From: Acidobacteriota bacterium
GTDB lineage: Bacteria > Acidobacteriota > Blastocatellia > RBC074
Length of the DNA stretch: 64,000 bases
NCBI GenBank assembly: GCA_016196035.1
Contig: JACPYM010000005.1
Span: 1 to 64,000, forward strand
Direction: 5' to 3'
The position numbers were made by a program, and so were the translations under genes. The notes beneath the pieces are model-generated. The model saw only the letters and a list, made by a program, of their open reading frames with translations. It searched no databases and had not been told where the DNA came from. Of the stretch, positions 1-64,000 are shown piece after piece. How positions within the stretch are numbered: position 1 is the stretch's first letter; every line of letters starts with the position of its first letter.

Positions 1-519
1 GGCCAGCGCCTCTTCGTACTTGTCCATCTTCCGATAGGTCTCTCCGCGTTGCATGATTGTCCAGGCATCTTTCTCATCGAGTGCGATGGCGCGCGTGAAG
101 TCGGCCAGTGCCTCCGCGTGCTTGCCTATCCCCTGATAGGTTAATCCGCGCCACCAAACATTCTTCTCATCGAGTGCGATGGCGCGCGTGAAGTCGGCCA
201 GCGCCTCCGCGTGCTTGCCCATCTCCTGATAGGTCTCTCCGCGATTCGTGATTGCCCAATCATCCTTCTCATCGAGTGCGATGGCGCGTGTGAAGTCGGC
301 CAGCGCCTCCTCGTACTTGCCCATCAACCGATAGGTCTCTCCGCGATTCGTGATTGCCCAAGCATACTTCTCATCGAGTGCGATGGCGCGCGTGAGGTCG
401 GCCAGCGCCTCCTCGTACTTGCCCATCTTCTGATAGGTCTCTCCGCGTTGCATGATTGCCCGAACATACTTCTCATCGAGTTCGATGGCGCGCGTGAGGT
501 CGGTCAACGCCTCTTCCAT
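1..519. repeat. Tandem 102-bp repeats encoding TPR units
   Basis: Nucleotide repeats of about 102 bp (one of 93 bp) share long identical blocks such as CATCGAGTGCGATGGCGCGC and differ by few bases. The similarity at DNA level points to recent duplication or gene conversion inside the TPR array of the STAND gene. The 93-bp unit keeps the frame. Confidence 0.8.
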
Positions 520-2172
520 TTTCTCCACCGACAGATACATCTCACCTCGCAGGGCATGGATCACGCAGCGAGCGGTAGTCGTCAGATCGTTTCGCCGTTC
601 GAGCAAGCTTAGTTTTTCAATGCCAAGCTGAAACTCATCCTGATCATAAGCTCGATGAATACCCACCAGCGTTTCCGCTAAATCCCGCATTGACTGCGAT
701 CCTTTTTCGCGCCCACACTGTTGGCAGCACTCTGCAAGCTTTTCGGAAACTCTCCTACGCCAGCGAAACGCATGAAGAAATGCATTCACTGCTGCACCAC
801 TGTTGCGATCCGGCTGGGCGCTGAGGGCGTGATAAACGCGCTCACATTCAGCCTGCCGCCACGTCTCGCTGTCATACGCTTCCTTGTTTTCGAGCTTGAG
901 ATCGGCTTGCGTTTGCGCGAAGTAGTCCGCCAAGTGTGCATGCGCTCCGTCCGCATCCTTAGGCGTCGTGTTGCGCAAATGGCGCAACATCAACTCGCGC
1001 ACTTTCTCGTGATAGAACCAGCCGTCCTCGGTATTCCTGCGCACGAAGCTCTGTGTGGCGAGCCAGTTGAAGGTGACAGTTGCATCACTGCCCAATGCGG
1101 CGCTGAGAATGTCGCGATTGAAGCGGCGCGGCACGGCGGCCAGCAAGGCTGCCCGCCGGCGCTCTTCCTGCTCGACCCATTGCAGAAAGCGTTCGACCGC
1201 ATCCTTGCTGACATCGCGCAGTGGCACGCCGGGTTGCGGATTTGTGGCGGCCAGCAGTTCGACCAGCACCGGCAAGCCGCCGGTGTCTTCGTGAATTTGC
1301 GCGACCACATGGTCGTCGGTGATCTCGCGGGTGAGCAGATAGGCGCGCGTCTCTTCCGGCGTGAACGGTTCGAGCGGCATGTGACAGATGTCGCCCGCCA
1401 AGTCCGTCCAATGCTGCTCCAGCGGCTCGCGCCCGGCGATGACGAAGCTGAGATTGGTGTTGAAATCGCCATGCTCGAAACCGCAAAGCGCCAACAACCA
1501 CGGAGTCAACGATGCGCTGGTGCGCTCGAAAACATCGAAGAGCAGTAGCACGCGGCGGGAAGCGGTGGCTTTAGCTATCAGTTCCAGCCAAAGCGGCGTG
1601 AGAATGCGTTCCGGCTCGCGCAGCAGGCGGACTTCATCTTTGTTGCCCCAACGATCAATTGCGTAATGAGCAAATTGCGACAGCGTTTCGCCCGCCGCTT
1701 TTTCATCTACGTGTTCCAGCAGCGGCGAGGCCCCGGGAAAGTGGCGTGCTGATTTGATGGCGGCATCCGTCACCCCGCGCGCAATCAGATCAATGACACC
1801 GCGCGGAGCTTTCGGGTCGCCTTCGACCTCTTGCCGCAGTTTGCGGTATTCCTTGTACCGTTCGTCGAAAGCGTTGTGCGTGAATTTAGCTTTGGCTAGC
1901 TCTTCGGCTACGCGCCCCATCACGGCGGCGGGCGACGTGTATTCGTCATCGCAAGTGATGACGATGGCGTTGCGCTTGCCAGCGAGATTCTCGAATTGTT
2001 TGAGCAAAGTGCTTTTGCCGACACCGCCTTCGCCCGTTACCGAGAGGATCAAGAGCGGGTCGTCGTCCCGCAGGTTTTCCTCAAATTTCCTGAGTTGCTC
2101 GCTGCGTCCGACAAAATTCTCTCTGCGGCGGCGTTCGCGCGCCTCTTTGCGCGATTGTGGTTTGTGATTCAT
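1..2172 (-). CDS. STAND-type NTPase with C-terminal TPR repeats (partial, runs off left edge)
   Basis: The minus strand is open from an ATG at 2172 to the window edge (724 codons, no stop). Near residue 35 it has a VGRSEQL motif typical of STAND/AAA ATPases, then Walker A GEGGVGKST (about residue 47) and a Walker B-like VLLLFDVFER (about residue 209). A middle alpha-helical region follows. From about residue 550 there are TPR units of 34 residues with the core ALADFTRAIALDEK and RGETY. Five full units are visible and a sixth is cut by the edge; one unit is 31 residues. STAND proteins with TPR sensors act as signal-responsive switches, and some act in phage defence; which applies here is unknown. 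Plus-strand frames across this stretch are shadows of the repeats. Confidence 0.85.
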   Translation of the reverse strand, partial: MNHKPQSRKEARERRRRENFVGRSEQLRKFEENLRDDDPLLILSVTGEGGVGKSTLLKQFENLAGKRNAIVITCDDEYTSPAAVMGRVAEELAKAKFTHNAFDERYKEYRKLRQEVEGDPKAPRGVIDLIARGVTDAAIKSARHFPGASPLLEHVDEKAAGETLSQFAHYAIDRWGNKDEVRLLREPERILTPLWLELIAKATASRRVLLLFDVFERTSASLTPWLLALCGFEHGDFNTNLSFVIAGREPLEQHWTDLAGDICHMPLEPFTPEETRAYLLTREITDDHVVAQIHEDTGGLPVLVELLAATNPQPGVPLRDVSKDAVERFLQWVEQEERRRAALLAAVPRRFNRDILSAALGSDATVTFNWLATQSFVRRNTEDGWFYHEKVRELMLRHLRNTTPKDADGAHAHLADYFAQTQADLKLENKEAYDSETWRQAECERVYHALSAQPDRNSGAAVNAFLHAFRWRRRVSEKLAECCQQCGREKGSQSMRDLAETLVGIHRAYDQDEFQLGIEKLSLLERRNDLTTTARCVIHALRGEMYLSVEKMEEALTDLTRAIELDEKYVRAIMQRGETYQKMGKYEEALADLTRAIALDEKYAWAITNRGETYRLMGKYEEALADFTRAIALDEKDDWAITNRGETYQEMGKHAEALADFTRAIALDEKNVWWRGLTYQGIGKHAEALADFTRAIALDEKDAWTIMQRGETYRKMDKYEEALA

Positions 2173-2351
2173 GCGTGGCTCTATGTGAAAGCTGCTGATT
2201 GAAAACGCGAAGAGGAATGATTTTGGGGCGGAGGCAATATAGTTTCAGGCTGACGCGATTTCAATGGTTGTCCGGCGATGAGCCAGTTGGCTTGCTTGTG
2301 GCGAATTGTCACCTGCCCCAGTACAATGCGATTGAAAGGGGTGAAAACGCT

Positions 2352-2615
2352 ATGTCAGTGCTCACAACTACTCAAATCGAAGTACCCCACGAAACGGCAC
2401 AATTGCTGATGGCGAAGGCCGCCGTGCGCCAACTCTCGCTGGATGAATACCTGCGCATAATGGCGGAGAGCGATAGCTCACCACGGTTGAAGACGCTGGA
2501 TGAAATCCTTGCGCCCTTCCGCGCTGAAGTCGAGGCGAAAGGTTATTCTGAAAACGATCTCGATGAACTGTTTACTGAGGCTAGAAAAGAGGTCTCTCAG
2601 GCCAAACAGGGGTAG
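2352..2615 (+). CDS. Small antitoxin-like protein
   Basis: This is an 87-residue acidic protein. The ATG at 2352 was chosen over upstream in-frame starts because a purine-rich AAAGGGGTG lies just before it. The N-terminal half (IEVPHETAQLLM, then LSLDEYLR) resembles a short strand-helix-helix DNA-binding fold. The C-terminal half (LDEILAPFRAEVEAKG, then DLDELFTEARKEV) looks like the extended toxin-binding tail seen in many type II antitoxins. It lies 30 bp upstream of a HigB-like toxin that has its own antitoxin downstream. Its partner is therefore unclear: it may be a third component, a second antitoxin, or the remnant of another module whose toxin is lost. The function is inferred. Confidence 0.55.
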   Translation: MSVLTTTQIEVPHETAQLLMAKAAVRQLSLDEYLRIMAESDSSPRLKTLDEILAPFRAEVEAKGYSENDLDELFTEARKEVSQAKQG

Positions 2616-2645
2616 GCCAACTGGCGGTAAAAACAGGAATGACCG

Positions 2646-2996
2646 ATGAACACGCAGCCGAAAGAGATCGAATACTACCAAACGCGGGAGGGCGACTCGC
2701 CCTTTCGGGATTGGTTTGACGCTTTGAAGGATCGGGCGGCGCAGATGCGTATAGACGCGCGGTTGGCGCGTTTGCGCGGCGGCAATCCGGGCGATGTCAA
2801 AGCCGTGGGCGGCGGAGTCTCGGAGTTGCGGATTGATTACGGGCCGGGCTATCGTGTTTACCTCGCAATGGCGGGAGCGACGCTGGTCATCCTGCTCTGT
2901 GGCGGCGATAAACGCACGCAAGTTGCCGACATCAAACTGGCAAAGAAATACTGGGCCGATTATCAAAAACGCGCCCCTGAACGTGAGGAACAATGA
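2646..2996 (+). CDS. HigB-like toxin, RelE/ParE superfamily
   Basis: This 116-residue protein is of the 'addiction module killer' type. Diagnostic stretches are FRDWFDALKDRAAQMRID near the N-terminus, GDVKAVGGGVSELRIDYG in the middle, and YRVYLA followed by LLCGGDKRTQ near the C-terminus. These match the RelE-fold family that cleaves mRNA on the ribosome. Its stop overlaps the start of the downstream antitoxin (ATGA), which indicates translational coupling. The toxin-first, antitoxin-second order is typical of higBA. An earlier ATG at 2639 is out of frame. Confidence 0.85.
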   Translation: MNTQPKEIEYYQTREGDSPFRDWFDALKDRAAQMRIDARLARLRGGNPGDVKAVGGGVSELRIDYGPGYRVYLAMAGATLVILLCGGDKRTQVADIKLAKKYWADYQKRAPEREEQ

Positions 2997-3250
2997 AGAT
3001 GGAAGCGAGAGCGGCTGTGAGTTACAAAGAAGATTTGTTGGTGCGGTTGCGCGACCCGGAATACGCCGCAGGTTATCTGAATGCGGTGCTGGAAGAGAAT
3101 GATGAGGCGGCGTTTCAATTGGCTTTGCGCGATGTGGCGGAAGCCAAACGCATGCCTTTGCCTGCGGCGCAACTGCAGTGGACGGATGTCACCGGCTTGC
3201 TGAACGCGCTCGGCATTCGGTTGCGGCTGGATTGGAAGCGCGCCGCATAA
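2993..3250 (+). CDS. HigA-like antitoxin
   Basis: This 85-residue protein contains YKEDLLVRLRDPEYAAGYLN, the hallmark opening of the 'addiction module antidote' family that pairs with HigB-type killers, then a helical region (ALRDVAEAKRM, VTGLLNALGI) expected to form the helix-turn-helix. It overlaps the toxin by 4 bp. The ATG at 2999 is an alternative start. It is a little shorter than usual for the family (about 95-100 residues), so the C-terminal end of the DNA-binding domain may be trimmed. Autoregulation by the complex is expected from the family; no operator was identified. Confidence 0.8.
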   Translation: MKMEARAAVSYKEDLLVRLRDPEYAAGYLNAVLEENDEAAFQLALRDVAEAKRMPLPAAQLQWTDVTGLLNALGIRLRLDWKRAA

Positions 3251-3326
3251 GTCGAGCGTTCCGCCAAACGCCGCTTCGTCGCCACCCGAAGCCAAACTTT
3301 TCGATTCATCAACACAGGAGCCATTT

Positions 3327-4175
3327 ATGCAGCCACTCATTCGCCTTTTCCCTTTTGCCCTTTGTCTCGCACTCGCGCCCTTCGTTCACGCCCAGGCGCC
3401 CGAAGCCACGCGCACTCTGCTCGCCAACGTCGCCAATGCCGACATTGACCCGACGCCGTATCTGGTCAGCGAAAAATATGACGGCGTGCGTGCGCTGTGG
3501 GATGGCAAGGCGCTGCGTTCGCGCGCGGGTAACGTGTTTGCCGCGCCTGCGTGGTTCGTAGCCAAACTGCCGCAACGATCGCTTGATGGCGAGTTGTGGA
3601 TTGGACGCGGGCAGTTTGAAAAGCTGTCGGGCGCGGTGCGCAAAACTACGCCGCTGGATGAGGAGTGGCGGCAGATCAAATACATGATCTTTGAATTGCC
3701 TGATACGCCTGGCACGTTTGCCGAGCGTTACGAACAGATCAAACGCATTGTCGCCGCCGCCAACTTCGCGCAACTTGTCGCCGTGGAGCAGTTCCGGTTG
3801 CCTGACAACGCCGCGCTCAAACGCAAGCTCGCCGAAATCGTCCGCGCGGGCGGCGAAGGCTTGATGCTACACCGCGCTGATGCGCCTTACGTCACGGGGC
3901 GAAACGATGCGCTGCTGAAATTGAAACCATTGGATGATACCGAGGCGACGGTGATTGGCTACGTGCCGGGCAAGGGCAAATACGCGGGGATGATGGGCGC
4001 GTTGCAAGTCGAACTGGCGGATGGCAAACGCTTTCAGATTGGGACGGGCTTCACCGATGCGGTGCGCGCGCAGCCTCCGGCGGTTGGCACGTTGATTACG
4101 TTTACCTATCGCGGGTTGACGAAAAACGGCTTGCCGCGCTTTGCGAGTTATCTACGGGTGCGGGAAAAGTTCTGA
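3327..4175 (+). CDS. Secreted ATP-dependent DNA ligase, LigE type
   Basis: The first 22 residues form a signal peptide (hydrophobic core then HAQA), so the enzyme is predicted to act outside the cytoplasm. Nucleotidyltransferase motifs are intact: motif I SEKYDGVRA with the adenylated lysine at residue 50, motif III LDGELWIG (about 86-93), motif IV EGLML (177-181) and motif V LLKLK (196-200). An OB-fold follows from YVPGKGKYAGMMGAL to the end. At 282 residues it matches the minimal LigE class, which lacks extra DNA-binding domains and is known from proteobacteria as a periplasmic enzyme linked to extracellular DNA or uptake. A CAGGAG ribosome site precedes the ATG. It lies downstream of the toxin-antitoxin genes. 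Confidence 0.88.
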   Translation: MQPLIRLFPFALCLALAPFVHAQAPEATRTLLANVANADIDPTPYLVSEKYDGVRALWDGKALRSRAGNVFAAPAWFVAKLPQRSLDGELWIGRGQFEKLSGAVRKTTPLDEEWRQIKYMIFELPDTPGTFAERYEQIKRIVAAANFAQLVAVEQFRLPDNAALKRKLAEIVRAGGEGLMLHRADAPYVTGRNDALLKLKPLDDTEATVIGYVPGKGKYAGMMGALQVELADGKRFQIGTGFTDAVRAQPPAVGTLITFTYRGLTKNGLPRFASYLRVREKF

Positions 4176-4196
4176 TCGTTTGGATGGAGGGTTGGT

Positions 4197-4286
4197 ACGG
4201 TACCGCGCGCGTGAGCAAGCGGTGCGTCAATGTTGCGCCATTGGCTTCATTGTGACAGTTCCGCTTGCTCACGCGCGCGGTACCGT
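4197..4286. repeat. GGTACC palindrome, copy 1
   Basis: A perfect inverted repeat with 26-bp arms (4197-4222 and 4261-4286) and a 38-nt loop. The arms start ACGGTACCGCGCGCG and continue GTGAGCAAGCGG. It lies just after the ligE-like gene, convergent with the SWIM gene. It belongs to a three-copy family in this window; here the inner arm reads GTGAGC where the other two copies read GTCAGC, with the opposite arm changed to match. Confidence 0.92.
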
Positions 4287-4301
4287 CTCGGCGCGCAACC
4301 T

Positions 4302-5171
4302 TTACGCCGCGCGTGGTTCGACTGCGCGCTCTGACCCAACGAAGACTTCCAGCCCACGCGCCGAGGCTGCCACATAAACCGGTGTGAGCGCCTCTGCCAG
4401 CGTTTCCGATCCGCGCCAGAACGGGAAGTTGCCCAGCCGTTGCAAGACAGCGGCGTTGACCGGCGGCGTGCGCGCTTCGCCCAGCCAATCGGGTGGCAGC
4501 GGCGCGGCTTGCCAAAACGTGGTGGCGTTGAGCGGTTCGGGCGGCCTGGCAAGCACAGCTTCTTCCGCTGCTGCTGCTGGCGTGGCCGCGCCCAGTAATT
4601 TGGTAAACGCCGCGCGTTCCATCCCGCGCAATTTGAACAGCAGAAACGGATCGCGGTCGAACTCTTCGCCAATCAAATAATAGACTGCCGCGATGTGTTT
4701 GCACGGATTCGACCAGTCGGGACAGGAACAGTCCGTGTGCAAGTCCCCTGACTTGGCGGGGAAGAGCGCGAGATCGGCGGCTTTGAAAACGTCTTCGATT
4801 TCCGGCGGCATCTCGCCCGCCAGCAGCTTGGCGGCGAAGATGGCCTGGGTCGAGAGTGCCTTGGCCAGCTTGCGCCAATCGCTATCGGGCATGGCTTTGA
4901 GCTTGATCGAGATTTTGTAGGGCTGCGGATAGGAGCCTTGGACTTTGGCTTTGACTTCGCCGGACGCGATGTCAATCGCGAGCACCGAACCGTTGCGCGC
5001 ATACGAACGGCCCCGGCCCATGCGCGCGCCGATGTCGAAACTTTCCAGCGTGGCGACCCAGCGTTTGCCCCACCAGGTTTCACCAAAGCTGCCGCGTTTG
5101 GATTGCGCGCGGATGCCGCCTTTGGCCTTGATGCGCGGTTTGTAATTGCTCCAGTCGTTCCAATAACCCAT
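4302..5171 (-). CDS. SWIM zinc-finger protein
   Basis: A 289-residue protein with a SWIM motif, CSCPDWSNPCKHIAAV (CxC, then CxH). The N-terminal block (YWNDWSNYKPR, GETWWGKRWVATLE, GRGRSYARNG) is typical of the family encoded beside SNF2 helicases. The ATG at 5171 is preceded by GGAATCAAG and fits the family start; an upstream in-frame ATG at 5225 would read through a hairpin repeat. SWIM domains bind DNA or proteins, and this family is thought to work with the neighbouring helicase in chromatin or DNA handling. That helicase (downstream of the palindrome at 5201-5272) is broken here, so the SWIM protein may be an orphan. Confidence 0.87.
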   Translation of the reverse strand: MGYWNDWSNYKPRIKAKGGIRAQSKRGSFGETWWGKRWVATLESFDIGARMGRGRSYARNGSVLAIDIASGEVKAKVQGSYPQPYKISIKLKAMPDSDWRKLAKALSTQAIFAAKLLAGEMPPEIEDVFKAADLALFPAKSGDLHTDCSCPDWSNPCKHIAAVYYLIGEEFDRDPFLLFKLRGMERAAFTKLLGAATPAAAAEEAVLARPPEPLNATTFWQAAPLPPDWLGEARTPPVNAAVLQRLGNFPFWRGSETLAEALTPVYVAASARGLEVFVGSERAVEPRAA

Positions 5172-5200
5172 CTTGATTCCTTTCTGACTTTTTGAGTTCT

Positions 5201-5272
5201 CCCACGAAGGCACACGAAGAAGCACTAAGAAAACCAGACAATACTTCGTGCTTCTTGGTGTGCCTTCGTGGG
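5201..5272. repeat. CACGAAG inverted repeat between SWIM and SNF2 genes
   Basis: Arms of 29 bp (5201-5229 and 5244-5272) pair with two mismatches around a 14-nt loop. Each arm holds CACGAAG-like heptamers spaced by 3 nt (CACGAAG, CACGAAG, CACTAAG). It sits immediately after the SNF2 reading frame and before the SWIM start, and could act as a terminator or transcript-stabilising hairpin. Similar CACGAAGG repeats occur widely in environmental genomes. Confidence 0.88.
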
Positions 5273-5280
5273 CAAGTTTT

Positions 5281-7176
5281 TTATTCGCTCACTGCTTCCT
5301 GCCGCAACGCAAACAACTCTTTCAACGCCTCGTTGGAAAGCTCGGTTAGCCAGCCTTCACCCGTGCCGACGATGCTGGCGGCGAGGGCTTGTTTGCGTTC
5401 GATCATCTCGTCAATGCGGTCTTCGAGCGTGCCCGCGCAGAGGAATTTGTGCACCTGCACGTTGCGGCGCTGGCCGATGCGGAAGGCGCGGTCAGTCGCC
5501 TGATTCTCGACCGCAGGATTCCACCAGCGGTCGAAGTGGAAGACGTGATTGGCCGCCGTCAGATTCAAGCCGGTGCCGCCCGCCTTCAACGAGAGGATGA
5601 ACAGAGGCGGGCTTGTTGCGTCAGCTTGTTGAAAGCGTTCGACCATGCGGTCGCGTTGTTTTTTGGCGACGCCGCCGTGCAGGAACAAGACCTCACGGCC
5701 AAAGCTTTCTTGCAGATGTTTGCGCAACAGTTCGCCCATTTCAGAAAACTGTGTGAACACCAACGCGCGATCATCGGCGGACAAAGCTTCTTCCAGCATT
5801 TCGGTCAAACGCGCCAGCTTGCCCGAACGGCCCGGCAGCGCCGAATTGTCGCCCAGGAATTGCGCCGGATGATTGCAGACCTGTTTCAGCTTGGTCAGCG
5901 TTGCCAGCACCATCCCCTTGCGCTGAATGCCTTCGGCGTCGTTCAGCGACTTGCTCATGTCTTCGACGACGGCGGCATAGAGCGAAGCCTGCTCTTTGGT
6001 CAGCGTGCAGAAGACTTTCATTTCGAGCTTGTCGGGCAGGTCGGAGATGATCGTCTTATCGGTTTTCAAACGGCGCAGAATGAACGGCGCGGTCGGCCGT
6101 TTGAGTTGCTGCGCGGCATCGGCGTCGCGTTGCGCCTGAATCGGGATGAAGTAGTTGCGCTTGAACGCGGCCTGCGTACCGAGGAAGCCGGGGTTCAGGA
6201 ATTCCATCAACGACCACAGATCGCCGACGTTGTTTTCGACGGGTGTGCCGGTCAGCGCGATGCGGTAATCGCTCTGGATGGCGCGGGCGGCGCGGGCCTG
6301 GTTGGTTTCGGCATTCTTGATGTTCTGCGCTTCGTCTAGGATCACGCCCGCCCATTCGACTTGGTCAAACAGCGTCTGATCGCGGTGCAACAACGCATAG
6401 CTGGAAACAACAACGGCGTGTTTCTTCGCTTCTTTTTTGAATGCGGCGGCTTTGCTGCGCGTGGTGCCGTGATGCACCAGCACGGGCAAATCGGGCGTGA
6501 AGCGCGTCGCTTCTTTTTGCCAGTTGCCGACGACGGACATCGGACAGATCAGCAAGACCGGCTTCTTTGCAGATGGGCCATTCGCGTGCCAGTCGCGCTC
6601 GCTCAGCGCCAGCGTCTGCACCGTCTTGCCCAAACCCATGTCATCAGCCAGACACGCGCCCAAACCCCACTGCCGCAAAAACGCCAGCCACGAATAGCCG
6701 CGCAATTGATAAGGCCGCAGCGTGCCGTTGAATTCACCGGGCACCGCTTGTTCGTTGAAAGCCGCGCGCCCGTCCAGTTGCGCCAGAAACTCGCCCATCC
6801 AACCTTCGGCTTGCACACCTTGCACCGCAATGCCGCCGGGCAATTGATTTGCGCCCAACGCCATTTGCACGACCTCGCGCACGGTCGCCTCGCCGGTCGG
6901 ATTCTTCTTCCAGAAGGCGAGCGCGGCCTGAATCTCTTCGGCGTTGAGTTGCACCCATTGGCCGCGAATTTTGACGAGCGGCGCTTTGAGCGCGGCCAGC
7001 GCGGCGAGTTCTTTCACCGTGAGCGTCTCGTCGCCCAGCGCCATCTGCCAATCAAATTGCACGATGTCGCTGAGCGTCAGGCCGCCGCCCCCCGCCAGCT
7101 TCGGACTTTTGACACTGGCGCGCGCCGTCAGCCGCAGCTTCGTCCCCTTGCGCGTCCACCACGCGGGCAACAGCAC
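5281..7176 (-). CDS. SNF2 helicase, C-terminal part carrying the ATPase core
   Basis: An open frame of 631 codons beginning at a GTG after the frameshift. It has the Walker A region DDMGLGKTVQTLA, the DEAQ box (VILDEAQNIKN), the SNF2 signature LTGTPVENNVGDLWSL, and helicase C motifs LSLKAGGTGLNLTAAN and ATDRAFRIGQ. All ATPase motifs appear intact, so an N-terminally truncated protein could still be active if translated, but no ribosome site is evident at this GTG. It is part of the broken gene listed for the whole interval. Confidence 0.75.
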   Translation of the reverse strand: MLLPAWWTRKGTKLRLTARASVKSPKLAGGGGLTLSDIVQFDWQMALGDETLTVKELAALAALKAPLVKIRGQWVQLNAEEIQAALAFWKKNPTGEATVREVVQMALGANQLPGGIAVQGVQAEGWMGEFLAQLDGRAAFNEQAVPGEFNGTLRPYQLRGYSWLAFLRQWGLGACLADDMGLGKTVQTLALSERDWHANGPSAKKPVLLICPMSVVGNWQKEATRFTPDLPVLVHHGTTRSKAAAFKKEAKKHAVVVSSYALLHRDQTLFDQVEWAGVILDEAQNIKNAETNQARAARAIQSDYRIALTGTPVENNVGDLWSLMEFLNPGFLGTQAAFKRNYFIPIQAQRDADAAQQLKRPTAPFILRRLKTDKTIISDLPDKLEMKVFCTLTKEQASLYAAVVEDMSKSLNDAEGIQRKGMVLATLTKLKQVCNHPAQFLGDNSALPGRSGKLARLTEMLEEALSADDRALVFTQFSEMGELLRKHLQESFGREVLFLHGGVAKKQRDRMVERFQQADATSPPLFILSLKAGGTGLNLTAANHVFHFDRWWNPAVENQATDRAFRIGQRRNVQVHKFLCAGTLEDRIDEMIERKQALAASIVGTGEGWLTELSNEALKELFALRQEAVSE

Positions 7177-8248
7177 GCCAAACCAGCCAGGCTTTTTCGG
7201 TCAGGAACTGATGCGCGCCCGTCGCGTCGAGTTCATAACCAGCGGGCGCAGCGGTTTTCAAACTCCCTTCGATTTGCGGGCTGAGCGTGCTGGCCTGACC
7301 CAACGCCGCCAGCAAGTATTCACGCGCATTGAAGCCGCCGCGTTTCAGCACCGCCGCCGCGCGCCCTTTCGCTTGCCATGCCTCAGCGACCGGCACCAAC
7401 AAACTCTGTTCATCGGCGGCTTGCAATAAGTAGCGGACTTGCCACGCTGTTGAGGCGCGGCCACGCGGCGACGGAGCTTCAGTTTCATCGCCCGGCTCTT
7501 CCAACCGAAAGCACAGGCGGAAAGGTGTGGCAGTCGTGATGGTCAGCGGACGCTGCCAATCGCGCACCTGCGCGGCCAGTTGCCGCAATTCGGCGGGCTT
7601 GCCGCTGAGGATGGCCGATGTGCTGCGCAGCGCGTGCAGCCATTGATCGTGCAAGCTGTCGAATTCGCGTTTGGTTTTGCGCGGCGTTCGTGTGCGTGGT
7701 TCAGCAGCGACGCTGAACCGCGCCAGATGATCCACCAGCGTGTCGAGCAACTCTTGCAACACCTCCGTTGCCGCCGGAGCCTGCGCCCCATCTTCTGTCA
7801 TCGCCCGGCAACTGTGTGGCAACGCGCGCGCCAGTTGTGTCACGCGCTGCGCATCGCTCCCAGTCAACAGCGGTTGCCAGCAAGCGCGATACTCCTCGTC
7901 TTCCAAGCGCACGCCCGGCATTATCTGTTGCCGTGCCACCAGCGCGCCCGCGAACCGCAAGACCGAAGCGCAATAGGCCAGGTCATTGCCGATCAACACG
8001 CCTGGCACCAGCGTCGTTTGCCCTACGCAATGGCAAAGCAACTCGACGGCTTCAATAGTGGCCAGCGGTAACGCCGTGACCGTCCACTTCGTCAACACGG
8101 CTTTCGCCGCGTCCACAGGCGGTTCCGCAATCAACGGACTGGAAGCCAGCGCCGCTTGCCCCAGCGCAGGCAGCCAGATGGTTTGCGGCAACGTGTCTGC
8201 CGTTTCCAGTTCCAAGTCCGAAAAGACGTCGCCCAGTGCGGTCAGCAA
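7052..8248 (-). CDS. SNF2 helicase, N-terminal part
   Basis: An open frame of about 398 codons whose first roughly 355 codons match the accessory N-terminal region of bacterial SNF2 helicases (LPQTIWLPALGQAAL, FRLCFRLEEP, REYLLAALGQAS). After TEKAW the reading leaves the true frame at the 4-bp duplication and the last codons are out-of-frame sequence. No helicase motifs are present in this fragment, so it would have no ATPase activity on its own. Confidence 0.7.
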   Translation of the reverse strand: MLTALGDVFSDLELETADTLPQTIWLPALGQAALASSPLIAEPPVDAAKAVLTKWTVTALPLATIEAVELLCHCVGQTTLVPGVLIGNDLAYCASVLRFAGALVARQQIMPGVRLEDEEYRACWQPLLTGSDAQRVTQLARALPHSCRAMTEDGAQAPAATEVLQELLDTLVDHLARFSVAAEPRTRTPRKTKREFDSLHDQWLHALRSTSAILSGKPAELRQLAAQVRDWQRPLTITTATPFRLCFRLEEPGDETEAPSPRGRASTAWQVRYLLQAADEQSLLVPVAEAWQAKGRAAAVLKRGGFNAREYLLAALGQASTLSPQIEGSLKTAAPAGYELDATGAHQFLTEKAWLVWRAVARVVDAQGDEAAADGARQCQKSEAGGGRRPDAQRHRAI

Positions 8249-8518
8249 ACGTGCGCTGCCCGCGTCATACGGCCAGGGCGCGGCGTTATCCTTTTTGCGT
8301 TTAGCTTATGCCAGAACAGTCTTGGCGGGAACCTCGCCCCACAAGAGCAATTGGCCCTGTTGCAGGCTCGCGTGCAAGATCAGCAAGGTGATGTTTCCTT
8401 TATGTTTGGGATTGAACGGATCGTGCGGGCATTTCAACATAGCCGCGCACGGCTGCCAAGCGGGCGGCGGCAAGAAGGTGTAAATACGCAGAAATGCAGC
8501 CTGGGTACGCACCGCTTC

Positions 8519-8603
8519 CAGCGTGCAGACTTGGCGTGTGACGGATGGAGGCCGCAGGCAAACCCTCCGGCATGGTCACATCCGCTGCCAAGCCTGCACG
8601 CTG
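8519..8603. repeat. Imperfect inverted repeat upstream of the SNF2 pseudogene
   Basis: Arms of 17 bp (8519-8535, beginning CAGCGTGCAG, and 8587-8603, ending CTGCACGCTG) pair with one mismatch. The loop also contains TGTGAC and GTCACA. The 12-mer CTTGGCGTGTGA in the left arm recurs in another hairpin near 32524, so this may be a further dispersed repeat. Nothing else is recognised between 8441 and 8658. Confidence 0.7.
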
Positions 8604-8658
8604 ACAGCGGCACGCATCAGATAACACCTACGCTTGGCCAGCCAGCGCCAATCAAGTT

Positions 8659-9099
8659 TCAAACTATCTCCGAATCAAATGGCCGGAACTCTGCGAGAAG
8701 CTGGAAATCGCCTGGATTTTTCGTTTGAACAGTGAAGCCGTGGCTGGCGACGGACATCGCAATCAGCGCGTCATTTGTCAGGCGCGCCCTGCCGACCAGA
8801 TTGAACCCATACTTCTGCCCGACTTTGGCAAGCACCTGTCCGGCGCTCGTCCAATCGCGGCGGTCTGGCACCAACAGCCGCCCAATCTGCAAGAACTCGC
8901 GTTCCATTCGTTGTAAATCCCATCGCACCTTTGCATCCACCGCGCCGACGTAAAGCTCTTCCAGCACGACCACGCTCAACCACAACGGACGTGTTTGCCG
9001 ATCGCCGGTGCGCACCGCCCGCCGCAGTCCAAGGATGGCGGCATCACCCTGCCGCAGCGCCGAAATATAGACCGAAGTATCAAAGAGGATGCCGGACAA
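8659..9099 (-). CDS. PIN-domain ribonuclease toxin, VapC-like
   Basis: A 146-residue PIN protein. Acidic residues expected for the metal site are visible: D in ILFDTSVYI near the N-terminus, E in VLEELYVGA, D in LTNDALIAM and D in TKNPGDF. The start is a TTG at 9099, two codons after the antitoxin stop, so translation is probably coupled. Family members cut tRNA, rRNA or mRNA and are neutralised by the adjacent VapB-type protein. It lies next to the decayed SNF2 gene. Confidence 0.85.
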   Translation of the reverse strand: MSGILFDTSVYISALRQGDAAILGLRRAVRTGDRQTRPLWLSVVVLEELYVGAVDAKVRWDLQRMEREFLQIGRLLVPDRRDWTSAGQVLAKVGQKYGFNLVGRARLTNDALIAMSVASHGFTVQTKNPGDFQLLAEFRPFDSEIV

Positions 9100-9102
9100 A
9101 GC

Positions 9103-9339
9103 TTATCCCTCCGCTTCGCCAAGTCTGCCAAAGACATCCTTGATGACGGCACCGCTTTTGATGAAGCGCTCCGTGGCCGTCCAGGCGCGCCGCTGGCGTT
9201 CGTGCTCGGAGATCACTTCTTCGAGGGCGCGTTCGATGGTTTCAGCCTCGGTCTGGGTGCCGAGCACCTTCTGAGCGCGTTTGATTTTGGTTTCGTCAAG
9301 CGCGTAGCGCTTCTGCTTGATCGCTGAATTGCGTGCCAT
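9103..9339 (-). CDS. VapB-like antitoxin
   Basis: A 78-residue basic-then-acidic protein. The N-terminus (KQKRYALDETKIKRAQKVLG, then ETIERALEEVI) has the ribbon-helix-helix pattern of VapB/CopG antitoxins. The C-terminal part would wrap the PIN toxin. The gene precedes vapC-like 8659-9099 with a 3-nt gap, the usual antitoxin-first order. A purine-rich AAAGGAGC precedes the ATG. Confidence 0.82.
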   Translation of the reverse strand: MARNSAIKQKRYALDETKIKRAQKVLGTQTEAETIERALEEVISEHERQRRAWTATERFIKSGAVIKDVFGRLGEAEG

Positions 9340-9738
9340 GCTGAAATGCTCCTTTCGCGAGCAGCATACGGCGAAGGGTATGTGCCGGGCAATGAATCTT
9401 TTGATGGCTCGTCCGGCTTATTCTTGGCGGCTTAGATCGGTTTTCACTTCAGTGTAGGGGAAATTGCGCCACGAGACGGTACCGCGCGCGTCAGCAAGCG
9501 GAGTGTGGGATGGCAGCCAATGATCTGGCAGTGATGCGCCGCTTGCTGACGCGCGCGGTACCGTCTCAAGGCTTCGCCCATCACGTACACGCGATTGCAA
9601 ACCGATCTAGCGGCGAGGACACCGCTACAGCTTAGGCGGGCAATTGCGCGCAAGTGATGCTGGTAATTCAGCTCCAAGCAAAAGACAATGCCGGCCAATG
9701 AAGTAACCACATTCAGTTTTCGGAAGAGAAATAAGGTC
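9340..9738. other. Intergenic region with GGTACC palindrome
   Basis: About 400 bp between the divergent vapB-like gene and the secreted-protein gene. Apart from the palindrome at 9473-9567 no coding signal is convincing; open frames here cross the palindrome and lack ribosome sites. Promoters for both flanking genes must lie here but no clear -35/-10 pair was recognised. Confidence 0.6.
9473..9567. repeat. GGTACC palindrome, copy 2
   Basis: Perfect 29-bp arms (9473-9501 and 9539-9567) around a 37-nt loop. The arms read GAGACGGTACCGCGCGCG, then GTCAGCAAGCGG. The core is the same as copies at 4197 and 19215; the outermost pairs (GAGA/TCTC) are specific to this copy yet still complementary. Confidence 0.93.
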
Positions 9739-10995
9739 ATGAACCATTCCAAACGTATTTGGCTGCCCGCCGCCGGACTTGCTCTTGCATTCACCTTGCT
9801 GCCGTTTTGGACAGCCGCACAACAACCTCGCCCCCAGCCTCAACAATCCTTGGCGCAAGCTCCCGCTGACGATGTCTTGCGCGCCGCGCCGCCGCTGGCG
9901 CGCTTGTTCGCCTTGGATGCCTACACGCAATACGAATTGCTGGATGATCCTGAGTCGCACGCCTTCCGCATCGTCTTCTTGCCGCAGGAGACGCGGGCCG
10001 GGGCGACGCTGCTCATCAATGGCACGCGGCACGGGAGTGATGGCGGGGGCATTGAGGTCTACGATCCGCGCACGGGCGAGCCGTTGAAGTTCGAGTATAT
10101 CGGCGGTGAAGAGGCGCAGGCGCGCAAGCTGCCGGGCCAGTTCGTGCCGGAAGATCATTACATCGTGGCGCAGTTGCCGCGGCCTGTGCCGGTGGGCGGC
10201 GAGGGGCGCGTGTTGATTATAAAGACGTACAAGGATGCGCGGACGTATTACGCCGAGGGCGGGCAGATTGTCTGGGTGCGGGCGCTGAGCGCAATGCGCT
10301 TTGGTGTCGTGTTGCCGCGCGGGTATGCGTTCGCTTCAGCCAACATCGCATCGCAGGTGACGACGCTGCCGGATGGGCGGTTGAAGCTGTCGTTGACCAA
10401 TCCGAGCGGCGGCGGTTCGCCGATTACGATTCGGGCGCGGAAGACGGCTGTGACGTTTGAGGGGCTGCCGGATTGGGAGAAGAGCCGCGACAAGGCTTGG
10501 GATGACAGCCGGACGCTGTACGATTTGGACGCGCCGGAGACGCATCGGTTCCGCGTTGAGCAAACTTACAGCGAGATGCGCAAGGGCGAGCGCGTCCGGC
10601 TGAACAATGCGCCTGCGCTTGATTTGAAGGTCATTGATTTGGACACGGCGCAAGCGTTGAAGTTGGCGAAAGAGGGCCGGGCAGTCGTCGCCAAACTTGA
10701 AGTGCCTATCGTGAATGAGCGGCAGAGCGCGCGATTGAAAGTGGGCGGCAGCGTCGCTGATCCGTTGGCGTATAGCGTGGCGAAAGGGACGTTGCGCTTT
10801 CAACGCACGGTGACAGGCTTGCGCAATACGATCTTGCTGCCTGCGGGTTGGGAGGTGGCGAGCGTGTCGCAGCCGTGTACATTGGGGACGTATCAGGGGC
10901 GTGCGTTTGTGGCTTTGGTGAACATTCAGCAAGAGGATGCGGTGAAAGTCGGTCTTACCGCGCGCCGGGAAGGCGGCGAGGGCCAGCCACGTTAG
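9739..10995 (+). CDS. Secreted protein of unknown function
   Basis: A 418-residue protein with a signal peptide (KRIWLPAAGLALAFTLLPF, then TAAQQ). The ATG at 9739 places this signal at the N-terminus; the longer frame from 9688 adds an implausible extension. The rest is beta-rich without a motif I recognise (FRIVFLPQETRAG, EVYDPRTGEPLKFEYIGG, WVRALSAMRFGVVLPRGY, LRNTILLPAGW). It is alone on the plus strand before the act operon, separated from it by 227 bp. I assign no function; a role in cell-envelope structure or polymer binding is only a guess. Confidence 0.75.
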   Translation: MNHSKRIWLPAAGLALAFTLLPFWTAAQQPRPQPQQSLAQAPADDVLRAAPPLARLFALDAYTQYELLDDPESHAFRIVFLPQETRAGATLLINGTRHGSDGGGIEVYDPRTGEPLKFEYIGGEEAQARKLPGQFVPEDHYIVAQLPRPVPVGGEGRVLIIKTYKDARTYYAEGGQIVWVRALSAMRFGVVLPRGYAFASANIASQVTTLPDGRLKLSLTNPSGGGSPITIRARKTAVTFEGLPDWEKSRDKAWDDSRTLYDLDAPETHRFRVEQTYSEMRKGERVRLNNAPALDLKVIDLDTAQALKLAKEGRAVVAKLEVPIVNERQSARLKVGGSVADPLAYSVAKGTLRFQRTVTGLRNTILLPAGWEVASVSQPCTLGTYQGRAFVALVNIQQEDAVKVGLTARREGGEGQPR

Positions 10996-11095
10996 GTTTC
11001 AGGCCGTCGCCCACGCTTGCGCGCCGCCGCTTTTGAGATTTTTGCGGGCGGGCCGTGAAAAATTGAGGCGCATGATTGCGCCGCCGCTTCGCTGC

Positions 11096-11222
11096 TTGAC
11101 AGAGATGCGGAGCGTATGGAAAACTCCGCCTCTCAAATTCGGGAATTCACAAACTTCGAGTTTGCCAAGCTAGTCCAGATAACTTAAACGCAACGACAAT
11201 CCGCGAAGATGGAGGCTTTTCT
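11096..11222 (+). promoter_or_regulatory. Leader region of the act-cta operon
   Basis: A TTGACA box at 11096-11101 lies about 120 bp before actA; no convincing -10 box at standard spacing was found, so the promoter call is tentative. The ribosome site GATGGAGGC at 11211-11219 precedes the actA ATG by a few bases and is clear. Confidence 0.35.
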
Positions 11223-11882
11223 ATGCCGCAACTCTTTCGGCGCAGCAGTAACACGCTTGCGCGTTTGAGTCTTGTGCTCGTCGTGTTGGCGGCGGGCGGC
11301 GCCGGGTGGGCGCTACTTGAATTGCAACGTTCGTCCTATATTACACAGGCATTTGTGGCCCGCGATCAGCCGGTTCAGTTTTCCCATAAACACCACGTGG
11401 GGGATGACGGCATTGATTGCCGTTATTGCCATCTCACGGTTGAGACGGCGGCCAGCGCTGGTTTGCCTCCGACAAAAACGTGCATGAATTGCCATTCTCA
11501 ATTGTTTTCCAATACCCAGTATCTGGAGATCGTGCGCGCCAGTTGGAGAAATAATCAGCCCATCAAATGGACCAAAGTGCACGACTTGCCCGACTTCGCT
11601 TATTTCAATCACAGCATTCACGTCAACAAAGGCGTCGGCTGTTCGACCTGCCACGGGCGGATTGATGAAATGCCCGGCATTTGGAATGTTTCGTCGTTGC
11701 AAATGGAGTGGTGCATTCAATGCCACCGCAACCCCGAAGCGGTGCTGCGTGACAAGAAAGACATCACCAATATGGAGTGGCAGGCCGGACCCGATCAGGC
11801 CGTCAAAGGCAAAGAGCTTGCCCAAAAATACAACATTCAGTCGAAAGAAGTGCTGACGAGCTGTTCGACTTGCCATAGATAA
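11223..11882 (+). CDS. actA: Alternative complex III pentaheme cytochrome c subunit ActA
   Basis: A 219-residue protein with one N-terminal membrane anchor (LARLSLVLVVLAAGGAGWAL) and five CxxCH heme sites: CRYCH, CMNCH, CSTCH, CIQCH and CSTCH. Five hemes, small size and position as the first gene match ActA of alternative complex III, which relays electrons from menaquinol oxidation to downstream cytochromes on the outer face of the membrane. Further histidines (FSHKHH, FNHSIHV) can supply distal ligands. It opens a plus-strand series that runs to ctaF. Confidence 0.93.
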   Translation: MPQLFRRSSNTLARLSLVLVVLAAGGAGWALLELQRSSYITQAFVARDQPVQFSHKHHVGDDGIDCRYCHLTVETAASAGLPPTKTCMNCHSQLFSNTQYLEIVRASWRNNQPIKWTKVHDLPDFAYFNHSIHVNKGVGCSTCHGRIDEMPGIWNVSSLQMEWCIQCHRNPEAVLRDKKDITNMEWQAGPDQAVKGKELAQKYNIQSKEVLTSCSTCHR

Positions 11883-11883
11883 C

Positions 11884-11958
11884 AGTTGTCGGTGGGCGGT
11901 ATTCGGCTGTGTAGGCGCAGCACCGGCTACCGACGACTGAAGACTGACTACCGAGTTG
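11884..11958. repeat. Degenerate heptamer array between actA and actB
   Basis: The 83-bp gap holds degenerate 7-nt units: GTCGGTG, GGCGGTA and TTCGGCT on the left; GGCTACC, GACGACT, GAAGACT and GACTACC on the right. The two sides are roughly complementary. This looks like an eroded version of the sharper arrays at 16514 and 28921. Confidence 0.6.
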
Positions 11959-11965
11959 GAAAACA

Positions 11966-14900
11966 ATGTCTCATCGAGAACATCATCCTGAACTTGAGCC
12001 GATTCGCGCAAAGCTCAAAGAGGCCAAAGGCCGTGAATTCTGGCGCAGCCTGGAAGAACTGGCCGACACCGAGCGCTTCAAAGAGTTTTTGCACCGCGAG
12101 TTTCCCGCTTTGAATGCGCCGGAAGGGGATCCGTCCTGGCTTGATCCGGCTGGTCGGCGCAGCTTTTTGAAGCTGATGGGCGCTTCGATGGCGTTTGCCG
12201 GCTTGACCGCTTGCACGGTGCAACCGACCGAACTCGCCGTGCCGTATGTGCAGAACCCGGATGGATACTTGCCGGGCAAATCCTATTTCTTTGCGACGGC
12301 GATGCGTTTGCACGGCGTGGCCGAGGGCCTGCTGGTCGAAAGCCACGAAGGCCGTCCGACCAAGATCGAGGGCAACCCCGAACACCCGGCCAGCAAGGGC
12401 GGCACGAGCGTGCTGTCGCAGGCTTCGATTTTGAACCTCTATGATCCTGATCGCTCCCGGTCGGTGCTTTATAAAGGTTCGACGGCGCGCTGGGGCGATT
12501 TGCTGGATGCCTTGCGCGGTGTGCTGGACACACAGCGTCCGAAGAAAGGCGCCGGGTTGCGCATCCTGACCGAAGCGACGACCTCGCCCACGCTGGGCGC
12601 ACAGTTCAAAGCGCTGCTGACCGACCTGCCCGAAGCCAAGTGGCACCAGTACGAGCCGGGCGGCCCGAATGAAGCGCGGCTGGGCAGCAAGCTGGCGTTT
12701 GGGCAGATGCTCAATACCGTTTACAAATTCGATCAAGCGGATGTGGTCTTGTCGCTCGACGCCGATTTTCTAGTCGAAGGGGCGGGCAATTTGCGCTATG
12801 CGCGTGACTTCATCAATCGCCGCCGGTTGGTTGATGGCAAGACGGAAATGAATCGCCTGTACGTGGCCGAAAGCACGGTGACGCGTACCGGGGCCAAAGC
12901 CGATCACCGTTTGCCCATCAAAGCCAGGGAAGTCGAAAACCTTGCGCGGGCCGTGGCTGCCGAAGTCGGCGCGCCAGGCGTCAGCGGCAGCTTGAGCGGG
13001 GAAGCCGATAAATTTGCCAAGGCCGTGGCCAAAGACTTGAGCGCCCACAAAGGCAAATGCATTGTGGTTGCTGGTCAGCACCAACCCGCTGCGGTGCACG
13101 CCTTGGCGCATGTCATCAACGCCGCGCTTGGGAATGTTGGTCAGACGGTAGTGCACACCGCTTCGCTTGAAGCCGCGCCAGCCGACCACGGCGCTTCGAT
13201 CTCTGAGCTAACCGCCGCCTTGAACGAAGGCAAAGTCGAAGTGCTGGTCATCATCGGGGCGAATCCGGTTTACACCGCGCCGCACGATTTGAAATTCGGC
13301 GACGCGCTGCAAAAAGCCGGGTTGCGCATCCATATGGGTTCGCATCACGACGAAACCGGCGAGCTTTGCCATTGGCATATTCCCGAAGCGCATTACCTGG
13401 AAGATTGGAGCGATGCCCTGGCTTACGATGGCACTGTTTCGATCATTCAGCCGCTGATCAAACCGCTTTACGAAAGCAAATCGCCGCACGAACTGATCGC
13501 GGCGCTGGCCGGGTATGCGACCAAAACCAGTTACGATCTGGTGCGCGACACTTGGAAGGCGCGGCTCGGCGCGGACTTTGAAGCCAAGTGGAAAAAAGCC
13601 CTGCACGACGGGTTGGTCGAAAACACGGCCTTGCCCGCCTTGCCGCTCGATCAAGTCGCGCTCAAGAGCGATTGGTCGGCCAACGCCAAGCCCACTGCCC
13701 AGAATGACCGCGAAATTGTCTTCCGCCTTGACCCAAGTGTTCACGATGGCCGTTATGCCAACAATGGCTGGTTGCAGGAAACGCCCAAGCCGCTTTCAAA
13801 AGTAACCTGGGACAACTACGCGATCATCAGCCCGAAGACAGCCACTGAATTGGGACTGGCCCCCGATAAAGAATGGCATGCCACCAAGGCGAACCTGATC
13901 AACCTCAAGCACGGCACTGAAGAGTTGGCGCTGCCAGTCTGGGTTCAACCCGGGCAGCCGGATAATTCGATCACCGTGTTTTTGGGCTACGGACGCAAGC
14001 GCGCGGGCAATGTCGGTACCGGGACGGGCTTCGACACCTACCGGCTGCGCACCAGTGCCGAGCCGTGGATTGCCACCAATGGAGTCAGCTTTGCAGCCGC
14101 TTCTGGCACTTATGTCCTGGCGACGACGCAAGAGCATTTCAACATTGACACTTCCGGTCTGGAAGAAGGCGACTTGCAACCGCGCCACATCGTCCGCACC
14201 ACGGTGCTTGAAGAGTACAAGAAAGACCCGCAGAGCGTGCATCACGGCGCGCATAAGCCGGGCAAGGAACTGACGATCTACAAGCCGGAGCAGTACCCAT
14301 ACAATGGTTATGCCTGGGGCATGACGATTGATATGAATGCCTGTATCGGTTGCAATGCCTGCATCGTGGCCTGTGTCTCTGAAAACAACATCGCGGTCGT
14401 GGGCAAAGATGTCGTCACACGCGGACGCATCATGCATTGGCTGCGGATTGACACCTATTTCAAAGGCGACACGGTCAACCCGGAAGTCTACTTCCAACCG
14501 ATGCTCTGCCAGCATTGCGAACAGGCGCCTTGCGAGGTCGTTTGTCCGGTCAATGCCACGGTTCACGATGCCGAAGGGTTGAACGTCCAGGTTTATAACC
14601 GCTGCGTCGGCACGCGCTATTGCTCGAACAACTGCCCCTACAAGGTACGCCGCTTCAACTATCTGTTGTACGGCGATTGGGAGTCGCCGAGCTTGAAGAA
14701 TGTGCGCAATCCGGACGTGACCGTGCGCACGCGCGGTGTGATGGAGAAGTGCACTTACTGCACGCAGCGCATTCAGCAGGGCAAGATCGAAGCCGAGAAA
14801 CAGAACCGCAAAGTGCAGGATGGCGACATTCAAACCGCCTGCCAAACCGCCTGCCCGACGGAGGCGATCATCTTTGGCGACATCAATGATCAGAGCGCGC

Positions 14901-15073
14901 GCGTCCATAAGCTGAAGAACGAAGCGCGCAATTACGAAGTGCTGGCTGATTTGAATACCCGGCCGCGTACCAGCTATTTGGCTGAAATCCGCAACCCGAA
15001 CCCTGAATTAGCCGGGTCGGCGAGTGGCAGCCACGGCTCAGCAACTACGGGCGGGGAGGCAAAACATGGCTGA
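11966..15073 (+). CDS. actB: Alternative complex III iron-sulfur subunit ActB
   Basis: A 1,035-residue fusion. A Tat-like motif GRRSFLKLMGAS near residue 55 is followed by a molybdopterin-oxidoreductase-like domain (to about residue 730) and a four-cluster ferredoxin-like domain. Cysteine groups are CIGCNACIVAC, CQHCEQAPCEVVCP, CVGTRYCSNNCP and CTYCTQRI with CQTACPTEA. In known ActB the molybdopterin-like domain carries no cofactor and the Fe-S clusters take electrons from quinol oxidation. The last 8 bp overlap actC, so the two are probably translationally coupled. Confidence 0.93.
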   Translation: MSHREHHPELEPIRAKLKEAKGREFWRSLEELADTERFKEFLHREFPALNAPEGDPSWLDPAGRRSFLKLMGASMAFAGLTACTVQPTELAVPYVQNPDGYLPGKSYFFATAMRLHGVAEGLLVESHEGRPTKIEGNPEHPASKGGTSVLSQASILNLYDPDRSRSVLYKGSTARWGDLLDALRGVLDTQRPKKGAGLRILTEATTSPTLGAQFKALLTDLPEAKWHQYEPGGPNEARLGSKLAFGQMLNTVYKFDQADVVLSLDADFLVEGAGNLRYARDFINRRRLVDGKTEMNRLYVAESTVTRTGAKADHRLPIKAREVENLARAVAAEVGAPGVSGSLSGEADKFAKAVAKDLSAHKGKCIVVAGQHQPAAVHALAHVINAALGNVGQTVVHTASLEAAPADHGASISELTAALNEGKVEVLVIIGANPVYTAPHDLKFGDALQKAGLRIHMGSHHDETGELCHWHIPEAHYLEDWSDALAYDGTVSIIQPLIKPLYESKSPHELIAALAGYATKTSYDLVRDTWKARLGADFEAKWKKALHDGLVENTALPALPLDQVALKSDWSANAKPTAQNDREIVFRLDPSVHDGRYANNGWLQETPKPLSKVTWDNYAIISPKTATELGLAPDKEWHATKANLINLKHGTEELALPVWVQPGQPDNSITVFLGYGRKRAGNVGTGTGFDTYRLRTSAEPWIATNGVSFAAASGTYVLATTQEHFNIDTSGLEEGDLQPRHIVRTTVLEEYKKDPQSVHHGAHKPGKELTIYKPEQYPYNGYAWGMTIDMNACIGCNACIVACVSENNIAVVGKDVVTRGRIMHWLRIDTYFKGDTVNPEVYFQPMLCQHCEQAPCEVVCPVNATVHDAEGLNVQVYNRCVGTRYCSNNCPYKVRRFNYLLYGDWESPSLKNVRNPDVTVRTRGVMEKCTYCTQRIQQGKIEAEKQNRKVQDGDIQTACQTACPTEAIIFGDINDQSARVHKLKNEARNYEVLADLNTRPRTSYLAEIRNPNPELAGSASGSHGSATTGGEAKHG

Positions 15074-16508
15074 AGAAGTGATGAGAAACAAAGACGTTGA
15101 TCCGCGTCCGCCGTTGATCGGGCCGGGACACGACGTCCGTTCGATTACCACGAAGATCATAGATATGGTCTTCATGCGTGGGTTCAAAAAGGGCTGGATT
15201 TTCGGCTTCGCCATTTCGTTTTTGGGCGCGTTGATGTTGTTCAACACGATTGCCTACCTGGTGCTAAAAGGTGTGGGCATTTGGGGCAACAACATCCCGG
15301 TCGGCTGGGCCTTCGACATTATCAACTTTGTTTGGTGGATCGGCATCGGCCACGCGGGCACTTTGATTTCGGCGATTCTGTTGCTGCTGCGGCAAAACTG
15401 GCGCAATTCGATCAACCGCTTTGCCGAAGCCATGACGCTCTTTGCCGTGGCTTGCGCGGGCTTGTTCCCAGCGCTGCACACGGGCCGTCCGTGGGTTGAC
15501 TATTACCTCTTCCCGCTGCCGAACACGATGGGCATGTGGCCGAACTTCAAAAGCCCGCTGATGTGGGATGTGTTTGCGGTTTCGACCTACGCCACGGTGT
15601 CGGCGATTTTCTGGTTCATCGGTCTGATTCCGGATTTTGCCACGATGCGCGACCGGGCGAGCGACAAATGGAAGCGGCTGGTCTTTGGCCTGTTGGCGAT
15701 GGGCTGGCGCGGCGATGCGCGGCACTGGCATCGTTATGAAACGGCGTATCTGCTGCTGGCCGGGCTTTCGACGCCGCTGGTGCTTTCGGTGCACACCATC
15801 GTTTCATTCGACTTCTCGATTGGCATCGTGCCGGGCTGGCACGCGACGATCTTTCCGCCCTACTTTGTGGCGGGCGCGGTCTATGCCGGATTTGCGATGG
15901 TGCTGACCATCGGCTTGCCGCTGATCAAGTTTTATCACCTCGAAGATTTCATCACCAAACGGCACATCCGCAATATGTGCAAGGTCATGCTGACCACTGG
16001 GCTGATCGTGGTTTACGGCTACGGAATGGAAGCCTTCTTTGCGATGTATGCGGGCAGCACCTGGGAAGATTTCATGTTCAAGAATCGCACGATGGGGCCG
16101 TATGGGTGGGCGTACTGGCTGCTACTCTTGTGCAACTTCCTGGTGCCGCAGTTGCTGTGGTTGAAGCGCTTCCGCGACAATCAAGTCGTGCTCTTCGTCA
16201 TCTGCATGTTCATCAACGTGGGCATGTGGCTGGAACGCTTCGTCATCATCGTGACCAGTTTGAATCGGGACTTTCTGCCGGGTTCGTGGCGGATGTACCA
16301 CCCGACGCCTTTCGATTTCTCGATGTTCTTCGGCACGATTGGCTTCTTCCTGACGTTGATGTTCTTGTTCATCCGGTTCGTGCCGATCATCCCGATTTTC
16401 GAGATGAAGGCGCTCTTGCCTGAAACCAAAGTGGACGAACACACGGTGGCTGAGAAAGAGAAGAGCATCGGTGGCGCGGTTGTGCCGTCACCCTCGTATG
16501 GAGATTGA
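15066..16508 (+). CDS. actC: Alternative complex III quinol-binding membrane subunit ActC (NrfD-like)
   Basis: A 480-residue polytopic protein of the NrfD/PsrC family. The ATG at 15066 overlaps the end of actB; an upstream frame from 15024 lies inside actB. About ten hydrophobic helices are visible, with conserved features such as WWIGIGHAGTLISAILLL, a WVDYYLFPLPNTMGMWPNF loop and ETAYLLLAGLSTPLVLSVHT. ActC is thought to bind menaquinol near the outer face and may help move protons. The C-terminus is polar and ends in the cytoplasm or periplasm (VDEHTVAEKEKSIGG). Confidence 0.93.
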   Translation: MAEEVMRNKDVDPRPPLIGPGHDVRSITTKIIDMVFMRGFKKGWIFGFAISFLGALMLFNTIAYLVLKGVGIWGNNIPVGWAFDIINFVWWIGIGHAGTLISAILLLLRQNWRNSINRFAEAMTLFAVACAGLFPALHTGRPWVDYYLFPLPNTMGMWPNFKSPLMWDVFAVSTYATVSAIFWFIGLIPDFATMRDRASDKWKRLVFGLLAMGWRGDARHWHRYETAYLLLAGLSTPLVLSVHTIVSFDFSIGIVPGWHATIFPPYFVAGAVYAGFAMVLTIGLPLIKFYHLEDFITKRHIRNMCKVMLTTGLIVVYGYGMEAFFAMYAGSTWEDFMFKNRTMGPYGWAYWLLLLCNFLVPQLLWLKRFRDNQVVLFVICMFINVGMWLERFVIIVTSLNRDFLPGSWRMYHPTPFDFSMFFGTIGFFLTLMFLFIRFVPIIPIFEMKALLPETKVDEHTVAEKEKSIGGAVVPSPSYGD

Positions 16509-16513
16509 TATTT

Positions 16514-16585
16514 AGTGGTCAGTGGTCAGTGGTCAGTGGTCAGTTCAACCGGCCACTGACCACTGACCACTGACCACTGACCACT
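16514..16585. repeat. AGTGGTC heptamer palindrome between actC and actD
   Basis: Four tandem copies of AGTGGTC (16514-16541) are followed by a short spacer and four tandem copies of GACCACT (16558-16585), the exact complement. The RNA would form a long hairpin inside the operon transcript, ending 5 bp before the actD ATG, so it could influence actD translation or mRNA processing. Confidence 0.95.
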
Positions 16586-16590
16586 GCCTT

Positions 16591-17136
16591 ATGAACAAAT
16601 CAGAAGAAAAAGGCATCTACGGCGTCATCGCGGAATTCGACGATCCGAATTCGATTGTGGCCGCCGCGCGCAAAGCGTATGCGTCGGGCTATCGCCGCCT
16701 CAACGCTTATTCGCCCTATCCGATTGAAGAGTTGTCCGAAGCGATTGGCTTTCATAAAGACCGTGTCGCGCCGGTCGTGTTTGTGTCGGGCCTGCTGGGG
16801 CTGATCGGCGGATTTACGATGATCTATTGGATGACGGCGATTGATTATCCGCTCAACGTGGGTGGCCGTCCGTTGCTGAGTTTGCCGGCGTGGATTCCGA
16901 TTATGTTCGAGTGCACGGTGCTGCTGGCCGCGTTCGGCGCGGTGATCGGGATGCTGGCGATGAACCGGCTGCCGCAACCTTATCATCCGGTATTCAACGT
17001 GCCGAGTTTCAACCGGGCTTCGACGGATCGCTTTTACCTTTGCGTGAAAGCTGATGATCCGAACTACAGCCATGACGGCACGCGAGCCTTTCTCGCCAGT
17101 CTGGGCGCGCGGGAGGTGAATGATGTCGCAAACTGA
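16591..17136 (+). CDS. actD: Alternative complex III membrane subunit ActD (DUF3341)
   Basis: A 181-residue protein with a soluble N-terminal domain (GVIAEFDDPNSIVAAARKAY, RLNAYSPYPIEE) and two transmembrane helices (about residues 63-80 and 100-125). This matches ActD, which joins the membrane and peripheral parts of alternative complex III. The ATG lies directly after the AGTGGTC palindrome and no good ribosome site is seen, because the palindrome occupies that space. Its 3' end overlaps actE by 17 bp. Confidence 0.9.
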   Translation: MNKSEEKGIYGVIAEFDDPNSIVAAARKAYASGYRRLNAYSPYPIEELSEAIGFHKDRVAPVVFVSGLLGLIGGFTMIYWMTAIDYPLNVGGRPLLSLPAWIPIMFECTVLLAAFGAVIGMLAMNRLPQPYHPVFNVPSFNRASTDRFYLCVKADDPNYSHDGTRAFLASLGAREVNDVAN

Positions 17137-17929
17137 GAAAGCAAAAAGCAAAAGTCAAAAGTCAAAAGTCAAAAATGGTTTGCCTTGTGCTGCCCTTTGC
17201 CTGGAAGCGCGCGGCCACTTCAGGCGCAAATCATTTTTGCTTTTTGCTTTTTGCTTTTTGCCTTTTGCCTTGACTGCCTGCCGCCAGGACATGCACGACA
17301 ACCCGAAATACAAAGCCTACCGCGATGGCGGGATGCGCGAGTATCCGGCAGGCGTAGTAGCGCGCGGTTCGATAGCCGCCAACCCGGCTGCGCCGCCTTC
17401 CGCGATGGGGAATGCGCAGCAAGTGCAAACCGTCAACGCCGTGGTGGCCGGTGATCCGAGCGCCGCACCGACGCCGATTGTGATTCCCAAAGGCGAAGAT
17501 GCGTTCCCGTTCAAGGTCACACAGGAAATTCTGGATCGCGGCCAGGAGCGGTTCAATATCAATTGCGCGCATTGCCACGGCAAACTGGGCCGGGGCGACG
17601 GCATGATTGCGTTGCGCGGCTTCAAAAAACCGCCGTCCTATCACGATGATCGCCTGCGCCAGGCACCCGCCAGCTATTTTTACGATGTGATGACGAACGG
17701 CTTTGGCGCGATGTCGGATTATGCCGCGCAGGTCACGCCGGAAGATCGCTGGAAAATCGCCGCCTACATTCGGGTGTTGCAATTGAGCCAGCGCGCCGAT
17801 TTCAACACGTTGCCCGAAGCCGATAAGGAGAAGGTGCGCGACGCCGCGACACAGAAACCGGCGGCGACCGGGCACGGCGCAACCGCCGAACACGGCGGGG
17901 AAAAGAAAGCGGAAGAACACGCGAAGTAA
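17120..17929 (+). CDS. actE: Alternative complex III monoheme cytochrome c lipoprotein ActE
   Basis: A 269-residue c-type cytochrome with one heme site (CAHCH, about residue 150) and a distal methionine region ([12 protein letters not shown]). A lipobox LTAC near residue 55 predicts a lipid-anchored protein. The ribosome site GGAGGTGA precedes tandem ATGs. The signal peptide is odd: lysine-rich residues 7-19 and the hydrophobic stretch [17 protein letters not shown] are both encoded by a heptamer inverted repeat (17141-17268). The presequence is therefore unusually long. ActE passes electrons toward the oxidase. The C-terminus is rich in Ala, His and Glu. Confidence 0.9.
17141..17268. repeat. 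Heptamer inverted repeat inside the actE signal-peptide coding region
   Basis: Left arm: five 7-mers, GCAAAAA, GCAAAAG, TCAAAAG, TCAAAAG and TCAAAAA (17141-17175). Right arm: four TTTTTGC units and one CTTTTGC (17234-17268). The arms are largely complementary across a 58-nt loop. Translated, the left arm gives Lys/Ser-rich residues and the right arm the hydrophobic core of the signal peptide. Confidence 0.92.
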
Positions 17930-17973
17930 TCGCAGTCCGTATTGAACCCGCATTGAAGAGGACGAATTTAAGC

Positions 17974-19203
17974 ATGAACGAGAACTATGCTCCTCCGGCA
18001 GAACTCGGAGGAATTCAAACCAAAGCCTTGATCGTTGGCCTGCTGGGTTTGGTCATTGGGTTGGGCGGCGCGGCGGCCACGGGCGGCAAGGAACTGGCGT
18101 TGCAAGCCTATCTGGTCTCTTACGTTTTCTGGGTTGGCATCTCGTTGGGCAGTCTGGGGCTGCTGATGGTGCAATACCTGGGCGGCGGCGGCTGGGGCTT
18201 GGTGATTCGCCGCATTTTAGAAGCGGGCGCGAGTACGCTCTGGCTAATGCTGGCGGGCTTCCTGGTGGTGATTTATGGGATGCTCAATGGCGGACTGTAT
18301 GAATGGGCGCATCCCGTCGGACATCTGGCCGAGTTGATGCAAACCAACAAGCAGTGGGCCTTCAAAGCCAAGTGGCTGACGCCGACCGGCTTCATCGTGC
18401 GCGGGCTGATTTACTTCGGCATCTGGCTTTTGTTGACGACGAAGCTGCGCGGCAATTCGCATAAGCAAGACCAGACGGGCGACCGCGCCTATTTGCAAAG
18501 CTCGCAGAATTGGAGCGGCCCCGGCTTCCTGGTCTTCGCGTTGTCGCTGACCTTTGCGGCGATTGATTGGGTGATGTCGCTGGATGCCGAGTGGTATTCG
18601 ACCATTTTCGGAATGTTGATGCTGGCGGGTTGGGGCGTGGCGACGATTGCGTTGATCATCTGGATTTGCGTAACGCTGGCCAAGCGGGATGATCTGCGGC
18701 ACGTTTATCAATCCAAGCTTTTCCACGATCTGGGCATGCTGCAACTCGCGCTCGTGATGGTCTGGGCGTATTTCTCTTTCTCACAATTGGTCATCATCTG
18801 GTCGGGCAACTTGCCGGAAGAGATTCCCTGGTTTCTAGAGCGGTTCAAAGGCGTCTGGCGTTACTTGGGAGTGGCGATCATCCTGCTGCATTTCGTGATG
18901 CCGTTCCTGCTCTTGCTCTCGCGCGATTTGAAGCGCCACGCCAACCGCTTGAAGTGGGTGGCCCTGTTGCTGCTGGGCATGCGCTTCTTCGATTTGATGT
19001 GGATAATGGTGCCCGAATTCCAGAATCGCCACGACCACGTCAATGACCATTTTGTGGATGGCCTGTGGTGGTATGTCGCCATGCTGTTTGGCATGGGCGG
19101 CATTTGGCTCTGGTGGCTGGTGGGGCAGTTGCGGCAACGTTCGCTGTTGCCGGTCAATGATCCGCAGTTGCAGGAAGCGTTGGCAGCGGGCGGTCATCAC
19201 TAA
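17974..19203 (+). CDS. actF: Alternative complex III membrane subunit ActF (NrfD-like)
   Basis: A 409-residue polytopic protein, the second NrfD-like subunit of the complex. About ten hydrophobic helices are visible, including [17 protein letters not shown] near the N-terminus and a [19 protein letters not shown] segment near the end. The ATG at 17974 follows AAGAGGACG; an in-frame codon at 17953 is less likely. The order after actE is the usual one. ActF contributes to the membrane part and possibly to proton transfer. It is followed by GGTACC palindrome copy 3. Confidence 0.92.
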
Positions 19204-19214
19204 CTCGAACACCA

Positions 19215-19287
19215 GTGCGGTACCGCGCGCGTCAGCAAGCGGGTGATTTTGCAAGGTAGCCGCTTGCTGACGCGCGCGGTACCGCAC
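19215..19287. repeat. GGTACC palindrome, copy 3
   Basis: Perfect 28-bp arms (19215-19242 and 19260-19287) with a 17-nt loop, in the gap between actF and the next gene. The core equals copy 2 (GTCAGCAAGCGG); the outer pairs are GTGC/GCAC. The hairpin would be part of the operon mRNA. Confidence 0.93.
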
Positions 19288-19301
19288 CGATCCTGAAAAG
19301 T

Positions 19302-19820
19302 ATGAGCACACCTAACGACAAACACGGAAAAGACCTGCTGCCAGAGGATAGTGGCGTAGTCATTAAGCCGATTGCCTGGTTTTTGATCATCTTGACGCTG
19401 GCGACGGCTATGGTTTACGTCATCATCAAAGGCATGACGGTGGTTTTCAATCGAGTTGATCAGGCCACCTATCCGGCTGCCCCGCCGCTGCCAGGCGGCG
19501 GCCAACGCACGCAACGCGAACCGCTTTTGCAAGGCGCGCCTAAAGAGCCGGGATCGAAAGATGCCTCGCTGCTGCCCCTGGACGAAATGCGTGAGTATCG
19601 CAAAAAGACCGAGGCCGATCTCACGTCCTATGGTTTTGTGGCGGGCAAAGAAAATGTCGAAGCGCACATCCCGGTCGAGCGCGCCAAACAGTTGCTGCTC
19701 GAACGCGGCTTGCCGGTAAAAGCCGAGGCGGCGGTGTCTGAGTTGGCTACGGCAGAAAAGACGCGCGCGCAATTGTCGAGTTCAGATGCGAGCGCGGGCC
19801 GGTTAATCGGTAAGCAATAG
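19302..19820 (+). CDS. Small single-pass membrane protein in the act-cta operon
   Basis: A 172-residue protein with one transmembrane helix (about residues 25-47, [18 protein letters not shown]), followed by a Pro/Gly-rich linker and a helical soluble tail ([33 protein letters not shown]). No heme or metal motif is present. Genes of this layout are common between actF and sco in acidobacterial and related clusters, where they may be an extra subunit or assembly factor of alternative complex III. I do not recognise a characterised homologue, so the role is inferred from position. Confidence 0.75.
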
Positions 19821-19885
19821 TTGTTGGGGTGGCACAGCATCACTGGCTGTGTCTGAAAGCAGATTTAGCAGTATGAAAACCAAAA

Positions 19886-20018
19886 TAGGACTTGCGCAGA
19901 GCACGAGCGAGATTGCCACAGAGGCACAGAAGCACAGAGCTTTATTACAAGTCTGGTGGGGTTCTCTGTTTTTCTCCGTGTCTCCGTGCCTCTGTGGCAA
20001 ACCCTTGCGTAAGTCCTA
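19886..20018. repeat. TAGGACTT-ended inverted repeat with CACAGAG core (MITE-like)
   Basis: The ends are inverted: TAGGACTTGCGCA at 19886 and its near-complement ending AAGTCCTA at 20018. Inside are CACAGAG-type units (CACAGAG, CACAGAA, CACAGAG with 1-nt spacers) facing CTCTGT/CTCCGTG units. No transposase is encoded. It fills the gap before sco and adds in-frame codons upstream of the likely sco start. Confidence 0.82.
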
Positions 20019-20034
20019 CAAAAGATCATTGTGG

Positions 20035-20847
20035 ATGGTGCGCAGCCTCCTGCTTTCGCTCTTTGTAAATGGAATCGTTTGGGCGCAACCGGCGGGCGTG
20101 CGACCGCCGATGTTGCGCGATGTCGGCATTGACCAGTTGCTTAATAACCAGGTGCCGCTCGACCTGGAGTTTGTGGACGAAACCGGCAAGGCGGTGAAAC
20201 TGAAAGACTATTTCACCGACAAGCCGGTGCTGCTGACCTTGGTTTATTACGATTGCCCGCAGTTGTGCAATCAGGTGCTCAACGGCGCGACAGGCGCATT
20301 GAAGACGCTGCCGATGACGCCGGGCAAAGATTTTATATGGCTGACGGTCAGTTTCGATCCGCGCGAGCAACCCGAACTGGCGGCGGCCAAGAAAGATAGC
20401 TATTTGCAACGCCTGGGTAAAAAAGAAGCTGCGGCGGGCTGGCATTTTCTGACCGGTAGTGAACCGGCGATTAAAGCGCTGGCGCAAGCGGTCGGCTTCC
20501 GTTTCTTGTGGGATCCGGCGAAAAAGCAATATGCGCACGCCAGCGGCATTATGGTGCTGACGCCTGAAGGCAAGGTTTCGCGCTATTTTTATGGGATCGA
20601 ATTTGCGCCGCGCGATTTGCGCCTGGGTTTCGTGGACGCTTCGCAGGGCAAGGTCGGATCGCTGGCCGACCAGATCATCATGTACTGTTACCAGTACGAC
20701 CCTGAGTCCGGCACCTACAGTCTGGTGTTGATGCGGGTCTTGCGCATCTTCGCCAGTCTGACCTTGCTCACGTTAGTCGCATTATTTTTTTATCTGCGCC
20801 GGAAGACGAAACAGAAAGAGGCGCAATGGGCACAAGCAGCGCACTGA
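20035..20847 (+). CDS. SCO1/SenC-family copper chaperone
   Basis: A 270-residue protein. The ATG at 20035 is preferred because it gives a signal peptide ([17 protein letters not shown]); the longer frame from 19849 reads through a repeat element. The thioredoxin-like domain has the copper motif CPQLC and the distal histidine in [12 protein letters not shown]-terminal helix ([19 protein letters not shown]) anchors it with a basic end. SCO proteins insert copper into the CuA site of oxidase subunit II, which is encoded directly downstream. Confidence 0.92.
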
Positions 20848-20884
20848 GCGTTGCGACAGTAGTATTTCAAACCTAACGGACATT

Positions 20885-21973
20885 ATGAATCCAGTGGCGT
20901 TACTTCAAGTGCAGTTAATTCCCGATCAGGCTTCGACCTTTGCGGTTGAGGTAGACCTGTTTTACATCGCGTTGTGGCTGCTGACCATTGTCTTCTCAAT
21001 TGGAGTGGCGGCGGCGGCGGCCTATTTGATGCACAAATACAAACGGCAGCGCACGGATCAGATCGGGGTGAACGTGCACGGCGCCATGATTCTGGAAGTT
21101 ACCTGGACGGTGATCCCGTTCATCATGGCCATGGGCATTTTCCTGTGGGGCGCGAAACTTTACTACGAGATGTACAAAGACCCGCGCGATGCGATGGAGA
21201 TTTATGTCACCGCCAAACAGTGGATGTTTCGCGCGCAGCATCCCGATGGCCGCCGCGAAATCAACGAATTGCACATCCCGATGGGCCGCCGCATCAAGCT
21301 GACGATGACGAGCGAAGATGTCTTGCACGCCTATTTCATCCCGGCCTTTCGTACCAAGGCCGACATCGTGCCGGGCCGTTACACCTCGACCTGGTTCGAG
21401 GCGACCAAGCCGGGCAGTTATCATCTGTTTTGTGCGGAGTATTGCGGCACGCAGCATTCCGGTATGGTCGGTACGGTTTACGTAATGGAACCCGCCGAGT
21501 ATCAAGCCTGGCTGGCGGATGGCAGCGGCAATATCGCTCCCGCCGAAGTGGGCAAAAAAATCTTTGCCACGATGGGCTGCAACACCTGCCACAAAGAAGA
21601 CAACAGCGGACGCGGCCCCTCGCTCTTGGGCGTTTATGGCAGCCAGGTCAAGTTGACCAGCGGGCAAGCGGTTTTGGCGGATGACGCGTATGTGCGCGAA
21701 TCCATTCTGCGCCCGCACGTGAAAATCGTGGCGGGGTATCCTTTGATGATGAGCACTTATCAAGGTCAGTTGACCGAAGAACAAATTGTGCAGGTCATCG
21801 CCTATCTGAAATCTATCGGGAAACAGGAAGCCAATGCGGCTGGGGCTGCGGCTCCGGCTGCTCCCGCGACAGGCGCGCCAGCACTGGCTGCTCCGGCAGC
21901 GGGTGCGCCTGTGCCACCGGCTGGGGCGGCTGCGAAACCTGTGACCAGACCGGCGACCAAACCGGCCAACTAA
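20885..21973 (+). CDS. ctaC: Cytochrome c oxidase subunit II with fused cytochrome c
   Basis: A 362-residue protein with two N-terminal transmembrane helices, a cupredoxin domain and a C-terminal heme domain. CuA ligands are in [12 protein letters not shown] plus the upstream histidine of DVLHAYF. The fused cytochrome c has CNTCHKED and a distal methionine region (PLMMSTYQG). This is a caa3-type arrangement, so electrons can enter without a separate soluble cytochrome. The last roughly 40 residues are an Ala/Pro repeat ([18 protein letters not shown]), probably a flexible tail. Confidence 0.94.
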
Positions 21974-22119
21974 GCTTGGTCAAGCGGATTGATTCGGGCA
22001 CTTATGTGGCCTGAGTTTGTATAGTCATTATTTCTTTCAAGCGGATTTGTGCGCTGAACGTGGCAGCCTGAAGAAGAGGCCGCCGCCGCCGCGCTGAAGC
22101 ACTACAAAAGGGCATTGCT

Positions 22120-23787
<1,668 letters not shown>

Positions 23788-23798
23788 CTGACGTGCGT

Positions 23799-23901
23799 TG
23801 TACAGCAGGCTGCCAGCCTGCTGCGGCCACCGGCGCTAGTTTTTATCGGTTGCCAGGGCGCACACGTTCCAAGCTGCAGCAGGCTGGCAGCCTGCCATAC
23901 A
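23799..23901. repeat. GCAGGCTGCCAGCCTGC inverted element between ctaD and ctaE
   Basis: Two quasi-palindromes, GCAGGCTGCCAGCCTGCTG at the left and GCAGCAGGCTGGCAGCCTGC at the right, face each other with flanking TGTA and TACA, giving an inverted repeat of about 26-bp arms with a loop of roughly 50 nt. A single unit of the same sequence occurs at 27357. It ends about 20 bp before the ctaE start. Confidence 0.85.
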
Positions 23902-23921
23902 TTTTCTCAAGGAGAATCACC

Positions 23922-24617
23922 TTGTCTGAACACGCAGCACACGTACCCGGACTGCAACATCATTTCGCCACGATGGAGCAGCAGAAAGAGGCGGGCACCA
24001 TCTGAATGTGGGTCTTCCTGCTGACCGAATTGATGTTCTTTGGCGGCCTGTTTCTGGCGTATACCATCTTTCGGGCCACCTATCCGGAAGGGTTTCTATT
24101 CGGCAGCCACCTGCTCAACGTCCCGCTGGGCGGCACGAATACGGTCGTGCTGATCGTCAGCAGCTTGACGATGGCGATGGCCGTTTACTATTCGCAACTC
24201 GGCGATAAAAACAAAGTCGTGTTTTTTCTGGTCATCACGTTAATCCTGGGCTGCACGTTTTTAGGGATCAAGTATGTCGAATACAGCGCGAAGTTCGAGG
24301 ATCATCTCTTCCCGGCGCTGACCTGGTATCACCCGCCGACCGAAGGTCCGCACGGCATACCGCTCGAATTGCAGCAGCAGGTGCGGGTGTTTCTCTGGAT
24401 TTATTTCATGATGACCGGGCTGCACGCCTTGCACATGATCGTCGGGGCGGGGATTCTGATTACCTTGATTGTGATGGCCCAGCGCGGGCGTTTCAGCAAA
24501 GAGTACAACATTCCCATCGAGATCAGCGGCTTGTATTGGCACTTCGTTGACATCGTCTGGATTTTCCTGTTCCCGCTGCTCTATCTGACCGGCTTTCACG
24601 TCGGCGGGGGACACTAA
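23922..24617 (+). pseudogene. ctaE: Cytochrome c oxidase subunit III with an in-frame TGA
   Basis: The full gene would start at TTG 23922 (AAGGAG site 8-9 nt upstream) and encode about 230 residues. The N-terminal part ([17 protein letters not shown]) runs in the same frame into [14 protein letters not shown], but the codon between, at 24003-24005, is TGA. Homologous subunits have a glycine at this point, so GGA to TGA is the simplest explanation. The rest has the expected helices and ligands, ending [11 protein letters not shown]. The gene sits in an otherwise intact oxidase operon; translation may restart at the adjacent ATG. Confidence 0.8.
24006..24617 (+). CDS. Cytochrome c oxidase subunit III, open part after the TGA
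   Basis: A 203-residue frame beginning with the ATG that immediately follows the TGA. It covers all but roughly the first 27 residues of subunit [15 protein letters not shown], the EGPHGIPLE loop, and the histidine-bearing final helices ([18 protein letters not shown]). Only the cytoplasmic N-terminal segment is lost, so a restart product may still assemble with subunits I and II. No separate ribosome site is evident; coupling by TGAATG is possible. Confidence 0.8.
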
Positions 24618-24653
24618 TCAGGCCACTAACCAATTGAGGCTGGCAGAAAGTTT

Positions 24654-25022
24654 ATGGCAGAGCATAGTTCCGCACATTCATCCGAACATCATCTGGTACC
24701 GCTCAAATATTACTTTGGCGTATTTGCGCTGTTGATGGCGCTGACCGCGCTGACGGTTTTTGTGGCGAGTTTCGACTTAGAGAAAGTCTGGGGGCCGCTC
24801 AACGTCATCGTCGCGATGACCATCGCCGTCATCAAGGCCACCGCCGTTGTGATGATCTTTATGCACGTGCGCTGGAGTTCCAAGCTGACGCAACTCATCA
24901 TCATCTCAGGCATTTTTTGGCTGGTGATTTTGCTGGTGCTGACCTTTACCGATTATTCGGTGCGCATCAAGCACGGCTGGCCGACGCCGCTGGGGCAGGT
25001 GGAAAAGACGGCGCAGCGTTAG
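24654..25022 (+). CDS. ctaF: Cytochrome c oxidase subunit IV
   Basis: A 122-residue protein with a His-rich N-terminus (HSSAHSSEHH) and three transmembrane helices (about residues 18-40, 47-70, 80-102), matching prokaryotic COX subunit IV. MIFMHVRWSSKLT between helices two and three is typical. It is the last gene of the act-cta run and is followed by a strong terminator, which supports the operon boundary. Confidence 0.88.
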   Translation: MAEHSSAHSSEHHLVPLKYYFGVFALLMALTALTVFVASFDLEKVWGPLNVIVAMTIAVIKATAVVMIFMHVRWSSKLTQLIIISGIFWLVILLVLTFTDYSVRIKHGWPTPLGQVEKTAQR

Positions 25023-25042
25023 CGCACCTTTGCAAGCAAAGT

Positions 25043-25077
25043 AAAAGCCCGCCGATGAATTTCATCGGCGGGCTTTT
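25043..25077 (+). terminator. Intrinsic terminator of the act-cta operon
   Basis: A perfect 17-bp inverted repeat (25043-25059 and 25061-25077; AAAAGCCCGCCGATGAA on the left) ending in TTTT. It lies 20 bp after ctaF and fits a rho-independent terminator. Confidence 0.93.
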
Positions 25078-25136
25078 CTATTTGGTGTTTGTGAGCATGT
25101 TCGCTGCCGCGCCAGCAAAACAAAGCCGGAAATAAC

Positions 25137-25381
25137 CCCGTCCGTCAGGGCGGGGATGCCTGAGCGAACAGACTGACTGCGAGCGGCGCAACGGGGCACC
25201 AGTTACATGGAAACCGTTGCAGCTCGAGCATTCTGCCGTCCGCGTCGCCCTGACGGGCGGTGTCATTTCCGGTCAAAGAAAACCAAATTGTGAGGGGGAT
25301 TGGATGAACCGCATCTTCAATCAGCGGCGCGGAATTGTCAACGTTCCAGTTGCGCTCGGCAGAAGTGTCTTGCTTTAGCAA
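25137..25381 (-). mobile_element. Possible IS200/IS605-type end with tnpB tail remnant
   Basis: On the minus strand a short open stretch of 78 codons, without homology I can name, ends just before a hairpin CCCCGCCCTGACGGACGGGG (25137-25156). Subterminal hairpins of this kind mark the right ends of IS200/IS605 elements, and the preceding stretch could be the C-terminal tail of TnpB. The body of a transposase is absent. The inverted sequence CGCCCTGACGGGCGG also occurs near 25250. This is a weak call based on the hairpin only. Confidence 0.3.
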
Positions 25382-25462
25382 GTGTTTTTGCTAGACTGCG
25401 CGCGCTCGCCAGCACGGGCGTCCTGCCCGTTGCGCAATTTCGCCTGGTTGTAAGGAGTGGTG

Positions 25463-26821
25463 ATGGAGATGAAACAGACAACCCACCTTAAATTTTCGCC
25501 CGCCTTGAAACGCTATCTGCTGCTCTTTGCGGTGTTCACGGCCATGTTGTCGGTCAAGCGCATTGTCACTTCAGTGACGACCTTTTGGATTTACAAGAAA
25601 GACATCCTCTCCGGCTATTTGCTCGCCAAAGCGATGGTCTCAGGCGTCAATCCGTATCTGCCGTTGACTGACTTGGCCAATCTCTGGCTGCCCGCACATA
25701 ACATCACCGATTTGAATCATCCGACCCCGCATCCGTTTGCGATTGGCTGGCTCTGCTTGCCACTGGCCTGGTTGCCTTATGAGACGGCGGCGCGCGTCTG
25801 GTTGTTATTTGAGTTGTGTTGTTTGGGCATCGCCGTTGCGCTCTTTTTTCGCGCGCTGGAATTGAAGTTTCAATGGCGGCAATGGGCGCTGGCATGCTTT
25901 CTGGCGCTCGGTTGGGTACCGGTCTTGGACGACCTGTGGCTGGGTCAATTCAGCCTTTGCCTGCTGGCGTTGTTTATGGGCGCTTGGGTGGCGTTGCGCG
26001 AAAACAAAGATTGGCAAGGCGGCTTGCTGCTCGGATTATTGATGACCTTGAAACTGGCGGGTTGGCCGATTGTGCTGTTTCTGGCGCTGCGGCGCCGTTG
26101 GCGTAGCGTCTTCGCGGCAGGCGCTTGTTTCGTAGGGCTGCATCTGCTCGCCATTGCCGTCCACGGCTGGGCGCTGGTGCGGGATTACTATTTGAAGATC
26201 GGCCCGCAACTGAGTGCGCATTACCGACCGCACGACGCCAACTTTTCGGCCTGGACGATTGGAACGCGCTTGTTTACGGAATCTGGGCTGAACTTTGCCC
26301 TGACGCCGCTTTATTCCGCACCACTGCTGGCCAAAGCCGTCAATGTCCTGGTTCCGGTTGTGCTGTTGGCGCTGGCATTGTGGCTGGCGTGGCGGTTGGA
26401 AACACAGGCGCGCACGTTCGACGCGGCGTTTGCGCTGCTTTTGGGAGCGGGTTGCGTGCTCAATCCGATTGCCTGGACGCATTACCTGATGCTGACCGCG
26501 CCCGCGCTGGCATTGCTCATTCGCCGCTTGCACGAGTGGCGTTGGCCGCGCCGGCTGACTTACCAAGCGTTGTTTTGGGTTTGGCCTTTGTTACTCGCCG
26601 AATTGACGTATGTATCTTTGGCGTTGCGCTTTGCCAGCGGTGTCAACGCGGCGGGCAAAGCCATTGTCGGCCCCATGCCAGGTTTGCTGACATTGATTCC
26701 CTTGGCGGCATTGTTGGGCTTGCTGTGGTGGTTTGCGCGGTTGCACTTGCAGCCGCAGCCAGCAGAAGCCTTGCATTGGCAGGAGGGGACTGCGCCGGAG
26801 AACGCGGTCACGGCGAACTGA
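25463..26821 (+). CDS. GT87-like membrane glycosyltransferase (DUF2029)
   Basis: A 452-residue protein with about ten to eleven hydrophobic helices. The GT87/DUF2029 pattern is visible: SGVNPYLPL in the first extracellular loop, NHPTPHPFAIGWLCLPLAWL, LGQFSLCLLALFMGAW and GLLMTLKLAGWPIVLFLAL. The ATG at 25463 follows AAGGAG at 5-nt spacing. Family members use polyprenyl-phosphate sugars, often mannose or arabinose, to extend envelope glycans. The gene stands alone and is convergent with the biotin-carrier gene. Confidence 0.85.
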   Translation: MEMKQTTHLKFSPALKRYLLLFAVFTAMLSVKRIVTSVTTFWIYKKDILSGYLLAKAMVSGVNPYLPLTDLANLWLPAHNITDLNHPTPHPFAIGWLCLPLAWLPYETAARVWLLFELCCLGIAVALFFRALELKFQWRQWALACFLALGWVPVLDDLWLGQFSLCLLALFMGAWVALRENKDWQGGLLLGLLMTLKLAGWPIVLFLALRRRWRSVFAAGACFVGLHLLAIAVHGWALVRDYYLKIGPQLSAHYRPHDANFSAWTIGTRLFTESGLNFALTPLYSAPLLAKAVNVLVPVVLLALALWLAWRLETQARTFDAAFALLLGAGCVLNPIAWTHYLMLTAPALALLIRRLHEWRWPRRLTYQALFWVWPLLLAELTYVSLALRFASGVNAAGKAIVGPMPGLLTLIPLAALLGLLWWFARLHLQPQPAEALHWQEGTAPENAVTAN

Positions 26822-26834
26822 AAAGGTCTGACGG

Positions 26835-27332
26835 CTATTCGACAATCACCAACACCTCGCCAGCATTGACGGTTTGGCCTTCGCTCACACGCAGTTCCGT
26901 TACTTTGCCAGTTTTCGGCGACTGCACTTCGTTCTGCATCTTCATCGCTTCGACCACCAGCAAGCCTTGTTCGGCGGCGACCTCCTCGCCCACAGCACAG
27001 AGCACGCGGACGACTTTGCCCGGCATCGGGGCCATGAGCGTGGCCTTTCCGCCCGCCGTCGCCGCGCCTGTCTGACCGCGCAAATGTTTTTTGTCGTGTA
27101 CGGCGATAGGGAAATGTTGGCCGTTGACGACGACTTCGGTCTGGCCGTTTGGCAATTCGTCGAGCACGCAGTTATAGACGCGCTGGTTGAGAATGATCGT
27201 GAACAGGCCCGGCTCCGGCGTCGCGATTTGCGCCGCGTAGTTTTGCTGGTCGAATGAAAGCCGCGCTGTGCCGTCGCTGGCGCTGAATTCTGCGTCGAGT
27301 GTTTGCCCGCCGATAGCGATTGCAAGTTTCAC
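26835..27332 (-). CDS. Biotin carboxyl carrier domain protein
   Basis: A 165-residue protein starting at GTG 27332 after GAGGACTC. The biotinylation site VEAMKMQNE lies near residue 132 inside a lipoyl-like fold (LMAPMPGKVVRVL, GEVLVIVE). The N-terminal half is the linker type found in propionyl- or acetyl-CoA carboxylase alpha chains. It is encoded 58 bp downstream of the biotin carboxylase, so the alpha chain is split in two here. The matching carboxyltransferase is not in the window, so the acyl-CoA substrate cannot be told. Confidence 0.88.
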   Translation of the reverse strand: MKLAIAIGGQTLDAEFSASDGTARLSFDQQNYAAQIATPEPGLFTIILNQRVYNCVLDELPNGQTEVVVNGQHFPIAVHDKKHLRGQTGAATAGGKATLMAPMPGKVVRVLCAVGEEVAAEQGLLVVEAMKMQNEVQSPKTGKVTELRVSEGQTVNAGEVLVIVE

Positions 27333-27356
27333 GTTGAGTCCTCGGAAAAAAAGCAC

Positions 27357-27376
27357 GGCAGGCTGCCAGCCTGCTG
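27357..27376. repeat. Single GCAGGCTGCCAGCCTGC unit
   Basis: A quasi-palindrome between the biotin carboxylase and biotin carrier genes, the same sequence as in the element at 23799-23901. Confidence 0.8.
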
Positions 27377-27390
27377 ATTGACGAAGGCCG

Positions 27391-28914
27391 TTAACGATTG
27401 TTGAGCGCGGCGGCCCGGCCCGCCTGCTTCCAGCGACTTGCCTGCTGATTGGAATTGCCATTGCCCGTCGCTGGCTTACGTGCTCGTTGCGTGAAATTGA
27501 ATGCTGCCGCCAAGGCTGCCGCAATCTGTTCGTTATTCAGCGAAGCTGTTTCATCTGCCGTCGGCAATTTGTTTCGCTCCAAAAAACGCGCGATGTAGCC
27601 GGTGTCGATCTCACCTTTTTTGAACTCTTCGTCTTCCAACACGGCGCGGAAAAAGGGAATCGTCGTGCGAATGCCGCCGATGTGATACTCGCCCAGCGCG
27701 CGCTGCATCCGCGCAATCGCCTCGGCCCGCGTCGCCCCCCAGGTCGCCAGCTTCGAGATCATCGGGTCGTAGTAAATCGGCACTTCCCAGCCTTCATAAA
27801 CGCCGCTGTCGTCGCGCACGCCGGGGCCGCTGGGTATCCGCAAGCGCGTGATGCGACCGGGCGAGGGCAGGAAGTTCTTGGCGGGGTCTTCGGCATAGAC
27901 GCGACATTCCAGCGCCGAACCCGTCCAGCGCACGTCTTCCTGCCGCAGGCCCAAGCGTTCACCGGCGGCGATGCGGATTTGTTCGCGCACCAGGTCAACA
28001 CCCGTGACCAATTCGGTCACCGGATGCTCGACCTGCAAGCGTGTGTTCATTTCCAGGAAGTAAAAATTTTTGTGCGCGTCCACCAGAAACTCGACCGTGC
28101 CGACGCTGTAATAGTTGGCCGCGCGCGCAATCTCGACCGCCGCCGCGCCCATCCGCGCGCGCAACTCGGCATCGTTGAATGAAGCCGGGCATTCTTCGAT
28201 GACTTTTTGATGGCGGCGTTGGATCGAGCATTCGCGTTCGCCCAGGTGAATGACGTTGCCGTGGCGGTCGGCGGCGATTTGAATTTCGATGTGGCGCGGC
28301 TTTTCGATGAATTTCTCGACGTAAACCGCCGGATCGCCAAACGCGGATTGCGCCTCGGACGAAGCCATCTGAAAAGCGGCATTCATCTCGTCAGCGGCGC
28401 GTACCACGCGCATGCCTTTGCCACCGCCACCCGCCGCCGCTTTCAGCATCACCGGGTACCCGACTTCGCCTGCCACACGGCGCGCTTCAGCGGCACTGGT
28501 GAGTTTGTCAGTGGTGCCGGGCACAATCGGCGCACCGGCGCGCAGGGCGGCTTCGCGCGCGTTGATCTTGTCGCCCATCAGTTCGATGGTCGCAGGCGCG
28601 GGGCCGATGAAGGTGATACCCGCATCTTCGACAGCGCGCGCAAACCATTCGCGTTCGGACAAAAAGCCATAGCCGGGATGGATGCCTTCCGCGCCTGCTT
28701 GCTTGGCGGCGTCAATCACGCGCTCGCCAACCAGATAGCTTTCTGCCGAAGGGGCCGCACCAATGAAATAGGCTTCATCGGCCAGCCGCACATGCAGCGC
28801 GTGGCGATCCGCTTCGGAATAGACGGCGACGGGCGAGATGCCCATATCGCGACACGCGCGGATCAACCGCACGGCAATCTCTCCACGATTGGCAATTAGG
28901 ATTTTGCGAAACAT
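27391..28914 (-). CDS. Acyl-CoA carboxylase biotin carboxylase subunit
   Basis: A 507-residue ATP-grasp enzyme. It starts FRKILIANRGEIAVRLIRA, has the glycine-rich ATP loop KAAAGGGGKGMRVV, EMNTRLQVEHPVTE at the active site, and a C-terminal biotin carboxylase domain (FLPSPGRITRLRIPSGPGVR). It carboxylates biotin on the neighbouring carrier protein using bicarbonate and ATP. The final 35 residues (RARKPATGNGNSNQQ and on) are an unusual low-complexity tail, partly encoded next to the GCAGGCTG repeat. The general form fits methylcrotonyl-, propionyl- or acetyl-CoA carboxylases. Confidence 0.92.
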   Translation of the reverse strand: MFRKILIANRGEIAVRLIRACRDMGISPVAVYSEADRHALHVRLADEAYFIGAAPSAESYLVGERVIDAAKQAGAEGIHPGYGFLSEREWFARAVEDAGITFIGPAPATIELMGDKINAREAALRAGAPIVPGTTDKLTSAAEARRVAGEVGYPVMLKAAAGGGGKGMRVVRAADEMNAAFQMASSEAQSAFGDPAVYVEKFIEKPRHIEIQIAADRHGNVIHLGERECSIQRRHQKVIEECPASFNDAELRARMGAAAVEIARAANYYSVGTVEFLVDAHKNFYFLEMNTRLQVEHPVTELVTGVDLVREQIRIAAGERLGLRQEDVRWTGSALECRVYAEDPAKNFLPSPGRITRLRIPSGPGVRDDSGVYEGWEVPIYYDPMISKLATWGATRAEAIARMQRALGEYHIGGIRTTIPFFRAVLEDEEFKKGEIDTGYIARFLERNKLPTADETASLNNEQIAAALAAAFNFTQRARKPATGNGNSNQQASRWKQAGRAAALNNR

Positions 28915-28920
28915 AGAAGA

Positions 28921-29119
28921 AGTAGTCAGTAGTCAGTAGTCAGTAGTCAGTAGTCAGTAGTCGGTAGTCAGTAGTCGGTAGTCAGTAGTCGGTAGTCGGT
29001 GGTCGGTAGTCGGTAGTTAGAAATCAGCCGAGAGATGCGGCATAAAGCTTCTTGTGGATCCAAAGCTACTGACTACTGACTACTGACTACTGACTACTGA
29101 CTACTGACTACTCACTACT
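28921..29119. repeat. AGTAGTC heptamer palindrome, largest array in the window
   Basis: Fourteen tandem 7-mers (AGTAGTC with GGTAGTC and GGTGGTC variants) occupy 28921-29018. After a 52-nt loop, six GACTACT units and one CACTACT occupy 29071-29119. The right arm runs into the 3' end of the next gene and supplies its TAG stop codon (29115-29117 on the minus strand). Confidence 0.95.
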
Positions 29120-29414
29120 CAATCATCGAACTGCCTGGACTGCGCGGGTCATAGCGCACGGTGATGGACGCGCCGGGCACGTATTTGTGTTGGCGTTCCA
29201 TTTGCTCGTCATTGAGCCGGTAGGAGGTTTCGTATTGCACGTTGGCGAGGCTGTAGTGAAAAAAGATCGTCAGCCCGCCATCCAGTTCCGGCAGCGTTTC
29301 CACTACGCGGCCCTCAGTGATACGGCCAAATTGGCGTAGCCAGACTTGGTATTCGGCTTCCAGATCGCGTCCGCGCATGCGTGCGATCAGCCTTTTCAGA
29401 AAACTGGTTCGCAT
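29115..29414 (-). CDS. Small DUF3592-like protein
   Basis: A 99-residue protein. The ATG at 29414 (MRTSFLKRLIARM) is preferred over 29480 because it follows GGAATTTCC and gives a compact domain. The core (FGRITEGRVVETLPEL, FFHYSLANVQYETSYRLN, KYVPGASITVRYDPRSP) resembles the soluble part of DUF3592 proteins, a beta-rich fold with the signature Y-DPxxP. No transmembrane helix is present. Its stop codon is provided by the heptamer array. The function is unknown. Confidence 0.65.
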   Translation of the reverse strand: MRTSFLKRLIARMRGRDLEAEYQVWLRQFGRITEGRVVETLPELDGGLTIFFHYSLANVQYETSYRLNDEQMERQHKYVPGASITVRYDPRSPGSSMIE

Positions 29415-29548
29415 GGAAATTCCGGCTTCGTGATATGGGCAACGGAGCGTGCAGTAGTAGAAACGATTGGCCCCAGACACGCCATGCCGGTTGAGCCGCG
29501 TCTGAGGCCAAAACTGCTGCCTAAACTTCTCGGAAACGGGCTGCGCAA

Positions 29549-30496
29549 CTAGCGGCGCGGCTTCTTTTCAGGGATGAGCAAACTCGCGGGCAATTCCGCT
29601 TCGGCCGGTTTGTCCACCACGACGCCGTCAATCATCAGGATGTCGTCACTCGTGCCGAATTCGCCATCCGGCCCAGCCGAGGTCAGCGTGTAACTGCTGA
29701 ACGCGGAAACCCCACGTGCCGAGGCAATCGTGCCGAACGGCGCATATTTGAATTGCTGTTCCCAATAATCCGCTTGCGGCGCGGTATTGGTGCCCAACCG
29801 CACCAAGTCAGTGCCTTCGCGCGGGAAGGTACCGTATTCGTAGTAGTAATGCTGCAAAGCCTGCGCGTGTTCATACATCAGTGCGCGCGTGGCCGCCGCG
29901 TGGCGAATGCGTTCGCGTTCAATGGTGTCCGGGATGCCGTTGAGGCCCGCAGCGCTGAACGCCACAAACAAAACGCAAGCCAGCCCCAGCGAAAGTTGCG
30001 CCGTGCGCAGTCCGCCATATTCGACAGGTTTTTCCTTGGCTAGGCGCAGCGCGCGCCAGGCGGCGCGGATGCCAAACAGTGAGAGCGGTACAACAGCGGC
30101 GGAAACGAAAAAGGCCAGCCGTGACATGTCCCACGCAAAAATGCGGTAATACGGCAGATGATTATCCGCGTTCAGCAAATCTTTGGTGAACTTGTAACCG
30201 TCGCCTAGGAAGGTGACCAAAAGCGCGCGGCCCACTTTCATATTGTTGGCGAAGAGCCAAACCGCCAAAAAGCCAACGACGATCAAGCAGACCAACCCAA
30301 TGGCCAGCATAGCCGGGCCTAGTTTGGGCAAAATAATGTCAGGTTTCGCCAGCGGTTCGCCGACCGGGCGCGCACCACAATGAAGGCATTCGAGTGCGGC
30401 CAAGTCATGCGGATTGCCGCAGCACGGGCAAGGTAAGGAATTGGTTTGAAGAGCGTGAGCAGATGAAGAAAGAGCAGAGCGAGATTGTTCGTGCAT
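29549..30496 (-). CDS. Zinc-ribbon membrane protein with type II secretion G-like tail
   Basis: A 315-residue protein. Residues 22-42 hold a double CxxC zinc ribbon (CPCCGNPH, then CLHCGA). Three hydrophobic segments follow (about 60-85, 125-150, 165-190). The C-terminal part (MYEHAQALQHYYYEYGTFP, then TSAGPDGEFGTSDDI) resembles the calcium-binding end of GspG-like pseudopilins, which contain a similar GPDG..GTxDDI sequence. The combination is odd; it may be a sensor or a pilin-related envelope protein. The function is not known. Confidence 0.7.
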   Translation of the reverse strand: MHEQSRSALSSSAHALQTNSLPCPCCGNPHDLAALECLHCGARPVGEPLAKPDIILPKLGPAMLAIGLVCLIVVGFLAVWLFANNMKVGRALLVTFLGDGYKFTKDLLNADNHLPYYRIFAWDMSRLAFFVSAAVVPLSLFGIRAAWRALRLAKEKPVEYGGLRTAQLSLGLACVLFVAFSAAGLNGIPDTIERERIRHAAATRALMYEHAQALQHYYYEYGTFPREGTDLVRLGTNTAPQADYWEQQFKYAPFGTIASARGVSAFSSYTLTSAGPDGEFGTSDDILMIDGVVVDKPAEAELPASLLIPEKKPRR

Positions 30497-30579
30497 AATT
30501 TGAATGTCTTATCAATTCAAGCAAGCGCCATCAATTTCTGGGGGAATTTGAACACGCGACAAGCAATAAGACCGGGGCA

Positions 30580-31272
30580 TTAAATTGGATCAGGTCCAAG
30601 CCGCAACCGCTGACCTTCTGACTTCTCCTGTTTTTCAGCGGTCTTGATCGGGCTGGGCTGCGTGACCTTTTTCAAGGGTGTATTCGTATCCCGCAACTCA
30701 ACCCAGGTGTGATAGAGCCGATGGCAAAATGTCCAAAACGACAACACCGCCATCAGCCAGATGGTCGGTTCCAGCTTTGCCAGCAGGGAACCGAGGATGA
30801 GCAGCACCACGCGTTCGGGGCGCCGCAAAAATCCCACATCGCATTTCGGAATCAGCGATTCGGCGCGCGCGCTGGTGTAACTCACCATCACCGAACCGAT
30901 CAGCGCCACGCCCGTGAGCAACACATAAAGCGCACTCTGCGGCGTTCCCAAACGCGTGTAGTAAAACATAATGCCCAGAAAGACGCCCATATCCGAGATG
31001 CGATCCAGACTGGAATCCAGAAACGCGCCGAATTTGGTAGTGCGGCCCATCAGCCGCGCCACGCGCCCATCGAGCATGTCAAAGAGATTGGCCAGAATCA
31101 TCACCAGGCCGGCCTGCCAAAATTGGCCGAAGGCATAGTGAATCGCTGCCCAGACATTGATGCCCAACCCGATCAGCGAGAGCAAGTTGGGATTCGGATT
31201 GAGACGCGCCAGCATGCGCACGATGCCGTTCAGCACCCGTTGGCACGCTTCGCCGATATATCCGCCAACCAT
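30580..31272 (-). CDS. CDP-alcohol phosphatidyltransferase family protein
   Basis: A 230-residue integral membrane enzyme with the catalytic signature D(x2)DG(x2)AR(x8)G(x3)D(x3)D, seen as DMLDGRVAR followed by GAFLDSSLDR. Several helices follow (LYVLLTGVALIGSVMVSYTS, PERVVLLILGSLLAKL). The family transfers a phosphatidyl group from CDP-diacylglycerol to an alcohol (glycerol-phosphate, inositol-phosphate or similar). The acceptor cannot be told from sequence alone. It is a monocistronic gene on the minus strand, with a polar C-terminal tail. Confidence 0.88.
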   Translation of the reverse strand: MVGGYIGEACQRVLNGIVRMLARLNPNPNLLSLIGLGINVWAAIHYAFGQFWQAGLVMILANLFDMLDGRVARLMGRTTKFGAFLDSSLDRISDMGVFLGIMFYYTRLGTPQSALYVLLTGVALIGSVMVSYTSARAESLIPKCDVGFLRRPERVVLLILGSLLAKLEPTIWLMAVLSFWTFCHRLYHTWVELRDTNTPLKKVTQPSPIKTAEKQEKSEGQRLRLGPDPI

Positions 31273-31596
31273 AGCTTAGATAACTCCTGCTAACCGCTTG
31301 AGGCTGGTTCCCGTGCTGTTACCATCTCTTTTCCGCAACGCCTGGTCAGCCCTGTTTGGCAGGCGCAATTGCTGCGGTTGAGTGGTGCGTTGTTGCTTCC
31401 GCTCCGGAATTCTTCACGTCCTGCGTGAGTCGCTTTGTGCATGGGAATCTCAAGGGCCGCATCATAGGGTTGGCTCTTGGCGAAGTCAAGAAAGCCTAGA
31501 TTTGACGGCGATTTCGCGCGGCTATTCTTCCAGCGCACGCTGGACTAGAATCCCCGCCTGGCGCTTTTCCCGAACCCTCTCTGACCAAGGAATGAC
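31273..31596. other. Intergenic region, no gene seen
   Basis: A divergent gap between the phosphatidyltransferase and the TlpA-like gene. No coding frame with a plausible start, RNA gene or repeat was recognised. It should hold the promoters of both genes. Confidence 0.5.
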
Positions 31597-32511
31597 ATGA
31601 AAAGAAACATCCTGCCTCTTTTGGTTTTTCTGTTGCTGACCGCTGCGGCCCAAGCGCAAACGGGCGCACTGACGCGCACTGTCCGTTTGAAACTGTCAGC
31701 CGGCGACCTCGCCAGTGGTGCGCACGCGGCGGAAGATTACAAGCTGAAAACCGGCGTGGATGCTGAATACCTCGATGCCGTCGGCTGGCTCGCGCGTGGT
31801 GCTGAGATGCTGCGGCAATATGACGCCGCCGCCCAATACGTCGCGGAACTGCGCCGCGAAATCAAGGAGGAGAAAAGCGAACTGCTCGCCCCACTCGGCG
31901 CGGCCATCGAAGTCGAAGGCCGCCTGTTGGCCGTCCACAAAGGACGCCAGGCCGCGAAGGAGTTTTGGGAGAAAGAATTTGCCGTTGCCAAGAACATCGG
32001 ATTACGCGCGCGCCTCCGCAAAAACATCAACCTGCTTTTTCTGACAGGCCAGCCCGCGCCCGAACTCAACCCCACCGATTTCGCCGGGCCGCAGCCGCCC
32101 ACTCTGGCCAGCCTGAAAGGCAAACCCGTCTTGCTGTTTCTGTGGGCGCACTGGTGCGGCGATTGCCGCGCGCAGGCCGCCGCGTTGAGCCGGGTTTATC
32201 AAAAATACGAAGCACAGGGCCTGGTGCTGCTCGCGCCAACGCGCTTTTACGGCACGGGTGCACAAGACAAGTCGGCCACCCCTGCCGAAGAGAAAGCGCA
32301 CCTCGCCAAAGTCTGGGCCGAAAGTTACACCGGGTTAGAAGGCGTGCCGATTCCTATCGAAACCGAAATGATGGTGCGTTATGGCGTCGCGGCAACGCCG
32401 ACATTTGTGTTGATTGATCGCAAAGGAATCGTGCGGCTATACGCGCCGACGCGTTTGTCCGAGGCCGAGCTTGCGCGGCAGATCGAAGCCATATTAAAGA
32501 CCTCTCCCTGA
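31597..32511 (+). CDS. Secreted TlpA-like thioredoxin-fold protein
   Basis: A 304-residue protein with a signal peptide (NILPLLVFLLLTAAAQAQ). Residues 30-145 are helical and TPR-like; the C-terminal half is a thioredoxin fold with the redox motif WCGDC (about residue 187) and the cis-proline loop AATPTFVLIDRKG. It is predicted to reduce or oxidise extracytoplasmic thiols; a role in cytochrome c or envelope protein maturation is possible but not shown by context. A CAAGGAATG leader precedes the start. Confidence 0.85.
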   Translation: MKRNILPLLVFLLLTAAAQAQTGALTRTVRLKLSAGDLASGAHAAEDYKLKTGVDAEYLDAVGWLARGAEMLRQYDAAAQYVAELRREIKEEKSELLAPLGAAIEVEGRLLAVHKGRQAAKEFWEKEFAVAKNIGLRARLRKNINLLFLTGQPAPELNPTDFAGPQPPTLASLKGKPVLLFLWAHWCGDCRAQAAALSRVYQKYEAQGLVLLAPTRFYGTGAQDKSATPAEEKAHLAKVWAESYTGLEGVPIPIETEMMVRYGVAATPTFVLIDRKGIVRLYAPTRLSEAELARQIEAILKTSP

Positions 32512-32515
32512 ATAC

Positions 32516-32570
32516 GGACAGGCTTGGCGTGTGAGAGCTTGGCGGCGTAAGCCAAGACTTATGCCTGTCC
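32516..32570. terminator. Hairpin between convergent genes
   Basis: GGACAGGC (32516-32523) pairs with GCCTGTCC (32563-32570), with an inner CTTGGC/GCCAAG stem. It lies between the TlpA-like gene and the convergent LamG gene and may stop transcription from either side, but no T-run is present. It shares CTTGGCGTGTGA with the repeat at 8519. Confidence 0.45.
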
Positions 32571-32609
32571 TACGCCGCAACCCCTTTCTGCCCACACTGG
32601 CGAACGATC

Positions 32610-34964
32610 CTATTGAGGATGGCAGGCCAGCAGTGGCGTATCGCCCGCCTGCCCGTGCTGATGGACGCGGATGTCCTGATTGCCGCTCAGCCGCACATAC
32701 CATGTGCCTTCGGGTTCACGCCAGACGGCCAAGTCTGTGCGGCCATCGCCATCGTAATCGCCCGGCACCGGCACATCGCCAACCCGCGCCGCGCCCCAGG
32801 CGGTGATTTGATACTTGCCATCCACGCTGCGCAACACGTACCAATTGCCTTCGCCGCCGCGCCAGACCGCGAGGTTGGTTTTGCCATCGCCGTCGTAATC
32901 ACCCGGCACCGGCACATCCGTCGCGTTGCCCCACGCTTGCACCAGCGCGCTGCCATCAGATGAGCGCCGGATGTACCAGGTGCCGGTGCCGCGCCGGTAA
33001 ACCGCCAAATCAGTTTTGCCGTCGCCATCGTAATCACCCGCCACCGGCACATCAAAATATGGTGCGTCGCCCGCGCCCCATTGCAGCGTCAGCCGTTGAC
33101 CGCCACTGCCCTGAATTAGCCACATACCGCGCGCCGCTTGCCACACGGCGAAATCGGTCTTGCCATCGCCATCGTAATCGCCCGGCACCGGCTCGTCTTT
33201 GCCCGTGCCGAGCGCTTGCGTGATGACCGCGCCGGTGGCTGAACCCCGGACATAAAACGTCCCGTTACCGCGCCGGTAAACCGCCTGATCCGCCTTGCCA
33301 TCGCCATCGTAATCGCCCGGCGCGAGCACGTCGTTATATGGCGCGTACTGTGCGCCCCACGGCGTTAGAGCAAGCCGGTCATTCGTGCTGGCGAGTACCA
33401 GCCAGTCGCTCTGTTGCCCGCGCCAGACAGCGAAATCGGTCTGGCGGTCGCCGTCAAAATCACCCGGCACCGCTGGCCTGGCCGCATTGCTGGTGGGTAA
33501 TGCTGAACCGCCGCCGCAAACCACCGTTGCAACGGGCGCATCTTCAATCGCCGGACTGCCGTTCTGGTTGAGCGGCACGCTGACTTTGAATTCCCGCCGC
33601 GTGACGTTCCCGGCGGCATCCTGCACGCGCAGCCGCACGGAATAGACGCGCCCATTGCCGCCGCCCGCACGTTCGGCGCGTAATTGCACAGCTTTGCAAT
33701 CCGGCGCAATCACGATGTCGTTGGCAGTATCGCCATCACCCAGGCCATTGTCCGGCTCGTCGCTGGTGACTTGTTCGATCACCACCTGGCCGGGGTTCAA
33801 GCTGGCGCAACTGTCGCTGACGCTTTGCACCATCTGCGCCGTGGTGACGGTGGTGTATTTGTGGTTGGGCGGCCAGAGGCTGAGGGCGGGTTTGAGTGTG
33901 AGCGTCGGCGCGGTGTTATCCACAACCGTGACGGTCGCCGCGCATTGACTGGACGCGCCGTTGCTGTCGGTCACGGTCAGCATCACGTTCGTCGTGCCGA
34001 GCGGATAAGGGCCAGCGGGCGTTTGCGTGATGGTGATGCCATCACCGTCAGGATCGTAGGAGCCATTGTTGATGGAAGCAGCGGCGGTACAGTTGACTCC
34101 GGCTGCGACGGTCACGTTTTGGCAGCTTGCCATGGGCGCTTGGTTTGCCCCAGGCTTGCACTTGCCCGCGCTGCCCGCGTTGTAGATGGCTTGGATTTCT
34201 AAAGCAGAAAGGGCGCGGTTATAGATTTCGACTTCGTCTATAAGCCCGCCAAAAGTTAAGTATGAGTTACCGCTGGGATCACAAAAACCTCCAATACAGA
34301 AATGATGGTTGTCAGTCCAAGCAGGGTTTGTATTGGTTCCGGAAGCTTCCAGTGTTCCATCAACATACAGGCGTTGTGTCGTACCATCAAAAGTGGCCGC
34401 GATAAAATGCCACGCTCCATCATTGATGTTTGAAGTGGAGATCAGTTGCACAGCGTCTGCTGCTAAGGTTGCGCAATCTGGACTACACACAGTTAAATCG
34501 ACTTTTCTTGGGTCAAATTCGTTCGTTCTTAGCGCCCAAGAACCACCCAATGACCAATTTTTTGCGATGATCGCTTTATTGCCCACCGTAGAGGTAGTTC
34601 GAATCCATGCATCCAGTGTAAAACCTCCATTTAGGCCATCCAAGATATCACCAAATTGGACGTAATCGTCCACCCCATCCAGAGCAAATGCCTGCGCCAC
34701 CCTACCCGGCGCAAACGTCGCCCCATTTTGCAGCGTGCCATGATTGCCATTTGCTATATCCATGGCATTTCCATCTCCCGTCCACCAACTGACCATGCCT
34801 GACGGAGCAGGCACGCAAGGAGTCTGGAGATTTGAAGCCGGAGTAGTGCGTTTGACACTCGCCTCATTTAGTACCACTCCACGGCTAGCCGCAGCCTGTT
34901 CTCTTCCCATGCCACTGAGCACCAGCAGGGCTGCCACTGCCAGTAAAGTTATGAACTTCATCAT
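32610..34964 (-). CDS. Secreted LamG/HYR/FG-GAP repeat protein
   Basis: A 784-residue surface protein. A signal peptide (FITLLAVAALLVLSGMG) is followed by a LamG/concanavalin domain (about 50-265, GLIDEVEIYNRALSALEIQ), an HYR-like domain (PLGTTNVMLTVTDSNGA), a beta-sandwich with PPNHKY, and six FG-GAP/VCBS units of the form GDYDGDGKTDLAVYR. The Asp-rich loops probably bind calcium. AAAGGAGG precedes the ATG. The LamG part (34180-34680) is visibly poorer in G and C than the rest of the gene. Likely roles are adhesion or carbohydrate binding; the ligand is unknown. Confidence 0.88.
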   Translation of the reverse strand: MMKFITLLAVAALLVLSGMGREQAAASRGVVLNEASVKRTTPASNLQTPCVPAPSGMVSWWTGDGNAMDIANGNHGTLQNGATFAPGRVAQAFALDGVDDYVQFGDILDGLNGGFTLDAWIRTTSTVGNKAIIAKNWSLGGSWALRTNEFDPRKVDLTVCSPDCATLAADAVQLISTSNINDGAWHFIAATFDGTTQRLYVDGTLEASGTNTNPAWTDNHHFCIGGFCDPSGNSYLTFGGLIDEVEIYNRALSALEIQAIYNAGSAGKCKPGANQAPMASCQNVTVAAGVNCTAAASINNGSYDPDGDGITITQTPAGPYPLGTTNVMLTVTDSNGASSQCAATVTVVDNTAPTLTLKPALSLWPPNHKYTTVTTAQMVQSVSDSCASLNPGQVVIEQVTSDEPDNGLGDGDTANDIVIAPDCKAVQLRAERAGGGNGRVYSVRLRVQDAAGNVTRREFKVSVPLNQNGSPAIEDAPVATVVCGGGSALPTSNAARPAVPGDFDGDRQTDFAVWRGQQSDWLVLASTNDRLALTPWGAQYAPYNDVLAPGDYDGDGKADQAVYRRGNGTFYVRGSATGAVITQALGTGKDEPVPGDYDGDGKTDFAVWQAARGMWLIQGSGGQRLTLQWGAGDAPYFDVPVAGDYDGDGKTDLAVYRRGTGTWYIRRSSDGSALVQAWGNATDVPVPGDYDGDGKTNLAVWRGGEGNWYVLRSVDGKYQITAWGAARVGDVPVPGDYDGDGRTDLAVWREPEGTWYVRLSGNQDIRVHQHGQAGDTPLLACHPQ

Positions 34965-35276
34965 CGTTCGCCTCCTTTGACGAGTTGCTGGCTCTTCTCA
35001 AAGAGCTATTCGGTTATTCGGATGAACCTGTTATTGCCAGCGGCTGACGGCGATGCTAGATTGCCGACCTCTTCAAAAGTCAGACAATTCATTACACTGC
35101 CGCCCGCCGTTTTTTGGCATCACTGGCTTAATGCGCAAAGCGAGGCTGGCATGGTGGTAGCCGGAAAAAAAATATTTTCAGCCTTGAGCGCGCCAGCAAG
35201 CCAAACGTGGTTGCCGGAGCGGTTTGTCCGCAGCTTGTCTTTCAACCGATCCCACAAAAAGGAGGCCAAAACCTTT
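34965..35276. other. Divergent promoter region before the sigma factor
   Basis: About 310 bp between the divergent LamG gene and the sigma-factor gene. It is rather AT-rich in parts (AAAAAAAATATTTTC near 35165) and should contain promoters for both. The sigma-factor ribosome site AAAGGAGGCC lies at 35260-35269. No gene was recognised. Confidence 0.5.
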
Positions 35277-35927
35277 ATGTCCACCCAGGAAAATGACGCG
35301 CCTGAGCGCAAAGAATTCGTGCCCGAACAGGAAAACCAGCAGCCTGGCGAAGTGACGCGCCTGCTGTTGAAATGGCAAGCCGGCGATACCGAGGCTTTCA
35401 ATCAATTGACAGCCATCGTGGGCGGCGAATTGCGGCGGCGGGCGCATCACTATCTGCGCCGCGAACGCGCCGGTCACACCCTGCAGACGACGGCGCTGGT
35501 TGATGACGTCTGGCTGCGCTTGGGCGGCGGTAAAGAAGATTTGCATTGGCAAAACCGCGCGCACTTTTACGCCATCGCCGCCGATGTAATGCGGCGCATC
35601 CTGGTCGAAGCAGCGCGCCGGCGCAAAAGTCAAAAACGCGGCGGCGGCCTGACACAGACTCCGCTTGAAGAGGGGCTGACCGTGACCGTCGAGCTTGATC
35701 TTGATTTGCTGGCGCTCGACGAAGCTTTGGCATGGTTGAAGCAGCGTTCAGAGCGCAAGTATCAGGTTGTGGTGCTGCGCTTTTTCGCCGGGCTGACCAA
35801 CGAAGAAATCGCCGCTGTGCTGAAGATTTCCCCCCTTGCCGTCAGGAGCGATTGGGAGACGGCGAAACGCTGGCTGTTTGGCAGGTTGAATGGGAAGGAG
35901 GCCGTCAATGGAGCAAAAGCGTTTTGA
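35277..35927 (+). CDS. ECF-type RNA polymerase sigma factor (Sig-HLTH group)
   Basis: A 216-residue sigma factor. The ATG at 35277 follows a near-perfect AAAGGAGG; a longer frame from 34977 has no support. Region 2 shows EVTRLLLKWQAGDTEAF and HTLQTTALVDDVWLRL with NRAHFYAIAADVMRRILVEA, the marks of the group common in Acidobacteriota and Planctomycetota. Region 4 has LRFFAGLTNEEIAAVLKIS. It overlaps the kinase gene by 20 bp, so kinase and sigma are made together; in this group the kinase may phosphorylate or otherwise control the sigma factor. Confidence 0.92.
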   Translation: MSTQENDAPERKEFVPEQENQQPGEVTRLLLKWQAGDTEAFNQLTAIVGGELRRRAHHYLRRERAGHTLQTTALVDDVWLRLGGGKEDLHWQNRAHFYAIAADVMRRILVEAARRRKSQKRGGGLTQTPLEEGLTVTVELDLDLLALDEALAWLKQRSERKYQVVVLRFFAGLTNEEIAAVLKISPLAVRSDWETAKRWLFGRLNGKEAVNGAKAF

Positions 35928-38900
35928 CGAAATTGACGAAAGGCTGGCAGCCGCCTTGCAAATCGAGCCTGAAGCGCGCGCCGCTTTCCTGCGACAGGTT
36001 TGCGCCGGCGATGACGAATTGCGCCGCGCAGTTGAATTTCTGCTCAGCCAGGGCGGGCCGTCTGAAAAGCTTGAAGTTACCGCCGTCGCTTACCTGGCCG
36101 AAGTGCTGGCCGGACAGGCGGGCGCAGTTACAACGGGTCAGCGCATCAACCACTACACCATCAAAGCGTGCATTGGGCGCGGCGGGATGGGTGAGGTCTG
36201 GCGCGCTTGGGACGAGAAGCTCGAACGCGACGTGGCGCTCAAGCTGTTGCCGCTGGAATTTGCCGCCGACCCGGAGCGGGTAGTGCGCTTCCGGCAGGAG
36301 GCGCTCACCATCTCGGCGCTCAACCACGCGAACATCGTGGCGATTTACGACTCCGGTCAGGTGACAGAGCAGTTCGGCGAGTTGCATTTCATCGTGACTG
36401 AATTGGTTGAAGGGGAGACGCTGCGCGCGCAACTCAAACAGTCAGCCCTGGACTGGCGCAAGGTTGTGCCGCTGGCTACGCAGATGGCCGAGGCGCTCCA
36501 CGCCGCGCACACCGTGGGCATCATTCACCGCGACATCAAGCCCGAAAACATCATGATGCAAGCCGACGGTCGCTTGAAGGTGCTCGATTTCGGCATTGCA
36601 AAACTAAGGGATGAGGGCGGAGGGATGAGGGATGAAAGCGGCCGTCCGCTTCATCCTTCATCCTTCATCCCTCATCCTTCACTCACCGCAGCGGGCGCGA
36701 TGCTGGGCACGCTCAAATACATGTCGCCCGAACAGGCGCGCGGCGAGGTGCTGGAGGTGCAGACGGACATCTTCTCGTTGGGCTTGGTGCTTTACGAAAT
36801 GCTTGCGGGGCGGCATCCCTACAGCGGCAAATCCGGCGCGGAACTTAGCGAAGCTTTGCAGAGCGCTGATGAAATTCCGCCGTTGAGTGCGTTGAACGCT
36901 GCGCTGCCAGCGGCGCTTGAACGCAGCGTGACGCGGGCGCTCAAGAAGCGGCGCGCGGAACGTTACGAGTCGGCGGGCGAGTTGCTGGCCGATCTGAAGG
37001 AATTGAAGTCGCTGATCGAGGTCGGGCGCGACGCGCAGCAAGAGCAGTTGCTCAAGGCGCAAAATGCCGATCAATTGTTGACGCGGTATGTGGTCTTTCA
37101 CGAGGCTGACCGTCAGACGCGCATTCCGCTTGGCAGCTTGTGGAGCATCTGGCGCTTTGCCAGCTTGAAGCGCGGCAGGTTGGAGCGCGAACTGATCCGC
37201 AAGAGCTTCTTCAGTGGATTGCTGGGAGCAGGCTGGCGGATGCTGTTGATAGCGGCGGTGACGATGCTGGTGGCGGCGTGGTTGTCGGTGACTGATGTTT
37301 GGGAAGAGCGGGTGTTGCGCGACGGACACACGGCGGCAGTGCGGCGCGCGGTCTTTTCGCCGGATGGCAAGCTGCTCGTTTCGGTCAGCGAAGACAAGCA
37401 GGTGATCGTGTGGGATTTTGAGAAGCGCGAACGGCTGGCGACACTGAACGAACACAAGGCCGAAGTGGTCAGTGTCGCTTTTGCGCCGGATGGCAAACGA
37501 TTTGCCACGCAGAGCCGCGACGGCGTGGTGATCGTGTGGGACACGGCGCGGCGCGCGAAGATCGCGGAATGGCGTGATTCTCAGGAATCGCCCCTTGATG
37601 GCTTGGCTTTCTCGCCCGATGGTCGGCTGCTGGCTTATTCGGTGTACGACGGCAATGCCAACACATACAACACGCGGTTGCGGGAAACCGTGCGCTGGGA
37701 GCAAGTCAGCGAACTGCGCGATGCTAGTGGCCGCAGCTTTATCTTTTCCCACAACAGTCGGCAACTGATGCCAGCAGGTGAATGGAAAATCTTTGATCCG
37801 GCGACTGGCCGACAGTTGGCTGGCGCGCGCTCTGACGGCGGAAACTGGATCGCTCTCTCGCCGGATGCGGCGCGGCTTGCGAAGATCAATTCAGCAGGCG
37901 AAGTTTCGGTGTATCAACTGACGCGCCCCGGCGACCTGACGCGAACGAAGCTGTTGCACCGCGAACGCGCGCACGACGATCACGGGCGCACTGTTGAGTT
38001 CTCGCCGGACGGACGCTTGATTGCTTCGGGCGCAGAGCACGTCGTGCTGTGGAATGCGGTGACGCTGAAACGGGAAGCGGTGCTGGAACACACCTCCATC
38101 GTTTGGAGTGTGGCCTTTGCGCCGGACGGGCGCTGGCTGGTTTCGACGCACGGCGACGGTTCGATCCTGGTCTGGGATTTGGTCACGCGCACACGCGCGG
38201 CAAATTTCAATGAACACAGCGGCCCGGTGCGCGCCGTCGCCTTTGCCAGTGACGGCCAGCGCATTGCTTCGGCCAGCGAAGATCGTTCGATCATTATCTG
38301 GAACGCCGCAACCGCCCGCAAAGAAGCGGTGCTGGCCGGACACGAAGCGCGTATCAACGGCGTGGCCTTCGCGCCCGACGGCCAATCGCTCGCCGCCGCC
38401 GCGCAGGATCACACCCTCCGGCTCTGGGATGTGGCGCAACAGCAGCTTCGGTGGCAGGTAACGGATGTTGATCTTCCCGGTTATTGTGCCGCACTCTCGC
38501 CGGATGGGCGCTGGGTGGCGACGACGGTTGGCGTCTACGAACGCGCATCAGGCCGTCAAAGACTGGATTTAAGATCGTCGGATCCAAATCCGCGAGGGCA
38601 AATCTATGGCGCGGCGTTCTCCGCCGACGGGCGACGGCTCGCCTGCGTAACAGAAGGCGGCTGGCTGCTGATTTGGGAGGTCGCGACGTGGCAATTGCGC
38701 GCCCGGCAGCAAGTGCCCGCCACCCACCAGATCAGCGTCAGCTTTGCGCCCGACGGCCAAACTCTGGTCACGGGCGAAGACGAAGGCGCGCTGCGGCTCT
38801 GGCGCACCGAACCGCTCACGCAACTCGCCGTCATCGGCCAACATCAGGCGCGCATCAAGTCGGTTGCTTATGCGCCAGATGGCGAGACGGTCGCGTCAGC

Positions 38901-39309
38901 CAGCGATGACAAGACGCTGGCGTTATGGGATGTCACCCGCCGCCGCCTCATCACCCAAATCGGCACGCATACCGCGCCCGTGCTGGCGGTCGCCTTTGCG
39001 CCGGATGGCAAGCAGCTTGTCGCCGGTGGACACGACCGCACGGTGCGGCTTTATACGCGGCGGCGCTCGTTGTGGGGGTGGCGCGCGCCCACTGAATTGC
39101 TTAACTATCGAATCTTGCGATGGCGCATTGGCAAACCAGGTTACAGCCGCTCTGGCCGTTGCCCGCCGACCAGCAACGAACCCAGTCGCACTGCATTGCC
39201 GCTGCTTTTCGCGTTCTTCTCGCCCAACACGCGAATCGTCAGCTTGTGCTCGTTCATCCCTAGGCCGCCGGGGACGATGCGCGTTTGGATGTGCGCGGTC
39301 GTGTCGTAA
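35908..39309 (+). CDS. Membrane Ser/Thr protein kinase with WD40 repeats
   Basis: A 1,133-residue protein (ATG 35908, after AAGGAGG). The kinase domain has IGRGGMGEVWRA, VALKLL (Lys 112), HRDIKPEN (Asp 209), DFG (227-229) and MSPEQARGE. The activation loop carries a 26-residue insert encoded by a heptamer palindrome. One transmembrane helix lies near residue 450. About ten WD40 units follow (for example VAFAPDGKRFATQSRDGVVI) and form an outside propeller. The last roughly 57 residues are antisense to the convergent SGNH gene, so the native stop may be lost. It is coupled to the ECF sigma gene. Confidence 0.9.
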   Translation: MEQKRFDEIDERLAAALQIEPEARAAFLRQVCAGDDELRRAVEFLLSQGGPSEKLEVTAVAYLAEVLAGQAGAVTTGQRINHYTIKACIGRGGMGEVWRAWDEKLERDVALKLLPLEFAADPERVVRFRQEALTISALNHANIVAIYDSGQVTEQFGELHFIVTELVEGETLRAQLKQSALDWRKVVPLATQMAEALHAAHTVGIIHRDIKPENIMMQADGRLKVLDFGIAKLRDEGGGMRDESGRPLHPSSFIPHPSLTAAGAMLGTLKYMSPEQARGEVLEVQTDIFSLGLVLYEMLAGRHPYSGKSGAELSEALQSADEIPPLSALNAALPAALERSVTRALKKRRAERYESAGELLADLKELKSLIEVGRDAQQEQLLKAQNADQLLTRYVVFHEADRQTRIPLGSLWSIWRFASLKRGRLERELIRKSFFSGLLGAGWRMLLIAAVTMLVAAWLSVTDVWEERVLRDGHTAAVRRAVFSPDGKLLVSVSEDKQVIVWDFEKRERLATLNEHKAEVVSVAFAPDGKRFATQSRDGVVIVWDTARRAKIAEWRDSQESPLDGLAFSPDGRLLAYSVYDGNANTYNTRLRETVRWEQVSELRDASGRSFIFSHNSRQLMPAGEWKIFDPATGRQLAGARSDGGNWIALSPDAARLAKINSAGEVSVYQLTRPGDLTRTKLLHRERAHDDHGRTVEFSPDGRLIASGAEHVVLWNAVTLKREAVLEHTSIVWSVAFAPDGRWLVSTHGDGSILVWDLVTRTRAANFNEHSGPVRAVAFASDGQRIASASEDRSIIIWNAATARKEAVLAGHEARINGVAFAPDGQSLAAAAQDHTLRLWDVAQQQLRWQVTDVDLPGYCAALSPDGRWVATTVGVYERASGRQRLDLRSSDPNPRGQIYGAAFSADGRRLACVTEGGWLLIWEVATWQLRARQQVPATHQISVSFAPDGQTLVTGEDEGALRLWRTEPLTQLAVIGQHQARIKSVAYAPDGETVASASDDKTLALWDVTRRRLITQIGTHTAPVLAVAFAPDGKQLVAGGHDRTVRLYTRRRSLWGWRAPTELLNYRILRWRIGKPGYSRSGRCPPTSNEPSRTALPLLFAFFSPNTRIVSLCSFIPRPPGTMRVWMCAVVS
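36607..36683. repeat. AGGGATG heptamer palindrome inside the kinase activation loop
   Basis: Eleven consecutive 7-nt units in register: AGGGATG, AGGGCGG, AGGGATG, AGGGATG, AAAGCGG, CCGTCCG, three CTTCATC, CCTCATC and CTTCACT. The left and right halves are complementary, and the unit at the centre is self-facing. It is translated without a stop between DFGIAKL and AAGAMLGT of the kinase. Confidence 0.92.
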
Positions 39310-40436
39310 GCGTCAATCCGGTTGAGCGGCGCGGGCGCGGGCTTGCCGTCAATCAGGCACTCGAACGTGCCGCCATCTGGGCCGACGCGATAGCTCAGAC
39401 CCACCACAGAACCTTCAAAGTAAATGTCCAGCTGGGCGTTGGCTCGGTCGCTGCTGAGCAGCAGGGAAGGGAGCGCGCGGTCGTTATTGGCTTCGTTGCG
39501 CCAGGCGGGATCATGTTTGAATTCGGTGATGGCTTTGAGTTCGCCGTAATTCATCTCGTCACTGACGAGCGGATTGGGCAGCACTTTTAGCAGCGGTGAC
39601 GGCGCGAGTTTGGCTTGTTCTTCCAGGAAAGCCGTGATGAGGTTGGCATAGGCTTTATGCCCTTCATCACTCGTCCACGACGCATCACGGCCAGCGAGGC
39701 CCGGCCAGAGAGCGTTGGCTTTGAGCGTACCCGCTTCGATCTGTTTCCAGATGTCGTTTTGCAGGTTGAGCGTCGGCACCTGGTAATGCGCGGCGATGGC
39801 GTCGAGCCAGGTGGTGCGGGCGGCGCGTTTGGGATTCGTCGTCTGCAACAGCACGATTTGCGGCGGCGAAGGCACGATCAGCAGTTGGCGCAACATGCCT
39901 TCCAACGTCTTTTTGACGCTCTCTTCCGCTTCAGGCGGATCGTTGGCTTCGGGGACGGCAAACTCGATAAACACCAGATCGGGTTTATACGCGATCACAT
40001 CGCGCCGCACGCGCATAACGCCGTAAGAGATGCCGGTGCCAGCGACGCCCGCGTTCAATTCATTGATCTGCGCTTCTTTGAAATTTTGCCGCAGCCAATT
40101 GGTGACTTGCGAGCGGTAGCTGACTTTATTGGCTTCTGCCGCCGTCAGCGAACCGCCAAGATACGCGACGGTGATGGCTTTGCCCGCGCGCATTTTATTG
40201 AAAAAGATGCCGATGTTGCGCGGCGGCAGTGGCTGGGTTGAGCCGTTGATGACACGGATGGTGCCTGGCGTTGAAGTGGAGATTTGTACCTGCGCCAAGG
40301 CCGGTGATGCCAAAAGAAAGGCCAGCCGACCCCGCGAACTGGGCCACGGCTGGCCTATGAGCATGATGAGAAGGAGTAAAACCAACGCACCCAGGAGCGT
40401 GCGTCGTATGGACAGGAAATTGTTTGTGGTCGTCAT
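39141..40436 (-). CDS. Secreted SGNH/GDSL-family hydrolase
   Basis: A 431-residue protein with an N-terminal hydrophobic segment (LLGALVLLLLIMLIGQPW). The SGNH domain shows AYLGGSLT (nucleophile serine), NAGVAGTGISYG (Gly/Asn blocks) and the final DEGHKAY (Asp and His). A C-terminal beta-domain (LDIYFEGSVVGLSYRVGPDGG, HKLTIRVLGEKNAKSSG) is of the type attached to sugar-ester hydrolases. It probably removes acetyl or other acyl groups from polysaccharides, which fits the polysaccharide genes upstream. The 3' end overlaps the kinase frame by about 170 bp in antisense. Confidence 0.85.
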   Translation of the reverse strand: MTTTNNFLSIRRTLLGALVLLLLIMLIGQPWPSSRGRLAFLLASPALAQVQISTSTPGTIRVINGSTQPLPPRNIGIFFNKMRAGKAITVAYLGGSLTAAEANKVSYRSQVTNWLRQNFKEAQINELNAGVAGTGISYGVMRVRRDVIAYKPDLVFIEFAVPEANDPPEAEESVKKTLEGMLRQLLIVPSPPQIVLLQTTNPKRAARTTWLDAIAAHYQVPTLNLQNDIWKQIEAGTLKANALWPGLAGRDASWTSDEGHKAYANLITAFLEEQAKLAPSPLLKVLPNPLVSDEMNYGELKAITEFKHDPAWRNEANNDRALPSLLLSSDRANAQLDIYFEGSVVGLSYRVGPDGGTFECLIDGKPAPAPLNRIDAYDTTAHIQTRIVPGGLGMNEHKLTIRVLGEKNAKSSGNAVRLGSLLVGGQRPERL

Positions 40437-40518
40437 CGGTTGGTTACCTGCGTCGGTTGTGCGTCACAAAGCCCTTGTGTATGCGCCCGGCTAGCGGCCA
40501 CCGATTACCGACTCAATG

Positions 40519-42582
40519 TCAGTGGCCGGAAGCGAGCGCGTATTTCGGTTTGGCATCCTGCTGCATAGGCTTCCAATGTTGGGAGCGGAAGCCGATGCCC
40601 ATCGCCGTAAAGATGCGATAGATTTCTTCTTCGTCGCCTAACTCAGAGGCCAACACCAAACACCGGACCCATTCGTCCAAGCGCTGGAAATCATACTGCA
40701 AGGGCGGTGCCACGAAAATCTTTTCGTGCAAAGTCGCCTGCGTGCCTTCTTCGGCGATCAGCAATTCCTCTTTCAATTTCTCGCCGGGACGCAGGCCCGT
40801 GAATTCAATGTCAACGTCTTCGCCCAGCGTCAGCCCCGACAGTCGAATCATATCCTGCGCCAAGTCTAACATCTTGACCGGCTCGCCCATATCCAGCACG
40901 AAAATCTCGCCGCATTTGCCCAGCGTGCCTGCTTGCACGATCAGTTGAGCGGCTTCGGGAATGGTCATGAAATAACGTTCGATTTCGGGGTGCGTGATGG
41001 TGAGGGGGCCGCCATTTTTGAGCTGTTCGCGGAAGATCGGCACGACGCTGCCGCGCGAACCGAGCACGTTGCCGAAACGCACGCACGAATAATGGCGTCC
41101 GCCATTGAGCCAGAGCGCCTGCTTTTGAAAGAGCAATTCGGCCACGCGCTTGGTTGCGCCCATGATGTTGGTCGGATTGACCGCTTTGTCCGAAGACACC
41201 AGCACACAGCGCTGCACGTTGAATTCCGCGCAAACTTCCAGCAGGCGCTGGGCACCCGTGATGTTGTTGTAGACGGCTTCGGCGACGTTGTGTTCCATCA
41301 GCGGCACGTGTTTGTGCGCGGCAGCGTGGAAGACGACTTGCGGCAGGTGTTTGCCAAAAACGTTTTGCAAACGATGCGCGCTGCGCAAATCGCAGATCAC
41401 CGGGACAACTTCCGTGGTGTGGTTGGCATTCAGTTCCAGCGCGGCGTGCAATTCGCGCTCGGCCTCAAAGACCGAGTTCTCGTCTTTGTCGAGCACGATG
41501 ATCGAAGCCGGTTTGAGAATGCTCAACTGGCGGCACAGTTCGCGTCCGATTGATCCGCCCGCGCCGGTTACCAAGATGCGGCGTCCGCTGTAACTGCTCT
41601 GGCTGGCTTCCAGCCAGGCTTCCACATCAATCGCATCGCGGCCCAAAAGGTCTTCGATTTCGACCGGACGCACGTTGCTGATGGTGACGTGATTGCCGAT
41701 GATTTCGTACAGGCCAGGAATGATGCGCACCGGTACACTGACTGATTCGCAAAGTTCCAGCACGCGGCGGATGGTTTTGCGGTTGGTGTTGGCGATGGTG
41801 ATGATGACCTGGTCTACCTGCATCACGTCGGCCAAGCGCGGCAGGTCTTCTGTCTTGCCGAGGACTTTGACGCCTTGAATGATGGTGTTGCTTTTGGCGG
41901 TGTCGTCATCCACAAAGCCGCAGACGCGCAAGCCCAAATCGGGGCGGCGGGTGATTTCGCGTGCCGCCATCACCCCGGCATCGCCCGCGCCCACCAGCAA
42001 GGCGCGTTGATGCAAGGTCGCGCGCCGCGTCGTCGCGCGCGAGGCGTTTTCGCAGGCGACGCGCCAGAACAAACGCACGCCGAGCATACCGCCTGTCGCC
42101 AAAATGAAATCAATGACGATGGTGCCAATCGGCACGGTGAGCAGCGGGTTGACATCCTCGAACAGCAATCGCAGCGCCAGCAGAATCGCCGAGACGACGC
42201 CCACGGCGCTGGCCAATTGCGAAGAGTCGTTGATGCTGACATAGCGCCAGACGCGCCGGTAAATCCCAATATAGAAGTTGACGAAGATGCGCGCGGCAAT
42301 CACATACGGCAAGATGAACAGCAGCCGATGCGCGTCTTCGGCCGGCGGCCAGCCATCAAAGCGCAGCACGTGCGCCAGGACGAACGACCCTGCGGCCAGC
42401 GTGCCATCAATAGTCATTTGAACTTGCCGGCTCAAAATGTAATTCGAGACCCAGCGTTTTGGGACGCGGGCGACCAGGGCGTTGGCCAGCCGCTGCCACA
42501 AGGAAGGCGCGCTTTCAAGATGCTCTGGCCGGGCCGCTAATGCAGTGGGACGAAATTGCAGGATTTGTTTGTTCAGGCTCAT
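40519..42582 (-). CDS. CapD/WbpM-like UDP-sugar dehydratase, membrane-bound
   Basis: A 687-residue protein (start M at 42582). Four transmembrane helices near residues 55-165 precede a CoA-binding-like domain ([16 protein letters not shown]) and an extended SDR domain with [10 protein letters not shown] and [18 protein letters not shown] (S, K and the altered YxxxK site typical of this family). It should convert UDP-GlcNAc to a 4-keto-6-deoxy sugar for glycan synthesis. It clusters with the sugar transferase and a DegT aminotransferase, which would aminate that product. Confidence 0.9.
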
Positions 42583-42677
42583 TACAGTTCCAAAGCTTGT
42601 GTGTACGTGCCGCAGCAACGCTGTGTCGGCAGGTGAGGTGCTGAAAAGCGTAGGATGCAAGCTGCAACGAGGTTTTA

Positions 42678-42743
42678 TTCACCGGGTGACCGGCGGGAAA
42701 AAAACGTCCGGCGTTTTCCCAAGTTCCCGCGGCCACCGGTGAA
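42678..42743. repeat. Inverted repeat between sugar transferase and CapD-like genes
   Basis: TTCACCGG at 42678 and CCGGTGAA at the right end pair, with further inner pairing (CGGCGGGAA against TTCCCGCGG). A hairpin of this size in the gap may attenuate or stabilise the transcript. No T-run is present on the minus strand, so a terminator call is not made. Confidence 0.55.
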
Positions 42744-42765
42744 AGCTAATTACAGTTCTAAAATA

Positions 42766-43434
42766 TCAACTCAAAATATCTCTCACGGTTTGTGCCATGA
42801 CGCCGAAATCCGTCAGCCAGTTCGCGCGTTGCGCATACGCCAGATCGGCGCGAATTTTGGCGGGCATGACTTCGGTCAGATAAAACTGTTCGGGGTCGGA
42901 CTGTTGCGCTAACAGTTCGCTCTCCGACTTAAAGGCTAACGATGCGGGGCTGGTGATACCCGGCGTCAGGAGCAGAATGGCGCGTTCCTGCTCGCTGTAC
43001 TGCGCCACATAATGTGGCACTTCGGGGCGCGGCCCCACCAAGGTCATTTCACCCAGCAGCACATTGATGAGTTGGGGCAATTCATCGAATTTATAGCGCC
43101 GCAAAAACTGGCCGCAGTGCGTGATGCGCCGATCCTCGCCCACCGTTAATTGGGTGCCGCGTTGGTCTGCATCCGCCACCATCGTGCGGAATTTGAAGAT
43201 GCGGAACGGCTGCCCGCGCCGCCCGCTGCGCACCTGCCGAAAGAAGACCGGCCCCGTTGAATTGAGCTTGATCCAGAGCGCGATTAAGCCAAAGAACGGT
43301 GACAGCACCAGCAGCGCCGGCAGCGCCAGCGTCAGATCGCAGGTGCGTTTGATGATGCGCTGTGCCGCCGCTTGTTGAGGGAAAGCAACGGGCGCAACGA
43401 GTCGGAGATTCGTTTCGGCTCTAGTGGTCACCAT
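42766..43434 (-). CDS. Bacterial sugar transferase (initiating phosphoglycosyltransferase)
   Basis: A 222-residue monotopic enzyme. It has the N-terminal re-entrant helix (KRTCDLTLALPALLVLSP), the RIFKFRTM motif, and DELPQLINVLLGEMTLVGPRPEVP, the signature of PglC/WbaP-type transferases. It should transfer a sugar-1-phosphate from a UDP-sugar to undecaprenyl phosphate, starting a surface polysaccharide unit. It is the catalytic-domain-only form, without the extra N-terminal helices seen in WcaJ. It lies with CapD-like and DegT genes. Confidence 0.9.
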   Translation of the reverse strand: MVTTRAETNLRLVAPVAFPQQAAAQRIIKRTCDLTLALPALLVLSPFFGLIALWIKLNSTGPVFFRQVRSGRRGQPFRIFKFRTMVADADQRGTQLTVGEDRRITHCGQFLRRYKFDELPQLINVLLGEMTLVGPRPEVPHYVAQYSEQERAILLLTPGITSPASLAFKSESELLAQQSDPEQFYLTEVMPAKIRADLAYAQRANWLTDFGVMAQTVRDILS

Positions 43435-43736
43435 TGAAATTGTACGCGCCTAGCTTGCTTGGGTAATTGGCTCATCCACACCGAAAACCGCAAATGGTGG
43501 AACGGCCTGGGCCGTGATGGTCGGGGTTACGGCAATGAAAGATGGAGTTGGACGGTCTATGAAGGAGGAGGATGAAAGCCAGCTCGCGGGGGCTTTCTCC
43601 GGCCATCCATTCGGGGGCACCTCCCGAAGGAACGAACGCGTAATCGTGTGCGGTCTCGCGCCGCCTTAGAGATCAACGTTCAGCGATTTCGTTGCCTCGC
43701 ACCAAATCTGCTGGAAGAATCTTCTTCCTCAAAAAA
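43435..43736. other. Intergenic region, no gene recognised
   Basis: About 300 bp between two minus-strand genes. It contains a short hairpin, TTCGGGAGGTGCCCCCGAA, on the minus strand around 43607-43625 and a purine-rich GAAGGAGGAGGATG on the plus strand near 43560. I could not match it to a known riboswitch and saw no convincing short gene. Confidence 0.45.
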
Positions 43737-44933
43737 CTACGCTGTTCTCGCACTGCTGGTCAGGCGCGCCGCTTGGGGCGCTTCCACCTGCAACAATTCG
43801 GTGACGGCGTTAATCACACGCTGCTGATCGGCTTCAGTCATACGTGTGTAAAGCGGCAAACTTACGGCACGTTCAAACGCTGCCTGGGCCGCCGGGAAAG
43901 CTGCGGGTTGCAACTGATACGTGTCGCGCCAGTACGGATGCAGGTGCAGCGGAATGAAATGGACGCTGCAACCAATGCCGCGTTCGGCCATGCGTTGAAT
44001 GAATTCATCGCGTCGAAGCGGCGCGTCTTCGCGCAAACGAATTACATAAAGATGCCAGGCGTGCAGATCGCCGGCTGCGGCTTGGGGCGGCAACAACACG
44101 GGCAACGCCTCGAAGGCCGCATTGTATCGCTCAGCCAACGCTTGCCGCTGCGCCTGAAAGCGCCAGGCCTTTTTCAATTGTTGAATCCCGACCGCCGCCG
44201 CCAGATCGGACATGTTGTATTTGAAACCCGGCGCGACGACTTCGTAATGCCAACTCGGCTTGGTCGAAGTGTAGCGGTCGAATACATCGCGGCTGATGCC
44301 GTGCAAACGCATCGTGCGGCAACGGCGCGCAATTTCGGCATCGCGTGTGACGATCATCCCACCTTCACCCGTGGTGATCGTTTTGGTGGCGTAAAAGCTA
44401 TAGACCGTCGCATCCGTCTCGTGCGCGCCGATCAGCTTGCCGCGATAACGTGTCGGCAAGGCGTGCGCGGCGTCTTCGATCACGTGCAACTTGTGCTGGC
44501 GCGCAAGCGCGATGATGGCGTCCATCTCGCAAGCAAGCCCGGCGAAATGCACCGGAATGATTGCTTTGGTGCGCGGCGTAATCGCCCGTTCGATTTGTGC
44601 GGGATCAAGATTGAAAGTCAGCGGATCAATGTCCACCAAGACGGGATGTGCGCCGAGATAGCGAATGACTTCGGCAGTGGCTGTGAACGTGTAAGTCGTC
44701 GTGATGACTTCATCGCCCGCGCCGACGCCCACGGCTTCGAGCGCCAGATGCAAGCCTGCTGTGGCGGAATTGACGGCGAGCGCTTGCGCCTCATCACCGA
44801 TAAACTCAGCGAAGTCGGTTTCAAAACGTGCCGTTTTCGGCCCGGTCGTCAACCAACCGGAGCGCAAGGCTTCCACGACTTCAGTGATTTCTTCCTCGCC
44901 GATGTCCGGCAGGGCAAAAGGCAGAAAATCCAT
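43737..44933 (-). CDS. DegT/DnrJ/EryC1-family sugar aminotransferase
   Basis: A 398-residue PLP enzyme. The N-terminus [20 protein letters not shown] and the loop [16 protein letters not shown] are typical. The PLP lysine is in [17 protein letters not shown], and DAAHALP and [10 protein letters not shown] are other family positions. It transfers an amino group, usually from glutamate, to a keto sugar. With the CapD-like dehydratase it could make an amino-deoxy sugar such as a bacillosamine-type precursor; the exact product is not determined. It is part of the polysaccharide block. Confidence 0.9.
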
Positions 44934-45117
44934 AACGCAAATTGCGCTGTCATTGCGCAGACTAAATAACTAAGGGGATGTCGGCTCGGCTTTACGGGGA
45001 AGCGGGAGTTTTTGATTATCTAGGAATGGGCACCAATGAATGTCACTGCGTCCGAATTGCAGGGGCATATAAACCATACTTGGCCGGGCGAAAGCAAGTG
45101 AATTGTTAGAAGCAATG

Positions 45118-45852
45118 CTACGGCAATTCGCGCACGCGAAGGTGTTTGAATTCGACCGGCGAGCCTTCCGCTTCCAGGCACAAATACCCTGTGCGCGGGT
45201 CAGCGCCAGTGCCCCCCGAAACCTCTTCGCCATTGACCCAAAGCCGCAGTTCGCCGTTGATGCCGCGCACATAATAGTGATTCCATTCGCCCACGCCTTT
45301 GCTGAGATTCTTGCGTGGGAAGCTGCGCGAACCGTTCGGCGAGAGCGGCGGGAAGGGTGTCAGTTTGGATTGACCCACCGCGAAGATGTCGCCGTGGGTG
45401 GTGAACCAATCGGCTTTCTTGCCGGATTGCTTTTCATATTGCGCCGTATAACCGTGATCGAGCATCTGCACCTCGATGCCGAATTTGGGCAGCGTATCGG
45501 GTTTCAAATCTTTCAACGCTTCGTCCGGCACCCACACGAAACAGCCCGAATTGCCTGCCACGCGCAGGTGCCGCCATTGCACGACCAATTCAAAGTTGGT
45601 GAATTTCTGTTGCGTGCGATAGACGCCAATCGGCTTGCCCGTACTCGTCAGCAAACCGTCCTTCCACGTCCAGGTGTCGGGCAGGTCATTGACGCGGGCG
45701 AAATCGCTCGCGCCCAGCGTGCGCCAGCCCGGCCCGGTGCCGTCAATGAAAGCGCGCGGCAGATTTTGCGGCTCTTGGCTGGCGCTGAAGCTCGTCAGCG
45801 CCAATATGGCAAAAAGACAGACGGGAATTATCACCAGGTTTTGTTTCAGCAT
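45118..45852 (-). CDS. Secreted DUF1080 (3-keto-disaccharide hydrolase-like) protein
   Basis: A 244-residue protein. The ATG at 45852 gives a signal peptide (LVIIPVCLFAILALTSFSAS); an upstream frame reaches 46206 inside the neighbouring pseudogene. The DUF1080 concanavalin-like domain is seen in WTWKDGLLTSTGKPIG, RHLRVAGNSGCFVWVPDE, GIEVQMLDHGYTAQ and EWNHYYVRGINGELRLW, ending FKHLRVRELP. Some relatives act on 3-keto sugars; others only bind carbohydrate. The role here is probably in extracellular sugar use. Confidence 0.88.
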   Translation of the reverse strand: MLKQNLVIIPVCLFAILALTSFSASQEPQNLPRAFIDGTGPGWRTLGASDFARVNDLPDTWTWKDGLLTSTGKPIGVYRTQQKFTNFELVVQWRHLRVAGNSGCFVWVPDEALKDLKPDTLPKFGIEVQMLDHGYTAQYEKQSGKKADWFTTHGDIFAVGQSKLTPFPPLSPNGSRSFPRKNLSKGVGEWNHYYVRGINGELRLWVNGEEVSGGTGADPRTGYLCLEAEGSPVEFKHLRVRELP

Positions 45853-45946
45853 GGATTCCTCTCTCAGTTGAGCCACTCGCGTCGGATCATGAAGGCGGCG
45901 CGCGCGGCTGCGCCGGTGTTTGAACACGGATGGCGCGCTTTCGCTC

Positions 45947-46903
45947 TTACCCTGGCAGCCGCACGCGCGCGCGCAACGTTGCAAAGCGCGCATCCGAGTG
46001 CAAGCAGTCAAAGAGCGGATCAAGGTGCAAAAACAACAGCCAGACGCCGCGTTCCTGATACGCTTTTTCCAACCAGACAAAGGCCTGTTCACGCTCGTCC
46101 AGGGCTGTATAAACACTCGCCAGATGGAAGGGCTGCACGTGCTGTTGCGCATTGAGGCGCAGCAACTCGGCCAGCGTTTGGCGCGCCGCGTGTGTTTGCC
46201 CGGCAAGTGCTTGGGCCACGCCGAGGTTTGCCAGATAGCGCGGTCTGCCGCCTGACAATTCCAGCGCGCGGCGGAATTCGGCCAGGGCTTGCGGATAGCG
46301 GCCTTGTTGCTGGTAGGCCAGCCCTAAATAGCCGTGCGCGGGCGTGAAGTTCGCATCCATCTCAAGGGTTTTTAGCAATTGCTCAACCGCGCGTTCCGGT
46401 TGGCGTTGGTTCAGATAAACCCAACCGCCCACCGAATTGACGATCAGTGACAACGGGTCAAGCTCATGGGCACGCTTGATCTCGGCGTGAGCTTCGTCGA
46501 AACGGAGCATGCGCGTCAGGAATTCGGCGTACCATTGATGGGCCGGGGCATAGTTCGGATTCAATTGGGTGGCGCGTTTGAAATCCTGCTCGGCCCCCGG
46601 CCAATCCCAGTCGTATTCATGTTTGACCACTGCCAACGAGGCATAGGCCGCGCCCAGCGCCGGGTCCAGGGCGAGCGCGCGCAACGTCGCGGGCCAGATA
46701 AACTTCGCCCATGCCGCCGCGCCCCAGCAAAGCTTCGATTTCGAAATGGCCCAACGCTTCGCCGGCACGCAACGCTCCCGGTTGCGCCGCAGCCACAGCG
46801 GCAGCCAGTTGGCTGGGCGGCTTTTCCAGAAAGCCGCTGTCAGAGTCTTCGGCAGCTTGCAGGGCGGCGAGCATGGTTTCGACTTCGCGGCGCAATTCGT
46901 CAT
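45947..46903 (-). CDS. TPR fragment of the decayed kinase gene
   Basis: An open frame of 318 codons. The first roughly 70 codons are out-of-frame kinase sequence; the remainder from ALDPALGAAYASLAVV is a genuine TPR domain ending HSDARFATLRARVRLPG. A similar ending (DPRFADLLRRVGLS) is found in the TPR protein at the right edge of the window, so the two are related. Expression is doubtful, because the upstream pieces are disrupted. Confidence 0.5.
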   Translation of the reverse strand: MTNCAAKSKPCSPPCKLPKTLTAAFWKSRPANWLPLWLRRNRERCVPAKRWAISKSKLCWGAAAWAKFIWPATLRALALDPALGAAYASLAVVKHEYDWDWPGAEQDFKRATQLNPNYAPAHQWYAEFLTRMLRFDEAHAEIKRAHELDPLSLIVNSVGGWVYLNQRQPERAVEQLLKTLEMDANFTPAHGYLGLAYQQQGRYPQALAEFRRALELSGGRPRYLANLGVAQALAGQTHAARQTLAELLRLNAQQHVQPFHLASVYTALDEREQAFVWLEKAYQERGVWLLFLHLDPLFDCLHSDARFATLRARVRLPG

Positions 46904-47006
46904 CCGCGCCGCAGGCTTGCGTTAAGTACGCGGCACGTTCCTCTGACGGATGATCTAACACTGACTCGAAAATTTGGCGGATTTGTTACCAGCGCTCAGG
47001 GGTCAT
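45947..47006 (-). pseudogene. Ser/Thr kinase-TPR gene, decayed
   Basis: The minus strand starts MTPERW and then meets a TAA at codon 7 (46986-46988) where a glutamine is usual (QQIRQIFE). The frame continues VLDHPSEERAAYLTQACG to the kinase glycine loop LLGRGGMGEVYLARD, then jumps into a TPR region in another frame near 46690, so nearly the whole kinase domain is missing. The TPR part (EYDWDWPGAEQDFKRATQLN and on) is intact for roughly 245 residues. A nonsense codon, a large deletion and a frame change make this a pseudogene. The sigma factor upstream is intact. Confidence 0.85.
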
Positions 47007-47022
47007 CGTTGATTACAAATTT

Positions 47023-47102
47023 GATTTGAGCTTGCGGATTTGAGCTTGCAGATTTGGGCTTGGGGAAAGGGTTCGTCAATCCGCAATCCGCAATCCGCAA
47101 TC
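47023..47102. repeat. Heptamer array between sigma factor and kinase pseudogene
   Basis: Left side: GATTTGA, GCTTGCG, GATTTGA, GCTTGCA, GATTTGG and GCTTGGG (a 14-nt period of two alternating heptamers). Right side: three AATCCGC units and a partial AATC. GCGGATT in the left side pairs with AATCCGC. The right end touches the sigma-factor stop codon. Confidence 0.85.
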
Positions 47103-47727
47103 AGGAGCCTTCGGTGATGCGTCGCCGCAGCCAGCTTTTGGCTGTCTGCCAGTGGCGTTTGACGGTGGCGGGCGAGAACGACAGAAACTCGGCGGTTTCT
47201 TCGATGGACAAACCGCCGAAGTAGCGCAGTTCAACCAGCCGTGCCAGCGGCGGATCGCGCGCCGCGAGTTCCGTCAGGGCTTGATCAAGCAAGATCACGT
47301 CAATGTCGGGTTCGGTATCAGTCACGGCGGCAACGTCGGCGAGCGAGACTCGCACGGCGCCTGCCCCGCGTTTGTCCGCCAAATGGCGGCGCGCGTGATC
47401 AACCAGCAAGCGGCGCATGATCTCGGCGACTGCGCCGAAAAAATGCGCGCGATTCTGCCAATTGACCTGCCGCTGATCTACCAATTGCAGATAAACTTCG
47501 TTGACCAGCGCCGTCGGTTGCAGCGTGTGATCGGCGCGTTCTCGCTTTAACCGTCCCGCTGCCAGATGCCGCAATTCGTCATAAACCACAGCCATCAATT
47601 CATCCAGCGCCGCAGCTTCGCCATGCTGCCAGGCGAGCAGAAGTTGGGTGACGTTTTGCGGAGCGTGTTCTACCAAGATGTTTTTGCCAGTGTGAGAAGA
47701 GGAGCCTGTCGAAACGGCGCGGAGCAT
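47101..47727 (-). CDS. ECF-type sigma factor (Sig-HLTH group)
   Basis: A sigma factor of about 208 residues, paralogous to the one at 35277. It has NVTQLLLAWQHGEAAALDEL, HTLQPTALVNEVYLQL, NRAHFFGAVAEIMRRLLVDHAR and the region-4 helix LRYFGGLSIEETAEFLSFS. The start is uncertain: ATG 47727 is used here, a TTG at 47793 would lengthen it, and a TTG near VEHAPQN would shorten it. It was once paired with the kinase gene that is now a pseudogene. Confidence 0.87.
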   Translation of the reverse strand: MLRAVSTGSSSHTGKNILVEHAPQNVTQLLLAWQHGEAAALDELMAVVYDELRHLAAGRLKRERADHTLQPTALVNEVYLQLVDQRQVNWQNRAHFFGAVAEIMRRLLVDHARRHLADKRGAGAVRVSLADVAAVTDTEPDIDVILLDQALTELAARDPPLARLVELRYFGGLSIEETAEFLSFSPATVKRHWQTAKSWLRRRITEGS

Positions 47728-47773
47728 AAGCAAGCGCGTTTGGGCAACGAAGGTTTGGCGCTGGTAGGCTGAA

Positions 47774-48616
47774 TCACTCGCGTAAGGCTTCAATCTCTGC
47801 TTCGCTCAAGCCGGTGGCCTCGGTGATGAAACTCAGCGGCAAATTTGCTCGTAAGAGGTAGCGCGCCACTTCAAGAGCTTTTTTCGTCGCTCCCTCGATA
47901 ACCGCCGTTTCCACGACGTTCCGTGAATCGCGGTAATGCTTCAAGCTGTTTTCATACGCCTGTAATTCCTCGTGGTCGAAGTTTTCCACCGCCGCCGCCG
48001 CCAGCAATTTGCCGAAGATGCGTTCCTGCAATTTGGCCGGACGCGCGGTCAGTTTGGGCAAGTGCTTGAGCACGTACAGCCATTTGTCGAAGGGCGTTTC
48101 CAACTCGTCTTCGGTCTTGGTGAACTTCGGCATCTCCAGATAGATCAGCAGCAGTTTGTCGTAAAAGACGCGATTGGTTTGGTCTTTCAACTGCACGCGA
48201 TGGCAGACCTCGGTGTCGTCTTTGTTTTCGGTGAAGACGAAATCGAGGATGCCGATCAGATAGACCGGCGTCAGTTGATAGTTCCAGTCATCGCCGCGCC
48301 GCCCTTGTTCGCGGATCGGCCAAGTGGCGTAAAAGACGTTGCGGTCTTTGAAAAAAAGCTGCCTGGCCTTCTGCATTTCGACGATGAAGTGTTCGCCGCT
48401 GGGGCTGACGCAATAGATGTCGAAGACCGCGCCGCGATCCAGCCGCGTGTCGCCCAGCAGTTCGTTGCGCGCGTAGGTCAATTCCTGAATCTGATGTTGC
48501 GGCGGTAGCAGTTGGTTAAGGAAGTCAATCAAGAGGTCTTTGTTCGGCTCGCTGCCAAAGAGCCGCTTGAAGCCGAAGTCGGTGAAGGGATTGAGATATT
48601 TTTCGGTGACCGCCAT
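47774..48616 (-). CDS. Rpn family PD-(D/E)XK nuclease (transposase-like)
   Basis: A 280-residue protein of the Rpn/PDDEXK transposase family. The N-terminus YLNPFTDFGFKRLFGSEPNK is diagnostic. The nuclease core is seen in VFDIYCVSPSGEHFIVEMQ (D, then ExQ). The C-terminal end (ARYLLRANLPLSFITEATGL) is the short helical tail common to the family. Rpn proteins promote recombination and are often variable between strains. The ATG follows no obvious ribosome site. It lies just upstream of the sigma factor on the same strand. Confidence 0.88.
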   Translation of the reverse strand: MAVTEKYLNPFTDFGFKRLFGSEPNKDLLIDFLNQLLPPQHQIQELTYARNELLGDTRLDRGAVFDIYCVSPSGEHFIVEMQKARQLFFKDRNVFYATWPIREQGRRGDDWNYQLTPVYLIGILDFVFTENKDDTEVCHRVQLKDQTNRVFYDKLLLIYLEMPKFTKTEDELETPFDKWLYVLKHLPKLTARPAKLQERIFGKLLAAAAVENFDHEELQAYENSLKHYRDSRNVVETAVIEGATKKALEVARYLLRANLPLSFITEATGLSEAEIEALRE

Positions 48617-48771
48617 AGCGGGGGCATTATCACGTCACTTAGCCGTCGTCGCCAACACCGGTCGAAAAAAATCTTTATTGCTCGTGAGCCAGTTTTCCGT
48701 CCGTTTGCGCGATGTGGGTCGAGCGGCGAATGACTCGTCGCTCTATCAACCCAAGGTTCACAAACACGACT

Positions 48772-50442
48772 ATGAAAACTCTACCGATCACTCACCAGCG
48801 AAACCGTCAAACCCTGTTTATTTTTGCGCTGGCACTTTGCCTGTTTTCAACCGGAGCATGGTTCACCGTGTTTCGTGTACAGGCGGCCACGCTCACGGTG
48901 ACCAATACCAATGACAGCAGAGCCGGGTCGCTCCGGCAGGCAGTTGCCAATGCAGCCGCCGGAGACACGATTGATTTTACCGGACTCAGCTTACCGGCCA
49001 CCATCACGCTGACTTCAGGGCAGATTGAAATCACAAAAAGCCTGACCATTGCGGGGCCGGGAGCCAGACAATTGACCATCAACGGCGGCAATGCTTCGCG
49101 GATTTTTCTGATCAATGACGGGAATAACGCTGTTGGCTCGAACGTTTCCATTTCGGGGTTGAGTCTGGTGCAGGGAAACGGTGTCGGCGGCACGCAACCG
49201 GGCGGGGGCAGTCCGCAGATGCAAGGCGGGGCGCTGTTTTGCCTGGAAAACCTTACGCTCACCAATTGCACCGTCAGCGGCAATACCAGTGTCGAAAGCG
49301 GGGGCGGCGCGGTCTTTAACAACCAGGCGACCAGCACCATTCAAGGATGTACCTTTTCCGGCAATACCTGCTCGTCTAGTGGGGCGGACGGAGGTGGCTT
49401 GTTGATTGACACCGCTCATGTGACGGTGGTGAATTCCACCTTTTCCGGCAATACCGCCGGAAATTGGCGCGGCGCGGCGCGGCTCCAACAGGGAGCGTTT
49501 GCCTTGTTCCTCAATTGCACAGTGGTAAGCAACACCGCCAACGGGGGTACCGGAGGCGGCGGAGGCGGCGCTTTTTTAGCGAGCGGAGCCGGTGCGCAGT
49601 TGCTGTTGCGTAACACCATCGTGGCAGGGAACACCGCTGTCATAGCGCCATCAGCGAATGACCTGACCGTCTTTTCCCCTGCCGTGCTGACGGCCAACAA
49701 CAGCGTAATTGGCGACGCCGGTTCAGCGGGCGGGCTGACCAACGGCGTCAACGGCAACATTGTGGGCGTAAATGGAAGCGGCGTCCGCGCCCTCAACACG
49801 ATTATCAACACCACCCTTGCCAATAACGGCGGCCCTACCAACACCCATTTTTTGGCTGCGGGCAGCGTCGCCATTAATGCCGGGAACGACCCCACTGTTG
49901 CAGGTATTCCCTACGACCAGCGTGGTGCTGGCTTTGTTCGGCTTTTCAACGGAACGGTGGACATCGGAGCGATAGAATCCCCACTCGAATTTCCCGGCGT
50001 GGCTCCGTTGGGGCTGCCGGCTCAGGTAACCGGGAGCAACTCACTGGACTTCACTGTGCCACCGGGAATCAATCGGTTGTTAGTGGTTACGGCTTCGAAC
50101 GCCACCAATCCGAACTACAGCGGAGCGAGCTTTGGCGGCGTTTCCATGCTTCACACCCGCGCCGCAGGCAATGGCGGTGGCTCTGATTCAATCTTCTTTC
50201 TGGTATTGGGAACCAGCACGTCTTCCACCAGCGGGACAATCACCGTCTCCGGGTATCTCAATACAAGCGACACGTTTCTGACTGCTCAGGCATTCCAAAA
50301 CGTAGACCAAACATTGCCGATTGATGGGGGCAGAAACCAGGCGTTGCAGGGCGCCAATGTGAATTCACTCCTGCTTCTTACCACACCACCGCTGGCGACG
50401 CAGTGTTCGATATTTCGGATTGCTTTCTTTACGGCGCAGTGA
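48772..50442 (+). CDS. N-terminal part of the broken surface protein (parallel beta-helix)
   Basis: An open frame of 556 codons with a signal peptide (TLFIFALALCLFSTGAWF) and a parallel beta-helix region. Features include TVTNTNDSRAGSLRQAVANA, the choice-of-anchor style opening often found in acidobacterial surface proteins, and repeats of the form TLTNCTVSGNTSVESGGG. The last 20 or so codons are out of frame after the lesion near 50380. The intact protein would be secreted. Confidence 0.75.
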   Translation: MKTLPITHQRNRQTLFIFALALCLFSTGAWFTVFRVQAATLTVTNTNDSRAGSLRQAVANAAAGDTIDFTGLSLPATITLTSGQIEITKSLTIAGPGARQLTINGGNASRIFLINDGNNAVGSNVSISGLSLVQGNGVGGTQPGGGSPQMQGGALFCLENLTLTNCTVSGNTSVESGGGAVFNNQATSTIQGCTFSGNTCSSSGADGGGLLIDTAHVTVVNSTFSGNTAGNWRGAARLQQGAFALFLNCTVVSNTANGGTGGGGGGAFLASGAGAQLLLRNTIVAGNTAVIAPSANDLTVFSPAVLTANNSVIGDAGSAGGLTNGVNGNIVGVNGSGVRALNTIINTTLANNGGPTNTHFLAAGSVAINAGNDPTVAGIPYDQRGAGFVRLFNGTVDIGAIESPLEFPGVAPLGLPAQVTGSNSLDFTVPPGINRLLVVTASNATNPNYSGASFGGVSMLHTRAAGNGGGSDSIFFLVLGTSTSSTSGTITVSGYLNTSDTFLTAQAFQNVDQTLPIDGGRNQALQGANVNSLLLLTTPPLATQCSIFRIAFFTAQ

Positions 50443-51056
50443 CTTCAACTCCTGGCAGCGAACAGCAAATCGTGCATGAGACGTCCTTGAATAACTCACT
50501 TGGCGCTATGAACCGGTTCGCGACCAGCGTCAAACCAGCTTTAGGCAGCGGCACGAGTGTCGCCTGGAGTTCCAATGCAAGCTTCATCGTGCATGTGGCG
50601 GTGAATCTAAATCACGCGATGCCGCTGGTATCTTCCATCAACACGGTGGGCGGAAATTTCGCGTGCAGCGCAGCCAATGTCAGTTGGACGGTGACCTTTG
50701 CAGATTCGGTCAGCGGCTTGAGCGCCAGCAATTTCAGTCTGGCGAACACCTTCCTGAATGGCCCAACCATCACGAATGTCAGCGGCTCGGGAACGACCTG
50801 GACGGTGACAGCGAACACCGGCACGGGCGGCGGTTCGTTGGGTTTGAACATGGTCAACAGCACTGGCGTTACGCCGACGATTCTCAATGTGCCATTCACC
50901 GGACAGGTTTACACGGTCGGCGATTGCCCGCCTCCGACACCAACACCGACACCGACACCGACACCGACACCAACGCCGACACCAACACCGATTCACCGTG
51001 CGCGCGACCAATGCCAACAACTGCGCGGGCGAACGGCAATACATAATGAACATTAG
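50403..51056 (+). CDS. Second piece of the broken surface protein
   Basis: A frame of 217 codons containing the end of the DUF-like beta-domain (FDISDCFLYGAVTSTPGSEQ), an Ig-like domain (VTFADSVSGLSASNFSLAN, a pattern resembling bacterial Ig-like 'Calx-beta or Big' segments) and a Pro-Thr repeat. After the repeat the frame is wrong and runs into a stop. It has no start signal of its own. Confidence 0.5.
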   Translation: MFDISDCFLYGAVTSTPGSEQQIVHETSLNNSLGAMNRFATSVKPALGSGTSVAWSSNASFIVHVAVNLNHAMPLVSSINTVGGNFACSAANVSWTVTFADSVSGLSASNFSLANTFLNGPTITNVSGSGTTWTVTANTGTGGGSLGLNMVNSTGVTPTILNVPFTGQVYTVGDCPPPTPTPTPTPTPTPTPTPTPIHRARDQCQQLRGRTAIHNEH

Positions 51057-52563
51057 CTGCGGTACGGTCACGATCAATCCGGCGACTTTGCCAGGCGGCG
51101 TCATCGGCACTGCTTATAGCCAAACGGTTTCGACGACACCGGCGGGCGCGTACAGCTACAGCGTGAGCAGCGGCGCATTGCCGATAGGCTTGATGCTGAA
51201 CGCCGCAACTGGTGCCATCACCGGCACACCGACGGCCAGCGGAACATTCAACTTCCGCCTCACGGTAACGGCAGACAATTGCAGCGGTGCGCGTGATTAC
51301 ACCGTCATCATTGCCTGCGCAAACGTGACCATCACCACAACCACCTTGCCTGCCAGCACGGTTGGTAATGCCTATTCGCAAATCATCGGCGTCAATCCGG
51401 CGGCCCCTGCTGGAAGCTATACCTTCGCGTTATTGATGGATAATTTGCCCAGCGGCCTGACGCTCAACGCGACGACCGGCTTGCTCAGCGGCCTGCCCAG
51501 CGTGACCGGTAGTTACAATTTCACGATCAAGGCCACGGCAGCCAATGGTTGCACCGCGACGCAAAGCTACACCCTTCAGCTCAACTGTCCGAGCGTGACG
51601 CTCTCTGCGCTGTCCACGCCGGTTTTGAATTCAACTTACAATCAAAGCGTCAGGGCGTCGCCAGCAGGTGGCAACTACAGCTTTGCGGTGACGGCGGGAG
51701 CTTTGCCTGCGGGTTTGTCGCTCAATGCGGCCAGGGGGGTGGTGAGCGGCACACCAACTTCGGCGGGCGCTTATAACTTCACCATCACGGCGACAGGCTT
51801 CGGCGCTTGCACGGGCAGCCGCGCCTACACCGGGACGATTGCTGGCAGCACCTGTCCAACCATCACAACGCCAGGGTTGCCCGGCGGTCAACCGGGACAG
51901 CTTTACAGCAATTCCGTCGCGGCTACGCCCGCTGGCACTTATAGCTACGCCGTGACGGCGGGCAGCCTGCCGCCTGGATTGACGTTGTATGCCAGTGCTG
52001 GCTTGCTCTTCGGTTATCCGGCGACGGCTGGGACTTACAACTTCACCATCACGGCGACAGATGGCAACAATTGCACGGGCACGCGGGTGTATTCCTTAAC
52101 GGTCAGCACGGGTGCGTTGGCGGCGCGCACGGCGTTGGCGCAGATCGCTGACTATGACGGCGATGGCAAAAGCGATCCGGCGTTGTGGTCAGCCAAGGAT
52201 GGTATGTGGCGCATCTTTGAGAGCCGCAACCAGCAAGCGGTGACGCGCGCTTGGGGGATGGCGGGCGACGTGACGCTGCTCGGTGATTACGACGGCGATG
52301 GCAAAACCGATCTGGCGGTTTTCCGGCGCGCAACGGGCACGTGGCTGGTCAAATTAAGCAGTGGGCACAGCGGCGACGGCCAATACCTGATCAAACAATG
52401 GGGCCTCGGCACGGATGTGCCCGTGCTGAATGATTATGACGGAGACGGCAAGACCGATTGCGCCGTCTGGCGCGGGGCCACAGGCACTTGGTACGTCTGG
52501 CAAAGCGCGACCAACACGTACCGCACGCAGGCCTGGGGTGCGGGGTACGACCCCACACAATGA
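50887..52563 (+). CDS. Third piece of the broken surface protein (He_PIG repeats and FG-GAP)
   Basis: The first 35 or so codons are out-of-frame Pro-Thr coding sequence. From FTVRATNANNC it contains five putative Ig (He_PIG) repeats, each with a LPAGLSLNAARG or LPSGLTLNATTG-like centre and a SYNFTIKAT or AYNFTITAT-like end. Then come FG-GAP units (ADYDGDGKSDPALW, GDYDGDGKTDLAVFR, NDYDGDGKTDCAVWR). It ends at the extra-C frameshift. No start signal is present. Confidence 0.6.
   Translation: MCHSPDRFTRSAIARLRHQHRHRHRHRHQRRHQHRFTVRATNANNCAGERQYIMNISCGTVTINPATLPGGVIGTAYSQTVSTTPAGAYSYSVSSGALPIGLMLNAATGAITGTPTASGTFNFRLTVTADNCSGARDYTVIIACANVTITTTTLPASTVGNAYSQIIGVNPAAPAGSYTFALLMDNLPSGLTLNATTGLLSGLPSVTGSYNFTIKATAANGCTATQSYTLQLNCPSVTLSALSTPVLNSTYNQSVRASPAGGNYSFAVTAGALPAGLSLNAARGVVSGTPTSAGAYNFTITATGFGACTGSRAYTGTIAGSTCPTITTPGLPGGQPGQLYSNSVAATPAGTYSYAVTAGSLPPGLTLYASAGLLFGYPATAGTYNFTITATDGNNCTGTRVYSLTVSTGALAARTALAQIADYDGDGKSDPALWSAKDGMWRIFESRNQQAVTRAWGMAGDVTLLGDYDGDGKTDLAVFRRATGTWLVKLSSGHSGDGQYLIKQWGLGTDVPVLNDYDGDGKTDCAVWRGATGTWYVWQSATNTYRTQAWGAGYDPTQ
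50931..50992. repeat. CCGACA/CCAACG microsatellite encoding Pro-Thr
   Basis: About ten 6-nt units of the form ACACCG/ACACCA in tandem. It encodes an alternating Pro-Thr linker in one frame. The frame change of the pseudogene falls at its right end. Confidence 0.85.
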
Positions 52564-52759
52564 CCTGTCCGCGCCGGGCGATTATGACGGTGATGGACAG
52601 GCGGATTTAGCTATATGGCGCGCGAGTGCGCAGATGTAGTACGTGCTGCGCAGCACTGATCGAACCGCGCAGATGCAGGCGCAAGGGCAGGCCGGTGATC
52701 AGCCGGTGCAAAAGCGATAAGCGGCACAGTGCCCACGCGCTACCGTTGCCGCAACAAGT

Positions 52760-53670
52760 TCAAACCCAAGCGGCGGGCGCTGCTACCGCGCCCGCCGGCA
52801 CGCGTTCCCAGGTGAACGTCTTGATCAAATCCGCCGCTTGGCAGGCTGTGGGTTGAGCTAAACAGCCGAGGCTCCAACCCAGCCAGCTAATGATTTCCGG
52901 CAAGCTTACGCCGCGCGCTTGCAACGCGGTCAAACTCGCGGCCCCTGCGCGTTTGCCTAGGCGTGTGCCATCCGGCGCGGTCACCAAGCCCAAATGCGCG
53001 TAGGCCGGGCGCGCGTAAGCGAGCAATTCCTGCAACCGAATTTGCGTCGCCGTCACTTCGCGCAGATCAGCGCCGCGCACGATTTCTGTCACGCCCTGTT
53101 CACCATCATCCAGCACGACGGCCAAGTGGTAAGCAAAGCAGCCATCGCGCCGATACAACACCGGATCGCCCGTCAGCGCAGCCGGATCATCGGTTTGCGC
53201 GCCCAACAACAAGTCCTTCCATTCGACCACGCCCGGCGGCAATTCCACGCGCAACGCGGTGTGGCAGAACGTGGCGACTTTGCCCGCGCGGCAACGGCCC
53301 GGATAGGGGCGTATGCCTTCGTTTGTATGCGGAGCCGAGGCCAGCGAGGCCAGGTCTTTGCGCGAACAACGGCATTGATACAACCGGCCTTGTTGCGCCA
53401 AGCGCTCCAGACTCGCGCGATACCACGCGCCGCGTGCGGATTGCCAGACAAGCGGGCCATCTGCTTCCAAACCGAGCGCCGCCAGATCGCGCAAGTGCGC
53501 CTCGGCCCATTCGCGTTGGCAACGCGCCCTGTCTACGTCCTCGATGCGCACGAGCCAGCGTCCGCCCTGTGACCCTCTTTGTGATTTGACCGAGAGCCAC
53601 GACGCCAGCGCCGTGCGTAGATTGCCCAGATGCAATGCGCCGGTTGGAGACGGCGCAAACCGTCCGACTG

Positions 53671-53674
<4 letters not shown>
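52760..53674 (-). CDS. gluQ: Glutamyl-queuosine tRNA(Asp) synthetase
   Basis: A 304-residue class I synthetase fragment. The start M at 53674 gives GRFAPSPTGALHLGNLRTAL with the HIGH-like motif. Zinc-site cysteines are in LYQCRCSRKD and YPGRCRAG. The KMSKS-like motif is LGKRAGA. It lacks the anticodon-binding domain, as GluQ-RS should. It attaches glutamate to queuosine at position 34 of tRNA(Asp). It is the last gene of a seven-gene run and overlaps the symporter stop by 4 bp, which is an unusual neighbourhood for this gene. Confidence 0.93.
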
Positions 53675-55098
<1,424 letters not shown>

Positions 55099-55100
55099 AC

Positions 55101-56267
55101 TTACTTTTGCATTTGCTCAGCGTTTGGCAATCCGGGCAATGCTTGCGCAGCTTTGACAGCTCGCACTACCGCCTGCGCCAGCACATCTGCTGCCAACGCG
55201 CCAATCAACGTCACATTACCGGTGCGATTCGACTTGCCCGTTGCCAGCGCAAAGAGCGTGTCGCCATCGGACATGGTGTGCACCGGATTGATCGTGCGCG
55301 CCAGGCCGTCGTGCGCCATCTGGGCGACTTTGCTGCATTGGGCTTTATCGAGTTTGGCATCCGTGGCGACGACGCCGATGGTGGTCGCCGTGCCGCCCAG
55401 ACTTGGCGGCAACGCTTCGCCGCGCAGGATCGCCTTCATCGTGCCCATGATCGCTTTGCCATCGGCGGTGCGCGCACCAGCCAGGATTTTGCCGGTCGCC
55501 GGGTCAAGCACATCACCGACGGCGTTGACGGCAACAATTGCGCCGACGGTCAGGGTCGCGCCCGTCTTCTGATCCTTCAACTGAATCGAGGCCGTGCCCA
55601 GGCCGCCTTTCATCGCACGTGCAGCGCCGAAAAGCTTACCAACTGTCGCGCCCGCGCCCGCGCCGACATTGCCTTCGGCGGGCGCGTTGGTGGTTGCGGC
55701 CTCACAAGCCTTGTAGCCAGCGGCGGCATCGGGGCGGATTTTGGCATCGCCGACACCGAGGTCATACAGGATCGCGGCGGGCACGATGGGGACTTTGGCC
55801 GGGCCGGTGGGGAAACCGAAGTTGTGTTCTTCCAACCAGCGCACGACGCCGGTGGCGGCTTCGAGGCCAAAGGCCGAGCCACCCGCGAGCATGATGGCGT
55901 GGACTTGCTGCACCAGGTTGCGTGGATCGAGCAGATCGGTCTCGCGCGTGCCGGGCGCGGCGCCGCGCACGTCTACGCCAGCGGTCGCGCCTTCTTCGGT
56001 GAGGATGACGGTGACGCCGGTGGGGCGACGCGCGTCGGTGAATTGGCCGACCTTGAGGCCCGCGACATCGGTGATGGCGGAACGGTTCCCAAGAGCGGAT
56101 GAAGCTTGCATTGCGAGTTCGGAAAGCATGGTGCTGGGCAGCATGGTGATCGAAGCGGCGGCCAGCGTACCGCGCAGGATGTCGCGGCGCGTTGGTTGCG
56201 TGGCCGACGAATCTCCAATTTCAAATTTGAGATTTGAGACTCCGGCTCTGGTGAGTTGATCGTTCAT
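55101..56267 (-). CDS. P1-family peptidase (DmpA/L-aminopeptidase type)
   Basis: A 388-residue N-terminal nucleophile hydrolase. A twin-arginine-like TRRDILRGTLAAAS around residue 26 suggests export. Diagnostic stretches are ITDVAGLKVGQFTD, HAIMLAGGSAFGLEAATGVV, and GNVGAGAGATVGKL, near the autocleavage site with the catalytic serine or threonine expected after it. The family cleaves N-terminal amino acids or D-amino acid esters. A DmpA-type gene beside a carboxypeptidase-regulatory-like gene and a symporter suggests extracytoplasmic peptide use. Confidence 0.88.
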   Translation of the reverse strand: MNDQLTRAGVSNLKFEIGDSSATQPTRRDILRGTLAAASITMLPSTMLSELAMQASSALGNRSAITDVAGLKVGQFTDARRPTGVTVILTEEGATAGVDVRGAAPGTRETDLLDPRNLVQQVHAIMLAGGSAFGLEAATGVVRWLEEHNFGFPTGPAKVPIVPAAILYDLGVGDAKIRPDAAAGYKACEAATTNAPAEGNVGAGAGATVGKLFGAARAMKGGLGTASIQLKDQKTGATLTVGAIVAVNAVGDVLDPATGKILAGARTADGKAIMGTMKAILRGEALPPSLGGTATTIGVVATDAKLDKAQCSKVAQMAHDGLARTINPVHTMSDGDTLFALATGKSNRTGNVTLIGALAADVLAQAVVRAVKAAQALPGLPNAEQMQK

Positions 56268-56271
56268 CGGT

Positions 56272-57219
56272 CTAACGTAGCGTTACGTTGACGTTGAATA
56301 CCGGCTGCTGTGCCGTCAGTTCCAACGTCTGTTGTTGCGGCGCGTGTTGCGCGTGCGTGACCAGCAAGAGTTTGCGTGACGGTCGCACGTGCTCGAAACG
56401 AAACGTGCCATCAGCCTGACTGACCGTGAATTGATGGCGCTGCTGCAAAACTTCAAAGGGCAGGAAGCGTTGCAATGCGGGCCGTTCGTCAGCGTCGCTC
56501 AATTCCACTTGGGCATTGGCGAGGGCGTTGCCGGTCTGATCGCGCGCTTCGCCCGTGAGCGTGACGCCTTTGCTCAGCCGCAGTGTGACGGTCGGCGCGG
56601 CAGGGTGGAATTGCAATGGCGCGGAAACTTCGCTCAGAAATTCAGGATGAATGGCTTCGATGATGAATTCGCGGTTGGGGTGGACTTCGACCTCAAAGCG
56701 GCCTTGCGCATCGGTGCGCGCGTCGCCGGTTTCCCATTGATAGCTGTTGGCGAAAGCTTGTTTGCCCGCGTCAGCAGCGGCGTAATGCGTTTTGACGTGC
56801 ACATCCGCCAGCGGCTGCTGGTGTTCGTCGCTGATGAAGCCGCGCACGATTTTGCTTTTGAGCAGTTGGAATTCGAGCGTTTGTGTTTCCTGTTCACCGA
56901 GCGTCAACGCCGCGTGTTCGACCGCATAACCGTCGTGTTTGGTCGAAAGATCAACTGCGCCGCTAAGCAAGTCGGCCAGCATGAATTGGCCCGCTTCGTC
57001 GGCACGGGCGTGTTTGAAAATAACGCCCTGGCGGGTGCGGATCGCAATGCCGAGTTCGGCGGCGAGCGGCGCGCCGGTGTCGCGATCTACGATGCGACCC
57101 ATCAGCTGCGCGGTTTCGGCCTGGCGCGCGGTCAGCGAGACCAGCGGCAGCAACAACGCCAGGGCGCAAAGCAGGGCGGCGAGCGTGAATTTGAGTTTGG
57201 GGGATAGCATGGTCATCAA
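56272..57219 (-). CDS. Secreted carboxypeptidase regulatory-like domain protein
   Basis: A 315-residue protein with a signal peptide (FTLAALLCALALLLPLVS). It contains three beta-sandwich units of the CarboxypepD_reg type (MGRIVDRDTGAPLAAELG, GFISDEHQQPLADVHVK, VTLTGEARDQTGNALANAQV). These domains occur in surface proteins and near TonB receptors and are thought to bind or display ligands. It lies 4 bp from the P1-peptidase gene and 9 bp from the upstream secreted protein. Confidence 0.82.
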   Translation of the reverse strand: MMTMLSPKLKFTLAALLCALALLLPLVSLTARQAETAQLMGRIVDRDTGAPLAAELGIAIRTRQGVIFKHARADEAGQFMLADLLSGAVDLSTKHDGYAVEHAALTLGEQETQTLEFQLLKSKIVRGFISDEHQQPLADVHVKTHYAAADAGKQAFANSYQWETGDARTDAQGRFEVEVHPNREFIIEAIHPEFLSEVSAPLQFHPAAPTVTLRLSKGVTLTGEARDQTGNALANAQVELSDADERPALQRFLPFEVLQQRHQFTVSQADGTFRFEHVRPSRKLLLVTHAQHAPQQQTLELTAQQPVFNVNVTLR

Positions 57220-57228
57220 TGATTGGCC

Positions 57229-58113
57229 CTAGTTGGTGAAGGTTCCTAACACACGTCCCAGGCGAATCGTAGCGTCAATGCGTTTGGCCGGAACGTGGCG
57301 GTCAGTGGCGCGGCTTTGGATGTATTGCGGATTTTCATAAAGCGTGGGCCACTGATAATCGGGACTCCAAAAATCGGTCACATCGTCGTGCCAGCCGTCC
57401 AGATTGCGGTCGCCGGTTTGAAAGCAGGCATTCGGCGTGCAGCGCAACACCGTCGTCAAATCGGGGAAGAGCATCGTTTGAATCCAGTCGTCCGGGTCAG
57501 GCGAATCGAGTTCGTAAAGCGTCATGAAGTTGTTTTGCAACGTGACTATTTTGCCATTCAGATCGGCGCAGCCGCCTTTATCAAAGATGCCGTCGCCATC
57601 GCTATCAACACGGGGGGTGACCGTGAAAGTCAGCGTCGCCTCGCCATAACCGTTCCAGCCGCAGGGCGAAAATTGGTCTACGTTATAGGCTTGGCCGAAG
57701 GGTGGGACGGTATCATTCCAGGTGTAAGCATCGGTCAGCGGATACCAGTTGGTCGGATAGGGGTAATAGGCGACGCGGTTGGGGAAGTTGAGATAGTCAG
57801 GGCCGCGATACCGGCTGTTGATCGAACAGCTATTCCATTCGACTTTGGTTTGCGCGCAGGGCTGATGCCAGCCTTTGAATTGATCGGCATCCAGGCGCTT
57901 GCCGACGTTGGAATTGACGCCCCAATTGCCCCAGGGCACCGAATGAAACCCCACGTCGCACTCTTCGGCGGTTTGATAGGCGTAGCGGTTGTGATTGACG
58001 GGTTCGAGGCGGACGACGCAGCGAGGTTGGGCGAAGGCCGGATGCCCCAACAGCAGCATGGGTAACGCCAGCCAGTGCGCGAGGATAAGCGGTTTATACG
58101 GCGAAATGTTCAT
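57229..58113 (-). CDS. Secreted hypothetical protein
   Basis: A 294-residue protein with a signal peptide (LILAHWLALPMLLLGHPAFA). Many aromatic and Cys residues are present (C in PRCVVRLEP, EECDVG, HQPCAQ, NSCSIN, SPCGWNG, GGCADL, RCTPNACF). A calcium-loop-like DSDGDGIFDKGG lies near residue 178. No domain is recognised. The ATG overlaps the nucleotidyltransferase stop by 4 bp. It is likely co-expressed with the downstream peptidase genes, but the function is unknown. Confidence 0.75.
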   Translation of the reverse strand: MNISPYKPLILAHWLALPMLLLGHPAFAQPRCVVRLEPVNHNRYAYQTAEECDVGFHSVPWGNWGVNSNVGKRLDADQFKGWHQPCAQTKVEWNSCSINSRYRGPDYLNFPNRVAYYPYPTNWYPLTDAYTWNDTVPPFGQAYNVDQFSPCGWNGYGEATLTFTVTPRVDSDGDGIFDKGGCADLNGKIVTLQNNFMTLYELDSPDPDDWIQTMLFPDLTTVLRCTPNACFQTGDRNLDGWHDDVTDFWSPDYQWPTLYENPQYIQSRATDRHVPAKRIDATIRLGRVLGTFTN

Positions 58114-58760
58114 TTCTTGGTCTGCGATTTTTTCCGGGTCACCTTTTCCCCAGGCAGTTTTTTGCCAGGTGTTCGAGTACGTTGCAGCAAGCGTTCTAAG
58201 TCGTCCATCATTTCAGGCAGTTCTAGTGTTTCCGCAAATTGCTTGACCCAATACCTGACACGCTCACGGTCAAGGTTGGGATGCACCTCCAGAATTGCTG
58301 CAATGTCAGTGATGTCTTTTGTACGCTGGGCGGTCGCTTTCATGATGACGAGGTCTTCCGGGGTCGGGAAAACAAGCCGCACCGATTCAATCTCGACGTG
58401 GGTGGATCGCTCAATCATCTCTTGTTCAAACGGTATCGCCGCTAGCGAAATATCCACCTTGATGGTGGCGTCAGGGGTTTGATGTTGTAGCAGGAGCACC
58501 CGCCGCTGTTGAGCGAATTCGAGCGTGCCAGGAAAGCGCGGGGTAAATCCATGAGCGCGGCCGGATTCGAGAAAGGTCTTCAAATCCCGCTCCGCCAGCC
58601 AGACCGTGACATGAATGTCTTCAGTCAGCCGTGGCTGCGCGACGAAGGAGACTGCGATGCCGCCGATGATGGTGTAACTGACTTGCGTCTCTTCAAACCA
58701 GCGGGACAGCGCCGCCAACGGGGCAAGCATCAATGAAACGGCGTCAGGCTTTTTGCGCAT
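58110..58760 (-). CDS. Nucleotidyltransferase-fold protein (AbiEii/DUF6036-like)
   Basis: A 216-residue protein. The start M at 58760 gives a standard family opening; the longer frame to 58907 is inside the upstream gene. Pol-beta NTase features are YTIIGGIAVSF (GG-A-S) and RLTEDIHVTVWL, where the family usually has D-I-D. Here the second acidic residue is His. The middle contains IKVDISLA with the third Asp. Because one metal-binding acid seems lost, catalysis is uncertain. It overlaps the preceding small gene by 17 bp, like a toxin-antitoxin pair. Confidence 0.78.
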   Translation of the reverse strand: MRKKPDAVSLMLAPLAALSRWFEETQVSYTIIGGIAVSFVAQPRLTEDIHVTVWLAERDLKTFLESGRAHGFTPRFPGTLEFAQQRRVLLLQHQTPDATIKVDISLAAIPFEQEMIERSTHVEIESVRLVFPTPEDLVIMKATAQRTKDITDIAAILEVHPNLDRERVRYWVKQFAETLELPEMMDDLERLLQRTRTPGKKLPGEKVTRKKSQTKK

Positions 58761-58974
58761 AGGCTTCTTGTAACCGCCGCCAGCGCGCCTGTGCCTCTTC
58801 CTCGCCCTGGCGCAGTTTCTCTTCCCAACCCATTGCCCGCCCGAATTGGAAAAGCGTGGCGAGTTGCCGCAGCTTGACCGCTGGCGGCGTCTGGCGAATC
58901 TCTTCATTGATAAATTCGTTGACCAGCCGCCAGCGTTCCTTAAAGGCCAGCGCTTCTTCTTTCGTCATTAACAT
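58744..58974 (-). CDS. Small helical partner of the nucleotidyltransferase
   Basis: A 76-residue, highly charged helical protein (MTKEEALAFKERWRLVNEF, LRQLATLFQFGRAMGWEE, EEEAQARWRRLQEAYA). The ATG at 58974 has GGAGG upstream. Its 3' end overlaps the nucleotidyltransferase gene by 17 bp, so they are co-translated. Small helical proteins of this kind accompany MNT/AbiEii-type nucleotidyltransferases, in which the partner may be an antitoxin or regulatory subunit. The assignment is by context only. Confidence 0.72.
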   Translation of the reverse strand: MLMTKEEALAFKERWRLVNEFINEEIRQTPPAVKLRQLATLFQFGRAMGWEEKLRQGEEEAQARWRRLQEAYAQKA

Positions 58975-59110
58975 CTGTTTGCCTCCTTGCAGCGCGAGTT
59001 TTAGGGCAAGTATCTGCAAAAAGCAAAAGAGCGAATGAAGAGCAGCTTCATTCGCCCTGGCTTTCAAGTTGTTTGAGCGGCCCGGCAAACTGCCGAACCT
59101 AGTACACCGT

Positions 59111-59329
59111 TCAGCCCCGGCCTTCCCAGCCGCTTTGTTTATAAACGCCATGCTCGACGATGACGGGCACGACCGGGTCGCCGCCCGTATAGCCGAACAT
59201 CTCCTGGCGGTAGGCCAGATTGTCCTGCGCATTGCGTTCGTCAAAGGCGATGCCTTGCGCGTTGTACCACGCTTTGGCTTTCGCGCAGTAAGGGCAATCG
59301 GGCTTCGTGTAAATGACTACGTTGCTCAT
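59111..59329 (-). CDS. Glutaredoxin-like protein
   Basis: A 72-residue glutaredoxin. It has the redox motif KPDCPYCAKAKAWY near the N-terminus and the family end DPVVPVIVEHG with the cis-proline. It reduces disulfides using glutathione or another thiol. A GxGG pair near the end is as in other members. It is shorter than standard Grx (80-85 residues) but complete. It lies downstream of the citrate synthase pair and is bounded by an AGTGGTC array on its upstream side. Confidence 0.88.
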   Translation of the reverse strand: MSNVVIYTKPDCPYCAKAKAWYNAQGIAFDERNAQDNLAYRQEMFGYTGGDPVVPVIVEHGVYKQSGWEGRG

Positions 59330-59340
59330 AGCTTATATTC

Positions 59341-59421
59341 AGTGGTCAGTGGTCAGTGGTCAGTGGTCAGTGGTCAGTGATCGCAGCCAAACTGACCACT
59401 AGCCGCTGACCGCCGACTGCT
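59341..59421. repeat. AGTGGTC heptamer array between citrate synthase and glutaredoxin
   Basis: Five AGTGGTC units and one AGTGATC (59341-59382) face degenerate complements GACCACT, AGCCGCT, GACCGCC and GACTGCT (59394-59421). The right side overlaps the citrate synthase stop codon TAG (59420-59422 on the minus strand). Confidence 0.9.
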
Positions 59422-60550
59422 ACCTCTTCTCCATCGGCACAAACTCCAGATTCAACTCGCCCAGATATTCCGAACGCGGGCGAATTAGTTTGTTGTTGGC
59501 GTACTGTTCCAGAATGTGCGCCGTCCAGCCGGACATGCGGCTGATCGCGAAAATCGGCGTATAAAGATCAAGCGCGATGCCGAGTTGGTAGTAGGTCGAG
59601 GCCGAATAGAAATCCACGTTCGGATTGAGGCCCTTTTCGGCTTTGACGATCTCTTCGATGCGGCGCGACATGTCGAACCACTTGGTATTGCCCTGGCGCT
59701 TGCCGATTTCCTGGGACATGCGGCGCAAGTGCGTGGCGCGCGGGTCTTCGGTGCGGTAAACCGCGTGGCCGAAGCCCATGACTTTCTCTTTGTTGGCGAG
59801 CTTGGTGCGAATCCAATTTTCCGCGCCTTCGATAGTGTTGACGTCCAGCAGCATGCGCATGACCTGTTCGTTGGCGCCGCCGTGCAACGGGCCCGCGAGC
59901 GCGCCCATGCCCGCCGTGACCGCCGCATAAACATCGGCCAGCGTGGCCGCCGTGACGCGCGCGGCAAAGGTCGAGGCGTTGAATTCGTGATCGGCGTGCA
60001 GCGTCAAGGCGATGTCAAACGCGCGCTCTTCGATGTCGTCCGGCTCTTTGCCGGTGAGCATGTAAAGGAAGTTGGCGGCGAACGAAAGGTCGTTGCGCGG
60101 CGCGATGGGCTGCCGTCCGTTACGGATATTGTCGAAGGCGGCGACCAGCGTCGGCGTTTGCGCCATCAGGCGCATGGCTTTGCGCTGATTGGCCTCCATC
60201 GTCGAATTGCCAGTGTCCGGGTCGTAAAACGCCAGCGCGGACAAGGCGGTGCGCATGGCGGCCATCGGCACGGCGTCTTTGGGAAAGGCCATCATCAAGC
60301 CCAACACCTGAGCCGGCGCGGCGGCGTTGGCCTGGAGTTGCGCCTTGGTTTCAGCGAGTTCGGCCTGGTTGGGCAATTTGCCATGCCAGAGCAGGTGAAT
60401 GACTTCTTCAAAGCTGCAATGGGTGGCGAGATCGTGGATGTTGTAGCCGCGATAAGAAAGATAGCCTTCGTTACCGTCAATATAACAAATGCTGCTCGGT
60501 GCGGCAGGCACGTCGCGTAAACCTGCGCCGGCGGTTGCTGGTTGACTCAT
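59420..60550 (-). CDS. gltA: Citrate synthase
   Basis: A 376-residue enzyme. The ATG at 60550 gives MSQPATAG; an upstream in-frame region to 60697 has no good start. Active-site signatures are LHADHEFNASTFAARV, GALAGPLHGGANEQV (His) and GFGHAVYRTEDPRA (His, Arg), with VDFYSASTYY near the C-terminus (Asp). It catalyses acetyl-CoA plus oxaloacetate to citrate, the entry to the TCA cycle. The size fits the short bacterial/archaeal form (about 370-380 residues). Confidence 0.94.
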   Translation of the reverse strand: MSQPATAGAGLRDVPAAPSSICYIDGNEGYLSYRGYNIHDLATHCSFEEVIHLLWHGKLPNQAELAETKAQLQANAAAPAQVLGLMMAFPKDAVPMAAMRTALSALAFYDPDTGNSTMEANQRKAMRLMAQTPTLVAAFDNIRNGRQPIAPRNDLSFAANFLYMLTGKEPDDIEERAFDIALTLHADHEFNASTFAARVTAATLADVYAAVTAGMGALAGPLHGGANEQVMRMLLDVNTIEGAENWIRTKLANKEKVMGFGHAVYRTEDPRATHLRRMSQEIGKRQGNTKWFDMSRRIEEIVKAEKGLNPNVDFYSASTYYQLGIALDLYTPIFAISRMSGWTAHILEQYANNKLIRPRSEYLGELNLEFVPMEKR

Positions 60551-60736
60551 AGATTTATTCGTCCTGAATTCAAAATTTCGTTTTTGTGCAAGCTTTTCGT
60601 GCAATTTGGCGGACGCCAGATTGCGAAGAACCAGATTGTGAGCGCCAGATCGAGAGCGGTTAAAACGATGACAATGCAAAGATAACAACGCCAGCAAAGA
60701 CTGTCAAAATAACTGTAGGAAAGAGCCTCATGCAGT

Positions 60737-60767
60737 GAAGGGAGAAGCCTTTGGCCTCTCCCTTCAT
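60737..60767 (-). terminator. Terminator-like hairpin between CDGSH and citrate synthase genes
   Basis: TGAAGGGAGA (60737-60746) pairs with TCTCCCTTCA (60758-60767), with an 11-nt loop. On the minus strand it follows the CDGSH stop (60775). No T-run is present, so the terminator function is only likely. Confidence 0.6.
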
Positions 60768-60774
60768 CCTCACA

Positions 60775-61005
60775 CTATGCTTTCGGTTTTGGCGGCGCCA
60801 GCGTGGTGGCAATAACGACCGAATCGAATCCACATTTGGCGTGTGAGCCGTCGCAGAACGGCTTATTGCTGCTCTGGCCGCAACGGCACAGGCCGACAAC
60901 GCTACGACCCGCGAGATCGTATTTGTTGCCGTCGCCGTCGTACAGTTCAATCTCGCCTTCCACCCGCAGCGAGCCATTTTTATTCACCGTAATTTTGACT
61001 GACAT
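60775..61005 (-). CDS. CDGSH iron-sulfur domain protein
   Basis: A 76-residue protein with the 2Fe-2S site VGLCRCGQSSNKPFCDGSH (C, C, C, H). CDGSH proteins bind a 2Fe-2S cluster with three cysteines and one histidine and act in Fe-S or redox regulation. The N-terminal part (SVKITVNKNGSLRVEGEIEL) is the usual beta-rich lead-in. It lies between citrate synthase and the small zinc-ribbon gene, all on the minus strand. Confidence 0.92.
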   Translation of the reverse strand: MSVKITVNKNGSLRVEGEIELYDGDGNKYDLAGRSVVGLCRCGQSSNKPFCDGSHAKCGFDSVVIATTLAPPKPKA

Positions 61006-61057
61006 GCATTCTCCGGTTGAGAGCGGTTGGGCAGGCGCGCCGCCTGCGATCCGGCAA

Positions 61058-61267
61058 TTACTTGCCCTTCTTGGAAGCCTTAATCGGGTTCAAGGCGCGT
61101 GGCGCGCGCTCTTTCGCCAATTGGTCGGCGTAGGCTTTGCAATCATGGTTGTCAGATTTGTCTTTCATCCAGGCGCTCACATCAATCGAATGAAAGAGCG
61201 AAGCAAAAACCGGAAATTCGTGGTTGCATTTTGGGCAATGAATCAAATAGCGCTTTACAGTTGCCAT
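61058..61267 (-). CDS. Small zinc-ribbon-like protein
   Basis: A 69-residue protein with a CPKC pair near the N-terminus (LIHCPKCNHEFPVF), a further C in NHDCKAY, and a basic end (RALNPIKASKKGK). The ATG follows AAGGAGTAATTATT. The pair of CxxC plus other cysteine and histidines could bind one zinc. No family is recognised; it may be a nucleic acid-binding small protein. Confidence 0.7.
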   Translation of the reverse strand: MATVKRYLIHCPKCNHEFPVFASLFHSIDVSAWMKDKSDNHDCKAYADQLAKERAPRALNPIKASKKGK

Positions 61268-61433
61268 AATAATTACTCCTTAACTTACTGGGTTCTTTTT
61301 CGTGATTGTCTTGATGGGATGACCTGCCCGAATCGTGCTGATGAGCCACTGTCAGCTACCACCGACCCTGAGCAAAGGCGAAAGTATACACGACGACCCC
61401 TTGTCGGGCTAATCCACCGAAAAAATTTTCTTT

Positions 61434-61469
61434 CTGAGGCAGTCCGTCGAGATGGGTAGGCTGCCTCAG
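61434..61469 (-). terminator. Terminator of the S10 carboxypeptidase gene
   Basis: CTGAGGCAG (61434-61442) and CTGCCTCAG (61461-61469) form a perfect 9-bp stem. On the minus strand it is followed by AAAGAAAATTTTTTCGG, which gives a T-run. It fits a terminator 25 bp after the S10 stop. Confidence 0.75.
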
Positions 61470-61494
61470 CATCTGGTTTGCGCTTAAGGCCAGC

Positions 61495-63102
61495 TTACGG
61501 TTTCGCCGCGAAACTGGTTGCGCGCTCAATAAATTCCGCAATGTTATTGTGCAGTGCGGTGCGGTCCTCGTCGCGCAGATACATCATATGCCCGGAGTTG
61601 TAGTAATTCAGTTTGACGTTTTTCTGCAACTCGGCGGGCAAGCCCAGATGCAGCATCGTGAACTCGGTCGCAAAGAACGGCGTCGCCATGTCGTAATAGC
61701 CGTTCTCGACCTGCACCAGCAATTTGGGATTGGTAATCATCGCTTGCGTCAGGTCGCGCTGCGAGTTGGGCGCGCTGGGAAAGCCGCCGCCACCGCCGCC
61801 ACCGCGACCGCCACCGCCGGTACGTGTCCAATTCCACGCGCCGCCACCGCTGCTGTTGTTGTATTGCTTGTCTTTGCCGAATTTCAATTCATCGTGGTTG
61901 TACATATTGACGAGTGCCGTATATGCGCCGCCGACTGCTGGGCCTTCTGGGTCGCCTTGCGCGGTCGCGGACAGCAAATCCGCAGTGTATCCCGTAAAGC
62001 GCGCGTCAATGCGGCCGCTGGTCAATCCGCGACTGCGCAACAACTCGACATTGAATTGGCCGAGCGTGGGGCGCAAATTCGCTTTCAGCAAATAATCTTC
62101 GCCCAGCCCGGTGAAGTAGGCGAGCTTCTTCGCGACAGCGGCCTTTTGCGCGGCCGTCAATGCGCTGCCCTTGAAAAGTGCGTCGGCATATTCGGTTTGG
62201 GCGTACTTGCGCGCTTCTTCGATGAATTCAGCCTGATTGGCCGGACGAGTCTTGAGCGCCTTGTGGTACCACGCGACGGCGGCGTAACTCGGCAAGTAAA
62301 AGATGTAAGGCCGATCATCGCCCGCCGCAAACGTGATCGTCGCCAGATCAAGCACCGAAGAGATCAGGCAAATGCCGTTGAGGTGCATGTTGTAACGGCT
62401 TTGCAGCAGATTGCCCAGCACGGCCGAACGGAACGTGCCGTAGCTTTCGCCGATCAGGAACTTCGGCGAATTCCAGCGGTCGTTACGGCTGATGTATGTG
62501 TTGATAAAATGACCAAAGGCGGCGGCGTCTTCGTCCACACCGTAAAAATCGCGCTCCGTCCCTTTGCCCGCCGCGCGGCTGTAGCCCGTCCCCATCGCAT
62601 CAATAAAGACGAGGTCGGTTTTGTCCAACAGGCTTTCGGTATTGTCTATGAGCCGGTACGGCGCGGGCGGCGTGAATTCGCCATTCACCGTCCAGGCGCG
62701 GCGCGGCCCAAAGGCGCCCATGTGCAACCACATCGTCGCGGAGCCAGGCCCGCCGTTATACAGAAACGCGACGGGCCGCGTGCTGGGGTCTTTTACATCG
62801 CTGCGCGTGTACGCGACAGAGTAAAGCAGCCCTGTTGGCTCGCCCGCATCATTCTTGAGCAGCGTCGTCCCGGCGCTGGCCTTGTAAGGAATCGTTTGTC
62901 CACCGATTTGAATCGTATGTTCGGTGACGGACCATTCTTCGCGCGGCGTTTCAGTGGGTGTGGGCCGCGCTTCTTGTGCACGGCCTTCAGGCGCTTGGGC
63001 TTGTTGGCGGCCCGGCGGTTGTGCGTAGGCGGTTAGCACCAGCAGGCTCATTCCGCAGGTGCGCAACAGTATTGCGGCCAGACGTTGTATAGACTTCGGC
63101 AT
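61495..63102 (-). CDS. Secreted S10 serine carboxypeptidase
   Basis: A 535-residue alpha/beta hydrolase. The ATG at 63102 gives a signal peptide (LAAILLRTCGMSLLVLTAYA). The S10 motifs are VFIDAMGTGYSRAAG, GESYGTFR (catalytic Ser), NGYYDMATPFF (Asp) and YNSGHMMYLRDED (His). NGGPGSATMW, near residue 115, is the oxyanion region. It removes C-terminal residues from peptides and acts outside the cytoplasm. A glycine-rich insert GGGGRGGGGGGGFPS lies near residue 445 and is probably a loop. Confidence 0.92.
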   Translation of the reverse strand: MPKSIQRLAAILLRTCGMSLLVLTAYAQPPGRQQAQAPEGRAQEARPTPTETPREEWSVTEHTIQIGGQTIPYKASAGTTLLKNDAGEPTGLLYSVAYTRSDVKDPSTRPVAFLYNGGPGSATMWLHMGAFGPRRAWTVNGEFTPPAPYRLIDNTESLLDKTDLVFIDAMGTGYSRAAGKGTERDFYGVDEDAAAFGHFINTYISRNDRWNSPKFLIGESYGTFRSAVLGNLLQSRYNMHLNGICLISSVLDLATITFAAGDDRPYIFYLPSYAAVAWYHKALKTRPANQAEFIEEARKYAQTEYADALFKGSALTAAQKAAVAKKLAYFTGLGEDYLLKANLRPTLGQFNVELLRSRGLTSGRIDARFTGYTADLLSATAQGDPEGPAVGGAYTALVNMYNHDELKFGKDKQYNNSSGGGAWNWTRTGGGGRGGGGGGGFPSAPNSQRDLTQAMITNPKLLVQVENGYYDMATPFFATEFTMLHLGLPAELQKNVKLNYYNSGHMMYLRDEDRTALHNNIAEFIERATSFAAKP

Positions 63103-63257
63103 CTTCTCGTCCTCCAAAAGAGTGGGCAGATTGTTAGGCAATTCGTTGGATGTAACTACGGCGCTCGGCACGAGGGCAGACGCCTTAGCCCGAGCAGCTT
63201 GCTAACGGTGGGCGCATTCTATGTGTCTCGTGCTGGCAACGCAATTCGCCAGGCGTC

Positions 63258-64000
63258 TTACGACAGCCCGACACGCCGTAACAGGTCGGCAAAACGCGGA
63301 TCGCGGCGCAACGGTTTCAAGCGCGGATCAACTTTTAGCCAAGCCATCTGATCCACGCGTTCCTGGTATCCCTTTTCCAGCCAGGCAAACGCCTGATCCA
63401 GATCGCCCAGCGCGCCATAGGCGAGCGCGGCGTCATACGGATAAATGTAACCGCCTTTGGCCGTCGCGATGGTTTGTTTGAGTGTGCGTTCAGCGGTGGT
63501 GTGGTCGCCCGCGCTGGCGTAGGTATAAGCGAGCATTAACCCCATATCCATCGCCAAGCCTGCGTCGTTTTGCCGCACGCGTTCGAACAAGGCGATGGCT
63601 TTGGCGTATTCGCCCTTCGCCGCATAACAAACCGCTAGGTTCATCTGAATCTGTGGGAGATTCGGCTCAATGGCGAGCATGCGTGTATTCCCGGCGATGG
63701 CGGCGGCGTAATCGCCTTTGAGAAAATACGGGAAGGTGTATTCCGGGGCGGTCAGGGGCGAAACCGGGTCGAGCGCGGCGGCGCGTTGCAGCACGGCGAT
63801 GGATTCATCAAAGCGCCCCATCAACGCCAGATATTTGCCATACCACATCTGCCCATCGGGCAAGCCGGGATTGAGCGCGACGGCGCGTTTCAATTCCTGT
63901 TCGGCGGCGGCGAATTGCCAGTCGTACATGAAATGCACGACACCCAGCGCGGTGTGTGCCTCGGCGAGTTCGTTGTCCAACGCGATGGCCTGTTGCGCCG
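63258..64000 (-). CDS. TPR-repeat protein, C-terminal part (runs off right edge)
   Basis: The frame is open from 63258 to the window edge, at least 247 codons. It contains TPR units (AEAHTALGVVHFMYDW, AAAEQELKRAVALNPG, IQMNLAVCYAAKGEYAKAI, AYTYASAGDHTTAERTL) and ends DPRFADLLRRVGLS. The same end is seen in the kinase pseudogene at 45947, so this is probably the C-terminal half of a Ser/Thr kinase or transcription regulator with TPR sensor. The N-terminus is outside the window. Confidence 0.85.
   Translation of the reverse strand, partial: AQQAIALDNELAEAHTALGVVHFMYDWQFAAAEQELKRAVALNPGLPDGQMWYGKYLALMGRFDESIAVLQRAAALDPVSPLTAPEYTFPYFLKGDYAAAIAGNTRMLAIEPNLPQIQMNLAVCYAAKGEYAKAIALFERVRQNDAGLAMDMGLMLAYTYASAGDHTTAERTLKQTIATAKGGYIYPYDAALAYGALGDLDQAFAWLEKGYQERVDQMAWLKVDPRLKPLRRDPRFADLLRRVGLS

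Follow-up and report, generated by a model that had tools for sequence, protein, structure and literature searches.

Background

Rickettsia palindromic elements are dispersed palindromes of 100-150 bp that lie in frame inside conserved protein genes (Ogata et al. 2000, reviewed in PMC2229807); the host proteins tolerate these insertions, and the one that was tested proved neutral or slightly harmful (PMC2229807). In Yersinia, the signal peptide predicted for YPO1552 is formed in part by the RU-2/YPAL element, whereas homologues of this protein carry unrelated signals (Delihas 2007, PMC2759123). Heptameric simple repeats have been described from Xanthomonas, Nostoc and Calothrix as intergenic, G-rich, variable in copy number and sometimes inverted, and that work reports no role for them in signal peptides (PMC4692102). 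The Rickettsia elements and the single Yersinia case are the closest precedents for the feature described here. A literature search that paired heptamer repeats with signal peptides or with Acidobacteria, and had subscription journals largely outside its coverage, returned nothing closer than Delihas 2007; nor did any report in that literature, from which most subscription papers were absent, describe a repeat family as a systematic source of signal peptides.

The element that we describe resembles those of Rickettsia in being a dispersed palindrome, present both between genes and in frame within conserved genes, and differs from them in that its arms are tandem heptamers, that it occupies the position of a signal peptide and that the insert provides a needed function. 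The Yersinia case is one fusion, in a putative protein and without tandem heptamers, whereas here many conserved exported proteins in several genomes are concerned and there is evidence for selection on the coding arm. Tandem 7-nt units are shared with the repeats of Xanthomonas and Nostoc, but the GGGAATC / GGGGAYT unit of the latter is not matched by the CAAAANN / TTTTGNN units of the present family. Signal peptides tolerate very varied sequence, and the origin of new ones has, to our knowledge, rarely been seen. Here the source is visible: the repeat period and the palindrome guarantee a basic and then a hydrophobic stretch, in all frames and in both orientations. The result is a natural and repeated case of repetitive DNA becoming part of an essential protein and a simple test of the minimal requirements of a signal peptide; it also means that gene finding and annotation will misplace starts in such genomes.

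Results and discussion

The actE locus and its repeat-encoded signal

The window, by which we mean the whole 64,000-nucleotide stretch of Acidobacteriota DNA that was analysed (its genome is called G000 below), contains a complete alternative complex III cluster, with actB, actC and actD recognized by Pfam and actE by Pfam together with PDB chains (Table 1). ActE of Rhodothermus has been proposed to be a lipoprotein from its lipobox (PMC5928083). Judged by sequence, the window's actE is a genuine ActE with a conserved start and lipobox. Its Shine-Dalgarno sequence and ATG 17123 align with their counterparts in relatives, the RQDM behind the LTAC lipobox is common to relatives, and Chloroflexota ActE has a counterpart of LTAC-QDM. 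The first ATG, at 17120, from which the lipobox cysteine would count as Cys54, lies too close to the Shine-Dalgarno sequence; since the latter and ATG 17123 match those of relatives, ATG 17120 is probably unused.

Table 1. Coordinates of the alternative complex III genes and of the actE repeat element within the window.
Feature	Position	Strand	Basis
actA-like multiheme cytochrome c; start of cluster	11223..11882	+	CXXCH motifs, position
actB	11966..15073	+	Pfam
actC (NrfD family)	15066..16508	+	Pfam
Heptamer inverted repeat AGTGGTC / CCACTGA in the actC-actD gap	16514..16586	.	Tandem Repeats Finder
actD; stop codon 17134-17136 overlaps the actE start and is the left bound of the element	16591..17136	+	Pfam ActD 2.2e-65
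Shine-Dalgarno sequence GGGAGG for actE, within the end of actD	17111..17116	+	Sequence; GAGGTGA..ATG arrangement also in relatives
actE, predicted monoheme cytochrome c lipoprotein	17123..17929	+	Pfam Cytochrome_CBB3 3.4e-14; PDB ActE chains 8k9e_E, 6f0k_E, 6lod_E, 6btm_E
Left arm of element: five A-rich heptamers; Lys/Ser/Gln-rich n-region	17138..17176	+	Tandem Repeats Finder, arm pairing, reading frame
Translated loop separating the arms	17177..17233	+	Sequence, arm pairing
Right arm of element: five T-rich heptamers; hydrophobic core	17234..17271	+	Tandem Repeats Finder, arm pairing, reading frame
Predicted lipobox LTAC; Cys 17279-17281 is residue +1	17270..17281	+	Alignment with LTACHQDM of 8k9e_E; ActE lipobox proposed in PMC5928083
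Heme c motif CAHCH	17564..17578	+	Translation
actF-like membrane protein	17953..19203	+	Position, length; no Pfam match

Between the actD stop codon and mature ActE (Cys 17279) lies a heptamer inverted repeat of 131 bp with 43% GC, against 58% for the gene. Its left end is 2 nt past the stop codon and its right end is at the lipobox, so that the element fills exactly the dispensable stretch. The initial annotation had described five A-rich heptamers on the left and five T-rich heptamers on the right, complementary to each other and encoding the ActE signal, and this description holds. The left array reads GCAAAAA, GCAAAAG, TCAAAAG, TCAAAAG, TCAAAAA and the right array TTTTTGC four times, CTTTTGC and C.., both with period 7 in Tandem Repeats Finder (scores 43-55 on the left, 63 on the right), and both are open and in frame within ActE. 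The arms pair at 16 of 16 positions between 17138-17153 and 17235-17250, and at 25 of 30 overall; as RNA, the element folds into one long hairpin of -56 kcal/mol, a value that 2 of 200 shuffles equalled. The signal is long, with 52 residues preceding the cysteine, and carries a net charge of +8 ahead of a hydrophobic core (best 12-residue hydropathy 2.57), which is followed by LTAC and RQD. Like a lipoprotein signal of the Sec and signal peptidase II pathway, by which it would presumably be processed, it thus has a basic n-region, an h-region, a lipobox and an invariant cysteine; it differs in exceeding the usual length and in having the arms of a palindrome as its n- and h-regions.

The 7-nt unit is translated in all three phases, as had also been annotated. 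Since 3 does not divide 7, every frame gives the same cyclic heptapeptide: SKVKSQK or GKRQKAK from A-arms and FCLLPFA or FLLFAFC from T-arms. The complement of the Lys-rich arm is rich in Phe and Leu because A at the second codon position pairs to a second-position T, and either orientation works because the palindrome presents its A-arm first on either strand. Period 7 and palindromic form together thus make such a repeat a two-part export signal whatever its frame or orientation. We propose that a copy situated behind the start codon of an exported protein and ahead of its mature part would become the signal peptide of that protein. In ActE, the A-arm would supply the positive n-region and the T-arm the hydrophobic core, with the old lipobox and cysteine retained for cleavage and lipidation. 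The sole frequent hazard is the TGA-containing unit TTTTGAY, which is purged from coding T-arms.

A dispersed repeat family at the start of exported proteins

A survey for tandem arrays of period 6-10 in 864 kb of G000 and one related genome found 81, of which most have period 7, whereas a mononucleotide shuffle gave none; heptamer arrays are therefore not due to chance. Complete pattern searches for the A/T-rich palindrome gave 75 copies in three genomes of one family, namely 18 in G000, 32 in G010 and 25 in G009, and few or none in G001, G002 and G005. Its distribution across the phylum is patchy, a 20-mer probe being present in 9 of 396 sampled Acidobacteriota genomes. Short repeats are open to assembly error in genomes derived from metagenomes.

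The T-arm encodes the h-region of a predicted N-terminal export signal in 21 of the 75 copies, belonging to at least 15 unrelated genes. These copies were assigned manually on the basis of open frames; the start codon is doubtful in L112, L119, L126 and L129, and orthologous copies are not independent. Nine of the 21 proteins are predicted lipoproteins. The proteins behind the coding copies are of exported type: cytochromes c, SCO1, a solute-binding lipoprotein, an HlyD/RND adaptor, a PQQ propeller, VWA, PA14, TonB_C, a TPR lipoprotein, ASPIC/FG-GAP, an amidohydrolase and an fn3-domain lipoprotein. At least five additional copies supply the n-region alone. For comparison, a signal-like or TM-like start is present in some 20% of called genes. 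Among the 75 copies, none was found to contribute clearly to the N-terminus of a cytosolic protein. Given that the same kind of repeat supplies signals to so many unrelated exported proteins, repeat DNA in these genomes looks like a ready supply of signal peptides.

Most copies are intergenic or non-coding and often lie right at gene starts; near cytosolic genes they stand just upstream of the start codon. L084, L093, L096, L102, L113, L125, L133, L144 and L148 were considered as coding and judged instead to lie upstream of a cytosolic or membrane gene, while the ambiguous L100 (peptidase S58) and L155 (Fer2 protein) were excluded from the coding set. L084, L093, L096, L102, L125 and L148 end about 4-16 nt 5' of the start codons of cytosolic or membrane genes (ispD, murI, exbD, priA, rbfA), so close that a Shine-Dalgarno sequence would hardly fit. 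Beyond the family of G000, signal-coding copies were found in G268, G019, G073, G339, G177 and G293, which represent other families and another class.

Other heptamer families were considered as signals and rejected: most units (AGTGGTC/CCACTGA, GGATTGC, GGCAGTT) fail because they carry TGA or lack hydrophobicity, and almost no signal-coding copies of these families were found in the surveyed sequence. The repeat in the actC-actD gap, for instance, cannot encode a signal because its units contain TGA.

Selection on the coding arm

Among hand-curated copies from the three genomes G000, G009 and G010, TTTTGAY accounts for 7 of 89 units in coding T-arms, all seven out of phase for a stop. In the A-arms that partner these T-arms, read as complement, the figure is 30 of 61 (Fisher 1e-8), and in the remaining copies it is 107 of 308 (Fisher 1e-7). 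The requirement for an open frame accounts for part of this avoidance. The unit nevertheless makes up 8% of those observed, against 24% in random choices of arm and phase that leave the frame open (P 0.001; P 0.005 with one gene per orthologue group). Since the shortage persists under this control, we conclude that the coding T-arm is constrained as peptide.

ActE and an fn3-domain lipoprotein in related genomes

At the equivalent position of ActE, G007, G001, G002, G005 and the C5 copy of G006, all of the family of G000, have short, ordinary lipoprotein signals and no repeat. Repeat-encoded signals were found in G009, G010, the three other G006 copies and, from another family, G019. An insertion confined to this lineage, which the initial annotation had named as the pattern that would support exaptation, is therefore ruled out by repeats in relatives; many unrelated exported proteins have repeat-encoded signals as well. 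The units are CAAAAGT/GCAAAAA in G000, CAAAAGT/CAAAAGG with TTTTGCC in G009 and G010, and, within G006, GGCAAAA (C2), AGACAGA/TCTGTCT (C93) or an 8-base unit (C12). In G019, the signal is encoded by TTTTGCC, with the T-arm intact and the A-arm decayed. Lipoboxes are less canonical in G009 (SAAC) and G010 (STAC). For the hydrophobic core, repeat-encoded signals score as high as ordinary ActE signals or higher (2.4-3.3 against 2.0-2.6).

In a tree of mature ActE, several forks of which are weak, G007, with its ordinary signal, clusters with the repeat-bearing G009 and G010, and a clade of ordinary-signal ActE separates G000 from G009/G010. The ordinary signals of G007 and G006 C5 are alike (MLKARL.K.G.A.CL...A.G.SAC), so that an ordinary signal is probably ancestral there.

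A second hot spot is an fn3-domain lipoprotein (CGKIGEPLPP..), the signal of which is made of TTTTGCC units in G000, G009, G010, G339 and G019, of TACTGTC units in G007 and G008 and of an 8-base CTCCTTGT unit in G006, and is ordinary in G005, G001 and G002. The arms in G007 (L197) and G008 (L200) differ and are non-complementary, with GGGAGTC or GGGAGTT as left-hand and TACTGTC as right-hand unit, as would result from joining one half each of two elements.

Origin of the element and alternative explanations

Takeover of the ActE export signal by the repeat is well supported by sequence. The sequences show the anatomy, the reading frame, the lipobox, the recurrence of the element, the avoidance of TGA and the ordinary signals of relatives. 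We consider it probable (roughly 0.8) that the actE feature is a copy of a dispersed fold-back repeat family that acts as the export signal and has replaced an ordinary lipoprotein signal. The initial annotation had spoken of a mobile-looking palindrome that seems to have taken over the export signal of a core respiratory subunit; the takeover stands, given the repeat-free relatives, and mobility is unproven. There is no clear target duplication at 17137/17272 and no exact empty site among nearest relatives that are only about 60% identical. Arms are conserved in unit type between copies and loops mostly are not, which is not the whole-element conservation of a MITE, and the simple version of a single mobile element with a conserved loop was rejected because the loops differ.

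Poor conservation of loops would also be expected if the arms grew in place, repeatedly and with no insertion, by slippage of short A-rich and T-rich stretches and fold-back templating between strands, given that signal peptides tolerate almost any basic-then-hydrophobic sequence. Polymerase slippage has already been proposed for heptamers (PMC4692102), and such growth would accommodate units that vary by genome both in ActE (CAAAAGT, AGACAGA, 8-mer) and in the fn3-domain lipoprotein (TTTTGCC, TACTGTC, CTCCTTGT), as well as the non-complementary arms of the latter in G007 and G008. Against this, the TTTTGCC unit and the arm layout recur at dozens of unrelated sites per genome and some loops share GTGCCGAC-type motifs, which together suggest copying of units. 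We take growth in place to be a serious possibility and lean against it; the copies probably arrive as units. Whether such units amount to portable signal-peptide cassettes, independent of frame and orientation, that are spreading in some Acidobacteriota and repeatedly replacing or creating export signals at hot spots such as actE and the fn3-domain lipoprotein is a more tentative matter, for which we would give not quite even odds.

It is unlikely that the hairpin matters as RNA or DNA, for example in slowing translation between actD and actE, in mRNA stability or as a terminator, with the signal peptide as its passenger. The stable fold begins just past the start codon, and most copies are non-coding, many of them 4-20 nt 5' of start codons; yet avoidance of TGA is limited to the coding T-arm, exported genes are strongly preferred, and ActE of G019 keeps the T-arm peptide although decay of the A-arm has abolished its hairpin. 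Very unlikely, in our estimate, is a start of ActE further downstream, such as TTG 17180 or ATG 17291, that would leave the left arm or the whole element untranslated. A gene caller based on codon usage favours 17291, as expected if the codon use of the repeat is foreign, and TTG 17180 would yield a shorter signal of conventional length. However, the Shine-Dalgarno sequence and ATG 17123 are conserved among relatives, a start at 17291 drops the conserved lipobox cysteine and CRQD, and from 17180 the right arm would still be the hydrophobic core.

Other repeats in the window and in related genomes

An 8-base inverted tandem repeat, CACAGAGG / CTCCGTGT, occupies positions 19917-19996 of the window, in an open 5' extension of a SCO1 gene that probably begins at 20035; the signal of SCO1 in G010 is itself encoded by TTTTGCC units (L105). 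A large kinase-like ORF (35890-39309) contains, at about residues 241-264, a heptamer inverted repeat of AGGGATG / CTTCATC (positions 36613-36681). In G293, an A/T heptamer palindrome (L281, - strand near 1496, reverse-complement coordinate) forms an in-frame part of an ORF resembling a DnaE/PHP-type polymerase, which reads ..GAELTIE-[NAEGRRQNAEKRGRSFAFCLLPSAFSL]-PVLVSSQEGWRNLCRL.. and recalls an intragenic insertion of the Rickettsia type. An ArgS-like ORF of G009 (C24 172168-174243, L214) has two heptamer arrays in its coding region, at 172495 and 173153. G004 is rich in another heptamer family, TTTTGGA (e.g. C55:50768, C64:8073), which is also present in G007, G008 and G010. At the edge of the window, positions 1-513 consist of five copies of a 102-bp tandem repeat, a period of 34 codons that suggests TPR-like protein repeats.

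Follow-up and report, generated by a model that had tools for sequence, protein, structure and literature searches.

An in-frame TGA at a conserved glycine codon in the caa3-type ctaE gene of an Acidobacteriota genome looks like an ordinary event

In an Acidobacteriota bacterium (GenBank assembly GCA_016196035.1) the gene for cytochrome c oxidase subunit III, ctaE, carries a TGA codon where glycine is expected, which raises the question whether the gene is still used, recoded or lost, or whether the base itself is wrong. The stop lies in a stretch of 64,000 nucleotides (contig JACPYM010000005.1, positions 1 to 64,000), referred to here as the window. Our data suggest that the ctaE TGA is an ordinary event and not a new mechanism. 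The likeliest reading is a recent mutation after which translation restarts at the neighboring ATG, and an error in the base ranks a close second. The features of the locus are as follows.

20885..21973, + strand: ctaC, oxidase subunit II, intact, 362 aa (NCBIfam CoxB, 176.7 bits against a cut-off of 147.7)
22120..23787, + strand: ctaD, oxidase subunit I, intact, 555 aa (NCBIfam CtaD_CoxA, 673 bits against a cut-off of 670.75)
23909..23914, + strand: AAGGAG, a Shine-Dalgarno-like site with a 7-base spacer to the TTG start at 23922 (from the sequence)
23922..24617, + strand: ctaE frame, oxidase subunit III, TTG start, one internal stop (Pfam COX3, 64.7 bits against a cut-off of 23.8)
24003..24005, + strand: in-frame TGA, codon 28, at the place of Gly or Ala in other homologs (translation and homolog codon count)
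24006..24617, + strand: core frame of 203 residues, beginning at the ATG that abuts the TGA (frame list and structure models)
24654..25022, + strand: ctaF, caa3 oxidase subunit IV, intact, 122 aa (NCBIfam caa3_sub_IV, 84.7 bits against a cut-off of 37.25)

We found that ctaE, which lies between ctaD and ctaF, is clearly the subunit III gene of a caa3-type oxidase. Subunits II, I, III and IV follow one another in the order of a caa3-type operon, with subunit III assigned by Pfam and the others by NCBIfam. The Pfam score of 64.7 bits for COX3 (PF00510) was obtained with X placed at the stop, and the match scored 47.7 bits in the search of the organism's own genome. Four NCBIfam subunit III models, whose names point to other lineages or to quinol oxidases, also matched, all below their cut-offs (best, 105.7 of 190 bits). 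Compared with heme-copper oxidase subunit III in general (CtaE/COX3), the window gene has the Pfam match, sits between ctaD and ctaF, is modeled with five long helices and is 66-80% identical to its eight best matches in the family, and it differs in falling below the four NCBIfam cut-offs and in having a TGA at the conserved Gly28, which leaves the frame in two. Translation of 23922-24617 ends in FHVGGGH at the C-terminus and has the TGA as its single internal stop. The frame is split into 27 and 203 residues; a continuous frame that includes the conserved N-terminal tail was not found.

The earlier note had read a single ctaE frame from the TTG at 23922 across the TGA and had expected glycine at the stop, and both points are borne out. 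Residues on both sides of the TGA align without gaps with these eight best matches (L004 to L011), and two more family genomes match more weakly (G007, 45%; G010, 40%). Our set of homologs comprised 110 sequences including the window, 30 being loci from 58 related genomes and 80 coming from among the public-collection matches listed; at least two loci (L016 and L039), whose contigs have equal lengths, look like a single genome entered twice. The place of codon 28 is Gly in 106 of these listed homologs, Ala in three and a stop in one, the window only. In one homolog (L115) the following codon is TTA, not ATG. Flags of one TGA on three loci (L012, L021 and L022) are terminal stops just inside the match, and the stop letters in 6 of the 80 listed public-collection loci are also terminal; similar flags stand on three weaker rows (G037, G011 and G030).

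Across the phylum, a search pattern that covered TAA and TGA, not TAG, at the place of codon 28 matched one of 396 genomes, the window genome itself, and GGN in the same flanking pattern matched 138 of the 396. Since genomes matching neither pattern either lack ctaE or have different flanking codons, fewer than 396 ctaE genes were actually tested. We rejected conserved or programmed recoding or readthrough because the stop is in no other listed homolog and in only this one phylum genome. Among the papers listed in a literature search, none dealt with a broken ctaE.

We consider a very recent single base change in the Gly28 codon, with restart at the adjacent ATG, to be the best explanation, and give it a probability of roughly 0.48. 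The codon before the change was presumably GGA, since no other Gly codon can become TGA by a single substitution; a point against the change is that GGA is the rarest Gly codon in the sampled long frames (982/15,085). Ribosomes would start at the TTG at 23922 and terminate at the TGA at 24003, and part of the terminating ribosomes would restart at the abutting ATG at 24006. The product would be a subunit III of 203 residues that lacks the first 28 residues and keeps the rest of the helical core, and ordinary UGA leakiness would likely add a minor amount of the complete protein, with Trp inserted at the TGA. The base at 24003 would then be real, and the oxidase would presumably still work, probably less well.

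Restart at the adjacent ATG had been raised in the earlier note as one possibility, and it now stands as a leading rescue, with the ATG directly 3' of the TGA at a stop-start distance of 0, a distance that fits termination-reinitiation. Huber et al. 2023 (PMC10666635) reported that reinitiation by terminating ribosomes drops steeply with distance in E. coli and Haloferax; in three E. coli gene pairs, a distance of 2 bases lowered restart by 5, 20 and 70% relative to the native overlap. The ctaE junction is like the system described there in that the stop adjoins the start, and unlike it in lying inside one ancestral gene and in not being conserved; the commonest natural distances given in that work are overlaps of 4 and 1 bases, unlike the distance of 0 here. 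The ATG at 24006 is preceded by a weak GAGG with a 14-base spacer, the same arrangement as at the ctaF start.

With codon 28 taken as GGA, a reckoning made after seeing the case gives 72 single-base routes to a stop in ctaE. An ATG directly follows the stop in 2 of them (codons 28 and 37), and any of ATG, GTG or TTG does so in 5. Codon 28 is the earlier of the two ATG-adjoining routes, and restart after codon 37 would lose half of helix 1 in the model. This favors a tolerated mutation over a random error, with the limit that the count is post hoc.

The restart would remove a conserved part of the protein. In an alignment of 47 rows, F15, Q20 and Q21 of the N-terminal tail are invariant, and H13 and G28 are conserved in at least 90%; rows outside this alignment that differ at conserved tail residues are L046, L055, L076, L101 and L115. 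We know of no role assigned to the conserved HHF..QQ tail of subunit III. An upstream in-frame start codon is present in all 109 other listed homologs, and therefore the tail-less form is not seen in nature among them. In the full-length model, with Gly at the stop (mean pLDDT 87.6), helix 1 spans residues 18 to 53 and holds Gly28 inside it, while the 203-residue model (mean pLDDT 86.6) has five long helices, the first starting at residue 30 in full numbering. Restart therefore shortens helix 1 in models that do not tell whether the protein works. If the base is real, the locus offers a natural N-terminal deletion of subunit III and an example of how a stop that adjoins an ATG might be tolerated.

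We compared the two sides of the stop with five relatives. The 27 codons 5' of the TGA have dN values of 0.09-0.23 and dS values of 0.56-1.27, and the 105 codons 3' of it have dN values of 0.13-0.29 and dS values of 1.11-1.88, with one dS (L004) undefined. Low dN/dS on both flanks indicates that the stop is very young, is still read through, or is an error. The upstream stretch is short, at 27 codons, and holds 9 residue changes relative to L005 and 4 or 5 relative to the other four relatives; in the comparison with L005 the core is the better conserved part (20 of 105 residues changed, 9 of 27 upstream). Restart alone, if long established, would have let the upstream part drift; since this part is mostly free of drift, the stop is not long standing with restart alone. 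In-frame stops in bacterial genes have been described as widespread and short-lived (Belinky et al. 2021, PMC7918605). The ctaE TGA resembles such nonsense changes in being a single stop in a gene under purifying selection with no sign of age, and differs from those of the main analysis in that report, which are common to at least two species, in occurring in one genome only.

A base-call or consensus error, with the organism carrying a normal Gly codon and a normal ctaE, is a strong rival, somewhat less probable than the mutation with restart. The TGA is confined to one draft assembly (139 contigs, 9.59 Mb) among the relatives examined, neither side of it has decayed, and the operon is otherwise intact, all of which argue for an error. 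An error also has to start from the rare GGA codon, and so, equally, does a mutation. Arguing the other way, the TGA sits on one of only 2 of the 72 routes that leave an adjacent ATG. Moreover, when 1.6 Mb of a relative (G008) was compared with 912 kb of the genome itself, 81 conserved hits covering 33,611 aa contained no other interior sense-strand stop, which indicates that errors are not dense, in a test that is weak for substitutions because few substitutions make a stop. The stops found besides that of ctaE were two near query ends and two in antisense-looking alignments, as judged by eye. Run in reverse, the comparison showed stop letters in the relative for 4 of 84 hits.

We also scanned 912 kb of the genome by codon usage and obtained 24 stops whose flanks look coding (12 TAA, 7 TAG and 5 TGA). 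The ctaE TGA is not among them, as the part upstream of it scores -2.2, and the scan is therefore blind to stops near the start. Pfam searches on 5 of the 24 sites placed a selenoprotein-like TGA and a DUF6036 TAG inside a domain; the others were a kinase TAG, one small frame without a family and one site that is two neighboring genes. Judging from their sequences, the kinase and DUF6036 frames are likely interrupted accessory genes, both with TAG. Taken together, the homology comparison and the scan indicate that interrupted genes are rare among conserved genes and are not confined to TGA, and both are poor gauges of the base-substitution error rate. The kinase frame, of Ser/Thr protein kinase type, lies on the minus strand near 43,895 of contig C2 (L178), with its TAG at the second residue of the domain. 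If the ctaE TGA is an error, it is a warning that a lone in-frame stop in a draft genome should not be taken for recoding, even when the genome uses selenocysteine.

We asked whether a real stop might be passed mainly by readthrough, with tRNA-Trp reading UGA, so that subunit III would be made in full but at a lower level and with Trp in place of Gly. UGA was the leakiest stop in E. coli reporters and was mostly read as Trp (PMC11126739), and a readthrough of 6% for a TGA in B. subtilis is quoted in PMC7918605; readthrough would also explain why the 27 upstream codons still look selected. However, the base after the TGA is A and not the G that raises readthrough in PMC11126739, Trp in place of a nearly invariant Gly inside helix 1 is a large change, and the conserved stop that marks programmed readthrough is missing. 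We regard this explanation as unlikely.

Slightly less likely still is a true loss of function, in which the caa3 oxidase lacks a working subunit III and a second oxidase carries respiration. Contig C57 carries CcoN- and CcoO-like genes of another oxidase from the COX1 family. Both score below the NCBIfam cut-offs for cbb3, and from its sequence this oxidase is probably of cbb3 type. Together with the loss of the conserved N-terminal tail even after restart, these genes are consistent with a loss of function; the intact state of the rest of the gene and of the operon, and the likelihood of some restart at the abutting ATG, speak against it. With this second oxidase present, losing the caa3 enzyme is not necessarily fatal. 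The earlier note had held that loss of subunit III would be costly, and this part of its reading is less certain than claimed, whereas the frame, the expected glycine, the otherwise intact operon (ctaC, ctaD and ctaF each score above their NCBIfam cut-offs) and restart all stood. The check for other ctaE copies that it had proposed turned up none of caa3 type in the genome. A lone, divergent subunit III-like frame lies on contig C54 (L174:7356-8015) between long frames that we take to encode TonB-dependent outer membrane proteins. We rejected this COX3-like frame as a backup ctaE because it is too distant (33% identity over 67 residues). The near-palindromic element CAGGCTGGCAGCCTG occurs at window positions 23806-23820, 23880-23894 and 27359-27373, the first two between ctaD and ctaE, and gives 6 strand matches in the window against 0.26 expected.

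A stop fixed in the strain, with a working caa3 oxidase whose subunit III is produced through the TGA-ATG junction as two pieces, a tail peptide of 27 residues and a core of 203 residues, seems very doubtful; if it were true, it would be a natural test of the role of the conserved N-terminal tail.

Decoding of the ctaE UGA as selenocysteine, or by a suppressor tRNA, is extremely improbable, even though the gene content makes it very likely that selenocysteine is inserted at UGA elsewhere in this genome. A search for the selenocysteine machinery found both components sought, a tRNA-Sec with anticodon TCA on contig C60 (66.9 bits) and SelB on contig C95 (363.7 bits against a cut-off of 242.25). 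The frame beside the tRNA-Sec is peroxiredoxin-like; a TGA lies within its domain, and 21 bases 3' of that TGA comes a hairpin whose loop reads AGGUA. The ctaE UGA resembles bacterial selenoprotein recoding in that it occurs in a genome with tRNA-Sec and SelB, and differs in that no SECIS-like loop follows it and the homologs examined have no Cys at its place. The 53 and 73 bases from the ctaE TGA fold like shuffled sequences (z of -0.43 and -0.67), with no AGGUA-type loop and no SECIS-like hairpin after the TGA. This check consisted of folding and comparison with one positive control, the peroxiredoxin-like (AhpC/TSA-like) frame. The control itself gave z values of -0.99 (53 bases) and 0.18 (73 bases), and since these are modest, the contrast between ctaE and the control rests on the loop and not on stability. 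Selenocysteine mostly arises from redox Cys (PMC1794560), whereas the residue replaced here is Gly, and Cys occurs at this place in none of the 109 other listed homologs.

No tRNA with a UCA anticodon other than tRNA-Sec was found among 69 tRNA places, and since 150 of 267 candidates were scored, a missed tRNA is possible. A second place above the tRNA-Sec cut-off, on contig C64, was rejected since ARAGORN calls it tRNA-Ser. A code change of UGA to Gly likewise found no match, the Gly anticodons being TCC and CCC with no tRNA-Gly bearing UCA in a draft that is 96.92% complete. Nothing in the evidence points to a new decoding mechanism.

Several further observations were made on these contigs. 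The likely selenoprotein of the AhpC/TSA family (L156:7759-8397, contig C60) has its TGA at 8035-8037, three residues before a Cys (UxxC), and the tRNA-Sec gene (L156:8409-8507) adjoins it. One tRNA gene, on contig C24, received the odd anticodon call aagg. Dense tRNA arrays were found on contig C2 (L157:2003-3710, 15 genes) and contig C67 (L158:1065-2328, 12 genes), and in both many anticodons duplicate those of tRNA genes at other places in the genome. The sequence CCGCTTGCTCACGCGCGCGGTAC marks a dispersed repeat, present for example on contig C2, and its peptide LLTRAV appears 52 times in a six-frame translation of 912 kb.
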